64,000 nucleotides of DNA from positions 51,926,329 through 51,990,328 of the forward strand of contig OW028573.1 in NCBI GenBank assembly GCA_932294295.1. Reading direction: 5' to 3'. This document shows positions 1 to 64,000 of this stretch, piece by piece. The stretch is from Alitta virens (lineage: Eukaryota; Annelida; Polychaeta; Phyllodocida; Nereididae). Made by a program: the position numbers and the translations under genes. Under the pieces are notes generated by a model that was not told where the DNA came from, made no database searches, and saw only the letters and a program-made list of their open reading frames with translations. Each line of letters opens with the position of its first letter. Within the stretch, counting starts at the first letter, position 1.

Positions 1-308
1 GGGTGACTATCAAATTATTTAAAAAAATCTGAATTGTTTTTATATATAGAGGTGAAAAAATAAAGTTTTTCTGACAGTATGGGTATTCATTAAAGCAGAA
101 TATGATGTGTTTTTACATGAATTTACAGAAAATGAAAAAAAAGTTATAAGGTGCTATTGACTGATAGCACCTTTTGGCAGCCAGTCAGCAATTAACAGTA
201 ATAGCTATTTTGTATAGTTTCTATTATTATGAATTGTATATAAGCCGTACATTTTTTTTGTAAAGTTTTGGATAAATATAATTGACATATTGTTCTCATA
301 ATGTAAGT
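1..308. other. AT-rich sequence, nothing recognised
   Basis: AT-rich sequence without a convincing reading frame or repeat. It ends at a SINE target duplication. Confidence 0.5.
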
Positions 309-321
309 TCATAACTCACAA

Positions 322-473
322 CAACCGCTGAGTCCCTTGTTCGATTCCCGGTCGAGACTAAGTTGGATGGCTGTTTTATCCTTTGTCTAATTGCCATGGT
401 CTCTGCCTGTCCTAATTAGCCCAACTGGTGCAGAAATACAGGACGTAACACCCTAATCACCCACCCACCCACC
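322..473 (+). mobile_element. tRNA-derived SINE, 5'-truncated
   Basis: The copy starts inside the tRNA-like head, keeps box B (TTCGATTCC) and the shared body, and ends in a CCCACC tail. A 13-bp target duplication, tcataactcacaa, lies at 309-321 and 474-486. Loss of the 5' part while target duplications remain points to insertion by LINE-type target-primed reverse transcription. Confidence 0.85.
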
Positions 474-560
474 TCATAACTCACAAACACTGAGCCATAT
501 TCCATTGACACCAGAAATTGGCAGAATATCAGATAATTGGCACCTCCAACCAAGCTAACG

Positions 561-729
561 GGGCGGGGGCCTAGCTCAGAGGTAGCGCTCTGGGCTTCCA
601 ACCGCTGGGTCCTGGGTTCGATTCCCGGTCGAGCTTAAGTTGGATGGCTGTTTCATCCTTCGTCTCTTTGCCATGGTCTCTGCCTGTCCTAATTAGCCCA
701 ACTGGTGCAGAAATACAGGACGTAAAGCG
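561..729 (+). mobile_element. tRNA-derived SINE, full 5' head
   Basis: The head contains box A (TAGCTCAGAGG) and box B (GGTTCGATTCC) of an RNA polymerase III promoter, followed by the family body ending ACAGGACGTAAAGC. The usual CCCACC tail is missing, and I found no clear target duplication. Confidence 0.85.
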
Positions 730-1129
730 TTTTCAATACATTGGTTACACCTCAGTGCAACGTCATTTCTAAAAATCTGAGCATTCCATGATCTGACACA
801 TGTTATGCGAGCCAGACACTGATAACCCACATATTATAATCCTTACTTCATGTTTAACCATGAATGCAAAATACTTACCCAAAGCTGTCTTCTTTTTGTC
901 GACAGCTTACCCAGGCCGTGCCTCCATTTGCTCTATCAGTCAACAAAATAATTTAGAAATACTTCCTTCAGCCACTGTCAAAAATACATACAAATTGCTG
1001 TAGTTGGCCAAAATATAGCATCAATACTTGACATGTTAACTAAGTTCTTGAGCATACCTGAAGGTGTTCATCTTGAGGAGATGTGTAGGGTTTTAAGAAC
1101 CGCTTCCTCTTTTGGCCAGCTGCAGCAAT
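730..1129. other. Unassigned spacer
   Basis: The only open frames are short and lack family features. I see no repeat here. The left arm of element A starts at the end of this stretch. Confidence 0.4.
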
Positions 1130-1985
1130 ATACAGTTGGAAGCAGAATTATTCAACCCCCTGGAATTTTGGATCAAAATATGTCAACTATTATTCTGCAC
1201 AGGACAAAATTGACACATGCCATCAGCAATATTTTCTTGGAAGTGATAATTCATGATATTTTGCAAATATTCAAGCTGTTTTTCATCTTTTATGCAATAC
1301 TACATGACCAATGCACATACAAAGTCTTATATATATATTCATATTTTAGGGTAGAGTTGTGATATAGTTAATATTTTCTTCATTGTACAGGATTTATAGC
1401 AGATTTTCTTTAAATTTCCTGAAATCCATCCTGGAAAACATTTTAGCCAGAAATCATGAAAATAGCAGCTGACTGGTGAAAAAGTCGAGGGACTTCAGTA
1501 GTGACATAACATTCGGTGAAAATACATCAAAATTATATATTATTCTTGAAAGGTCAAACTTTGGTTTTGTACTTCAAAATAATTTTGCTTATTGCTTTGT
1601 CAATAAATAAATCAAAAGTTAAAGTAATATTACTATCTATTCAGAGAAGGCAAAAAAATGCCCCATTTGCATGAAATCGTATTCTGTGTTACAGTCGCTT
1701 GAATTGTCAAAGCGTCAATGATATTGCAATATTTTCATCATAAATTACCAGGGGATGACTAGAAAAGATTGTCTGGATGAATAGAAAGCTGGATTCAACA
1801 ATAGCAATGGCCCAACAGACCATAGCAACCCAATACCCCAAAAATGGCAGGTGTGGGAGTTCATGTGTGTACAGGTTATGTAACATTACATACGTGTTGC
1901 AAAACGGCAGTAAAATTACCAAAACATGACACATTATCACATCCTCAAATATTGTGATGATTGCATTTGTCATTTCATGAAGTCC
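1130..1985 (+). repeat. Left arm of element A
   Basis: About 855 bp match, in inverted orientation, most of the short element at 16180-17059. Shared landmarks are the stretch after ATTATTCAACCCCC, the block around TTGACAAAGCAATAAG and the block around CCACACCTGCCATTTTTGG. Similarity stops near 1985, where the GTGACGGAATCAC-type sites begin. Confidence 0.75.
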
Positions 1986-1987
1986 AC

Positions 1988-2440
1988 CGTTACGGAATCA
2001 CCAAAAATTAAGAAATTAATACTTTTTTTCCTCATCTCTTGCCTGTGTTTCGAGATAGCCATGAAAAATCATAATCAGAAATGAAGAAAAGCCTTATGAT
2101 CATGTCTGGTGTTATATTCCTTTAATATCAAAAATATCATCAAAGTAGAATCAGCAGATGTAAGTTTGTGACGGAATTTCACAGAAAATTGTGAATAATT
2201 TCAAGGCAAATTGTTGACACATATATTTGTGAAAATAAGTAAGCTACTTCAGTAATTTTCACTTTGTTTAAGCCACACACTTTAAAATCAAAGTCAGGAA
2301 ATTTTGATGATCCTTAATCTAATAGAATATCACCTACAGTCTTACTAATTGGCCCAATGCAGCGTGACAGAATCACCAAGCATCATTACGGAATCACATT
2401 GTGATGGAATCACATAATTGTGATGGAATTACACTGAAAC
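1988..2440. promoter_or_regulatory. Subterminal GTGACGGAATCAC sites, left cluster
   Basis: Five to six imperfect copies of TGACGGAATCAC occur near 1990, 2168, 2364, 2386, 2401 and 2420. The inverse cluster is on the other side of the gene (10693-11073). Multiple short sites just inside the ends of a DNA transposon are typical transposase-binding positions; that role is inferred. Confidence 0.55.
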
Positions 2441-2500
2441 TCGTAATACATAACACAAACCAAAGTGAACAACAACATCATTAAAGGTCCTGTGCAGTGA

Positions 2501-2669
2501 GAGGTAGCGCTCTGGGCTTCCAACCGCTGGGTCCCGGGTTCGATTCCCGGTCGAGCCTAAGTTGGATGGCTGTTTCATCCTTCATCTCATTGCCATGGTC
2601 CCTGCCTGTCCTAATTAGCCCAACTGGTGCAGAAACACAGGACGTAAAGCCCTAATCCCACCCACCCAC
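2501..2669 (+). mobile_element. tRNA-derived SINE, truncated within box A
   Basis: The copy begins at GAGGTAGCGC inside box A and runs to a CCCACC tail. The 12-bp target duplication cctgtgcagtga (2489-2500 and 2670-2681) shows the truncation happened at insertion. It lies inside element A. Confidence 0.9.
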
Positions 2670-3031
2670 CCTGTGCAGTGAAAAATATTGTTATGCAGTT
2701 TTAGTACTCAAGAAGCAGATTGAGGAAAATACCCACAAAACTATCAATAATTGGCTCAGATATGACTGTTTGAAGTTCAGAAATATCTCTTATTTTCTTC
2801 CAAAAATTTGTTAAAGACCTGCCAACAATTTGATGAGGGCTGTTTCATTTAAAATTTGTTTCATATATGAAATTTGAAATTTGCCAGACCCCCGTCCCCA
2901 CTTTTTTCTCCATTGACACAATAGTAAAAAATATTTCAAGACCCCCCCCCCCCCCTACTATTTTTGTATATATATACATGCTATTTCTTGATGGATGTTG
3001 ATGGCGTTCTCCCCAATATGTGTGCCTAGAA

Positions 3032-3115
3032 CAGTCCTTGTCTTTTATAAAATGCAGGCGAGCAAAAAAGTGCTCGCCTAATTCTCTCAGAGCAGTCTTA
3101 GGCGAGCACTTTTTA
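3032..3115 (+). repeat. hAT left terminal and subterminal repeats
   Basis: CAGTCCTTGTC at 3032-3042 is followed by a GGCGAGCA...TGCTCGCC hairpin (3057-3078) and another GGCGAGCA at 3103. The matching right-hand set (GGCGAGCA near 7206, TGCTCGCC near 7269) leads into the inverted terminus GACAAGGACTG at 7282-7292. Confidence 0.8.
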
Positions 3116-3719
3116 AAATTGTTTGGTGGCAGATCGATTTCACTGCAGTAAAAATTCTGAAAGAAATAACAATAAACTTGGCTTATGGTTTGAATAGAAA
3201 CTGTTTTCCTTCTTTTTATTTTACCAACTGTCAACAATTGAACATGAACATTACAAAACAAACATGGAATCAACATCACATAGCATTAGCAAGACAACTC
3301 ACAAGGAGCAGGACTAGTAAATTCTATGACTAGTTAAAAAAGTTAAAAATTCCAAAAATTCTCAAAAGTCTTAAAGGGATATGTGGTGAAAAACCAGTAC
3401 TACTATACATAGAATGGAAATTTTCTTAATACTGTATGGAATTTCAAGGCTAGTAAAAAATCCAAATTTATATACATTCTGAACATTTTTATATTTTTAG
3501 CTTATTGATATACAAAATACTTTTATATTTATTGTTATTTTTGTGATATTTAATTTGAATCATGTATATTTAAAATTTTACATATCTATATATTTTTAGC
3601 ATATTTTCTTAATAATTGTATGAAGGGCATTTGAGATTGTTTTTGAATAATATTTGCACTGTAGATATAAATATTTATTATTATTATTTATTATAATAAT
3701 AAATCAATAATAATAATAC

Positions 3720-6700
3720 TCAAATTGAATCATCAGCTGCAAGCACAATATGATTAATGGCTTCATCTAATTCAGCATCATCAAAGTCAGACAATTCACT
3801 ACCTGTGTCATCATAGTCATCATCAAAAGAACCATCACTCCCATTAGCAACAGAGATGATGGGGGCTGCATCCCCTCCTTCAGCTCCATGAAGTTCATCA
3901 ACTTCAAGATCTGACTCATCACTGTCAGGAGGAATCTCATCTGTCATCCTAGCCTCGATGATCCCAAGCATATTGAATGGAGTTTCATCCATTTTGACCT
4001 TCCTGCGTTTTTCCATGTGCTTCTTCACTGCACCTTCAATAATATTATCTCTTTCCTCTGGTGACCATGAGGCATGGTTGACTTTTATGATGAGAAGATC
4101 ATCCATTGTCGCTGGTTTAAGAGATAGGCGCCTGTCAGACGACATGGCAGAGAGCTGACTGAATGCCTTCTCTACCATGCTGTTGCTGACACCAATGCAC
4201 AGCACCACTTCTACCAAAAGACAGACATTTGGAATTTCTTTCCTGCGGTATAGCAAAACCTTTTCCCACAATTTCTTTGCTTTGAAACCCTTGTAGAAGA
4301 AACTGCAGAGGGATTTCAGTTTGAACCACTCCTTCTTTAGTTTCTCCTTTTGAAACCCAGCCAACTCCAGTGTGACAGAAAAATGCTCGGCAACTGTATT
4401 CATCATTGCCAGCTCATGAGCTGTGTCATCACTCCAGTTGGCTGGGTCAAGCCACACCATACTCTGAAACAGCTCGTTTTCTCTTTCAGATTGGAACCTA
4501 TGATTTAGGCATTGGTTCACATCATCAATAACTTTGGATGCCAAAGAGTGCTGTTCCTTGGAACATTGCTCAGCTTCATGCATGTCTATCAATGAGCCTC
4601 TTTCAATAACAACATGAACAAATTCTCTGTTCCCAGCTTCCTTCCGCTTGTGGCCTGCTTTAGGCATTTTCCAGATGACTTTGTCCACTTCACCATTGAT
4701 ACCCTGGGAAACATGAATATCAGCATCTTTCAAACAAGTGTCGTAATCAGCTGCTGATGCCAGGAGGTCAAAATTTGCTGACGTTGTTGTTGCAAGAAGC
4801 AAGGGGATCTCAAATATGTTGACATCTCCCCTTTCCAGTTTCAGTGAGAGCTGAGAAATGTTCTCCAGCAATTGGAGGTAGAATGAGCAATGGCAAAGGA
4901 AACGAAAGCTCTTGAGCTGTTTCAAGATACCCTTCATTTTGGGTTTGTTGGCACGATAGGAACCTTCTGAGCTTGCAATGCAGTTCTCCATCAGTTTGAT
5001 CAGAACACCCCAGTTGTGGAGAAGGACATGTAGCCCTCGCCTCTGATGGTTGACGAACCTCGTCCCGTGCACTTTTGGGAAATTGTACACAGTGACTCCC
5101 AGGACTTTGGCATGTTTGAAGAACTGTCTCTTCATCTTGCCACTCTGTTTGAAGAGATAGAAGATGGTAACCATGAGATCCTTTGCCCTAGAGAAGTATT
5201 TCTCCTTCAACAAGGAGTCTTTCAATGCTAATTCCAATCTGTGCGAGACACAGTGCATGGTAATCAACTATGGCCTTTGGGATCTTTGTAGCTGGACAAG
5301 CAAACCATTGTACTTCCCTGTATTTACACTAGCCCCATCTGATGTAGCACAAATCATTTTTTGTATATAAGAAGTTTCAGGTACATTCAAATTCTCAATG
5401 AAAACACTATCAATTGCCTGTTTCAAATTATCAGCATTTGCATCACCCCATGAGTCCATATCAGCCAATGAGGCACAGTAATACACAGGAACCCCGCCAC
5501 GGACAACACGGATCAAGACAAGTTCCTTCTCCTGAGAGGTTTTTCTCGCTTGACTACCATCTGTGAGAATGGCAAATGAATTAGCAGTACACATAATCAA
5601 AGACAATTTCTCACGGATGGTATCCGCTAATTCATGTACAAATTCCCGTGCATGTTTGCCTGATGTGCACCCATGGATCAATCTGACACCATTGGCCTTC
5701 TGGCATTTTACTACTGTTTCAAAATGGGCCAACGGAAGGCCACCTACAGCAATCAGATAAGCAGTTTTCATAAGTTTTTTGTAAGCGACTTCGGCATTTT
5801 TATGCAAACTGTCATCTATACTGGGCTGCTGTCTTGTACTGCTGGCACCAATTGCAGGTTCAGCTCCATCACCAAGAAGGTCCCTGTATTCCAGTCCCAA
5901 CTTGTGAGCAAGACCATCTAGATGGCGATTGATGTTGTGTTTCGTCACATAGTTGGATCCAGTGACATATCGATCCACTTCAGTCAGGGCAGTTCCTTTC
6001 AGGCGATAATCTGTCTTGATCTTGGAAGCATACTTTGAGCATATTCCACAGTATACCTGTAGTTAAGCAGAGAAAGAGAATTCAGATTTGATTATGTCAG
6101 GTATCACTTTAATATTCTATCATTATAATTATACATAGTTTGTTATTCAATCATACATCATATTTTAATACTCAATCTTTGTTTTTACCTTTTTGTCACA
6201 AAATAGCCTATGGCTAGTCGGTTTTTATACTGTAACTTTAAATATTTAAATATTTATAAATAAATCTATTGCTATTGTTATTAAATTGTGGCAATATAAA
6301 ATTTTATTTTTTATTGTAATAATTGTAATAAGCCATTATTTCATACTGTGACCTCAAAAAAAAAAAAATAATAATTATACATTTATTTATTCAATAGAAA
6401 TGCCCATCGGCGATACATATTCATAGCTATATATAAGTAAAAATTTATTATTCAAATGGGACGTTTAGGGAATTGGACATTTCAGGTGTGGACGTTTTGG
6501 TTGTCAGACGTTTTGACTTGATACTGCTCCAAGCAAGCTAATTACTGATTGGCTGTTGTATTTTGGGTCTAACACAAAGTAATCAAAATGGCGGTTGTCA
6601 CTGATAATCACGACGATCTTAGCTACGTTTTGAAAGGAAATTCGTTTATATTTTGCATCTTAGGGACGAATAACTATATATTGGTTTACCGATATGATAC

Positions 6701-7059
6701 CGAAAATCACACGTTGTATACCGGTTCTTTTATCGATTGCTTGTTACCGGTGTGACCGATAATCACCGAACCGGTGTAGAGCCCTATTGAAAGCCACGTG
6801 CAGATATTAAGTAAACAAACACAACAAACAGGCTCTGATTGGCTGAGAGAGGTGGGTGTGTCTGTGAACTAATACTGAATACCTATTGGTTGATTTCAAG
6901 GGTACCAAATGCCACTTCCAGCATGTTAATACAAAGCTAACTCACCTCATACACAAGATCCTTTCCATTTTCTTTTTTTATTTTGAGCACAATGCCCCGT
7001 TTCACGACGTCCCATTTCAAAAAAGTTGAATAGGTTGTCTGCTTTCCTGAAGTGGCCAT
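3720..7059 (-). pseudogene. hAT transposase (ZNF862-like), one premature TAG
   Basis: Exon 1 (7059-6946, 38 codons) ends in GAG|GTGAGT. Exon 2 (6056-3720) starts after CTACAG, and both junctions are phase 0. The joined frame spans about 816 codons. Residues 41-89 form a BED-like zinc finger (CGIC ... H83-x5-H89). The hAT core follows, with LTDGS, ATSDGASVNTGKYNG and then HCVSHRLEL (the CxxH motif). The C-terminal dimerisation region contains SNSMVEKAFSQLSAM, and the tail is acidic. A single in-frame TAG (5268-5270, codon 301) separates SDGASV from HCVSHRLEL; the frame is otherwise open on both sides. The resemblance is to ZNF862/KIAA0543-type transposases. A recent mutation, a base-call error or suppressed termination could each explain the stop. 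Confidence 0.9.
6057..6945 (-). other. Intron of the hAT transposase gene
   Basis: An 889-bp AT-rich intron with a GTGAGT donor (6945-6940) and a TACAG acceptor (6061-6057). No other gene is visible in it. Confidence 0.75.
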
Positions 7060-7831
7060 TTCGAATGCTAATGTTTTCCGATGTAAGCTGTGATCTGATT
7101 GGTTCCTCGAAATGGAAGCGACCCCGATTAACCAATGACAGACCGCGACACAACGGTTTTACGCATTGTCGGACGTGCTACCACGAGCGCACTAGTTGAC
7201 TTGTAGGCGAGCAGTTTTTTGCTTGCCTTATCCTGAATTGAGGCGCGTTATGGCGCGGGCGCGCAATTGCTCGCCTTAAACGACAAGGACTGCTAGAATA
7301 TGCGTTAGTAAGGTTTTTCATTGCAAATAGAGTCACAAAAACAGTTTACAACATTAGAATGCTACTGAATGCAGTCCCTGCATGTAAAATTTTCACCATC
7401 CTCAATGACACCATTTACTTCTCCACAGGATTCGTGGAATTTCTTCCTGCAGGAATCGCACTTTAGCCAGTCCTCATTGTATCTTGGGTCATCCTCTTGG
7501 CCATACACAAAGCCACAAATATGGCAGCGCCAGATCTCCTTCTTCTTTCGTCTTGCCTTCGCTGTTTTCTTCTTTTTCTCTCCTGTGACCAATGCCAGTA
7601 GTTCTGCCGCCATACTTATATCCTGAAATTAAGCAAATCAATGCTCAAATAGAAAACTTGAATAATTTGCAAAATCCACATTGCACAGACAAGACTCAGA
7701 AATACATTGAGATGAGACTTCCCTGTGCAGGACGTTCATTTGCAGAAATTTCAGGAACCACTTCTGTTCGAACAGAGTCAGCATGAGTGCCATTGTCTCC
7801 AGCCTCTGCAGTCTGTCAGGAAAGAAGTATT

Positions 7832-8030
7832 TGATCAGTGAATGAGTGAAATACAGCTTTACATACTATATTTCTGCATTGGATAAACTAATCAGGATAG
7901 ACAGGGACTATAGCAATGAGTTGAAGGATGAAACTGCTACCCAAAATAGGCTCAACAATGAACTGTATGGGGGGACCCAGAAGTTGGCAGCCCAGGAAGC
8001 TAGGCTCTGGCCCGAGAAGGATTGGATTTA
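7832..8030 (-). mobile_element. Old, diverged SINE copy
   Basis: In reverse orientation, the family body can be followed through its 3' part (ctttacat, tatttctgca), middle (agacagggac, caatgagttgaagg) and tRNA-like head (gaactgtatggggggaccc), with many substitutions. It lies in the intron between the second and third 90-nt exons of element A's gene. Confidence 0.6.
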
Positions 8031-8284
8031 TTTATATATAAATGTATAGGCTTACAGGTGAACAAAACCTGCCTGCAAAGGGTGTTCATTTGCAGAAAGT
8101 TCAGAAATTTAATTTGCCAATAAACAAGAACTAGGTACACTGAGCAAGACTTGCCTGTGGCGGATGTTCATTTGCAGGAAGTTCCCGAACCGCTTCAGTT
8201 TGCATGGAATCATCTTGAGTTCGATTTTCTCCAGCCTCCAAAATCTGTAATGAAACAAGTATTTGATTAATTTACACAGAACTC

Positions 8285-8385
8285 TTTGCCAGGGTGGGTT
8301 AGTGAATGGCTTTACGTCCTGTATTTTTGCACCTGATAGGCTAATAGGACAGCCAGGGACCATGACAATGAGGTGAAGTGCACTT
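8285..8385 (-). mobile_element. SINE fragment
   Basis: Reverse-orientation 3' half of the family (gtgggttagtgaatggctttacgtcctg onward to caatgaggtgaag in substance), inside the intron between two tandem 90-nt exons. The head is missing. Confidence 0.6.
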
Positions 8386-8943
8386 TGTCAGTAAAGAGGA
8401 GCCAGGTACACTGAACAAGACTTGCCTGTGGGGGATGTTCATTTGCAGGAAGTTCCCGAACCGCTTCAGTTTGCATGAAGTCATCTTGAGTGCGATTTTC
8501 TCCAGCCTCCAAAGTCTGTAAGGAAACAAGTATTTGATTAATTTACACAAAACTTTTTGACGAGTAACAAGAACCAGTAACAACGAACGACTATCTACTT
8601 GCCTGTGGAGGACGATCATTTGCAGGAAGCTCAGGCACCTTGTATATTCTTTCACCTGTGGACTTGGCATGAAACTTTCCATAGACCGTTCTTTCCTGAA
8701 TGTTAACTGACATGGCATGGGTATTGAATATTCCAGGCATTGCAGGCAGGGTGCTCCAGAAGTTGATAAGATGCAGATCTGTACAAAGCGACAGTATTTC
8801 AATCTCAGTCATGGAAGTGACCATCACATCCTGATTGGCACTTCTCAGGGCCTCACAGAAAGAACTTGCATCAGTGACAATGAAATGGCGTGCAAGCACC
8901 AATCGATGAACAATGCGCTTGCACCTACCCCCTAGGGCATCGT

Positions 8944-9134
8944 GGGGGTGGGGGCCTAGCTCAGTGGTAGCGCACTGGGCTTCCAACCACTGGGTCCCAG
9001 GTTCAACTCCCGGTCGAGCCTATGTTGGATGGCTGTTTCATCCTTCGTCTCATTGCCATGGTCCCTACCTGTCCTAATTAGCCCATCAGGTGCAGAAATA
9101 CAGGACGTAAAGCCCTAATCCACCACCACCACCA
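8944..9134 (+). mobile_element. SINE inserted in coding exon 3 of the transposase-like gene
   Basis: A complete copy with box A (TAGCTCAGTGG), box B, body and a CCACCACC tail. The 14-bp target duplication ccctagggcatcgt occurs at 8930-8943 and 9135-9148. It lies antisense to the gene and splits the HGKGPNDALG | GRCKRIVHRL coding stretch, so the insertion came after the gene existed and inactivated it. Confidence 0.95.
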
Positions 9135-10692
9135 CCCTAGGGCATCGTTGGGGCCTTTCCCGTGTGAGGTGGCGAAGTAAGCCCAGTTGAGGCTCTGACT
9201 GCTGAAGTGCTCCTGAAGAAACAGCAGAGCGGCAAAGATGAACTTATTTTTAAATTGTGACGATGGACCATCAGTCCAAAAGCTGACTTGTTGCACCTCT
9301 GGCAGTGTGGATGTGTACAGCAGTATTTTGTAGACATAAGCAGTGACAGCCTTTTTCTCGTGTTGACAGCAATCAGAAACTATCACCCATGATTTCTTCA
9401 TGTCTCTGTGGTAGATCATGATGGTGAATAATGATATGTGCCTCTGTTTCCAATGTGCGGACTGGATTTCATCCTGAAATTTAAAGGAGAACATTCTCAC
9501 TATGACATTTATTATATAGGTTTCTGTTTCTTGACAAGTCATTTAAAAAATAAATAAATATTAACCTGGAAGTTAGCACTGTAGTTTTCAGCAAAGTCCA
9601 TCTGGACTAAGGCAAGTGTACTGTCTGGTGATGTTGCCTGACGCTTCGCTTCTTCATACGCAGATTCCTGGATATCCTTAATAAAGACATGCCACAGAAA
9701 TTGTCGCAGGTGGCCAATAAGCTCCTGGATCACGTGTGATACCGTTCCCTGTTTCGTCTTCTGTATTAAAAAGCCTGCATCATCTTCTTCCCACTGAATG
9801 TATTTGATGACTTGAGACTTCTCCTCTTCGGGCAGGACATCACAATAATTCTCTTGTATTAGTCTTCCATCGCAGCACACTGCAGACACATAAAGGCAAA
9901 AACCCATTTCTAGTGTAGAGAGGCAACATGGTGTGCTCATGGAGAGCTTCAAGTAGCAATATGATATTGGAATGATACTTGCATCCACAAACATTTCTTG
10001 GTGTTTGTGAGCAGAGGAGTACTTCCTTAGGTCGTAACTGTGCAAATTTTGACCTCTTCACTGCAATTTCTGGAAACGCTTCTTTGAAAGTCTTATAGCA
10101 TTCATCAACTGTCATGACCATTATCATCTTTTGTCTTGTCTCTTTTCCATTGTCAGTTTTCACTTTGATGATGTCTGCTTTACCCGGCATCATGCGGGCT
10201 TGCTGCCGATAGAATTCCTCTACTTGACCAATTGTTTCACTTGACAGACCTGGGTTCCCTGGGTGAGTAGAAGGATTCTGTCTGAGGACATTAGCATTTA
10301 AAATCTCTGCTGCCATTTGTTTCGCAACTGCAGCTCGCTTTCTGGAAGACTTTGGTAAGGCACTTACTGCCTTCTTAAAGGCTTTACCAAATGATTGCCT
10401 TGTCTTGAAGGCTGTTTGAGGAGTCGCCTGCTGAACATTTCTGTTGTTTTCATAGGATTTTCTTTGCTTCATTCTCCACTTCCTAGTGGAAATTACTGAG
10501 CTTTCAGCGTGTTTTTTAAGTTCCTCGGCACACATGTTTTCTTTCTCTTGTTTTTTCCTTTCTCTATCCAAGAGCAAGTACTCCTTGTACTGCTCTGGAT
10601 CACTCTTTATTCGCCTCCTCCTCTCTCTTTGTCTCTCAGCTGCGGACTTCGCATGCCTTGTGGAAAGAAAATGGAAAAAATTAGCTGAAGTT

Positions 10693-11073
10693 GTGATTCC
10701 GTCACATACCTTGTCCTACACTCAGTACTATTTTATCTGATACTTCCCAACAATTTCAACAAAATAAATGGTTGTTATTCCTTGTACTGTCATTATCATT
10801 CCCACTAAAAAATGTATAATTGCAACCATGATGATTCAGCTTGTATTAACTCCACTACCACCAGTCCCAAGAATTTTGAATTGTGATTCCGTCACACATA
10901 CTGGTGATTCCGTCACACTTAAATTACACCCCAAAATTTAGGGTTATAACCCGAGTTGTGATTCAGAATGAGATATCATAGATAACTAATGAAAAGCATT
11001 TTAGTCAGGAAGAAGTACAACACAATAGCATTTAAAAACTTTAGTTTACTTCTAAATTTTGTGACGGAATCAC
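10693..11073. promoter_or_regulatory. Subterminal GTGATTCCGTCAC sites, right cluster
   Basis: Perfect GTGATTCCGTCAC copies lie at 10693, 10883 and 10903, with one inverted copy (GTGACGGAATCAC) at 11061. The first three are inverted relative to the left cluster. They sit in the intron between exons 1 and 2 of element A's gene. Confidence 0.6.
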
Positions 11074-11454
11074 TACTGCCATTTCCATTCGGAATGTTTT
11101 AACTGCCATTGAAAAGCATGCTTCAAATTGATTCAGTCTTTGGTTTCACGCATAATTTAGATGGCATTGCATTCTGGACATCTTATGTTATTATAGCAAC
11201 CTAAATTCCGCTAATCTAAGAGCAAGTTATTGACTATAAATGCAAAAACTCTCACCTGATTTTCAGCTGTGTGCAGAACAAATTGTGTGACGTCATCAAA
11301 GGTAATGTTTACCTCGCAAACAAATGCTTTCAACGCAAGCAAATGCCATTTTTTGACATAAAAAAAAAAAAAGAAGAACACTTGCAGAATTGCATTTTAA
11401 AATCATTTATTGGCATAGCAACATCTCAAAATTTAGTCCCTATGGTTGACATAA

Positions 11455-11550
11455 TGGTGGATTTCATGATTTATGTCCTAGGCAATGTTATAGTTGGCAC
11501 ATTTTCATGCAAATTCCATGGGGGTTGAATAATTCTGATTCCAACTGTAT
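11455..11550 (-). repeat. Right end of element A
   Basis: This stretch is the inverse of 1130-1215, with matching blocks GGGGGTTGAATAATTCTG and CCAACTGTAT. It also matches the end of the short element at 16180-17059. Confidence 0.7.
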
Positions 11551-11910
11551 TTTTCATTCATGCAGTCAAACCATTTGTCAACCAGTAGATTTAGATTCAG
11601 ATCTATTTATTACAAAACAAAATATACACAACTTTTAAATCAAATGAGTTTCAATGGGGGACAACTGTTTTTCAGGAGACCTCAGTAAGATAGTCAAGCT
11701 AACGCTATCGTGAGGCCACCTGTGGAGGATTCAAGTAATAAACAGCATTATTTCATGATGATGTAATGTTCTCATTAAATCAAATTACCCTATAATTGTT
11801 CCCATTTACGATACAAACAAAAACATATATAAAATGTAATAATACAGATATAAAGCACACTAATAGGGGAAGACCAGTAGCAACAGTCAAAATGTTTCCT
11901 GAACACTTAC
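11551..11910. other. Unassigned spacer
   Basis: I see no coding or repeat feature between the right end of element A and the P-like relic. Confidence 0.4.
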
Positions 11911-12879
11911 ATCACCATATGCAGAAAGGACTTTGGAAACCGACTCACTTATGACCTACCAAATTAAAAAAAGGATTCTGATCAGTGAATTTCTAAACCA
12001 TGGTTTAATGTGATATTGTTGAACGGAATATCATTTCCTACAATAAAATTTGTTTGGGATCCTACCTGTGCTGCAAGCTTCATTTTCATTGTGCTCTTTG
12101 GTGTACGATTCACATGATCATAGGTTATAAGTCTAGTCTTGTAGAGCTCTCCTTCAACGTCCCTTTCGCACATTTTTTTTTATGTGACTCCATAGGAGGA
12201 AAAAAAAACGTTAACCTGCACCCAAAAAAGTGACATTTAGCCCCATGATTTATTACAAACCCTACACTCAAGGTGCATATATCAAATTTGATTTGCACAC
12301 ATATCATACCTGCAGCACCCTCTCCTGACCATGAAATCTGAAGAGTGCTGATTGTTGCAGAGGGTCTTCAATAAACATGGGGCATCTGAGAAAAGTATAT
12401 GGACCTCTTGGCATCCGCGTAGTGGTTCAGCGTCTTGTAAGCAACCCCCAGGGATTGGGTGCTATCAATGTGAAGGCAGTACAGGCACATGTTTGGGGCC
12501 GCTTTGTCTGAGGCTGGCGAAACTTGTGTTGCTGCTTTGCTTTTAAAGAGTAAAAGCTACTGTAAGGACACTAAAACTGCCCACTGATGCCAGATGAAGT
12601 TGACCCATTGTGCCATGTTCATAAATTATTTAAATATCTATCTTCACCGGCACATTTTAAGTAAGTTTGGAGGAAAACAGTTTATAGCTTAGCATAATAT
12701 TATGGTACCTTTAGTCCACAAGTCAGCTCAAGGTACATAACCCCCTCCCAGAGATAGTAATACAGCCATCCAGCTCCCGTACATGTGGTACCAAAGTAAC
12801 CTATGCTGGCCTTGATGTGCGTTGTAAAACCAACCACCGTGAACATGAGCACTTGTTTGGCAATGTTTCCGCTGATGCC
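11911..12879 (-). pseudogene. P-element / THAP9-like transposase relic
   Basis: Four exon-like blocks in the right order on the minus strand resemble the core of P-element/THAP9 transposases. Block 1 (12879-12709) has AKQVLMFTVVG and ends LELTCGLK before GTACC. Block 2 (about 12523-12310) has GVAYKTLNHYADAKRSIYF and, one frame over, SDAPCLLKTLCNN, which corresponds to the family's DxPHLxKTxRNN motif. Block 3 (to 12066) has HVNRTPKSTMKMKLAAQ before GTAGG. Block 4 (11955-11911) has VISESVSKVLSAYGD before GTAAGT. The N-terminal THAP domain and the C-terminus are not visible. A one-base shift in block 2 and the missing ends make it a relic. Confidence 0.65.
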
Positions 12880-13026
12880 CTGTGTACCATTATAATAAAA
12901 AAATTAGTTTAAACTGTACTTAAGCTGTAAGTTATCATTTTAAGGCATGGAAATTAGCATAAAAAATTTTACAGAGCAAAAAGGGACACTTTGTATAACA
13001 TTTATACTCATGGTTACTCTTTTACC

Positions 13027-13426
13027 GTACCATTATGAAATAGATCATATCAATTTTGTAACACATATATAGTATTGGTCACAACACTGTCCCTTCGTTA
13101 ACTTGAACACCAGGACACAATGTCAGCTGGTCAGCTTTCGCCGGAACTTGAGCAAGGCCTTCTTCATGGCTGCAGCTGTATTGACATGTTTTCCTGCAGA
13201 TTCGAAACATTTACATTGAATTCATTGGCAAGTTATGTGAATGCCAAACATATACATTGTGCATGTATTTCTTGAAGACTTTCATAGAAAATTTTTAACA
13301 TTTAAATTAACGCACTGTTACCTCGAATGTATACAGAGGCTGTCAGAGGCAAAACCAGGAAGTCAGCCGTGCAAACTTTAAGTGACGCGTGCTCGCGCTA
13401 AGTTTTGAAACATCACCAGCCTTTTG
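13027..13426. repeat. Direct repeat, copy 1
   Basis: From GTACCATTATGAAA to ACCAGCCTTTTG this sequence is repeated at 13645-13978 with few substitutions. Copy 1 has about 60 bp (around 13150-13210) absent from copy 2. I see no coding content. Confidence 0.85.
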
Positions 13427-13430
13427 AAGG

Positions 13431-13601
13431 GCGGGGGCCTAGCTCAGATGTAGCGCTCTGGGCTTCCAACCGCTGGGTCCCGGGTTCGGTTCCCGGTCGA
13501 GCCTAAGTTAGATGGCAGTTTCATCCTTTGTCTCATTGCCATAGTCTCTGCCTGTCCTAATTAGCCCAACTGGTGCAGAAATACAGGACGTACAGCCCTA
13601 A

Positions 13602-13644
<43 letters not shown>
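13431..13644 (+). mobile_element. SINE between the two direct repeats
   Basis: A full copy with box A (TAGCTCAGATG, one base off consensus) and box B, ending in a long CA repeat instead of CCCACC. It sits exactly at the junction between the two copies of the 0.35-0.4-kb repeat. Confidence 0.85.
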
Positions 13645-13645
<1 letters not shown>

Positions 13646-13978
13646 TACCATTATGAAAAAGATCATATCAATTTTGTAACACATATATAGTATTGGTCAT
13701 AACACTGTCCCTTCGTTAACTTGAACACCAGGACACAATGTCAGCTGGTCAGCTATCGCCGGAACTTGAATTCATTGGCAAATCATGTCAATGCCAAACA
13801 TATACATTGTGCATGTATTTCTTGAAGACTTTTTATAGAAAAAATTTAACATTTAAATGAACGCACTGTTACCTCGAATGTATACAGAGGCTGTCAAGAG
13901 GCAAAACCAGGAAGTCAGCCGTGCAAACTTTAAGTGACGCATGCTCGCGCTAAGTTTTGAAACGTCACCAGCCTTTTG
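13645..13978. repeat. Direct repeat, copy 2
   Basis: Second copy of 13027-13426, shorter by the internal deletion described there. Confidence 0.85.
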
Positions 13979-14034
13979 TGGACAATCTTTTGATTAAGCT
14001 CTGCTTTGACGATGCCTGACAAACTTGCTAATCG

Positions 14035-14846
14035 TTATAGATCGTCGTCAAAATCGTGAAGGAGTGATATGGGCTTAAACTGTGTTTGCACTCCTCGATT
14101 TGCCCCACTCATGACTGATGTTCCATCATATGTAAAGTAATTCTTATGTTTGAGCAACACACTTTGATGGTGTTCTGCCACTTTTTGTAAATACTTCATA
14201 GAGTTTGTCTTTGAGGTACCCAGCATTATTTTTTAACCCGTTCATCAAACTCCTTCCATGCAACAAAAGTTGATTTATGGTAGTCACTGCACTCATTCTG
14301 AGCAAACCCAGCATCCTTCTCTGTTGCTTTCTTCCACTGGCGATAGCCCACAACTTTGAAATTGTTTTCAGATTGGGACCTGCTTGGTACTGGGAAGTTT
14401 CTACAATTTTCTTGCCAGGTGTGATGCTAATACCAGCTTGGCCAGAAGGCTTGTCTTTCGTTGCTAAAGCGTGTCAATGGAAAAACAGACAAGGTAGGTT
14501 GTACTATGGGCTTTTTCAGTCTAACTAATGTCACTCGGACCTGGGCTTCTACCTGATGCTTTGAAATGAATGGCTTTTGTATTGTTGAAATCCCCAAGGG
14601 TATTTCTGGCTCATCTTCACTGTCCGACCGATCACTCCCATCAGCTGAATCATCCAGAAATACCACTTTCTCGTTTACTGTGGTCCCAATGGTTCTCACC
14701 CTTTTGCTAGTGTATTTACTAGCTGAGTGGTAGCTGACTGGCAGCTGACTTCTCTTTACTGGTAGCTGACTGGCAACTGGAGCACTTAATATGGAATTCT
14801 TTCCAGTATGCGTGCAATTGTTGAATCTGGAAGAATCGTTATCCAT
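14035..14846 (-). pseudogene. ZMYM1-like hAT transposase relic (TTF-type zinc-finger part)
   Basis: The N-terminal frame (14846-14427) runs through an acidic stretch to PTLSVFPLTRFSNERQAFWP and hits a TAG at 14427-14429. The same frame then continues with VVGYRQWKKATEKDAGF ... YHKSTFVAW, the TTF-type/ZMYM1 signature, to a second stop. In another frame, 14226-14035 gives KYLQKVAE then TYDGTSVMSGANRGVQ, resembling the DGASxMSGxxxGVQ motif of the hAT core. Stops, frame changes and missing segments show a decayed, internally deleted copy. Family identification rests on motifs recalled by eye. Confidence 0.55.
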
Positions 14847-16179
14847 TCTTAATTTCTGTTAAATGTTTCTTTGATGAGAATTTTTTATATGTTCACACTG
14901 TATAAACCAATGTTTTAAAAATGAATATTGATAATACATTGTTCCTGACAGGTTAAATAACTGTAAATGTACAATTAGGTAACATATTGATTTATTTGAT
15001 TGTTCTGTTCATTGCACTCACAAAAACATTTTATCCATATGAAACCAACATAGCCATCTTCTTGTCTTCTCTTTGTAGACATCTTTGGTTTGGTTGATCC
15101 CTCGCACATGCCGAATCCATTGACTGAAGGGATTCTACAAAAAAAGCCCCGAAGTTCTTTAAGAGAGTGTGTGTGTACATAAACACCTTGACTAACTTTA
15201 TAAATGGAACTGTAGATTATTACTTATCCCCACTTTTGATCTGAAAACTGAAAATGTTGGTACTGTAAGAGTATTGTTTTGTTGTTTTTCTGTCTTCAAT
15301 GCATTTACATTTTGATGCATTGTACCATCTGTGCTAGCCCAAGCAATCGGTAAGCATGTTACATGATAGCATTTACCGGCCATTATCAACTTTAAAAGAG
15401 CGACAGAGGGAAGAGAAATGAGTCGAAAACACAGGCCCAACCGGAAACAGGAGAATTAGAGCAGAGTAGAACATTCTAATGTAACAATTATCTTCTGCAT
15501 TGCTGAAGTTCACCAATATTTACTATCCAAGTTAAATAACATTATTTTGACACATATCTATGACTTGTTATAAATAAGGGATTGACGTATAACTGACACA
15601 CTGAGTATATACACGATCAAAGGCATATGTTGTATTAGTGCAGCAGCTGTGTTGGATCAATGAATTTGGAAAATAACTAAACAGTTGCAGGTACGTGTCG
15701 GCTGACATGGCTTCTAGAAGGTAATCCTGAGTGTCACATCATTGTTCAGGTAACTCGCTCTTATGGGTAATTGTTTTCATGTTTTGTTGCAGAAATATGT
15801 TCCTCTTGTAAGTTTATGTGCCGACCTATCTATTGCCCAATATGTAATGATGTCTTATGTTGCTTTGAAAGAGAGAGAGAGAAAAGGCTCTTTTCACAAA
15901 CACCTCGCCTACTATTGTAAAAAAAACATTGCTGTTTTTATACTTCCAGAAATGATGGATTTATGGGGAGGGGGGGGGGGGCTGTAAAGGTGAATACATT
16001 TAAGAGTAGCGATTCATTGTTATCTATGAGTTTGTATGCATTGTTGTATGCACATTAATCAACGTTGGTCTACTGTAAATACATGTAGATATTTCCCTAA
16101 ACTTGTTTGCTTTCTGTAATTCAGTAATCAATCAGCAAAAAGGCTCCCCGGCCTTGTGTTGTGTCCATTATATATGTGC
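14847..16179. other. Unassigned sequence
   Basis: No supported gene. It includes a short G-run near 15965 and short frames without family features. Confidence 0.4.
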
Positions 16180-17059
16180 TACTGTTGTAATCACTATTAT
16201 TCAACCCTGTGGAATTTGCATGAAAATGTACCAACTATAACATTGCCCAGGACATAAATGACAAATGCAATCATAACATTTTTTGAGGATGGGATAATTT
16301 GTCATGTTTTGCTAATTTTACTGCTTTTTGCCACCTTTTTTTTTAATCTTACATAACCTGTGCACATATGAACTCCCACACCTGCCATTTTTGGGGTATT
16401 CGGTTGCTATGGCCTGTGGGGCCATTGCTATTGTTGAATCCAGCATTCTTTTCATCCATCCAGACAATCTTTTTCTAGGTATCACCTGGTTTTTTATGAT
16501 GACAATATTGCAATATGATTGGCGCTTTGGCAATTCAAGCGACTGTAACACAAAATATGATTTTATGAAAATGGGCCATTTTTGCCTCTTCTGATTAGAT
16601 TGTAAAATCTTAAGTTTATGTTAGGAAACTTTCACTTTTAATTTTTTTTATTGACAAAGCAATAAGCAAAATTTTGAAGTACAAGAACCAAAGGTTGACC
16701 TTATAAGAATAATATGTAAGTTTGATGTATTTTCACCAAATGTTATGTCACTACTGAAGTCCCTCGAATTTTTCACCAGCCAACTGCTTTTTCATGACTT
16801 CTGGCTAAAATGTTTGCCAGGATGAATTTCAGGAAATTCAGAGAAAATTTGCACTATATCACAACTCTACCCTAAAATATGAATGTATAAGACTTTGTAT
16901 GTGCATTGGTCATGTAGTATTGCGTAACAGATAAAAACCAGCTCACTTCAAAGAAAATGTTGATGATGGCATGTGTCATTTTTGTCCTGTGCAGAATTAT
17001 AGTTGACATATTTTCATCCAAATTGCGGGGGGGTTGAATAATTCTGCTTCCAACTTTAT
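16180..17059 (-). mobile_element. Short non-autonomous derivative of element A, about 880 bp
   Basis: Read on the minus strand, it begins like element A's left arm (ATAAAGTTGGAAGCAG, ATTATTCAACC), follows that arm for about 790 bp, then jumps to element A's right end (near 16280-16180, including a block matching 11455-11550 and closing on CAACAGTAG). It looks like an internal-deletion product lacking the gene. Confidence 0.7.
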
Positions 17060-18127
17060 CTTATCATTGCGTAGGAGTCGGCATATCTGTCATGGCAGTC
17101 CAGACAAAGTCGTGAATTCATACATATAATGCTTTGTGTGGGTTTTAGGATAACGTTGAGCATTATGTCATGAGGGCGATCATCGTGTTCCTTGAACCCA
17201 GACGAAAGTGTCAAATTGTGTGATGTTTATGCAGAGTAACAACCTGTAATTTCATACATTCAGAGACAGGTATGGGTCTACAGCTAGGCTCGTAGGCGTG
17301 TGGGCGGGGTTAAAGCAGAATCATTGTATGTAGGTTGTCCAAAGCCAATGGCAATCACCTGACTGGCAAAGTTTGTCATCTCCACATATTGTTTGTCATC
17401 TTCACATACATGTATTGCTAAATTTATACTCTTTTGGGGGTCATGTCATATGTTACGTCCGAATTTATGTTTATATTTTCGTGTTCAATAGTTTATAGAT
17501 CAGAAAATTTTGAAAACCAAAGGTCATGACACAAATGCAGATAAATCCCACTTCCTAAGACCACCTTTAGTCAAATATAAACCACCACAATGGACCAGTT
17601 GGTCTAGGTAAAATTGAAACAATACCAAGAAGAGTTGTGGTCAAAATTGAATGACGATTCAAGTTCAAGTGTAACGTCTTCATTTTATAAGGCCAACTTT
17701 GGTGCACATTTTACTGGTCTTACTGGCGACTTGGCCTTAATCAAGAGGTAAGATAAAATGGTAAGAACACACTTAAGGTAGCAATGAAAATATGTATTAC
17801 TGTACATGTTTCTCAGTATGTGAAATGTATGCAAGGTTCGGTTGTATAATGCATAGGGTATTTGTGTGACATCTGTTGTTTTGTGGTTCGATTTGCATCA
17901 GGTATTAAGCCTTTGTTGTGTAAAATCATGTGATAAGTTTCAGTACTCTTACTAATTTATTTTTTTTCACTAAAATGTTAAACTTTTCTTTTCCTCGCAT
18001 TAAGGTTTTTGACCATGGTTAACCATCATTTGTATTTATGATTAGAATGTATGATTTAAATAGATGTATCTGGCACTATTTTTGAAAACTAGAATTATTT
18101 ATTAAGTATTTTTTCCTTCTTTTCTAG
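17060..18127. other. Upstream region of the membrane-protein gene
   Basis: No coding frame supported. The gene to the right begins with an exon that has a splice acceptor before its ATG, so at least one 5' untranslated exon should lie here or further left. I could not locate it. Confidence 0.4.
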
Positions 18128-18135
18128 TGTTATCA

Positions 18136-19029
18136 ATGGGGCAGGATGGCAGTTCTAACGACCAACCACAATTTGAAGAATCTATTCAGGAAATGCACGA
18201 GAAAGCCATGCTGGAAAACGAGTACGTACATACATATTGACTGAGACTTCGCCAAAATTTCAAAAAAGTAGTTGAGCAATGAGCACAGAAGGTGAATACC
18301 AGGTAACCTGTTCATTGACTGAAAATCATCAGTATAAGTGGGCCTACTTTGATCTAGCAGTTAAATTTGTTTTTTAAGTGATGTTGATTAGTTAACCTTC
18401 AAACCAGAAATAAATCGTTTTGTTTTTAATCGGTCAAAATGAGCATAGGCAGTTGGTGCTGGCTCTAACGTAATTGAATTGTTGTGGCCCGCGATCGAAA
18501 TGCTTTTGGTGTGATGTGGCCACATTCTTGTAGATTCGCAACTGATCTTATATTTCTATACTTTCACAGATTAATGGGAATCAAGCTGAAGCACATGCTC
18601 ATACTTGGAGGAATTATTTTGCTCTTCGTGGTCATTTTGATAACTCTTTGGAACTATTGCGCTTCTGAACGGGACGAGGCAGTTGAATACACGTGCACCA
18701 GACCGAATGATGTCAAAACGGTAGTTGCAAGAGAGATACGACCTGGTCTTATCTTGGTTCAAGGATACCCTTCCCAAGAAGAAACACTGAGAATAGTTGC
18801 TGAATATGATGCCATGCAAACTGGGGCCCGTAAGGTGCCTAATTACGGAGCAGCAGCTGATTATTTCAATCCAACAGCCATGACGTCTAACTTCTACCAA
18901 CAGCCGACAGAGAGCATCATTTTCCCGGTGGCGCCATCTGCCCCAAATGGATCAACCGAACGACTTATTGATATTGGACATGGTAGACCGCCTCCCTATT
19001 CGCTAGACCAGCAAAGGCATCTGAGATAG
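18136..19029 (+). CDS. Small single-pass membrane protein with C-terminal PPPY motif
   Basis: Two coding exons, 18136-18221 and 18570-19029, join GA|A in frame to give 181 residues. The first exon opens at 18128 after TTTTCTAG, eight bases before the ATG; the donor is GA|GTACGT and the second acceptor TTTCACAG. Residues 1-36 are hydrophilic and acidic, and 38-58 form one membrane helix (LILGGIILLFVVILITLW). The remainder is a polar tail, with two Cys just past the helix (59 and 71) and PPPY at 169-172, a ligand for WW domains such as those of NEDD4-type ubiquitin ligases. There is no cleavable signal peptide; topology with the tail in the cytosol is inferred. I do not recognise the family. 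Confidence 0.8.
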
Positions 19030-19181
19030 CCGCAGAAAATGAAAACTAAACAATTATATGAACTATATGGCGGTAACACGACTGTAATGGCTTTAATTCA
19101 ACTTTACTGTGATATTTCAAGTGATAGTCTCTGTCAAATCAAACCTAATATTACGTAATGTATGCACTTTGTCGTGATCAT

Positions 19182-19187
19182 AATAAA
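19182..19187 (+). promoter_or_regulatory. Polyadenylation signal AATAAA
   Basis: AATAAA lies 153 bp past the stop of the membrane-protein gene, a normal distance for a metazoan mRNA 3' end. Confidence 0.7.
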
Positions 19188-19866
19188 CGATGTTGACTTC
19201 TGTCATGGAAAAGCAAAGGAAAGGTTATTGAGTAACTTTTAAAAGACAGTTAAGGACAAATGCTTGATTGTGGCTTCCAGGCCCTCAGGTTGTGGGGAAA
19301 TTCCATTCTTGTGGTTTATCCTTTGGTAATGAGGGTTTCATTGCATCTGTTGTTAACGGGTGTGTGGGCTTTAATGTCAAAGATAGATTAGATTGAGGCC
19401 ATTGAACACGTCCGTTGGCTGTCGCGATAACTCCACAGAAAATTAATGTTCACTTCATACATGTTTCTCTTTTTTTTTTCTTTACACATTTGTATTATAT
19501 ACTTTCATATATATCTAAATCTGATAAATTATCGAGGGTAGAATATGGCGTTTTGGTGTCTTAATCCATTATGTCCAGTTATGAATTCAACTAAGTGGAA
19601 TAAAAACTTCCAAATTATCCAGAAAATACTCTTGTTGGTATAGTCATTGAAGCTTTTAGGTTGCCTGGGTGTCCATTGACCAGTGATCCTTTGGGTTTGC
19701 ACCTTATTTCAAGTATTGCATGCACCAAAAAAAAGATTGTTTTCAGAAAAATAATTGTGTCGCTGGTGTCCACTAAGAAGTTTGTGTGAAATCTGCCATT
19801 ATATTGTAACATGATTGTTTGATTTACACTAGTAGTAGTAGTAGTAGTGGTAGTAGTGGTAGTGGT
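19188..19866. other. Unassigned sequence ending in a TAG/TGG microsatellite
   Basis: No gene. The last 40 bases are an impure trinucleotide repeat (TAGTAGTGG type) that abuts the next element. Confidence 0.45.
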
Positions 19867-20639
19867 GTTCAAACATTTTTGACCAAATGGTCAAGTGCAA
19901 CTGGCAACTCACACAGTTGTCACTTTGATTGACAGTTGTTTGTTCAACCTGGCAATGTTATTGTTTTAGGATCATTGGAGGTCCAATGCAGTGCGTAGCA
20001 ATTTACTTTTTTTTGCTGGCTCAGACGCATCACCACTGCTCTTAATGTAGTATTAATTTTGTCTTGGTTAAAAAAAAAAAAAATCCATGATTGAATCCTA
20101 TCCTATCCCATAAAGAAAATATTTTGAAATACATGCATTATTGGCAACTTGTGGAGCAATTACCTGAAATGTTTTGAATACATATGCAAGTATAAAAGCA
20201 CAGGTTTGCGATGGACATAGATAGCTGGATAGATAGATAGATAGATAGATGTATATGTCACGCTTACAATGCCTTTCTAAATGATTTTAATTTTAATTTT
20301 TTTTATCAGCTGTTTGTCATAATTCAATAAAGGTTAGTTGTTTTTTTTTTGGCTTTTGATTTTTTTCTTCAGAGGGACATGTTGTGATTGTATATATATG
20401 TTAACCTGTGACATATATATTTGTTGAGTACATTTACCTGTATAATACCATCATTTCCGAAAGTTTGCCAAACCTATTGATCCATTCTACAGGACTAATT
20501 TATTTCTGATAACTGCCTTACTCTTTGTTTTGTCTTATCAAACCCAAACATTGTCACGGTTGGCTGATTAAGTATCAACAAAAGTGGCAAATCACAGAGC
20601 AACAGTTGCATTTGACCATTTGGTCAAAAATGTTTGAAC
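19867..20639. mobile_element. Non-autonomous DNA element, 773 bp
   Basis: The ends form a near-perfect 37-bp inverted repeat: GTTCAAACATTTTTGACC at 19867 and its complement ending GTTTGAAC at 20639. AGTGGTAGTGG flanks both sides, either a target duplication or the host microsatellite. No reading frame of note lies inside, so it would be mobilised in trans. Confidence 0.7.
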
Positions 20640-20645
20640 GCCAGT

Positions 20646-20693
20646 GGTAGTGGGAGGGGGAGGGGGAGGGGGAGGGGGAGGGGGAGGGGGAAG
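20646..20693 (+). repeat. GGGGGA hexanucleotide repeat
   Basis: A short array of GGGAGG/GGGGGA units directly after the 773-bp element. Confidence 0.9.
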
Positions 20694-21233
20694 GCAATGC
20701 ATCGATGGAGAGGGAGCATAAGAGTGACTCTATACAATTGCAATTTGATTTTAGAGATTTAATTGACCCAAACTTAACATTCAGTTAGCCAATGAAAAGG
20801 ATTTCAGTGATAAGATCGAGTAGGCCGATGTCAATTGGCGTGATGTATTTCTGCTTTAGTAATTAAATTTGAACTGCTGAAGTCAGCTAGTTGGTGGTGC
20901 AGTTTTATTTTCTCAATACAATTTACAGCAGCAAGTTTAAAGATATCACCTTTGTACTTTGATAATAGTATTTATAATTGCACGTTTTTCAAGACGTTTT
21001 ATGGCGTTACTTTCGTGAGGAAATACATTGATTCATAATTATGTGCTTCAGTTTAATAGGAGTACCCAATTTTTAATTGTTTGATAAATCAGCTAAGGTT
21101 GTGGTATTTTATTTGCTCTTTCAGTACGTTATGCGTCCCATTACAGACAATAAATAGGCTTTACTGAACGCCAACAAATAATACATTGATAATTTAAATT
21201 ACTTTATTATTCATTTCAACTTCTAATTGATCT
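20694..21233. other. Unassigned sequence between two DNA elements
   Basis: AT-rich, with no gene or repeat recognised. Confidence 0.4.
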
Positions 21234-21239
21234 GGATAA

Positions 21240-21594
21240 TACGGTGGCTGGGATATGACATGCACTTTTTATTTTTTATTTCGTTCCCACGAAATACTAA
21301 TTCGTTCCCACGAAATACTCATTCGTTTAAACGAAATACACATAAATTGACATTACTCTAGAACGGCTCAACATACAATTATGTGGTATAGCTCGTTTTC
21401 TTCGTCTTGATAAGCTCTAAACATTGAGCTATACCACATATTCACACATTAAACTTTTGCTGATATATGGCCAGAAGAATTACTCAGTCTAAATCAGTTG
21501 ACGCGCATTCAACAGTCAATGATAGAATAACACATATAACACATTGTACAAGTGGTGTCAATTGTTGCCCCAAATCTGAGTCTAATACCAAGGC

Positions 21595-21628
<34 letters not shown>

Positions 21629-22907
21629 CAGAAAGTGCACTTAGTGCAGCCCTTTTAGGCAAGTTCTTTCTCACTCACGGGTTGACTTGCGTTACACATG
21701 TATGGAGAATTTTATTTGCTTAAGCATAGACACCAAGTACAAAGGAACATCTCCAAATGACATTCAGCTGAGAAGTTGCACATGAAGATTGCCTGGAATG
21801 GGGGAAAAAGCATCCTATCCTATCCTATGCTATCCTATGCTATGCTATCCTATCCTATCCTATCCTATCCTATCCTATCAAGCACACTATATGATATCTT
21901 TATCTGCATACATATATTAGCTGGATCACACTGTATTTGCAGAAGCTTGTAACAATATGCTAGCTTACACCACAACAAGTAGAAAAAGATGACAAACAGG
22001 ATACCAGGTTATTAAATCGAAAAAATAAAATTGGCTGCAGCTATAAGACGAGGGGTACTGCATGCTTATAGGCCTACATAATGTAAGTCATGAAATCAAA
22101 GTCATTTGACCAGTGGTGGAACTCCCTTGAGAGAGTCGCAACCAGAGCTGAACTTTTTGAGAGGTTTAGCTCTTTAAAAAATTTTGAAAAGAAAAAGAAA
22201 CTTATAACACTATTTAAGTTCACACTAACTAAATACTAACATATATTAAATAGTATATAATTTGGGCTTAACACGCCGCAGAGGTGATATTCTCATATTT
22301 TTCATTCCAACTTCTAAAGGGCCTTGGGGTGGGGGTGGGGGGGGGGGGATCTGACCCCATATCGCCCCCCCCCTACGTGGCTACACCCCTTCCCTTTGGG
22401 AGGGGATAACCTTATTTATCTACAACCCAGATAGATAGATAGACAGACAGATAGATAGGCCTCAGTATCACAATAATGACCAGAAATAGGTTTTCACTCA
22501 AATGCACTTAACGAAACTGCAGGGGTGGCGTTGGATCAATAAATGTTTGGTGGGGGGGGGGGGGGGGGGTCTGATTCTACCTTTGATGTACCCCAGTGTC
22601 CTCTCCTGGTCTAATTTCTCCAAGCCATTACTAAATTAACAGTGTGCATTTTTCTTGTGTCTTATTCTGTTAAAAAGAAGGTACCTTTGATGGGTTCACT
22701 GGAAAACCAGTGTCAGCACTTCTTGGATCTTGTAAGGATCTTGTAGGGACTAATATTTCGTCCAAACGAAATAAGTATTTCGTTTGAACGAATTAGTAAT
22801 TCGTTATAATGAAATACTGCACAAAATACTATTTCGTGAAAACGAAATACTATTTCGTGGGAACGAAATAAAAAATAAAAAGTGCATGTCCTATCCCAGC
22901 CACCGTA
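21240..22907. mobile_element. Non-autonomous DNA element with palindromic subterminal units
   Basis: The termini TACGGTGGCTGGG and CCCAGCCACCGTA start an inverted repeat of about 65 bp that includes GACATGCACTTTTTATT. Identical hexamers ggataa (21234-21239 and 22908-22913) flank it and may be the target duplication; a TA duplication with the end at CGGTGG is the alternative. Inside each terminus are repeated near-palindromes of the form ATTTCGTTCCCACGAAAT (21280-21345 and 22753-22872). The interior holds microsatellites (ATAG at 21595-21630, ATCCT at 21811-21878) and no coding frame. Confidence 0.75.
21380..21440. repeat. 15-bp perfect inverted repeat (hairpin)
   Basis: TATGTGGTATAGCTC (21380-21394) and its exact complement (21426-21440) are separated by 31 nt, inside the non-autonomous element. 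Confidence 0.8.
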
Positions 22908-23080
22908 GGATAAAGCTGTGGTTTGTGAACAGTATGTTTTATGTAGGACTGGAAGACCTTGGGCCTAATGTGGCCAGCATAGAACTGCACCTCTTGCTAA
23001 TCTACTGAAGGTCATCAACTGCATGACCAGCCTCAGGACTTGAACAAACAAAAAAGACAAGGAAGGACAAAGATTGGAAG

Positions 23081-23270
23081 GGCGGGGGCCTAGCTTAGAG
23101 GTAGCGCTCTTGGCTTCCAACCGCTGGGTCCCGGGTTCGATTCCCGGTCGAGCCTAAGTTGGATGGCTGTTTCATCCTTCGTCTCATTGCCATGGTCTCT
23201 GCCTGTCCTAATTAGCCCAACTGGTGCAGAAATACAGGACGTAAAGCCCTAATCACCCACCCACCCACCC
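23081..23270 (+). mobile_element. tRNA-derived SINE, full length
   Basis: Complete head, body and CCCACC tail. The 14-bp target duplication acaaagattggaag lies at 23067-23080 and 23271-23284. Confidence 0.95.
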
Positions 23271-23284
23271 ACAAAGATTGGAAG

Positions 23285-25080
23285 AAAAGATAAAAGAAAA
23301 AACCTTTTAAAACTGTGAAAGCAAGTGTCGTAATTTTGCAAGGATATTTCTATGGTGAGGTCAACGATTCTTTTTAAGATGTTAAAGAAATATAAGACTG
23401 GATTTTGTTCCGCTTCTTTGTCAGATCAGATATGCCTTTTATTTTTATTTTTTTTTATTTTGCTCGAGTTAGCTGACAGACATGTGTTCTGAAACTAATG
23501 TGATCCTTTACTAATTAAGCCACAGCCCAGCCCATGTCAGTTTAGCGGTCATTCCTGGGAAGCAGCTACCTGCTGGGGCCAGGTATGGCCAGGCGGTTGC
23601 TACTTGCTACTGTCAGGTAAATCTGGAAAGTGACTGGACACCATCTTGTGTGACTAACATGCAAAAGTATGCTACACAAAATACAATGTACGAAGGTTTT
23701 CATCGACTAGCACAACAGTGACAGGTTACATTAACGTAATTTATGGTCATGTTCATGAAGTCAATTGAATTATAATTTACTTGAATTCATTTTTTGCTTT
23801 GCTTAACAAGTCCTCACTCGAGATTTTACAAAGGGTTCGTCTGAGTTTTAAGGAGATTTAAGAGCTCCGGCTGATTCATCTGAAGAACATAGTTTCTGAG
23901 TTTTGTGAAGCACTAGTGCACTGGCCTCACTGCTTGCAGTGACCTTTTGCTGTAAATATAAGTTATAATCAATTGGGTTCCTGTGCCAAAATTAGGAAAA
24001 AAACAATTTTGAATTAGCCTAGCCATCAACAAATGCTGATGTCTCCATTTCCCACATGTTATTCACATCCTCTTAATCTCAATGCCTTATTTGGTCAGTG
24101 AATGTTTTCAAGGTTCAGGTGAACGTCCAATCCTCCAAACCACGTGGGAATGGTGTCAGATGACCTGTGCTCAGGTGTTGTCTCATCTTAAGGTTGTCTG
24201 CATCATTAACCTTCGAGTTCTCCTAAATTCGATCACGTAAGACCAAATTAGAGGTTGTGGGAAGGTCTGTCCATTCGTATTTTAACGGGGGAGAATGTAA
24301 CAATAGTATTCGTGTGAAAGGGAAGTACATTTGTATAAATAAACCTGATATGATTTTGATAATTCTATTATTATTACAAGGCAATTTCTGCTTTTCCACA
24401 CCGAAAAGTAAGAATTTTAAGTCTCTGGAAATTGAGAAAGACAATTTCATAATGTGTCTTCAGTACAGCCTTTGATACACATTGTTTAATGTCAATATAA
24501 TATCAATATAATATCAATATAATATCAATATAATATCAATATAATGAATTTTCGAAATGTGATCGAAATTAGAGCGCATTTTATCAGTATATATAAGATA
24601 AGATTTTCTACCTGAGAAAAAGTATCGCCATCGATATATAGAAAACTATATTTACATTGATACAATGTGTCGTTTAGTGTTTCTTAGATATATTTGAAAG
24701 GTAATTAATAGAAAAGTGGACTCTTTGCCCTAAACTTATGCTTATATTTCTAAACATGTCTTATTGTAGTAGTCATTATGATGAAACAGTGTAAATAACG
24801 TTAATGCACTATTTAGTAATTCTATTGAAATCAATTAATAAGCATATTTCAGTTTTGATGAGCAAAATTAAAAGGCATAGTATTGTTATTTTGGATGATG
24901 GAAAACAGAAGGCTTGGAGTAAGGCCTGTTTATAACACCTGAACCGTTTCTGAAGTAAACCCTCAACAGAAAGACTGTCAATACAGCTGTATGTCAACCC
25001 TAACAGAGTGTATGCTTTTTATATATATTTTTTGGATTCGTCAAAGTCAAATATTTATAGCGAAGGCCCAGAAGCCGTAT
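23285..25080. other. Unassigned sequence with a short tandem repeat
   Basis: No gene supported. The 24490-24545 stretch is a tandem array of an AATATCAATAT unit. Confidence 0.45.
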
Positions 25081-25484
25081 GTATGGTCAAGCTGGCAGGA
25101 GCCGAAGTCACCTGACCCACGATTATTTTAGATTTTGGCAAAATGCCAATCTCGAGCATGTGCAATTTGTATCCTTGGAGTTTTTCTTCACGCGATATTC
25201 TCGAACGGCGAGGCAAACGTTATGATAAACGTCGTCGATTCGAAAAGTTTAATTAAATTTATGCAAAAGATAGGCTGCATGAAATAAAATTAATCGTTCT
25301 ATTGCGTAGCACTGCTAAAAAGCTTTAATTACGTGTTTCCATATCGAAAATAGACCACATTTTTATTAAGCTCGATGAGTCGATATGAGTCAAGAGAAGG
25401 CTGAAAAGTGTAACAGGTTCTCCAGCTTCACAATCATGAGGAACGTCGCCGATTCAAAACTTTAACAAGTTATCACACGTCAAC

Positions 25485-25545
25485 AATAGACCAAATATGA
25501 AGCGATATATTCGTCTGAGAAGGCAGCAAGGTTGGCGGCGGCAAG
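25485..25545 (+). repeat. Diverged copy of a dispersed repeat
   Basis: Landmarks GACCAAATAT, ATATTCGTCTGAGAAGGCAG and GTTGGCGG match units found four times inside the left Harbinger element (34816-36103). A weaker relative may precede it around 25355-25410. No function is apparent. Confidence 0.6.
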
Positions 25546-25719
25546 AAACAATGATTGTGGATCAAACAGATTTGGTTGTGCGCCTGCTAATGTCTGCGTC
25601 CGTGCTATATAACCGCACGGTGTTAACTTCGTCTTCATTTGCTACTGCGCTGCGGTCCTATAAACATCGCCTTTGGCTGGATGCTTCTGGTATTTTCAAA
25701 TTTATGCAAAGGCTTTGGG

Positions 25720-25914
25720 TGGGTGGTGGGTGGACTAGGGCTTTACATTCTGTATTTCTGCTCCTGATGGGCTATAATTAGGACAGGCAGGGACCATGGC
25801 AATGAGATGAAGGTTGAAACAGCCATCCAACTTGGGCTCGACTGGGAATTGAACCCGGGACTCAGTGGTTGGAAGCCCAGTGCGCTACCACTGAGATATA
25901 GGCCCCCACCCCAG
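25720..25914 (-). mobile_element. tRNA-derived SINE, reverse orientation
   Basis: A complete copy on the minus strand. Its target duplication is imperfect: gcaaaggctttggg at 25706-25719 and gcaatggctttggg at 25915-25928, one mismatch. Confidence 0.9.
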
Positions 25915-25959
25915 GCAATGGCTTTGGGAAATATGACTCTGTCAGTCGACATGTAATAG

Positions 25960-26032
25960 TGTAGTGGTCTAGTGGTTAACTGGTTATGCTCTGAAAGTCA
26001 CTCTAGCTTCATGGTTCAAATCCTGGTCCTTA
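25960..26032 (+). mobile_element. tRNA-like head, possibly of a second SINE family
   Basis: Box A (TGGTCTAGTGG, 25965-25975) and box B (GGTTCAAATCC, 26013-26023) both fit the RNA polymerase III consensus, 37 bp apart. The intervening sequence does not fold into a clean tRNA, so a retroposed copy is more likely than a functional tRNA gene. I could not define its 3' end. Confidence 0.45.
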
Positions 26033-28741
26033 CTCCGTTTATTTTATGAGCAACTGCCTACATTTATATCCCTTATTTTCCAATTGTATCGTCTGACAAA
26101 TGAAATGCAGGCGCCTTGCATCCACTGTCCATATGCTGATTGAAAAATATGCCAGGCTAGTCATCCCGTTTATTAGTGAGATTATTAACCAACTCTGGGT
26201 GAGGTAACGGTTACTTTAACCTGAGACGGTTCCAACCTTTACCAAAGGAAACCACCCAGATCAGTGCAGGGGTCAATCATAGGACGATGACTACTAGTAA
26301 GGCTGGAAGTATGGAAGTACAAGATGCTGATAATAGTCCAAAACGCGAGTTCTACTTTTGAAATAGAAGTGTTTGATCTTTAATTAGTTTCGCTCTCTCT
26401 CTCATCGTATGGTGTCGATTTTAGAATACATTTTAAACTTATACTTTGTCCTACAGTGTACACTGTACAGTAATTGTATTTAAAAGACTTGTTATGACTT
26501 GTAAAGATGTTGGCATTTATCAACGGATGATTAATATTTAGTTCACGAGGCAGCTTAGTTTGATTACTAATTAAACCGAATGTGTTGAAGACTTATTTCA
26601 GAAAGTGACTTTCGGAGAAACTTAATTAAATCTTGCTACAAGATGTTTTTGAACATAAAAGATTTTAGAATATACTTTGATTGATGAATGTGTTTGTACC
26701 TTGACAGCTGCGCATTGGAGGCTTTTTTCTTTTTACTCAAAATCTGAAATTGGAATCATCAACTTTTTCTTATGTAGAAAAAGTGCTGTTTGACGATATT
26801 GTTGTAATTATGTAATATCGTGGACAGGTTTTTTCCCATTTTGCTAACATCTGCCTTGTAGCTTCAAGATTCTCCAGAAGGGGGCGCCATATATTACTCA
26901 GTTGCTTTCCCATTTCCGGTTTTTCTTTTATTAATTGTTCGACCCGCTTATTCATCTTTGTTGTCTCCCTCACTCCTTTTGTTGCAGGTCTCCAAATAAA
27001 TTAGTTTTACTCTTTGTTTGCTCTCTTGTATCTACCTTCCTGTCCTAATTAGCCCATCGGGTGCAGAAATACAGGTTTGTAGCAGGAGTAGTTGTTATAT
27101 TGAGCCTCTTAAAAGGCTTGCCCTGGAAACAAATGATTGTTCTCATGTGTTATTCAGACTTTTAAACAAATCTCACACTGTACCTAGGTTAATTTCGATC
27201 CGTTTATCGTCGTGTCATCTCATCTTATTGAACTTAGTATGAGCGCCAAGCACAAGGTTCCAGGACTGGAACCTGTAACCTTAGGAAGAGATGATTCACC
27301 CTGCTGCCTTTGATTTTGTATTACAAGTACAAATACAACATGGCCGATTGCCCTTCTACGAAAGTGGTTATGTAGTGTTAGTCAGCTCAGTGAGCAATTG
27401 GTTGTCTGTCTTCTAAGACATTGTCATGGCATCTCATGGGCCACTCAGAAGGCTAGTGTAACATATCACTGTAGGGCTTTTTGTTGTGCACAAATATCAT
27501 TGGTTAAAGTTCAGGCATTATAAAATATTAACATCTATATGAAGCATACAAGTCCCCAGGCAAAAGCAACAGTACGAAGAGGTTCTTCAAGCCCAAACAT
27601 TGTTCCATTTATAGTTTCAACAAGAGGGCATTTCCCAACTGTGTGTTGGCCTCTAACCGTTGTGTTGATGTTAAACTGTTATGGTATTGGTAGCAACATT
27701 GTATGCACTACACTTGTGGCAGTGACATATTTCCCTGGTGAACTTTCATTCACGCAACCAAGGGGGAAATGTCTCACAGCCCTTGCTTCAATGGTGGTAT
27801 TCAAGGAGGAATTTATGTAACCACTTCGCCTTTGGGAATTCCTGAAATTTTAATCCCAGACCTTTTTTCTGTCTTGTAGTTCCCGCGCTTCTTGGCAAGG
27901 TACAGTTGGAGTCTTATGTTTACATACAGCTGAGTATTATAACATATTCTTTCATGGAGTCTAAAACTGATGGATAAAAGTACATACACTAACCTCAATG
28001 GCTAATGGTTTTTCCAATAAAATGTTTAAAATTTTTGATATATTATTGATTAAAGTGGCAAACATTACAGAAATACAATATATAAACTATCCCATACCTC
28101 TTGGGGTTAGCTGATGCAATGAAAAAGCTTTCACATTTTCCCACTCATATATAGCCAAAATCTTGTGATTTTTTTATGATGGTGTCACTGCCCCAAGATT
28201 GACGGTGAAGTTGATGATCACTATTTTGTAAATCCAGCCCCCAAGTTTCCGTTAAATATTTAAGTTTGGCTGTTTTTAACCATTCTAAGATGTCTATTAC
28301 ATTTGAATTTAGAAATACAGAAAAATAATTTTATTATGCCAAACATGTCTTATATTTCATATCATTATAATTTTTCAAGACTCAGTTGCACCCAGGCTTT
28401 CAGTTCTCAGTTTTGATTTGCTGATTTCCAGCACTCAGTCAACGCTTTTCAACACTGCATTATACTGGGTTTTTTAGATATCAAAATTTAATCACACCAC
28501 TCAGAATTTGCTGCACCTACCTTGCATCACCGTACCCTGATATTTCCAATTCTAGTTTTGTCACTCCACATAAGCAGTGCCAAAAAGCTTTCCCTGTGTC
28601 TGTGAGCTTAATGACTAACAATAACCAAGCTATTGAAGGTCTATTGTCATGCAGTGGCACTTGCATTCTTAATTTGCCTCTCAAGCCACGATAGGGATGT
28701 CCATCAAACTGAACTAGCTAACACTTCCATTTCCTTTGTTT
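26033..28741. other. Unassigned sequence with one SINE remnant
   Basis: No gene supported. Positions 27040-27076 keep a fragment of the SINE body (CTGTCCTAATTAGCCCATC through AATACAGG). Confidence 0.45.
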
Positions 28742-28753
28742 TAGAATATTTCA

Positions 28754-28946
28754 GAGGGCGGGGGCCTAGCTCAGAGGTACCGCTTTGGGCTTCCAACCGC
28801 TGGGTCCCGGGTTTGATTCCCAGTCAAGCCTAAGTTGGATGGCTGTTTCATCCTTCATCTCATTGCCATGGTCCCTGCCTGTCCTAATTAGCCCATCAGG
28901 TGCAGAAATACAGGATGTAAAGCCCTAATCACCCACCCACCCACCC
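28754..28946 (+). mobile_element. tRNA-derived SINE, full length
   Basis: Complete copy; target duplication tagaatatttca at 28742-28753 and 28947-28958. Confidence 0.95.
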
Positions 28947-28958
28947 TAGAATATTTCA

Positions 28959-30273
28959 TCATAATCAACATAGGTTTTGTTTTGGCCTTCCCAAACTTGA
29001 TGGAATCTAGAAATATCATTGAATGCTGGGCAATCAGAGCTAAACTGAAAGTTGGTTGTGTATTTGTCTTTTGCATAATAAGTCTGTATAAACATGGTAA
29101 ACATCCTGGAGTGTCTGGAAGAAATCATGATCAATATCCAATGGAATATTTGTGGCATAATTATATATTGACTTGAAAAATAGTGACCATCATCATTCCG
29201 TTCATATCTTCGATCAAAGATACTAATTAAGTTATACAAATTGAGAAAAAAAAATCACGAGAATTGGGCTTTATATGTGTCGGAAAAAAAAACAGCTTTT
29301 TCATCCCAGTAAAACATTTTATTGGACAAACCATTAGTAATTGAGGTTAATTTATGTACTTTTATGACTCACCAGTTTTGGACTCCATGAAAGAAAATGT
29401 TACATAACGCCTTGCTAAAGTGATTATGCCTCAAATATGCATTTTATCTAGATAATTCACATGATTTCCTTCATAATGAAACCATTGTTGAGTGGAAATT
29501 TAACACAATTGTTGTCACAATAATTTTTTTGTATAATACTCAACTGTATGTAAACATCTACCCCCAACTGTATACTATACAAAGAAGCCGAAGTGTTAAG
29601 TTCCACATGAAATGTTGTCTATGACATGCCCATAGGACACTGATAGGTTGTAGCACAGGGTGTCTTATTGTTTGAAATTTGTCTGTGCCGGAATAGCTGC
29701 CTTTGAGATGTCTTGATTATATGGTCATTACAGTAATGAAGATATAGTTAAGAGAGAATTAGGTCCATGATTTAGTGTTCTTACTGGTAAGATCGTAATA
29801 GTGATAGTCTTATGGTGAGTTTCTCTGTATTAGTATTGTTCCCTGATGTATTTATCTTCATTAGCCTTATAAATTATGCTTAACCTTTTTTTAGTCCATC
29901 CCTATGTCCCAGATCATATTTCATGTATTTCGCTTTCTTTTCCTCAACAAATAACCCTGTCCAAATGATTCTTTCTGATGTGTCCTGGAGGATGTCGACC
30001 ATGCTTAATGTCTTGGGAGAGCTGCTTGATTACTCCCTTTTGTTTATTTGGAGAGGACACACCTTTAATTCACGTTATACATCCAAAGACTGGGTTCATC
30101 GCATTTATTGGCAGATAAAATTCTCGCTGCAAGGATAGAAAGGGCCATTACTGTGGGGGATTCTTTGTTTTCATAACCTTTGCCCTTTTATAATTTCTTT
30201 TTTTCTGTGGGTATATTATTTCGTATACAATTAGTTTCATTAAAAATGGCCTGTCGAATTGAAACTAGACAAA
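28959..30273. other. Unassigned sequence
   Basis: No gene or repeat recognised. Confidence 0.4.
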
Positions 30274-30487
30274 GCTGTAATAGCTGGCTACTCGAATCCG
30301 GATCTAAAAGTACATATTTATGATATATTAGATTAATTTCTTACATTTACCAAGATTTATATTTATCTGGTGATAGAAGTGGACAGAAGCAGCTGGCTTA
30401 AGCATGTTTAGAACACAGCCAGGTACAGGTCTCTACAGACAGCTAGAGTCCACTGTATTTCATGAAACTAACTGTACCTATTAAGTT
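30274..30487 (+). repeat. Dispersed repeat, copy 1
   Basis: Shares ordered blocks (TAGCTGGCTACTC, CATTTACCAAG, GTGGACAGAAG-like, CAGCCAGG, ATGAAACTAACTGTAC) with 42634-42945 in the same orientation. Probably an unnamed transposon or retroposon family; no coding content. Confidence 0.65.
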
Positions 30488-33400
30488 TAGATCCTTTTGG
30501 AAGCACATGAAATGATCATACTCTAAGTGTCTTATTCTTATTTACTGTGCATTAAATGTATCAAGTTGTGTGTACATTCTTAGCCTGAATGTTCAAATCT
30601 GAAGCGGGAGACATCAAAATTTTATGAAGTTAGAACTTTGGTGCAAGTATCAGATCTTCTAATACACTTGCAAGCTCTCCAAAAGACATTTGAGCTGCGA
30701 GAGAAAAGAAGAAGTGCAGAAACAAATGAGATGTTTGTCATTCTGACACGTTGGATGCCACATGCGTCTTGGCTGTGCACAACACCAATTTATTGCTCGC
30801 CCTTGGGGTTTGGAGTCTGGACCACCGCTGTGTGGCCCTTGGTGGTCCACTGTGTTACAAGAGAGGACTGAAGAGTCTTTCTTAACTTATACGTTGATAT
30901 TGCCACAGAGAATGGCTATTAATACAAAAAGAGTGATGTCTGTAAAAGGTGTCTGTTTCATATTACAATTGGTAACTGCATATGCATTTTAGCATGGTTA
31001 ATCCAACTACAGCGCTGTTTTGAAAACATTATGTACTTCAGTCAAATTATGCTGTAGACGGTGTAGACCAATAAACCTGTGTTGTTAATCCAGTTCCCTT
31101 TATGGGGTTTTCGACATCATATAGTATTTATGAGGACAATCTTGTTTGGGTAAAGACCTATGCGGATAATTTGCCTGAACAGTATTGAAGACACAGTACT
31201 TACTGATGCAGGAAAGACTCAGCTTGTGTAAACTGACTAGTTTGTGCTACGCAGTTTCTTCTGAGCTCTTTCGTTATTGAAGCTGCACTATGATGATGTT
31301 GATATCAGGAGATCGGTATCAAGAAAAGCTGGCCTGATATAAAATTGAAGTCTGGAAGCGAAATGTGCAGGGAGAGGGAGATAGCTTTGTTGTTGGCTTT
31401 GGGTGGACCCAGTGTACCCAAGGGAGGTGGTCCTTGTTAACTTGTGGTCTAGTTCTTGTCTACCACTGTCGAGAGAGCAAACATGGTCCTTTTAATGTCA
31501 CTGACAAGTCTAGTACAGACTACAAGCTGCATACGATAGTATTCCATGCCACTGTTCATTAAGAACCAAGTATTCTTGCTTTCAAAAAAAAAGAGTGCGT
31601 TAAACGGTCATCATGGTTATGGGCAGCGGTAGATGCGGACTTCAAAGTTAGTAATTCAACGATAGTATATAGCATCAGTTGCATTCTCTTGGATCATATT
31701 TTAGGTATGTGTTAGGGCTGGACTTTCAACTGTATTCATCGATTAATTTCTGATATTAATATGTATAAAGCCTCATTTTAAAAACTCGTCTCCTGCTTCT
31801 AATACAGCCTCATTTATATTTGAGAGGACGCTTCAAGTATATCGCCAATAATACTCCAACCATTGTTTTTTGTTAATTAGTTTTCCTAGAAAGCTAGGAT
31901 TCTTTCATTAAAGAAAGTGCCTCAAATAACTGGCGTGATCTCTCAGCTTAATTATTATTTATCGAAAATCAGGCTATTGAGAATGGCTGTACTTTTGGTG
32001 GGTCGTTAAGTCCTATATAATTTCTAAGATCCTAGAAATGACCTTTGTAAGAATTTTGCACTAAGTGACCTGGGTGTAATGCTAAATGATGCACAGATTA
32101 CATCATTATAAATTGATAGATGCATGTTATACCCAGATGGCATTCCAAATCAGGCGTGCCGATATTGAAACGAGATAAAATGCTATCTGGGTGCAAGGTG
32201 CTTTTCTTGTTGAATTACATGTATTACCTACGAAATATAGTTGATGTAATGTTGTGATTAGTTTTGATTAGTGTGGACGTTAGTCGAATGACCTCTTTTA
32301 TTTGAAAATATGTTATTTATGTAACTGGTGGAGATGTCCTTTTCTGTGCATTTGCGGGTTACCGTGGCAACCAGAACAATGTTTTTGAAGCGAAATCAAT
32401 AGAAACAATCGGAACCAGAAGCAGCATCAGTCGCACCCCGTTTTTACCAGAGAAAAATTCAAATTTGACAAGGAGGCAAGAAATCAATGAAAGATGAAGC
32501 TAGGCACAGATCACTTGTCCCTCAAACAAAGCTGCATGGGAGACCAAAAATCCCTTGAATCGCTATGAACAGACATGTTTCCAATCTCCTCTCATTTTTC
32601 CTTTAATTAATGTCATAACGACACAGGTGTGATTGAAATATGCCGCGGCATACAGAGTTTCACAAACGCCACATCGGATGGTTGCAGATGGATGCCATTT
32701 CCATACAATTGCAATTGGAAAAAAAAAACCGCTGCCTGGCCATCGAAAAATCCAACTGCGAGCATCACCATTTGAAGATTCAATGAACTCTTTTACAAAA
32801 GCTTGGGAGTCTGGTGATTGTTAACATGTCCAACCAGAGTTTATTAAACAAACTGAATAACTACTCTAAGGTATGTAAGAGTCTTGCAAGACACCAGGTA
32901 TAAGTTTGTTTCACACTTTTACAGATATTTCAAGCAGCAACCTGAATTAGAAATGTATGCATGTTACCTTCATTGTCAGCAGATTTTGTTACGTGCTAGT
33001 TCTCTGAATGACAAGTTCATTTTCTCTAAAAGCTACTGTTTCACAGTCCTGGGAAAATTTTGACGGCTGCTGTCATTGTACTGTTCTTTGTCTTAACACA
33101 AATATATCACAGAACAGGACGGTATATACGTACACACCTGCGTCGGCTGTATTTACAAGGAACAAAAGATGCATCATTCTCTAATGGACTACATGATGAC
33201 AAGTAGCATCTCTACATCTCAATAAGAAACCAGAAAATCTACTCATTAAGATATATACTGAACAACAGATCATAGCAAAAATACATTCATGAACATCTTA
33301 AATATGCTTTTATGCTCATTTACAATGAAAATATGCAGTTTAGATGTGGCTTTTTTTTATTTGTATAATTTTTTTTTTGGGTCGTCATCTCTTACATTGC

Positions 33401-34320
33401 ACTTCTTTTTTATTTAAAATTTTGAAGAAAGTCAAATTTAACATGAACAGTCCTTAGGAGTCCGTTATGATCTTTTGTTGAAGTTTATCACATGTTGAAA
33501 GAACGACCTTAATGTCTTTTAAGTGCAATTTTTTAGGAAATTGGCTCTTTTGAAACATAGTCATATTTGGGTCGAAATCTATTTGTCCGGACTATGCCTG
33601 TAATCCAACAGATAGCATTTTCGATTTAATTTCAATTCATCAGTGTTTCTATCATTTCGAATCTTGTTGAGGAGGCCGAATTCCTTGAGATGATGACTTC
33701 GTTTCTAGAGAACATGCAGGATTTCAGCCATTCGTTCTTGAGGGGTTGTGGTCCTAGGAGGGGGGGGGGGGGGGCGGTGTCACAACTTGCGCTGAACGTC
33801 ACGTTCGCCCGTCAGCATACAACGTCATCTGAAGAGAGAGGAAAAGTGGCCAATCACTTCCACTGACCGTCAGAATGACCCCAGGTCATCCCATCCCCAT
33901 GAATAGGCTCATTTACACCTCTCACAAGAAAACCTCTGCTATGGCATTCTACCTGGTATGTATACTATGCCAACTGTGTTTTGCGAGCTACTTCTGATGT
34001 TTATTTCTGTCTTAGTTTTTATTTACTTTTTGAGAAGGAATCTATTGTTTATTAATTTACTCATGTCAGGAAAAAATACCTACGTTCCAGTTATGATACC
34101 TGCCCAGCCAAACAATAACGAAATTAAAAGGAAGTCTATTTTTAAACTTTAAGATACGTTACTACTTTCAAAACAAAACAAGTATCTGATATTAATTCAT
34201 TTAGTTACGTTATTGAACTAAACCTGACTCCCATTAGGAGATTTTTAGTGGCACACCACGACTATAATCTGAGTGGGGCATCAAATTGTCAACTCACAGG
34301 GATACATTAACATAAATCCC
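30488..34320. other. Unassigned sequence left of the Harbinger pair
   Basis: No supported gene over 3.8 kb. It has short frames only and a G-run near 33760. The last bases (CCC then TAA at 34321-34323) are the Harbinger target site. Confidence 0.4.
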
Positions 34321-34566
34321 TAAAGCCCCGTTCCCACATAGCCGAGTTACTCGTAGTCAACTCGTAGTATTACGTAACACGCCTCTCGGGCCCAACTCTT
34401 ACTAAACTCGGCGATTACTCCTCGCACTCGAGAGATGCTCGGCGAGTAACTCCTGAGTCTCGTAGCGAACTCGTGAGATTTGGAGCCGAGTTTGCCGAGT
34501 CTCCCGAGTATGCCGTGCTGCACGGCACACTCGGCGAATTATCCAGGAGTCCAAAAACTCGGCCAT

Positions 34567-34770
34567 GACTCGCCGAGTTACTCCTGGAACTCGCCGAGTT
34601 ACTCCTGGAACTCGCCGAGTTACTTCTCGAACTCGCCGAGTTACTCCTCGAACTCGGCGAGTTACTCGGCGCTATTTTCGCTCGTATTACACTCGGGGGG
34701 GATGTTCAGGAGTGCGAGGAGTAACTCGGCGAGTTGTAGGAGTAACTCGCCGAGTAACTCGTCGAGTTCT
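34567..34770. repeat. ACTCGSCGAGT palindrome array, left element, left side
   Basis: Repeated 11-nt palindromes (ACTCGCCGAGT or ACTCGGCGAGT) are spaced by TACTCCTGGA-like linkers. These are presumed binding sites for the element's transposase or Myb-like partner. Reading frames across this array are an artefact of the repeat. Confidence 0.85.
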
Positions 34771-34815
34771 ACCTTTAGTACATGCATCATCAGCGTAGGG
34801 GGTCGTATATAATAT

Positions 34816-36103
34816 AAAAGGCCGCTGCTCCTCTAATATCAGTCCGATTTTCGTCAAATAAAGATTGTTTTGTAGTATAATTCATAGTGATTCCATACGT
34901 ATTTTCGGATTTAAAAAAACCCGAATATTAAGCGAGATATTTGTCTGAGAAGGCAGTTGTCTTGCGGTGGCTGCTGCTCCATTTATATTAATCCGATTTT
35001 CGTCAAATCAGGATTGAATTGTAGTATAAATCATACTGATTCCATACGCGTTTTCGGATTGAAAATAGACCAAATATTAAGCGAGATATTCGTCTGAGAA
35101 GGCAGCTAAGTTGGCGGAGGCAAACAGTGGTGCTCTCGCAGACGTCCGCGCCCGGACTGTATCAATGCAGGTAAGGCTGAGCGCTACTTTAAAAGGCTGC
35201 TGCTCCCCTAATATTAGTCCGATTTTCGTCAAATAAATATTGAATTATAGTCGAGTTCATACTTATTCCACACAGATTTTCAGATTGAAAATAGACCAAA
35301 TATTAAGCGAGATATTTGTCTGAGAAGGCAGGTAGTCTGGCGGCGGCAAGGTGCTCTGTGTATGGCCCTGACATGAATGGTGTGGTCAATATTTTTGACC
35401 ATTTTATATACATTGTTTGGATGAGCTTTATTGCAATTCATTTCTACTCATTCTGCCAACTGCCATGACTGTTATGTCAATTGCTATTAGCATTTTGAAT
35501 GATACAAAGAATGGGTGTAGAGCATACAGCAAATTCAATACATGTGTCAATTGCCTAATTGCCTAAATTGGGGTTCTTTGACCTGTCATTTCATGGTTTG
35601 TTCAAAGATGACACAGTAATATGACATTGTCTTGATTGTCATTCACAATTACAAAAATATGTAATTGCTTTCATTAATTAAAAGCAATATATTTAATTGT
35701 AATTACCAGGCAATGATTATATTTGTATAACTTTCTTATCTTTTTGTGTTAATTTGAATCTTATTGTGATATTATGATCAGTATAAATTTGTGTATATTT
35801 TGTAAAATTTAAATCTAATATTGATATTGTAATTAGTATTTGTGATTTGATCTGTGATTTTATTTGCTATATTTAATTTACTTATACTGGTGCTCCCTGA
35901 AGCGTCCGCGCCCAGACTGTATTAATGCAGAAAGCTGAGCGCTTCTTTAAAAAGCTACTGCTCCCTTAATATTAGTCCGATTTTCGTCAAATAAAGATTG
36001 TTTTGTAGTATAATTCATAGTGACTCCATAGGTTTTTTCGGATCGAAAATAGACCAAATATTAAGCGAGATATTCATCTGAGAATGCAGGTAGGCTGGCG
36101 TCG
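34816..36103 (+). repeat. Internal cargo: four related units
   Basis: Units of roughly 130-155 bp start near 34816, 34971, 35189 and 35948. Each runs from a GCTGCTGCTCC-like start through TCCGATTTTCGTCAAAT to AGATATTTGTCTGAGAAGGC. The last two are preceded by a GTCCGCGCCC...CTGTAT...AATGCAG block, so the ancestral unit was larger. About 550 bp of AT-rich sequence separates units three and four. The origin is unknown; a diverged relative sits at 25485-25545. Confidence 0.75.
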
Positions 36104-36156
36104 GCCTATCATTCGATGGGTGACTCGTCGCTGTCGTAGACACCTTGCTTCACCCG

Positions 36157-36415
36157 GCGAGTTACTCCTGGTACTCGGCGAGTTACTCCTGGTACTCGGC
36201 GAGTTACTCCTGGTACTCGGCGAGTCACTCCTGGTACTCGGCGAGTCGCTCGCTGAACCCGCCGAGTAACTCGGCGAGTAATTCGGCGAGTAACTCGGCG
36301 AGTAACTCGGCGAGTAACTCGGCAAGTAACTCGGCGAGTAACTCGGCGAGTAACTCGGCGAGTAACTCGGCGAGTAACTCGGCGAGTCACTCGGCGAGTC
36401 ACTCGGCGAGTCACT
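36157..36415. repeat. ACTCGSCGAGT palindrome array, left element, right side
   Basis: About five units with TACTCCTGGT linkers are followed by about a dozen tightly packed ACTCGGCGAGTA units, the densest array in the window. Confidence 0.9.
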
Positions 36416-36780
36416 CCTGGTCATTTTTTCCGCAAAAATTCGTCGCCAACTCCTCGAATTTTGGGTGTTACGTAATTTTTGTTATTACTACGAGTTGACT
36501 ACGAGTAACTCGGCTATGTGGGAACGGGGCTTAAAGCCCCGTTCCCACATAGCCGAGTTACTCGTAGTCAACTCGTAGGATTACGTAACACGCCTCTCGG
36601 GCCCAACTCTTACTAAACTCGGCGATTACTCCTCGCACTCGAGAGATGCTCGGCGAGTAACTCCTGAGTCTCGTAGCGAACTCGTGGGATTTGGAGCCGA
36701 GTTTGCCGAGTCTCCCGAGTATGCCGTGCTGCACGGCACACTCGGCGAGTTATCCAGGAGTCCAAAAACTCGGCCATGAC

Positions 36781-36990
36781 TCGCCGAGTTACTCCTACAA
36801 CTCGCCGAGTTACTCCTCGAACTCGCCGAGTTACTCCTCGAACTCGGCGAGTTACTCGGCGCTATTTTCACTCGTATTACACTCGGGGGGGATGTTGAGG
36901 AGTGCGAGGAGTAACTCGGCGAGTTGTAGGAGTAACTCGGCGAGTTGTAGGAGTAACTCGCCGAGTTGTAGGAGTAATTCGCCGAGTTGT
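36781..36990. repeat. ACTCGSCGAGT palindrome array, right element, left side
   Basis: About nine copies of the 11-nt palindrome between the terminus and the promoter of the Myb/MADF-like gene. Confidence 0.85.
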
Positions 36991-37079
36991 AGGAGTGCCA
37001 GAATTCAGTCGAGGGGGTTTAAAGTGTCACTCCGTGGGTTTAACCAGTGAATGATGTAGATCCAACGCGCTTGGACTAA

Positions 37080-37180
37080 CTGCAAATGACGCAATGGTAT
37101 CTGGGTTTGTTATGTCATCACAGCGGGGTACGCTCTCTAGGTAGTATATAAAGATTGACCAGTGATCAGGGGATCATTCA
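37080..37180 (+). promoter_or_regulatory. Histone-like promoter of the Myb/MADF-like gene
   Basis: A near-octamer CTGCAAAT (37080-37087; 7 of 8 to ATGCAAAT) precedes the TATA box TATATAAAG (37145-37153). The start element TCATTCA (37174-37180) lies about 31 bp after the start of the TATA box and fits the sea-urchin histone cap-site rule PyCATTCPu. The ATG at 37235 would follow a leader of under 60 nt. Confidence 0.7.
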
Positions 37181-37234
37181 GCATTTTGCTAACACACATA
37201 GAAGACCAAAAGACCGCTCCAGAAATTTTTTATC

Positions 37235-38899
37235 ATGCCGATGAAAAAGACCAGGTTCGCCAAAAGGCCTGCAGTGGACACAGAACTATCTGCTGGATCT
37301 TCTGATGACTCTGAAAACCCGACAAAGACATCGCAGAAGACTGCTCTTCCTGTGAAGAAAATGAAGAAGTCTGCTCCAAGATCTCCTGTCAAGAGGACTA
37401 CTGCTGCTGCAAGATCTCCTGCCAAGAGGACTACTGCTGCAAGATCTCCTGGCAAGAAGACTGCTGCTGCTGCAAGATCTCCTGCCAAGAGGACTACTGC
37501 TGCTGCAAGATCTCCTGCCAAGAGGACTGCTGCTGCAAGATCTCCTGCCAAGAGGACTGCCAAGACGCGTCTGCCAGTGCCAACAAGAACGTCATCAGAT
37601 GCTGGCAGTAGTAATGATGAGCCCCAGGTTGCTACTCCTGCGTCTGCTGCAGCACCTGCTACTTCTTCGCCTGCACCTGCTCCTTCGCCTGCTCCTTCGC
37701 CTGCTCCTTCACCTGTTCCTTCGCCTGCTCCTTCGCCTGCTCCTTCGCCTGCTTCTTCGCCTGTTCCTTCGCCTGCTCCCTCGCCTGCTACTTCACCTGC
37801 TACGTCCGAAGTGCCTGCTACACTTTCCAATGTTGCCAGGAAAAAACAGGAAAAGTTGTTCCTGCCAGCCACCGATGAGCAGGATATCGCTGACTGGTTT
37901 AGAGAAAATCCCATTTTTTATGACCGGACCTTGAAAGCCTACAAGGATTCAGGAAAGAAAATGGCCCTCATCAATGAGATGGCAAGGAAACTGAGTGTCC
38001 CCTGCACTGGATTCCAATTGAAGACCTGGATGGAATCCATGCGGACTGTCGCAGGGAAACTAGTGCGGCAGGGACCATCTGGAACTGCGAAGAGGAACCC
38101 CACAGAGAAGGAGTTGTGGATTATATCGAATTTTGGATTCCTTGTGGACCACATTACACGTATTCCAAGTCGCCGGGGGAACACTGCCCTCCAGAAGAAA
38201 ATTGGCAAGGCACGGGAGACACTTAAAAATCTCGAGGAAGAAGAAGGGAGCTCTACTCCAGCTGATGATTCCGGGCCCCAGGAAATTTCTGATCCGGACA
38301 TTTCTATGGATATCCCTCCTGTCCGGCAGACGAAGGGTGGTCCATACAAGAAAAGGAAAAGGTCCACGCCACCGCAATCTGGCATAGAAAATCTTGTTAA
38401 CATTGCCAGACAGTCTACTGGAGTCATCCAGCAGACTATGCAGCAAATGGCCGTTCCTCCAAAGGATTTGAAGGAGAGGCGAATCCGGGCGATGGGGGAG
38501 TTCATTGTCATGGAATGTCTGTCCATGGATGATGAAGCATTTGAAGACCTGCACAGCAACCTGATCCCCACATTCATGCAGCTCAAAGCGAATGCCATTA
38601 GAGCCAGGTTCCAGCTGCAGCATCAACCCCAGCATCAACCTCAGCAATTCATGCAGCACCAGCAGCATCACCAGCAGCATCACCAGCAGCAGCACCAGCA
38701 GCAGCACCAGCAGCAGCACCAGTTCTATCCTCCTTCTGGATCCCAGCATCAGGTGCACTTCCCACCAATGATAAGTCCAGAAAAGAATTGGCCAGCGGGA
38801 ACCTCAGCAATGCCACCTTCCGGACCTCCATCCATGATTTCCGAGATTCCCACCACTTCAACTCCTGCTTTGAACATAAGCCAGTTTTTGAATGTTTGA
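37235..38899 (+). CDS. Harbinger accessory DNA-binding protein (Myb/SANT/MADF-like) with linker-histone-like tail
   Basis: 554 residues, no intron apparent. Residues 49-108 carry six RSP(V/A/G)K(R/K) repeats, the SPKK-type minor-groove motif of sperm and linker histones. Residues 145-190 are Ser-Pro-Ala repeats. Residues about 213-310 resemble a Myb/SANT or MADF trihelix domain (DWFRENPIFYDRTLKAYKD, then LKTWMESMRTVAGKL). A basic patch (PYKKRKRS) near 370 is a likely nuclear signal. About 459-505 are Gln/His-rich. In Harbinger elements the second protein binds the ends and brings the transposase into the nucleus; I infer the same here, probably on the ACTCGSCGAGT arrays. The H1-like tail is unusual for such a protein. 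The start is the first ATG after the TATA box. Confidence 0.85.
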   Translation: MPMKKTRFAKRPAVDTELSAGSSDDSENPTKTSQKTALPVKKMKKSAPRSPVKRTTAAARSPAKRTTAARSPGKKTAAAARSPAKRTTAAARSPAKRTAAARSPAKRTAKTRLPVPTRTSSDAGSSNDEPQVATPASAAAPATSSPAPAPSPAPSPAPSPVPSPAPSPAPSPASSPVPSPAPSPATSPATSEVPATLSNVARKKQEKLFLPATDEQDIADWFRENPIFYDRTLKAYKDSGKKMALINEMARKLSVPCTGFQLKTWMESMRTVAGKLVRQGPSGTAKRNPTEKELWIISNFGFLVDHITRIPSRRGNTALQKKIGKARETLKNLEEEEGSSTPADDSGPQEISDPDISMDIPPVRQTKGGPYKKRKRSTPPQSGIENLVNIARQSTGVIQQTMQQMAVPPKDLKERRIRAMGEFIVMECLSMDDEAFEDLHSNLIPTFMQLKANAIRARFQLQHQPQHQPQQFMQHQQHHQQHHQQQHQQQHQQQHQFYPPSGSQHQVHFPPMISPEKNWPAGTSAMPPSGPPSMISEIPTTSTPALNISQFLNV

Positions 38900-38924
38900 A
38901 GACAACAGTTTTAAAACCATCCCC

Positions 38925-38960
38925 GGCCTTTTTCAAGGCCACCAAATCCTCCCAAAAGAG
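38925..38960 (+). terminator. Histone-type mRNA 3' end: stem-loop plus downstream element
   Basis: GGCCTTTTTCAAGGCC (38925-38940) forms a 6-bp stem and UUUC loop, followed by ACCA, fitting the replication-dependent histone stem-loop rule GGYYYU-UUYN-ARRRCC-ACCA at every position. The purine-rich AAAAGAG at 38954-38960 fits the U7-binding histone downstream element. It begins 25 nt after the stop. An AATAAA (39457-39462) further on could serve as a fallback polyadenylation signal. Confidence 0.8.
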
Positions 38961-39202
38961 CACGCCTTGTACACATATCTGTGTATAAACAATCAATCAA
39001 AAAAAAAGTTCCAAAACCCTCCAAACTTTTCTCTATCTTTGTCCACGAAAGTATAATATTTTAGTCCAAAATCAATTTCTTCACTTCAAGTAACTTGTTC
39101 ATATTTCCTTTTCATTACAGCACAGATATTGGTCCATTTTTTTGTAATATTTCTTTTAATAAGGGTTAATAATTTTGATGAAAGAAGACATACTTTTTTT
39201 TG

Positions 39203-39454
39203 TTCAGAAGTGCCGTACTTTTTTTTTGTTCAGAAGTGCCGTAGTTGTGTCTTGTTCAGAAGTGCCGTATTATTTTTTTTGCTTCAGAACTGCCGTAGAT
39301 TTTTCTATTATACTGCAATGAAAATAATGAAAGTACGGCACTTCTGAACAAGAAACAACTACGGCAGTTCTGAAGCAAAAAAAATAATACGGCACTTCTG
39401 AACAAAAAAAAAGTACGGCACTTCTGAACAACCAACAACTACGGCACTTCTGAA
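39203..39454. repeat. Long inverted repeat made of TTCAGAAGTGCCGTA units
   Basis: Four plus-oriented units (39203, 39229, 39255, 39283) face five inverted ones (39334, 39360, 39388, 39414, 39440), in mirrored order including one shared variant (CAGAACTGCC). A 36-nt spacer lies between. It sits between the two convergent genes, beyond both histone-type 3' ends, so only read-through RNA would contain it and fold into a long hairpin. Confidence 0.92.
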
Positions 39455-39523
39455 CCAATAAAATATTTTGTGTGGGTCAGACAGGAACGTTTTTTTTATT
39501 ACACAAGAAGTGTACATGGTCTG

Positions 39524-39559
39524 CTCTTTTGGGAGGATTTGGTGGCCTTGAAAAAGGCC
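39524..39559 (-). terminator. Histone-type mRNA 3' end of the transposase gene
   Basis: On the minus strand, the same GGCCTTTTTCAAGGCC (39559-39544), ACCA and AAAAGAG (39530-39524) as in the partner gene, starting 20 nt after the transposase stop. The two 3' ends share about 41 identical bases, then diverge slightly. AATAAA on this strand (39500-39495) follows as a possible second signal. Confidence 0.8.
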
Positions 39560-39579
39560 GGGGTTGTTTTGTGGAATCT

Positions 39580-40905
39580 TTATACCATGTCATCTTGCCA
39601 TGGCACTCTTCCTTCTTCTGAATTGACAAAGTCCACCAAGTACTGCCGTTGATTCTTGGCTGCTTCAGTCATAGAATGCCCTCTATTTGTTGGTGGCATT
39701 TCATCGATTTCTCCAGCTGCCCTCCAAGTTCCTGGGATGATACGATGTGTGATTGGATCTTCATGGTCCAGCATGATGTTCTGAGCAGTCGGATAAGTTA
39801 TTCTCATCAGATTGTGGAGGCAGCAACATGCAATGACTATAGATTCCACTGTCTTAGTTCTTTGTGGCATGGTAGTCAGGAGACACCTGAACCTTGCTGC
39901 AAGGATCCCAAATGCGTTTTCCACAATTCTTCTTGCCCGGGAGAGGCGGTAATTGTATATCCTCTGCTCTTTGGTCATGTTTCTGAGAGGCAGTGGCTTC
40001 ATCAGCCAGGTTCTCAAGGGGAAGGCATCATCTCCGACAATGAAGTAGGGAAGAGGTCTGTGACCAGGAAGAATTGGTTCAGGTGGAGGTAATCCAATGG
40101 TCCCTTCTTCAAGTCCTTCTCTCAGGAGTGTATCATTAAAAACTCCTCCATCAGATCCAGCGCCGTTTGCTCCACAGTCTACATAGAGGAACTTGTAATC
40201 AGCATCCACAAGAGCCATGAGTACGATGGAATGGAAGCCCTTGTAATTGAAATACACTGAACCACCTTTTGGAGGACATTTGATGGCCACATGCTTCCCA
40301 TCAATGGCTCCAATACAGTGAGGAAAGTTCCACCTTGAATAGAACAGTTTCGCAACTTCTCTCCACTCTTCTGGAGTTGTGGGGCATGCCAGGACATCTT
40401 CATTATACTCCGCAATGATGGCTTCACAGACTTCTCGAATTATGTTGCTGATGGTATTGTAAGCCACTCTGAAGCCATACATGAGGGACCTGTAGCTGTT
40501 TCCAGTTGCCAAATAGCGGAGGGTGATGGCAAGTCGGAGTCCTGGCTCCAAAGATTTCCTCCAGAAGGTGTCTTCTTTGGTAATCCTATGACCTATTTTG
40601 CCAAGGATCCCTTGAAACATGGCTGGTTCCATTCTCAAAAAGTTAGTATAACTAGAAGTGTCCTCTTGCATCAGTTCAGTCAGTAGACGCTCATACTGTC
40701 CCATCTGAGGTCTTCTCAGCAGCCAGGGCCTCACCCAATACCTCCTCCTCCTCTTCCTCCTCATGGCTGCTAATTTTCTTTCTTCTTTCTTCTTACTCTC
40801 CTCATCCTCAAGTAATGCTGCTGCAACAACAGCAAGTTGCAGATTCGCATGAGCAGCTAGTAGTACCAAGACTCTATTCTGATGTTCTGTCTGATGCATG
40901 TCCAT
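39580..40905 (-). CDS. PIF/Harbinger DDE transposase (HARBI1-like)
   Basis: 441 residues, uninterrupted. The N-terminus has a basic block (RRKRRRRYWVRPWL, 49-62), followed by the helix-turn-helix-like part around 120-165 (LRLAITLRYLATGNSYRSL). The DDE_4 nuclease follows: D202 in GAIDGKHVAI, D292/D293 in VGDDAFPL and E329 in RIVENAFGIL, with the family's LHNL motif near 363-366. All catalytic residues are present and the length is normal. It should cut and join the element's ends at TWA sites, with the convergent Myb/MADF-like protein as partner. The chosen ATG follows a TATA box by about 60 bp. Confidence 0.95.
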   Translation of the reverse strand: MDMHQTEHQNRVLVLLAAHANLQLAVVAAALLEDEESKKKEERKLAAMRRKRRRRYWVRPWLLRRPQMGQYERLLTELMQEDTSSYTNFLRMEPAMFQGILGKIGHRITKEDTFWRKSLEPGLRLAITLRYLATGNSYRSLMYGFRVAYNTISNIIREVCEAIIAEYNEDVLACPTTPEEWREVAKLFYSRWNFPHCIGAIDGKHVAIKCPPKGGSVYFNYKGFHSIVLMALVDADYKFLYVDCGANGAGSDGGVFNDTLLREGLEEGTIGLPPPEPILPGHRPLPYFIVGDDAFPLRTWLMKPLPLRNMTKEQRIYNYRLSRARRIVENAFGILAARFRCLLTTMPQRTKTVESIVIACCCLHNLMRITYPTAQNIMLDHEDPITHRIIPGTWRAAGEIDEMPPTNRGHSMTEAAKNQRQYLVDFVNSEEGRVPWQDDMV

Positions 40906-40933
40906 GGTCCTCTCTCTTCAGCAGCTACAGACA

Positions 40934-41001
40934 GAATGATCAAGAACAGAAGATGCAGCCCCTATTTATATATTTTTGTAATTAAACACAGCTATTTGCA
41001 T
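40934..41001 (-). promoter_or_regulatory. Histone-like promoter of the transposase gene
   Basis: On the minus strand: a perfect octamer ATGCAAAT (41001-40994), TATA box TATATAAATAG (40972-40962) and start element ATCATTCT (around 40940-40933), then the ATG at 40905. Octamer plus TATA is the H2B promoter layout. The partner gene's promoter has the same order and also shares GATCATTC. Confidence 0.7.
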
Positions 41002-41055
41002 AATAATTTAAGTAATAACCTTGATGAGTATCATGAGTATAACTCGTCGACATTA

Positions 41056-41270
41056 CGAGTTACTCCTGGTACTCGGCGAGTTACTCCTGGTACTCGGCGA
41101 GTTACTCCTGGTACTCGGCGATTTACTCCTCTAACTCGCCGACACTCTCCTCGAGATCGTTCACTAATTGGCTGCAACTCGGCGAGTTACTCCTCGAACT
41201 CGCCGAGTTACTCCTCGAACCCGCCGAGTAACTCGGCGAGTAATTCGGCGAGTAACTCGGCGAGTCACTC
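41056..41270. repeat. ACTCGSCGAGT palindrome array, right element, right side
   Basis: A mixture of TACTCCTGGT-spaced and tightly packed palindromes between the transposase promoter and the right terminus. Confidence 0.85.
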
Positions 41271-41419
41271 CTGGTCATTTTTTCCGCAAAAACTCGTCGC
41301 CAACTCCTCGAATTTTGGGTGTTACGTAATTTTTGTTGTTACTACGAGTTGACTACGAGTAACTCGGCTATGTGGGAACGGGGCTTAAGTGTATGTCATA
41401 TTCAAGTGAGGAATTCATC

Positions 41420-41628
41420 TTACCAATGACACATTGACTTGCAGCGGACGTAGTTCATGCCACCCCCTCCGTTGAGACAACTGCTAATGCAACTGTGGGG
41501 TCCTCTTTTAGATTTCGTCATCAGGTTATAGTCTGGTGCCGAGTCCGATTCTGATTCCAGAAGGCTTTGTAGGATCAAGGAACGCACTGCTGAGGCCATG
41601 AATTCATCGTTGTCATCTTCTGCTACTA
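41420..41628 (-). CDS. Last coding exon of a putative secreted cysteine-peptide precursor
   Basis: A strong acceptor (TTTCTTTGTTGCAG) opens an exon whose frame runs 69 codons to TAA. It encodes an acidic spacer (AEDDNDEF, then LESESDSAPDY), a basic cleavage site KSKR, and a 27-residue C-terminal peptide with spacing C-x3-C-x11-C-x3-C and terminal His-Trp. Acidic spacer, dibasic site and terminal cysteine peptide is the layout of a peptide-hormone or defence-peptide precursor. A signal-peptide exon should lie upstream (higher coordinates); I could not find it. The peptide matches no family I know. The Harbinger element ends about 31 bp beyond the stop, so it probably occupies this gene's 3' untranslated region. 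Confidence 0.5.
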
Positions 41629-42633
41629 CTGCAACAAAGAAATTAATTCCCATTAAATGTCAGATTGAGAATATTAAGCATCTCACAAAAATACTCATTG
41701 GTCACGTCGAGTATTTGTTTCTCAAACTGTGAGCTGCAGGCTAAGTTAGTGGCTTGATACGTAGAACCAGTGCTACATTTAAAACAGTACCCTAAATAAA
41801 TGTCCATTTATACAAGCTTCACGTTCCATATCAAATTTCTGACACCTGAAGATAAGTCCCGCACAACATAAGTGATCCAGGTAATATGGATTGCCAATGT
41901 TGTATTTTAAAAGCAGAGGGTAAAAATTGAGGATTGTCCCTATACTGCATTACAACCTTGTGGCTCACCGCAAGGACACATATCCCTCTGGAAAGTCTTG
42001 ATTGTTTTTCCTTTTTGTTTTCGTCGTTGGAACGAAATTAGTCACAATCTAATTAGTGTCTCAGATGGAGAGTCTTCTCTTGCATTGTACATATTTCTGA
42101 CCCCATTTCGGGGACACAAGATATTGATGACAATAAAGATGAAGAAATTAAAGAGAAGAAAGAAGTGGAAAGAAGTAGCTAGCAGTGACAGGGGAATAAT
42201 TCCTTTATGGCAGCAACATTGCCTTCGTCTGCAGAATATCTTTGGAGCTTGCAGTCAATCACTTTGGAAACCTTGTCAGGAATCAGGCAATATTTCTTGA
42301 ACGCAGAGAGACAATGCATGCAAGAGACCTAAAATGGTCAGGGTTGGTTATGATAAATGAGGCTGTCCAACCCCACTGTCAATACGTCTATTCCTCTAAG
42401 ATGTTATCAGCACAGCCACGAGGGAGCCCGAACTATATATAAAGTTAATGTAAGTCAGAAAACCTGCAGGTCAATAAATGAATATCTTCCCAGTGACGTT
42501 TATTGCATGGCAGCTTTTGTATTTGTCACTTAATGGCTACTGAACAGTTATCTGGGACTATATACAGTTAGTTTCCTAGAAAAAACCAGACAACTTCTGC
42601 AATATGATGCTACCTGCCACTAAACGGAAATTT
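41629..42633. other. Probable intron or upstream region of the peptide gene
   Basis: No coding exon recognised on either strand. Confidence 0.35.
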
Positions 42634-42945
42634 CTGGCTGTAGCTGGCTACTCAAGCCGAATCTACAAGTGCATCTAGCACCATCTGGCGCATAAATTGA
42701 GAGTTATGCATATTTGTCATTTTTTTGTAAAATATATCTATGTCTATTGTGCATACATATTTATTATATTACATAAAGTTTTTGCATTTACCAAGGTTTA
42801 TATTTTTCAGTGGTGGTAGGTGTAGACCGACTATAAGCTAGAAGTAGACAGAAGTAGCTTACTTTAGCCAGTTAAAACTACAGCCAGGAAAAGGTAGCTA
42901 CAGCTGTCTAGAGTCGACCCTATTTTATGAAACTAACTGTACTAA
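42634..42945 (+). repeat. Dispersed repeat, copy 2
   Basis: Second, longer copy of the family at 30274-30487, with the same order of blocks plus about 100 extra bases in the first half. Confidence 0.65.
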
Positions 42946-45900
42946 AGCTTTGAACAAAAAGTTATGTATTTGGTCGATATATTTTCACAATAAAGTGCAA
43001 GGAAGACCTGGTCATAAGTTACATAATATTATCATAATATGATGTTATGAACATCATTTAGAATACCTGATCATCCAAAAAGGCAAAGCTACATTGTACT
43101 GCACTCTTAAAACATTAGAGAAGTTAAAAATATACTATAAGCCCACATGCTTATTCATTTTAAACTGCCACAACAGAAAGCTGGAATGCTTAGTTTATTA
43201 TAATTTATTGATTTCCCATTTTTATATGAGAAGCCCAGACTCTTTTTCATAAATTTGCATTTGAAAGAATTAGGGATTTCTGTCGCTTCACTATTCTGGC
43301 TGTATCCCTTTTTTAATCCTTAGTTTTTAAATTTGGGACCAAAATCTTGATAAATTTGATGGTAGGTCTGAGACAAGCTTGGGATTGACTCCAAGTAAGG
43401 AGAGGGCACTCTCCAGTCTCTCTCCAGTCTCTCTTTAGTCTCTCTTTAGTCACTCTGGGGTTAAACTGTCCCTCGCGTGTCCCTGCAAAGATTGCTGTAC
43501 AGATGCTTCAGCTATAGATCAGCCAGTGCCGTACTATGGTCATAGTGTAATGTGTTCTAAATGTTTAATTCATTTGCAAGTATTGTTACATTTCATATGC
43601 AAATTTCGTCAATAGCGCCTGAAATTAGACTCATCTGCATGAACATGCATAATTAACTATTTTGATAGTAATTTCAGATAATGTCTCATAGCCATTGTTT
43701 CAAAATGTCCTCATGAATGTCCTCATAAATTGTCTCCAGTTGCTTCTTTTACATCTTGCAAATATGGAACTGGGTATGCAGTTCGTCGTCTTGGCAAATA
43801 GAAAATTGTAGGGTCAGCCTTTTGCCGCAACCAAATCTCTTACAAAGCATTATATTTATTTTATTGTCATTACTAGTCCCATTTGAAACAATATAACAAA
43901 CTTATACAGAAGACAAAGTTTACATTTCGTGAGGAGGGATGGGGATATTGTTGCTTGTCACCTTGCATGAATCGACATGATCGTCTAAGAGCTTACTAAA
44001 ACTGCCATTCCGTTCGTGAAGGTGAATGCATTCTTATCTCTTATGCACTTAAGGAAGTATCTCCAAGCAAACAAATATTTGTTGCAAAAGAAACAACCCA
44101 CAAAATACTGTGCCACGTCACTTATGTAGCAAAAAAATGTCTGTGTGATGGGATGTGTAAAAAAATCAAAGCCATGCAAATTCTCTAATTGATTTAGCAC
44201 CACACTAAAACTAAGCAAATGTTGCAAATAAAAGGTAAACGTAAATTGGGCTACCATTGCGTTGGCGGTTAGAATGTTTTGCTGTCACCCAAAATGCACG
44301 AGGTGAACAATAACCTAGTCTGTCTTACTGCGTCAGCTGACACGAAACCTTAAAAGAATAACGATTTACACTTAAACCTGATATTTTGTTAAATATTTGG
44401 TTCAGAATCAATATACCCAAACAAATAGACATTTATTTTTGGTCTGATAGCTGTCTGTGTCTGGTGACCCTGCTTCCAATGTGCCCATTAAGTATTATCA
44501 AACCAAAGGAGCCCAGTTTTTAGCCACCAAAGGCATTTCTCAAGAGATAAAGTTTCAGGATGCCGAGACCGCTAATCAATTAATGAAATCTCATAACCAC
44601 TGACCTGGTGGGGAGATGTTAACTTCAGTACAGTTTTAGTTCGAATAGGAATATCATGTATTGTTAACATAAAGTTATATTATACCTATCTTTTGTTTAT
44701 CAATTTTGTGATATGCTCAGATGGTGTCTGTGGTGTTTCTATGATCCACTACCCTTCGAAATATTCTCCATAGTTTACATGGCAAGTTGCACATGCTGGG
44801 TCTTGTATCCTTTGTGCTTCAAAGAGTTGATTTACAATTGTCTCTGGTTGCAGGACTCCTACGTTAGGGGGTTCTCTCTTAGGGGAGACAATCAAAGTAA
44901 TGACAGACTAGCAGTGCAGTTTAACTCTATGGTCTGAAAGCTGTCTGTGCCTGGTGACCCTGCTTCCAAATAGCTATTAAAGAGACAAGTGCCTGGAAAT
45001 AATATGGTCTGTGTCATGTGGTCCTTTGCTGGTTTTCACTCCCCTGCCTCAGCAGCCGGTTCTGCATCACCCAGCATCCCTAATCCTTCTGAACATCTTC
45101 TGCTGAATGCATGTGTTCACATGATGACCAAATTGAATCATTAGCTGAATGTCTTGAACAGGACAAGAGACGCTGCATTGCACCCATGTCACACCGAATG
45201 CGGCCTCACATAAATAATGCAAACAATGATTCAATGCCACCCTTGTGTGCCAGTTATGCTGGACATCAATTGGACACATTGTCCTTGTTTGATGTTGAGA
45301 GAGTGAGTCTTGTGTGTGACTTCAGGCTCATAACATCAGATTTATCATGCGCCCACTCTCTATGTCTGATATAAAAAGTGTTTCAATTCATTAGCATTTT
45401 ACTCTGATCAAATACTGCAATGAGATTACACTAAAGTGTTAATGGCTAGGCTGATCTGAAACAATTCAGCGTCGACAGTTTTCGAATTGGTCCAAACAAC
45501 TTTGGGCTTAGGGAGAAGCAATTAATCCAAATACATAATTCTATGACTCTAATTATCATCTCACGGAATTATTGATGTGTAAATTTCTTCACAATTTTAT
45601 TTTGAATTTCTACACATTGCTTGGGTCCAGTATAAAGTAATTCTTAATTTCTCATTCTAGAAAGGTTCCTTTTGTTCAGGAAACAACTATGGCTACCCAC
45701 AATATTTCTGCTTGAGGGTAAATGATGTAGCATCAGCCTAATGTAACGTGCTTTTTACAGTACGAACATTCACTTAATATTGTACCATAAGCACTAGTGG
45801 TGGGAATTTATTCGCTAAGTGCTTCATGATTTTAACGCCAGTCATAGATGATTGGGAGGCCTGTCAGTTAAATGCTGTATCTTAATTTAATGTAAGAGAG

Positions 45901-48900
45901 AAAAGTTCTTCGACGTAAAATGTGACTTGTATTTCTGTCCTGACATCCATTAAATCTCTACCAAAGACAGATGGCCTTGTCCATTATGGAGCTATTAGAG
46001 CTTGAAAGAAATAATTTTCCTCAAAATTGACGAATTGCAAGATTCAGTTTTCAACTAAACTGCATATGTAGATGAAGACAGGTAAATGTACGGGGAAAGG
46101 TAAAATCAGTAAGTTCTCTTTGCATTGCATTGCGATGCAATTCTTTCGAATGGTCCAGTAATTTGTGAAATGTGGGTATTCACAGCATTATTGTTGTACA
46201 AGTGTGAACTATTCATATGACAAGGTAATTAGGGGGCATAGATATAATAAATATAATAGATGTATTAAGATGTATTCACTTTATCCGGTGTTTGTTATGC
46301 ATATGAAGTGCGATGGCTAATGTGCAATAATTAAAGCGTTTTCTCTTCGTTGTTGGAGAAGTACATTAATGTGTGACAGATTCATTGTTCCAATTATGGT
46401 ATTACAAATTGAGCATTACAGAAGCACAGAAAACTCGTCATGAATAACAGTGGTTAGTAGTATCTGGTTCATTTTGCGTGCAAGTCTGTTATTTTATTAA
46501 CTGGTCATTTAACATGCATCTCGTACGTCAGATTAACCCATAACCAAAATAGAAAGGTATATTGGGACGAAGAATTATTCCATGTGTGAGTTTTTTTTAC
46601 TTAATTAATGCGTCATGTGACAAGTGACCGAAGACCAATACATGATGATTTTGTAAGTAAAAGATGAGGACACTGAAACTGGTAGCAATCCAGGCACTGA
46701 TAATCGTCGAACCTAATGATAGAAAATCAGGATTTTATCTGTATATTTATGTCATGTTGTGTGGATGTGATTTGGGCTCATCGTGACATGTCACACAATG
46801 ACTAGAACTGACTAGAGTTGCAAATACCTTGTGCATGTGATGTGACTCTGTCACTTCGTGCTTGCAATTTAGCAAACCATAAATTGGACAAAAGGAAACC
46901 TCTGTAGATCTTTCACAAATGTCAAAGAACAGGACAGAATGCTAGTAAGCAATGTGATGTGATTGTGGAATCTATTAAGAGTGTTATGAGTGACCTGTTG
47001 GTTCCCTGTTCCTTAGCTCAGTTCTGTATCAATGTGTCTTTTGTCAGAGAGCTGAGAGTGTAGGAGGGGCATCAGATATCACCTGTCACTCCAGCACCTC
47101 TGATTACATCATAACGTTCCCTGTGATCCTGTTAATTAGTCTGCGCTGGAAAACTAATTAATCATGCTTTTTCCTGTAATTCGTTTGGCTCCAGGTAAAT
47201 ACCCTGATTGATTTGACAGCTTATCAGAATTCTCTACTATGTCACATGAACCTAAGGTTTTATGTGTTTGAAATTTGATGTTATTTCTGTGTGAATAACG
47301 GAATACTTGAATTGTTTGGTACAACCCCACCTTGAGACTATTTCAATGACTAATGAGGCAACAATGTCATTATCCGCAATGAAAGTCAGTAAAACTATTA
47401 GTATCTACACAACGAGGCTAAAAGCAGTATAAGCCCTAGCGCGACTGGCTAGAAATGGTCGCGGACGTTAGAGGAGACACTCGCCTTCTCTTGCAAATAC
47501 AGGTCAGGTCATCCTAGTCAGTCGAACGTTCACGTCCCAGTGGGGTGCACAACATTCTTATTAGTATCCTGCATATTTCATTGCATTATTAAATTTGCTG
47601 GCTGACGCCAAGAAACCCAAGGCCTGTTTTGCAATATAGTTTATGCCGCTATGAAAGATAGCGTTTCCTCCAAATAGGATTACATATTTGCTCGGTAAAT
47701 TCACGTACCCTTTGGGAAATTATAAAATACACAAAACAGACGACTGACAAAACACACAGAACTGACAAAAGAAGCTCAAAGTGAATTACAGCATAAAGTA
47801 ACATGTATTGTGTTAGGTATGCAGGGTTAATTAAAGGAATTTTAAATCCTACCTCTGCCCACATTATGTTACTATTCAACCTGAGTCGGGAAAAGTAATT
47901 TTAATAGATAAGATGAAAAATTGAAAGTCTTCACCTGACCTGTCCACAAATTATTGTAATGAGAGACACTACCAACTGCGTTTAATATTGTTAAATAGAT
48001 AGATGATTCTCCAGTTATCTGTATGTGAAAAGCTAGAAGACAGAAAAGTATATTATTGTGAATATAAACAACTTGCTTAGGGTGGATTACTACTGTGCAT
48101 TGTTACTTGCGGTGAGCGACAGGGTCGTAGTCACCTTGATGACCTTATTTTTTGTCACCAAGTGACTGCTGTGACTGCCAAGGGACCTAGCAATCATCTG
48201 AATAATATTTCCATTGCATGTGTCGTCAGCACTTTTCTTATTCATTACGTATGTACATAATTACATCATACTTCAGCCAAGAAGGCGTCTGAGCAAATTC
48301 TTCACTTTCTTGTGATGCTGGTAGTAACTTTCATATTTTGTTTTGTCCGATTTTTCTGCCTGACTACTTCCTATCATATTTATTTGTTTATGAGATTTGC
48401 TTTTTGGCCACGAAATAATTTTAATCAATTTAAATGTTACTTTTATTTTTGTACCCTTCTTAATTTACAACGTCGAGTTTGTATATAACACCTAGATGAG
48501 CGGCCAGGGACTAATTTTTGAAGATTCTGTGACCCCGAGAGCCAAATAGTCATATGACTCATTTTAATCGTGAAAACTTAAGCTATTCAGATTGTTTGGT
48601 CTTAAACCATAGCAAGCAAAATGGGGTATTGACAATAGCGTTGTTATCCCAATAGCCACTGCCTGTTTGACCATGTCTGATTAAATCTGTCTTTGCCATG
48701 CATTGCCAGAATTATTGTATACTTATATCATATGTATGTGTACATGACCTAATCAGAAGTACTTGAGTCTTGAGTGTATGTACAAAACTTAGTTGCGGTC
48801 ACCAGTATATGCAACTCTAAAGAACAGTACGAGCATTGATGTCATGATATAAACTGTGGTCATTTGACTAATCTTTGACGGCAGATGCAAAATGTTGCAT

Positions 48901-50809
48901 AATGAAATAATTCAGAAAAAACCTTAATTAGGTCGTCAATTGAGAATACTTATAACACCTATTGGCTTCTAACAGAATAATACACTTTTATCCTTGTAGT
49001 TTGCATGTCTACAAAGGACTTGAGTACAATACGTTTGGAATCGCAGAAATTTATATAAAAAGTAAATCTATTAATTACTGCCAGAGAGTCATCTCATAAC
49101 AAAGGTGGATTTTCATTCCAAGTGCAATAGGGAGTTATCTTAACTTCTCATAACCGGCTAGTGTAAGCAATAATCGCAAAGTGGTCAGTTTGTAAGTAGA
49201 AAAAGACGGGCTGACACCGTTGATTAAATTTTATCAGCTATAGAATGTAATAGAAAAATGTAATATTAGCCAGTGGTATTGATATTGTTGGTGAAATGAA
49301 CTGGCAATGATTCCTAGATCTGATAGAGGTGCTTCCGAAGGACTAGACGGTCTGGATCGTTCCTAACTATTATGTACTACGCGTTTCATTGACCTGAATT
49401 TGAGGGGGCAAGTGTATTGATCATGTGCTAGGGGCAAATATAATGATGAGATAAAAGCGTTTATAAACAATGTAAGCAATAATCCCAAAATGCCAGTTTG
49501 TTAAACCCTTAATTGATTATAGACGTAGTTAGGTGATCAATTGTGACTTGTTATCTAATAGCATTATATGATGCCAGATTGAACCACCGTATTTCTTGTC
49601 CCTCGATCTTAATGTCATGAAACAATAATTGGAGCCGAAGAGTCATCAAGCGCGTACTAGGAATTCTACACATTCCATCAACTCCTCATTTGCGTCAGTT
49701 CACAAGATCCCATTGTCTCAATAATGATGAAATCGACAAGCAATTGTTGCAAATTTGGGCCCAAGGAAATAAACCATTCATAGTTTGGTTTCTCTTATCG
49801 AATTAAAATTCCAAAGCATCACTTGGCTTATCAGATAATGTTGATAATGTCGGCTTCTAAAAAGAACCAATGCTAATCTGATTAGAGAGTATTGATTTCC
49901 GACCTGTTCCAAATCAAGTGCCTAGCAAAATGGTGCAGATCGGTTGATGTATTTGACTTTTACTGGGTACTAAAAATATGCAACATTATCTTGAAATGGC
50001 TAATCTACATGAAATTTCATCATTACCTGTCCTCTCTCACACACCTAATGATAAGGTGACACTGCCCATATGTTGGTTTAATATGACATCTTAAATTTTA
50101 CAAAATTTGGTAACGGAAAACTGGTTATTTTACAGTAAGTGAGTGACTCTTTGTACAGAACATGCCCTTCGAAATCTTGGGCCTCCCAGAGACAATGTAG
50201 TAACTCGTATCCATATATATCCCCTGGAATGTAGAGCTACAAAATCTTAAAATCTAAAGAGTTAGAATGGGGCAAGACTAAAAAGCCATCCAAATTATAT
50301 CTTTAGGTATTTGTCAGCACAATTATAGCTTCAGATGGGAATCTACAAAGTACGTGTAACTAAAGGTAGCCACTTTCAAAACAAAGTTTGACTATCACAC
50401 TAATGGCACTGACAGACGCCCACTCAAGCAACACAATTTCTCAGCATATAACCTACATATCCTTGGGTAAATTCTATTAATAAAGATGAGGCAAAATGCT
50501 TGTGTTTTATGCTGCATACAGCACTTTTCCACTGATGTGTTTCAATTAATAGAGCCATTCAGTCGGGCGATTAAATATAATACCCAAGTTGCTGCAAGGC
50601 AGGTTGTTGTCGTTTGGGTTCCATGTTTCTGTATATAGCATAAGGGAACATGTCTCTTGACACCCGAGCTACATAATTGCTTTGTCTGTTGAGTGTTTAA
50701 ATATGCATGTTTCGGTGTCTCATTTATCAAAATGAAAACCTCGGATAATTTGGGGAAACACGGTTGTAAATATTTCCAAAAACAAATAAGCCAAACAATG
50801 CCATATCTG
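42946..50809. other. Long non-coding stretch
   Basis: No gene supported over 7.9 kb. A 39-bp near-identical segment (GGTCTGA...GGTGACCCTGCTTCC) occurs at 44441-44479 and 44931-44969. A short CTCCAGTCT/CTTTAGTCT tandem lies near 43410-43450. Confidence 0.45.
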
Positions 50810-50820
50810 TCTTTGCTACA

Positions 50821-51010
50821 CTGGGTGGGGGCCTAGCTCAGAGGTAGCGCTGGGCTTCCAACCACTGGGTCCCGGGTTCGATTCCCGGTTGAGACTAAGT
50901 TGGATGGCCATTTCTTCCTTCTTCTCATTGCCATGGTCTCTGCCTGTCCTAATTAGCCCAACTGGTGCAGAGATACAGGACGTAAAGCCCTAATCACACA
51001 CACACTCACA
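50821..51010 (+). mobile_element. tRNA-derived SINE
   Basis: Full copy with a small deletion in the anticodon arm and a CA-type tail; target duplication tctttgctaca at 50810-50820 and 51018-51028. Confidence 0.9.
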
Positions 51011-51028
51011 CTGTCTATCTTTGCTACA

Positions 51029-53112
51029 AGTATATTAAATGATGAGACTTCAGGAGCCTGGTCAATGCTCCAAATATTCAATGGCATGGAATACTAGATT
51101 ACATTTCCCACTAAACGACACCTACAGTAATACTCATTTCATGATTGTAGGACATATAAACTGTTTCTGCTTATTTGGAGTTTCAGTAAGCTAAATATGA
51201 GGCATGCCCAACTAAGTATGACAAATCATAGAAAATCTTAAATTTAAAAAAACCAGCCAAAGTGTTGATAGTATTTCATTTTGTAAATTGTGCCTGAATA
51301 AATCATCGTCAGGTAGTTAATATTGCTAGCTCTGGATAGCTGTCAACCGTTATTTATGACTCCGAGTTGTACCAGTCATGATCTACTCTGATGAAATGCA
51401 ATACCTAATGCAGTTGAGCTGGGAGGTTGATTTGGGAACATAAATCTAAAATGGCAGTCTTCTTGCATGCTTCCATTGCAAATCAATTTTTTTTAAGTTG
51501 TAAATTTGTGACCATGAGTCCACTGGCTCTCTCTCTCTCTCTCACGGAAAATAGCCATTTGAGTCCTGGCGCACTTTAGTGTCTCCTTGAAGTACATTTT
51601 CAAAATGAGTGATTAGCAGCCACAGTGCGCTATCATAATTGAATGTTTTAAACTATTAGCCAAATCTCCGTATAGGTGAATGCTTCCAATGCCTCACCCT
51701 GGCCATGGCACTTAATCATTAAATCAAATGCGCATAGTATTTTGTTTTCCTAGACAATGTACTTTAAATATATTAGCAAGGATTGTGGTACAGACGTGCC
51801 CCATCTCCCTGTGTGTATTTATAGTCTCCTTCATGACACAGGCAAAATAGTTTTTGGCTGCAGTGGCCGTACGGCTCTTTTTGTGGACTATTTTCAATTC
51901 AATTTAAAAGTTTGTCAGGAATACCCAGTGCGATTGAGGAAGAGCGGGAACTCCGGCTGACTGGAGCCAGTGGAGTGACCATGAGAAGTTTATTTTCTTA
52001 TAAAGCTCAGGAGTAGAGATAACAGGAAATCGGAATGCATTCATTGGACCAGTGTAATCGAATGGAGTGTCAAGCGGAAAATTGTGGTGGGACATCACAT
52101 CGCGTCCCTTTGCTGCTGAAGCGGCTACTGCGGCTGCAGTTGATGTCGTTACCAAGACGACTATGATGGAGTGAGTCAGATGGGTCCAGAGGAGGGAGTT
52201 GGATAAACGAGAAAAAAAACAAAACCACAGGCATATAAAGTGATACAACTAGGTCTGGTGGCAACTGTGTGCAACTGCCTTTAAAGTGGTGAGAAAAGCG
52301 GCGGATGTGGGAGGAAGGACAGGCAATAGACAAGAGAATTACTTTCATTGCAGCATCCCACTTCCTGTGGCAAACGAAGCTCCCTTACCAGACAGATCGA
52401 ATCAAGACCGAAACCTAATCACCTATCAGGAAGGCATCCACGAGACTGTCATGTGATATGCTTACGTCACACAGGCAGGTCACGTGTGCTCACTGAGTTG
52501 CAGTCCCAACAGTTCATCCATGTGTGCCTTCCTTGTACTTAATCAAATTTCCCAGCCTGTGCCAATATCTTCCGCCTATTAGTGCTCTGAAGAACTAGCA
52601 TGGGTGAGTCTGCCACTTTATGTAAGCAAGGGGTGTCCCAGGAGGGTTCATCTTCGTCTTGCACATGACCAGCCCCAGGCCATTTGAGAGGATGTCAGGA
52701 ATGTCCAAATTTTCGCACAGACAAGAAGATTTATCGCTGTCATTCGACATATATCTTCAGGGCGTCACCCTTTTATATGGTGTTTGCTGTCCAGAAGGGT
52801 CGTACTCTTTTTGTACTTGAGTGTGTATCTAGTAAAATTACAAGATGACCAGTGTATTCAGCACACATCTTCCAGTCAACATTGTTGTTTTGTCATTGAG
52901 GTAGCCCTTTTTACCCCCCCCCCCCCCCCACCCAAAAAAACCTGGAACAGTTTGCATGTAAAGCTCAATGCACAGTGGTGTCTCGTGAAACGAACGCTTG
53001 ACACCGAAATGTGTCCGTGCATTATTTTGTGCTGAATGACACATTGTCTTATGATTAGTATTTACAAGCTAGACTGAGCTAGACTGAGTTAACCACTTCT
53101 AAACACCCCGCT
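51029..53112. other. Unassigned sequence
   Basis: No supported gene. A minus-strand frame around 51904-52248 has an alanine-rich hydrophobic stretch but no further support. Confidence 0.4.
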
Positions 53113-53120
53113 GCCTGATG

Positions 53121-53286
53121 GGGCGGGGGCCTAGCTCAGAGGTAGCGCTCTGGACTTCCAACCGCTGGGTCCCGGGTTCGATTCCCGTTCGAGCCTAAGT
53201 TGGATGGCTGTTTCATCCTTCGTCTCATTGCCATGGTCTCTGCCTGTCCTAATTAGCCCAACTGGTGCAGAAATACAGGACGTAAA
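53121..53286 (+). mobile_element. tRNA-derived SINE, tail-less
   Basis: Intact box A and box B and body, ending at GGACGTAAA without a CCCACC tail. The heptamer gcctgat at 53113-53119 and 53287-53293 may be a short target duplication. Confidence 0.9.
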
Positions 53287-53293
53287 GCCTGAT

Positions 53294-56200
53294 CTACATA
53301 TAGCTGTCTACTAAAAGCCACAACTTTACGAATTCCATCTCATCATTGGTATTTCATTTGAAGAGCAAGCAACATAATAGTGTTTTAACCTTTTTTTTTT
53401 GCTAATGTGCAGTTTAACTTCAAATTACTTTGATGTACTTTAATAGCTTCAAATTGATTCAGCCTGTGTACAACACTCTAATAAGGCATGGTTTTAAATA
53501 TTTTAGATATAATGGTGCAATGCTATACAACAAGTTACCCAATGATTTTAAAATCTTAATTTAAACGATTTTAAGAATGCTTTTTGAAATTGGAAGCCCA
53601 GTTGCGGATCTAACCCATGCTTTTTATGTTCTATGTTTTAATTAATACATGTAAATTTTTATCCAATTAATTTATATAACATCAATTGTATATAGTCATT
53701 TTTCATCTGTACATATCGTCTCATTGTCATTTTGGTCGGAAACAAGCATTAATGCTTCATTTATTTGTTGAATTATAACCGACTTTAAATAAAGATTCAC
53801 CTCATCTTATCTTAGGTCTCCACAATTTTTTTGAGCTCTAGATATAATTTAAGTTGAACGTGCTTTATGAGTTCTACTGTAGATGTATTAGATAATTGGT
53901 CATTCAGTCTCACTAATCTAAGTTGCTGGGATCTTCATTTATCTTGAAAAGTCACATCTAGTTTGATATGCTTTAAGTTATACTTATTTAATTATTTAAC
54001 ATTGAAAGGATTGGTATAAATCGTTAACTTCTCACTTGTATATTGAGCTTAACGTACATTGCTTAGAACAGTCAGATAGTAGAGCCTCTTGTATGTCCCC
54101 ATCACCCTGCCAGATGCACCAACAGACCCCTATTGACTGTTACTCTCCACCCCTACTTTATAAATCCATGAGAGTGTTTGTGGTTAATTCAATCCATGCT
54201 TGGTGTAGGAAATTGTGTATGAATTCCATGACACTAAATTCCCCGGAGAGGCAGTCCTGTAATATGTACTACAATTGCTTACGTCCTGCGCAGACACAAC
54301 AGAGGAGATGTTATTGATGCAAGAGGCTTCTTGACTTAATCATCACTGCTTTTCGTAAACCAACTGGGTGAATGGTCATCTTTTTATGTGACTTATAAAT
54401 CAGTCCTTTGATTGTGGCCTTTCGTGGGAGGAAATTGTCCCCCCCCCCCCCCACTTGGAGCCCAGGAGAGTTCTGTGCCAGTTGAGGCGTCACAAAGCTC
54501 AGTCACCACAGTTTTTCACCAAGAGCCAAGAGAGGCGCCTCGCTCTTTTTTTCTTAGTCAGGATAGACACCCAGCCCCAATCGATACAACAAATCAGAGG
54601 CAAGTCATTTCCCATACAGAGGCTATTACGTCTCTTTTTATGGCTATAAATTGTTCTTGAAGAGTAAAGCCTCTTTGTTAGAGCTAGAGACTCCATGGTT
54701 AGAGAGATCCAAGTGTGCCTCGGCTCTTCCAGCACACGCAGTTGCGAGTTATTAGAGAACAAGAAAAACATAACTTGTACTTTTTTATTCATTGAATTGC
54801 CTTCGCTCCTCTTTTCATGACTCTTCCAGTACGGCTTGGTAATGTGCACGAAAACAAATTGGTACCTAGCACTTATTTTGCCATCTTTCCAGAATAGGTG
54901 GTGACAAACTTAAGTAAAAAGACAGATATGTCAAGCGAGTGGTTTCTGCACTGTCTGAAGTGCAAGATTTGATTGCGTCTATGGCAGACTATGAGCGGTG
55001 AGTAGCTAAAGCGTGAGAGTGGGTCCAGCCATCCGTTTGGGCGTTTTAGCGTGGGAGGATGGGGAGGCAGAAGGGGGGATGGACCTGTGCTGTGTCAGCA
55101 GTGACGGGACGATCAATAGAGGGGGGACCATGGCTGAAATAAACTCTTGCGGGCCACAGTTCCCCTTGCCCAATTTAGATAGCACTAGCCTCAGAGGCGA
55201 CACCACTGGATGAGGCCCAAGGGGTACTGTCTCTATCGTCTTCTGGGTCTCTTGCTTTTCGAATGAGGAAAAACTTCCCTCAAACCGACAGTTTAAAGTT
55301 AACATTTTATATATAAGACTCAATATTTAACCCCTACGTGCATCATTATAACATGCGTACCATTAACCGAAACGAGCTGAAAAAATAACTCAATGTTCTC
55401 AATTGTCAAGTGGTCTTAAAACGTACAGTATTCTTAAGATAATGCTGCAATGTAGAGCTGAAGTATGCGTATGTAGCGAGTTCCTGTTCTTGTCTAACTA
55501 GATTTTTTACTTCTAATTTTGCACGTCAAACTTTCACTGTAAATCCACCTTTTAATGTGCCAGCTATGTTGAACTGTACTAACTTAGTACTACTAAGCTA
55601 AATACTTCTCCCCTTTCGTACATTGTCTCTTTTGCTCTGGATACATTTAGCCTTTCATTCATCTCATAAAGTGGAAAAGGTTAAACTGGGCAAAGTGGTC
55701 TTGACAGTCATACTCTGTTTAATCAGATTACAAAAGGCAGAAAAGTATCATTTGATACTGTCTGCTTGAAGTACTTTGAATCACATTTAATCTCCTTTAC
55801 CTGTATTATACCAAAATGGTTCACATGACCCCAGAAGTGTGCTAAGTATTGACTTCTCAATCTATACCTGTTCGAGAGTTTGGATGAAGAGCATGTAATG
55901 AGACCCTTGGGAAAAAATGAACAAGACAGGTGCAATTGGCAAGACAACAAAGGCACTTTAGGGCACTTCCATTGGGTGCACCTTTGTGTCTGTAGTTAAT
56001 TCATGCAGAACTTGCTCCCACAGCAAGCATGGTTAATTTCACATCATCACTGATCAATGCAAACAAATGGCCAAAAGTAATTTTCTATTTCAGGCACTAT
56101 TATTGCAAGATAGGGACTTGATATGATGTTAGTTAATTACGCATTATTGTGTCACTTGGTTATTAACAATGAAACAGTAACAGGACATGCACACCCACCT

Positions 56201-58585
56201 ACCCACCTGGCCTTTTCTCATGTATCTGCTTAAGTATACCACAAACTCGTGTGAGGTGTGAATATTCATTTCACTTGTGGTGAAGAACAATTTGTATGAA
56301 GTTTTATGCAGCAATTTTCGTGGTGAGCATTTTCGGTACTTATTAAGTAAGGAAATTCTCTGTACCCACAGACTGTCCCGAACTTCCTGCTCAACCTACT
56401 CTGTCTCTCACATGTTTTTCTTTGCCCAGTAGCAATAAGGTACTAAGTGAAAATACAGTTCAACTTAGGTATTTCTCTACAAAAACGCGATATTTTCTCT
56501 TTACCTATTATAGCCTATTAATCATGCAGACAATTGTATGGCTGTTCGAACTGTTTGCAACATTGTAGTTTGATTTGTTGTCCTTAAATTGACTTCAATC
56601 ACTCAAGCAAGGTAAACTGTAATTTCACACACCATTTTTGAACTGGATCTCTCTGCGCTCCCTTGCCTTCAACAGTAATCACTGCTTGAGCAAATAATAA
56701 TTTATGAGTCAGGACGCAGACCTGAAAATAGGATATTACACAAGTCTGAAATAGATTGACCACTTCTGTTTTTTAATGGCCTGTTATATTGTTTCGTTGA
56801 CCGAGATGTCTTTTTAATAATACTGTTAAGGCAAGTTCTGCACTTCTGTCATTTCCAACTAACTATTTTCCACTAGTTAAGTTGCTTCAATTTATCATAC
56901 GCCTATGACCAATTCGGTAAATATGAAGAAACTGTCAGCACTTTATATGTATAACACACCAAAGGTTATTAAAACCGCCATCAGATGACCACTCAGATCC
57001 ATGTTTGATCCCATGTAATTCCTATTAGCTCACTCATTGCCTTGTTCACCCAGTTCAATATCTTCCTTCCATTTTATCACTTATTCTCCTAAACCCCTTG
57101 GCCAATATCCTGGGTGTATATAAAGTGGCTGCATTTAGACTCGATCAAATCAAATCCTTGCATTGCTGGACCGTCCATCAGAACCCATGCCTAATGCCCA
57201 CGGGACCCTTGACCCAGGGTACAATGCTTTCACCCCAGCAAATATCTCATGTTTACCATTTGAAGAGTCATGGCCCAACAGCTGCACTAAATGTACCCTG
57301 TATATGCACAGTGAATTAAAACAACTGTAGTCCTTAGCCAAAATCTACCCGTGCCATCTCAGAATGTCTTACCACAAAAGATTAAGGTGAATGAAAATTT
57401 CTTGAGCAAAGGAAAGGAAGATGTTTTTATGATTTTGTTGGTATAAATAACTTGGATGGGACAAAAGAGTATTTTGTTTAATGTTTTTTTGTTTTTTTTC
57501 TAATTTATTTATTACAAATTAATCCTCTTGAGAAAATGAACTAAGAAATTAAATAGATAGTTCATAGTTAGGTCCTATCTATTACCAGCCTGTAATATGG
57601 AAAATATATGAAGAAAAAATTTATTATTATTCAGGTAATATGTTCAGTCAGTGTAATTAACATTTAACAATGAGCCTGTTTTATTAATAGTCGTCTACCA
57701 TCATTGAGTTTCTTCAGATGATTCAGTGTCATTGTTAGTGAGATATGTTCTCTATTATGGTGTGTCTGACATATTCTGGTGATACATGCGAAGCTCTGGT
57801 ACTAATGGAGTTAAATCTGGCTCTTCGTGATAATCATGAAATCCAATTAATGACACACATAAAAAAACGTCTAACCGCCACAAATCTTTATTATGCTTGA
57901 CTGAAACCAGAATAAAACTGTTTTAGTAGCATTTATTGTATTCTGTCCAACAGACCTTTACTGTTAGGAAATGTATAGTACTTATCTCTAGTAATAGCTT
58001 TTTTTCTGAGACTTGCTATAATTAGCACACATATTTAGCTACACAATAATCGATAACTCATTTATTGCGTGTCTTTGATAAGCCCCTATATTGTTAATGC
58101 AACGGAGATTTGTACTTTCACAGTAATTTATTTTTATTTTTTTGTCGTTTCGTTTTGGCCTGGGTCATACAGGTGCATTTCAATAAAAGGGACTTATTTG
58201 GCCCCAATCCTGTACATAATGTCTCAAACAATTCCCTATCTCATATTGCTTGAGTTTCCTAAAAATCTACAAATCTACACCAGAGATGATGAAAGCCATA
58301 CTGCCTAAAACACAATTGCTTGCACAAGAACCAAATTCTCTAAATAAGACATAAATGAACACGCAAAACAGAAAGTTATGTAATTCTGAAAATACCAGTG
58401 GTACATGAATAATGATGAAAAAAGATTATTTTATTAGAATTCTTAGAATTTCTATCATTTATTTACTGATGACTCTCTGATTATTAAGCTTAGTATTTGA
58501 GCATAATAAGAAGGATTGCAATATAATTGTGACCCGCCTCTTTGTTAATTTCTAACTATTCTATTTGCGTTCATCTCCTTTTCAT
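53294..58585. other. Long non-coding stretch
   Basis: No gene, RNA gene or mobile element recognised. Short frames only, several in C-runs. Confidence 0.4.
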
Positions 58586-58733
58586 AATATTGTCTAATTT
58601 AAATGCTTTTTGTCTTTATTTTCAGACTCCATGACACGGGGAGGATGGATGCGAGTGACAATATTGTCTAATTTAAATGCTTTTTGTCTTTATTTTCAGA
58701 CTCCATGACACGGGGAGGATGGATGCGAGTGAC
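58586..58733 (+). repeat. 74-bp perfect tandem duplication
   Basis: Two identical 74-bp units, 58586-58659 and 58660-58733. Each contains a splice-acceptor-like TTTATTTTCAG followed by ACTCCATGACACGG. The duplication is either very recent or an assembly artefact. Confidence 0.9.
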
Positions 58734-58799
58734 AGCAATTGAATTATGACACTGTTTGCAATTGTGACAAAAATGTTAGCTTTAGAAATGTTGTTGCAC

Positions 58800-59200
58800 A
58801 TGGCCTGCATGAGTGAAACTGAGTGGGCATCATGACGTCAGGAAAAAGGCATAAATTGTACATCACTGACATTATAGTCATATATCTCCTGTCAGTATGG
58901 ATGCCATTTGAAGTGCATCCAGCCATCAGTAAGATAGCAAAAGTACAAAATACTGACATTGTAAATTAATATATATAAGTACTTGTCAGTAAATCCTAAA
59001 AAAAATTCTCCTGACTGTCAGTAAGGATAAAGTTTCATCAGCATCCTCACCTTAGCAAGAAAGCCTGTTTTGGACCCTACTTACATTTGTGAAACTGCTG
59101 CTCAGTCTGAGAATGTCATTAAGAGTCATTAAAGGTGTCCTCCTGACTGTCAGTATGGACGATATTTTATAAGCATCCGGACGTCAGGTAAGTGACAAAA
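58800..59200 (+). repeat. Degenerate tandem units with CTGACTGTCAGTATGGA / GCATCC core
   Basis: Three to four degenerate copies of a unit with CTCCTGACTGTCAGTA, GCATCC and GACGTCAGG-like blocks occur near 58830, 58880, 59010 and 59140. Individual units can form short imperfect hairpins. Confidence 0.5.
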
Positions 59201-60424
59201 AGTAAAGCATTCCAAAACTATGTCCCGGTTTTTATATGGATTTTTTCGTACCTCCCACATTTATGAGTAATAATACTGAACGTTCAAAAATATATGTTTG
59301 TATTGATTCGACGGGCAAAGCAATCGGTTTTAATTGATTAAAGTTAAAAATAATGATTTAAAAAAATTGATTTGGCAGTGTGAAAAGTTATTATGCAGCC
59401 ATTCGTTATTGCTTCTGATTTAAAACAGAATCTGTTAGGGCAAAGAAAATTTATATATACAAATGTGTTGATCACATAAAGTTTCCCAATTTTATGGGAC
59501 TAACACGGTGAAATTGTAGTTTGACTAAACATACCAGATAAATGAAAAATATAAGGAATCTGCCTGTTCAAATTCTTTGATATGTGTGGCCAGATGGCTT
59601 GACCATCTTTAATCCCATCAGATGCGGCTTAAGTAAAAGCAGAGGATGGATCCAAAAAGATACCACAGGGCTACCAGTCAACAAAAACAGTAAGGAAAAT
59701 AAATGCCTTTGTGTAAAAAGCATCTAAAATAGGATTTCTACCCATATTTCGGACCAACGAGATGGGGACCTATACTCTATCGTATGGATGGTTTTAGAAT
59801 AAAACTTTGAAATGAACTGCAGGGACTGATGAATCGGTCTAGGCATCATCAATATTGGCAAGCAGTGTATGAACTAACAGCCAGTGAACTAATTATGGAC
59901 ATTCTTTGCTACAGTTTACCTAGTTAAACAAAATGATTGGTTAAATTATGTAGCTGATAGGCTGAGTATAGACTTTAATAAATCTTCTCTTAAAAATGCA
60001 ATAGAAATGGATTCATAATTTTTAGTTTAGCCAAATTTTCTGAATTGCCTGCTTGTCAGAACAAGAATTGCGTAAACTCAGCATATGAACATCTAATTAC
60101 TGTGTAATTTCATTGTTAGACCTTTAATACCATAAGCTGTGAAGTGACGACACACAGTGTATAGGGACCATGTCACTATGGGCTGTGAAAAATAAAGCTA
60201 TTTTTAGGAAATCACGGTCAAGATAACAGCACACCTGAGTTTTCTTTGCTGTGGCACAGGCAACTTTTTTTGAATAATCTTATATTGTCATTTTAACCCC
60301 TTGAGCAAGTTACGTTATTGTAATAGATGTAAAATGATTCTTTCATACTTGCCTCTGCATTGGCAATAATTATTTTCGAATCAACTGGTTAACTACTACT
60401 ATATTACTGATATATACTACTCTA
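59201..60424. other. Unassigned sequence
   Basis: No gene or repeat recognised. Confidence 0.4.
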
Positions 60425-60684
60425 TACTACTACTATGCTACTACTATGCTTCTACTATGCTACTACTATACTACTACTACTACCACTACCACTACTACAA
60501 CCACTACTACTACTACTACCACTACTACCACTACTACCACTACTACTACTGCTACTTCTACTACTACTACTACTAATACTAATACTACTAATACTACTAA
60601 TACTACTAATACTACTAATACTACTTATACTACTAATACTACTAATACTACTAATACTACTAATACTACTAATACTACTAGCTG
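60425..60684 (+). repeat. Trinucleotide (ACT/ACC/AAT) satellite
   Basis: About 260 bp of ACT-type triplets grading into ACTAAT hexamers. All long frames over it (poly-Thr, poly-Leu, poly-Ser) are artefacts. Confidence 0.95.
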
Positions 60685-63600
60685 TTATCAACTGTGAACA
60701 AAGTGCAATGGAAGTACGTCATTTCTCACAATGTAACGTCGCCACAGTTGTGTCTACTGCAGTTCCAGTGGAATTGTCTCGGAGTCTGCCAGATCCGTCT
60801 GACCTTAACAATTTTATTTCTAAATTTCCTGACTCAATTTGCGCCTTTTAATTTCAGAGAAAAAAAAACATCCTGTCTGACTATTTTTACTTGAAAAAGA
60901 CCACGATTTCTCGTCTTTAGGATTTAGTTTTGAAAAATTATGTCGTCTTTGATATTAAACCGTGTGACAATGTAAATTTACTGGAATAAAAAAGGATGGC
61001 AGTTTTGGGTGCTAAAGTTTGTCTTTTGATCAATGAATTTACATGTTTATTCAACTGATTTAAGTTGACACTGCGTACAGAACCTGAAGCACTTATTATT
61101 CCTTCTTATTTAATTACGAGAAAAACTTGTTGAGTCAACATTTTAGGAAAGAAATTTGAAGGTTAAATGAAGGACTGTGCGCACCCAGAGGATTGGCTGA
61201 CATTTGCAGAGGCGGGACTTCAAATAACACATGAAAGGTGAATTTTACGCTTTTTTGGATTTCAAAGCATACGTTGTAGTAGGGTCACTTTTTTTCTACA
61301 TGCGTTTTTATTATAACGGTATTTGTTCATGCTTATCTATACAATCTTTATGAGCAATGCCTGTTGCTAAATAAACCCTTCCTTCGTGTTCTAAAAACAG
61401 TAGCATGGCCATGCTCTATGAGGCCCTTTGACATCAAACAGGGCGCAATGATGTGACCGTATAGTGCCTTTCTTAGGAAATGTGTTCATTTAGAGCAGTC
61501 GACTGAGATGGTCTGGCAATTCTTTTAAGATCGATTGCAGAGAGATAGAAGGAGCGATGGGTCCAGCAAATGGCCGCCCTTTGAGGCCCTTGCTGTAAAT
61601 AGTCGAGGAATCCTCGTGGCAGAGATAAAGTGGCCCACTCAGCCGTAATGAGCTGCTCAGGAAAACAACAGTGACCACTTACTTAGGGCTCTAGAACATT
61701 GTCTTTACCTTTCAATCGACTCCTCTCTTCTGGGTCACTTATCAATATCCGGGCTTTATTGCAACTGGCAAGCTCTCTACGACATTCATCATCATTACAC
61801 TCTGCGTGCATTTGCTCAATGGACATTTTGCTTGTATCAAATAAACTATCTTGTCAGTGTGCCTTATTGGACCACTAACAGCTAATAAGAACCAGGCTCC
61901 AATACTACAAAGCCAATTGCAATTGCATGTAGGTTTACAATTAAATTAGCACTGGAAATAGGTCGGATGGGACAGGGTACTATCACTTTGGAAGATGGAT
62001 GAACCCAGACTTAAACCCTGAAGCCATTATCTCCTAAGATGCTACGCACTGTACTGCCCAATGTCCATACACCTTCATTGTAAATCTCCTACAATGTACT
62101 ATATACACTGTACTAACTTTACCAGGCATCCTTGTATGATGTCCCTGCATATAAAAGACTGTTGTCACCCTTGCCAGCAATATTCATGAACCATACACCC
62201 AGATCAAAGCCTCATCCCACAGACTCTATGAACAAGGCTGGTTGCCTCTTGTTACTTAATTAGTGGCTTATTCTCTCCTATCTCCCCTGCTTTCAACAGT
62301 TTTTCATTTATTTAGTGAGACTGCACATTATGTGCTGCGGAGAGGCTCTGTAATTTGTTTGGATAATTCGCAGTCATCTACGTGTTCGTCCAGCATGTAC
62401 CAGTCCATGCGCAAGCATGCCTTAATGTAAATGAATCCTTGTGTTTAAACAACAATGATATATTGGCTACATTACTATTTGATGCTCTCCAATCTCCATC
62501 CAACACTCTGCATATTAATGTGGAAGTTCAACTGTCCACGTACATTTTAGGACATTAGGTCATCTCAAACAATGTAGACAGTTGATGAGGCAGGTCTGAT
62601 AAGTCATCAGTCAGTTAGTTACTATAAGTTTATATTGTGATGATTATTTTTTACTCCGATGTGTCAATTGTGGATTTTCACGGAAGGTTCTCTGTATTTC
62701 CGTCAGGTGGCTGAAACAGAATACTGCAATTCTATTGGCTGAAAAAGTTCCCGCCCTTGGCTGTGATTGGCTGAAGCAGAGTGCATCCTAGCAGCAGTAT
62801 TTTTAGTGCATTTTAATGTATATTTGACACTTTATAATTTAGTTGATGTTTTGCTGAGAAAGTTATATTTATGGAATCAGTTAGTTATTACCTACTGTGT
62901 CGGAAAAGCAAAATGAGTAATAAGAGGAGAGGAAAGACTTATGTCCTGCTGAATTCAGGGCTGTTCAGTGAAAAGACTCTACTGGTGACAACACAACTCA
63001 TGTCTTATGTTCAGTCGTTTGCAAGCTAGACTAAGCTAGACCACAACTTAAACAACCCACTCCCTGCCACTAATCCACTAATATTCCAATTAGACTAAAA
63101 TATTAACTTTTAAGAAAGTTCTGAGGCCACATAATGACTGCATTTAATTGCAGGGCAAGTGTGTAAGTTGTAACACAAGTGGCTTCGAGTGGCTATGGAT
63201 GACTACATAGTCGTTGATTATTTATGAGTGGCATTGTGTGTATTAATGTAGTTGTCGTCACAACCATGTACCTATTTTAGTTTCCCTTGATCCCTTATTA
63301 TTCCTGTGCTGTGGTATTTTCTATCTTTCATCAGTCTATTTTACTCTCTTCCCTGGAATTAACCTGGCAGGCCATCTATATTGCGGGGCTGAACCTAACT
63401 CAAAATTGCTCCATAATAATGTCACTGTGTGAGAAGGAGCCAATTGAGTCTGGTTCAAAAGGTGACATATTATCTGAAATAGAAAACCGGCAAGTCCAGA
63501 AATAGGATCACAAACCATGAATCATTTTTGAAAACCCACAAGACCGACATCTGCTCTGTATCATCATCAGCACGATGCCTCAGTCAGCCTAACTCTGATA

Positions 63601-64000
63601 TATACTCAAGATCAATAAAGGAGGCTAAAACAACGCCTTGCTTCTGTTTTCCTAATTCAATCATCTAAAGGGCACAGATTGGGGTGGTTTTGCATGTACC
63701 AGTCCTTGTAGAGCCGCTTCAAAGTGCTCGGACTAAATGCATGGGTCATAAAAGCTGGTGGAAACCTCAAAATACCCGCAGACCAGTGATATCATCTGCT
63801 CCTTGGTCCACAAAAGAAAGAGCTGGGACACAAGACCTTATCGTGCCTCATAGAGCCGTCGGTTTCTGGAAATAATGAGACGCTGGAGGTTTTTTCTTCT
63901 GCCTAAAGTGCAAGGTTTAACACCACCACCTTGTATCATCCCTTTGGATGTTTCTGCGTGCAAACAGAGCAGTCTCTTGTCTTTTTTGCTGGTGACCTAT
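60685..64000. other. Non-coding stretch to the window end
   Basis: No supported gene. A promoter-like cluster is noted separately at 62734-62770. A 53-codon frame follows it at 62871-63029 with no recognisable features. Confidence 0.4.
62734..62770. promoter_or_regulatory. E2F site flanked by two inverted CCAAT boxes
   Basis: ATTGG (62734-62738), TTCCCGCCC (62748-62756) and ATTGG (62766-62770) lie within 37 bp. Both ATTGG sites are followed by CTGAA. CCAAT-E2F-CCAAT spacing of this kind is typical of cell-cycle promoters, but no gene is visible next to it. Confidence 0.35.

Follow-up and report, generated by a model that had tools for sequence, protein, structure and literature searches.

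A PIF/Harbinger transposon of Alitta virens with histone-type 3′-end signals on both of its genes

Introduction

Textbooks, to our knowledge, reserve mRNA ends formed by a stem-loop rather than poly(A) for a single class of animal genes, the replication-dependent histone genes, and the literature describes histone mRNAs in this way. Can a mobile element carry the same ending, and what might the signal do there? The question arises from a 64,000-nt stretch of the Alitta virens genome (the window), in which an earlier note described a transposon with a histone-like stem-loop behind each of its two genes. We compared this element with its other genomic copies and with the host's own histone genes.

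Results

The window contains an element in which terminal and coding features agree (Table 1). Its TIRs are exact at both ends (36535 and 41385), and a TAA TSD flanks each side. As in known PIF/Harbinger elements, there are two genes, one for a DDE_Tnp_4 transposase and one for a Myb-like/MADF protein, together with TIRs and a 3-bp TAA target; all features that define the group, namely a DDE_Tnp_4 transposase, a Myb/SANT-like second gene, TIRs and a 3-bp TWA TSD, were found. The transposase has its invariant columns in common with 24 homologues, and the N-terminus of the gene 1 protein is rich in SPxK. Each gene is one uninterrupted reading frame, as in histone genes.

Table 1 Features of the element in the window
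Feature	Position	Strand	Description
PIF/Harbinger element	36535..41385	.	TIRs AGCCCCGTTCCCACATAGCCGAG; TAA TSD at 36532-36534 and 41386-41388
Gene 1 promoter pieces	37080..37179	+	near-octamer CTGCAAAT 37080, TATATAAA 37145, CATTC 37175
Gene 1	37235..38899	+	554-aa protein; MADF/Myb-SANT-like domain; PF10545, E 6.1e-6
Gene 1 stem-loop	38925-38940	+	GGCCTTTTTCAAGGCC, 25 nt past stop; consensus and Rfam Histone3
Gene 1 downstream signals	38941..38961	+	ACCA cleavage region, 13-nt spacer, HDE-like AAAAGAGC (38954-38961)
Imperfect inverted repeat, 113 bp	39194..39463	.	between convergent genes 1 and 2
Gene 2 downstream signals	39523..39543	-	ACCA cleavage region, spacer, HDE-like AAAAGAGC (39530-39523)
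Gene 2 stem-loop	39544-39559	-	GGCCTTTTTCAAGGCC, 20 nt past stop; consensus and Rfam Histone3
Gene 2	39580..40905	-	441-aa DDE transposase, HARBI1-like; PF13359 (DDE_Tnp_4), E 6.2e-30
Gene 2 promoter pieces	40934..41001	-	octamer ATGCAAAT 41001, TATATAAA 40972, CATTC 40938

The stem-loops and the layout of the 3′ ends are real and as first described. In the sense orientation of both genes, a 16-nt GGCCTTTTTCAAGGCC runs into ACCA behind the stop, and the purine-rich AAAAGAGC starts 13 nt beyond the stem, where the earlier note had placed such an element. Scanning the window with GGYYYTTHTHARRRCC, which we take to be the histone stem-loop consensus, returned only these two gene ends (0.06 matches expected from shuffles). 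The Rfam Histone3 model scores the two ends at 28.8 and 30.7 bits (E 4.3e-4 and 8e-5 for the whole window and all families), under its gathering score of 34. This is no argument against the element's ends, since the host's own histone ends likewise stay below 34, at 24.5-28.5 bits.

We then set the element against the host genome (671 Mb searched), reading the ends of H2A, H2B, H3 and two H1 genes. A different host stem-loop would have spoken against a shared signal; in the H2A, H2B and H3 genes read, the 16-nt stem-loop is the same letter for letter, and the spacer and downstream element are nearly those of the transposon. The two H1 genes have a compensated variant stem and nearly the same flank. 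Four ends of the element and four of the host agree at 33-38 of the 44 positions that follow the stem; in letter shuffles, none of the 16 pairs exceeded 24.

The ending is also found in other copies of the family, whose lack of it would have refuted the earlier reading. Finding transposase copies by protein alone gave 95 that were scored and 25 whose 3′ ends were checked; a stem-loop lies 23 or 26 nt past the last sense codon in 24 of these 25, and the single miss has lost the intergenic DNA between its genes. In a diverged copy, L011, four places score 23.7-30.6 bits in Histone3. Damage is visible in others: the last gene-1 stem-loop of L009 is broken, the transposase downstream element of L019 is altered, and L072 has lost its downstream element.

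How the block has been kept alike bears on whether it does anything. We compared the window with two other copies by fourfold-site identity and by the 30 nt after ACCA, which lay outside the genome search pattern except that the locating script demanded three of them (TCC). Against L012, fourfold-site identity is 0.77 in the transposase gene and 0.46 in the MADF gene, with 30/30 nt kept behind both; against L011, it is 0.48 with 27/30 kept for the transposase and 0.31 with 24/30 kept for MADF. At fourfold identities of 0.27-0.48, and between proteins sharing 34-62%, 24-30 of the 30 nt are retained, and conservation drops beyond about 36 nt past the stem.

These figures weigh most on the strongest competing account, that the element captured a histone 3′ end which now rides along passively, its likeness maintained by gene conversion or by recent common ancestry, while transcripts acquire poly(A) at an AATAAA lying 44 nt beyond the transposase stem, or at a later site. 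Such a hexamer does exist at 39500 on the minus strand; on the gene 1 side, the nearest plus-strand AATAAA beyond the stem is 517 nt away, at 39457. The two 3′ ends form a 61-nt inverted repeat with 92% identity and, being so paired, are not independent within one element. Recent amplification is evident too, since 23 of the 95 scored transposase rows reach the top score. The block could also have stayed alike without selection if copies, or the two arms of the inverted repeat, homogenise one another. Against passive carriage stand the retention of the block in diverged copies, the fall in conservation beyond it and the gene-specific differences between the ends (CACGCCTTG versus CAGACCATG). 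These differences are common to the window and L012 subfamilies, so neither end of an element has merely been copied over the other. We judge a passive passenger unlikely.

A function of the palindrome in DNA, perhaps bound inside the element by the transposase or the MADF protein, seems very improbable. Tandem arrays would suit it: two or three stem-loops, spaced mostly 26, 28 or 31 nt apart, occur in 13 of the 20 loci L009-L028, which were selected by the stem-loop itself. Yet 70 of 72 stem-loops, in 21 loci found by the stem-loop, have a same-strand transposase or MADF gene end within 900 nt upstream; copies found by protein show a constant distance between stop and stem-loop; and the spacer and HDE are conserved along with the hairpin and match those of host histone genes. 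The motif is missing from the terminal repeats, its only two matches in the window being the gene ends. Chance hairpins can be dismissed: although the intergenic region is full of inverted repeats and 1 of 100 shuffles of the window holds at least two consensus matches, the same 16 letters with nearly the same flank in host histone genes refute the idea, and the host genome has 971 matches to the stem-loop plus ACCA pattern against none to the reversed pattern.

The promoters fit a histone model less closely. All the pieces that the earlier note had read as a histone-type promoter are present as it describes them, and TATA and CATTC accompany 29 of 29 full-length element genes examined. The octamer did not hold up as part of a family-wide package: an octamer or near-octamer precedes 14 of the 29, all from the window's own subfamily. 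Among the host histone genes read, none has an octamer in the 180 nt upstream of H2A, H2B or H3, and H1 alone was seen to have CATTC where transcription probably starts. The promoter half of the proposed histone package is thus partly supported and weaker than the 3′-end half, which is well supported; the first interpretation as a whole is partly supported.

Turning to the factors that process histone ends, we found a host SLBP gene (PF15247, two exon matches above the cut-off, near G000:C8:22.055 Mb). Human U7, in the sequence given in PMC7026596, contains GCUCUUUU, to which AAAAGAGC is complementary. In duplexes with this human U7 sequence, three of four element ends are equalled by at most 1.4% of shuffles, and the four host histone ends by 0.2-3.4%; the fourth element end, that of L011 gene 1, is equalled by 44%. 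For the host's own U7, RF00066 gave five matches across the genome at E up to 10, all under the cut-off, and the same threshold yields matches in 12 of 14 control genomes, none above the cut-off. We rejected these five matches, the best of which falls inside an exon read as aldolase, as well as L076, the sole match to a U7 Sm-site pattern, which has neither a 3′ hairpin nor a U7 match.

Discussion

The reading we favour, and hold to be probable, is that this PIF/Harbinger element bears the host's histone 3′-end signal on both genes, and that SLBP and the U7 snRNP probably cut its transcripts, leaving them non-polyadenylated. It resembles the SLBP/U7-processed, replication-dependent histone genes of metazoans in its stem-loop, ACCA and correctly spaced purine-rich element, and further in its uninterrupted frames and TATA box. 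Unlike histone genes, it encodes a transposase and a MADF protein in dispersed mobile copies, which often have several tandem stem-loops ahead of one downstream element. From known PIF/Harbinger elements it differs in that both genes terminate in a histone stem-loop with an HDE. Among the papers listed in our literature searches, none showed a PIF/Harbinger element with genes ending in this way, and a search of viral and genome contigs confirmed no relatives in other species.

Judged from its sequence, the element may have worked as follows. The 3′ block would have come from one of the host's histone genes, ahead of the divergence of the subfamilies. SLBP and the U7 snRNP would then cut the transcripts in place of polyadenylation, and the resulting RNAs, lacking poly(A), would be produced and translated chiefly in S phase, which would time transposase production to DNA replication. 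Copy number might rise when an element leaves a site that has already been replicated and inserts into DNA still to be replicated, or alternatively through repair from the sister chromatid.

If this is correct, a transposon family that is large, has amplified recently and has a histone ending on both genes would break the histone-only rule and provide a molecular tie between transposition and S phase. It would also suggest a route by which transposons circumvent controls on poly(A) RNA, and such transposases would be missed by poly(A)-selected RNA-seq.

More tentatively, several unrelated transposon superfamilies in this genome (Harbinger, Mutator-like and perhaps others) may each have adopted the host histone 3′-end signal, in which case expression timed to replication and free of poly(A) would be the general rule for its mobile DNA; we lean against so broad a view. 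A Mutator-like transposase copy, L006, resembles the element in having, 3′ of its broken transposase frame and on the same strand, a stem-loop and a AAAGAGAGC-type downstream element. It differs in its transposase family (PF20700) and was seen as a single decayed copy. The multi-superfamily reading is made less probable by L006 itself, whose Pfam-matched transposase piece stops about 830 nt ahead of the stem-loop, and by L008, in which a Histone3 search at E up to 0.05 matched nothing.

Separately, the 113-bp inverted repeat between the genes resembles a microRNA precursor, in Rfam matches that fall under the family cut-offs.

A Harbinger with histone-type 3'-end signals on both genes

The PIF/Harbinger transposon in the window has exactly the limits assigned to it in the earlier note, as judged by its terminal inverted repeat and target duplication, and its two genes are convergent. 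Its left end abuts, through a shared TAA, a 2.2-kb relative whose termini are the same. This relative is non-autonomous, with internal 175-nt repeats and no frame longer than 116 aa, and a consensus search of the window revealed no histone stem-loop within it.

The earlier note had reported a histone stem-loop after both genes, and this reading held. GGCCTTTTTCAAGGCC lies in sense 25 nt (gene 1) and 20 nt (gene 2) past the stops, ACCA follows directly 3' of each stem-loop and AAAAGAGC begins 13 nt past each stem. The 64-kb window contains no third consensus stem-loop beyond these two. Against the Rfam stem-loop family Histone3 (gathering score 34), the ends scored 28.8 and 30.7 bits (E 4.3e-4 and 8e-5, whole window against all families). 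Since each end is a copy of the other, the pair forming a 61-nt inverted repeat that is 92% complementary, the window alone provides one observation rather than two. Separately, the N-terminus of gene 1 carries repeated SPxKR/K motifs resembling linker histone H1 tails. Between the convergent genes lies a 113-bp imperfect inverted repeat built from TTCAGAAGTGCCGTA-like units, whose transcript would form a long hairpin and could possibly be a source of small RNAs.

Features of the window and of host loci, with positions in the window unless a locus or contig is named
Feature	Position	Strand	Description
Element	36535-41385		TIR AGCCCCGTTCCCACATAGCCGAG, TAA duplication
Gene 1		+	uninterrupted frame, 554 aa, MADF domain
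Gene 2		-	uninterrupted frame, 441 aa, DDE_Tnp_4 transposase
Non-autonomous relative	34324-36531		
Gene 1 N-terminus	37340-37560		
Inverted repeat	39194-39463		
Two adjacent frames	3720-5771	-	
5S rRNA gene	L029 2730-2848	-	117.8 bits
L006	G000:C1:1718876-1721895	-	stem-loop and AAAGAGAGC downstream element, Histone3 30.5 bits
L008	G000:C1:4354537-4357556	+	two tandem stem-loops downstream of broken frame
L069	G000:C1:33994900-33996000	-	stem-loop GGCCCTTTTAAGGGCC, 49 nt after GDSL-like frame

The stem-loop recurs across the family

Throughout the host genome (671 Mb, window included), the stem-loop with ACCA occurs 971 times (448 on the plus and 523 on the minus strand, histone genes included). 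It occurs 533 times with the element-type spacer and the start of the purine-rich downstream element (HDE); both reversed patterns occur 0 times. The first 100 places listed, on contig C1 up to 59.19 Mb, fall into 63 groups. Stem-loops on both strands are present in 26 of the groups, convergent in every case. Twenty loci (L009-L028) cover 21 of these 26 groups, and one further group is the window. Both element genes were matched by tblastn in 20/20 loci, and 70/72 stem-loops in these loci and the window lie no more than 900 nt downstream of the end of a transposase or MADF gene on their own strand, the only strand considered.

Because these loci were picked by the stem-loop itself, an unbiased test was needed. 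Searching with the transposase protein gave 2,557 first-look candidates; the 95 best were scored, and 25 of those were checked: all 17 on C1 (12 examined, five by subtraction from the pattern-match list), two on contig C2 (within that list) and six further copies, 90-99% identical, located farther along C2 or on other contigs. The stem-loop was present in 24 of the 25, located 23 or 26 nt past the last sense codon. In the exception, on C2, the sequence past CCCC is gene 1's end in reverse, so that the intergenic DNA including the stem-loops is gone. Among the six further copies, one has lost the HDE and five have at most one letter changed in it; in one of the five the loop is altered too, but still conforms to the consensus.

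Likeness to host histone genes

A PF00125 profile search of the host genome returned 54 histone matches, 46 of them in a tandem cluster on contig C12. We read the 3' ends of H2A, H2B, H3 and two H1 genes (L007, L067). As the earlier note's proposal predicted, the H2A, H2B and H3 loci carry GGCCTTTTTCAAGGCC. The H2A stem-loop is followed by ACCAAATCCTCCAAAGAGAGCAGACCATGCACAC, from which the H2B and H3 flanks deviate at a few letters, and both H1 genes carry GGTCCTTCTAAGGACC, a compensated variant of the stem, and differ little in flank and downstream element. Across the 44 nt past the stem, four element ends and four host ends are identical at 33 to 38 positions; with letter-shuffled host ends, none of the 16 pairs exceeded 24. 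Histone3 scores were 24.5 to 28.5 bits for host ends and 23.7 to 30.6 bits for four listed places in L011. That the match exceeds the general consensus, reaching into genome-specific letters, points to descent of the element's 3'-end block from a host histone gene, a direction we infer. The host histone repeat also contains a 5S rRNA gene.

The block is retained among divergent copies. Fourfold-degenerate identity between the window and L012 is 0.77 for the transposase and 0.46 for MADF; for L011 it is 0.48 and 0.31. Within the 30 nt past ACCA, which lie outside the genome search pattern, although the script that located them needed three of them (TCC), L012 keeps 30 and 30 and L011 keeps 27 (transposase) and 24 (MADF). 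Aligned position by position, 23 distinct ends vary little between a few nucleotides before the stem and ~36 nt past it and scatter further on, the stem and ACCA being uniform through the choice of loci; variable positions fall within the HDE and the CAGACC after it. This comparison excluded ends failing an ACC-NNN-TCC filter (for example, L014 gene 1) or having no upstream gene. In L009, the last gene-1 stem-loop is broken. Homogenization may help to keep the blocks alike, above all in L011, whose two gene ends resemble each other. The window and L012 subfamilies have gene-specific letters in common, CACGCCTTG following gene 1 and CAGACCATG following gene 2, so one end of the element has not simply replaced the other.

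Processing signals and promoters

SLBP is represented in the host by two exons matched in a PF15247 profile search. One published account gives a human U7 sequence that includes GCUCUUUU, which is complementary to AAAAGAGC, and names AAAGAG as the purine core pairing with CUCUUU (PMC7026596). Genome searches did not find the host's own U7, and all pairing figures are for human U7. Shuffled sequences formed duplexes with it as strong as the real ones in at most 1.4% of cases for three of the four element ends tested and in 44% for the fourth, L011 gene 1 (HDE AAGAAAGC); for four host histone ends the range was 0.2 to 3.4%.

The earlier note had also proposed a histone promoter package of octamer, TATA box and CATTC, which stood only in part. 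Among 29 full-length genes from 15 loci including the window (seven further truncated frames were left out), TATA and CATTC lie upstream of all 29. An octamer or near-octamer accompanies 14, all of the window's subfamily, and is absent from the 180 nt upstream of host H2A, H2B and H3; host H1 has TATA and CATTC. We therefore read it as a plain TATA promoter whose start element recurs in host H1; to call it a full histone package would overstate the case.

We interpret this element as a Harbinger exploiting the host's histone mRNA pathway. Its transcripts would be processed by SLBP and U7, would end without poly(A) and would be timed to S phase, and use of this pathway would presumably benefit transposition. 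Because an AATAAA lies 44 nt beyond the transposase stem, a polyadenylated form may exist as well. Among the matches listed from the open PMC literature, no title or abstract start describes a histone-type ending on a transposon.

Stem-loops outside Harbinger and histone genes

Seven solitary stem-loop places (L006, L008, L065-L069) comprised three Harbinger copies, one H1 and three that are neither (L006, L008, L069); a further solitary place, L007, is H1. Upstream of the L006 stem-loop, on its strand, lies a Mutator-like transposase with a broken frame (PF20700, E 8.6e-23 for a piece and 1.4e-18 for part of it), the matched piece ending ~830 nt before the stem-loop. The broken frame at L008 has a weak MULE match (E 0.059), and no Histone3 match was found there at E up to 0.05. 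L069 gave the best Histone3 score seen in this analysis (32.4 bits), and its frame has a weak GDSL Pfam match (E 0.028). These single, mostly decayed cases prompt a bolder reading, that several unrelated transposon superfamilies of this host each took over the histone 3'-end signal, which we offer tentatively and consider somewhat doubtful.

Elsewhere in the window, no histone stem-loop was found by consensus search near two frames that adjoin each other; one has no Pfam match, and PF05699 (hAT dimerisation) matches the other at E 3.7e-7. Among Harbinger loci, two or three consensus stem-loops stand in tandem in L009, L011, L012, L014, L015, L017-L021 and L023-L025, spaced mostly by 26, 28 or 31 nt, followed by a single downstream element and lying mostly behind the MADF gene.
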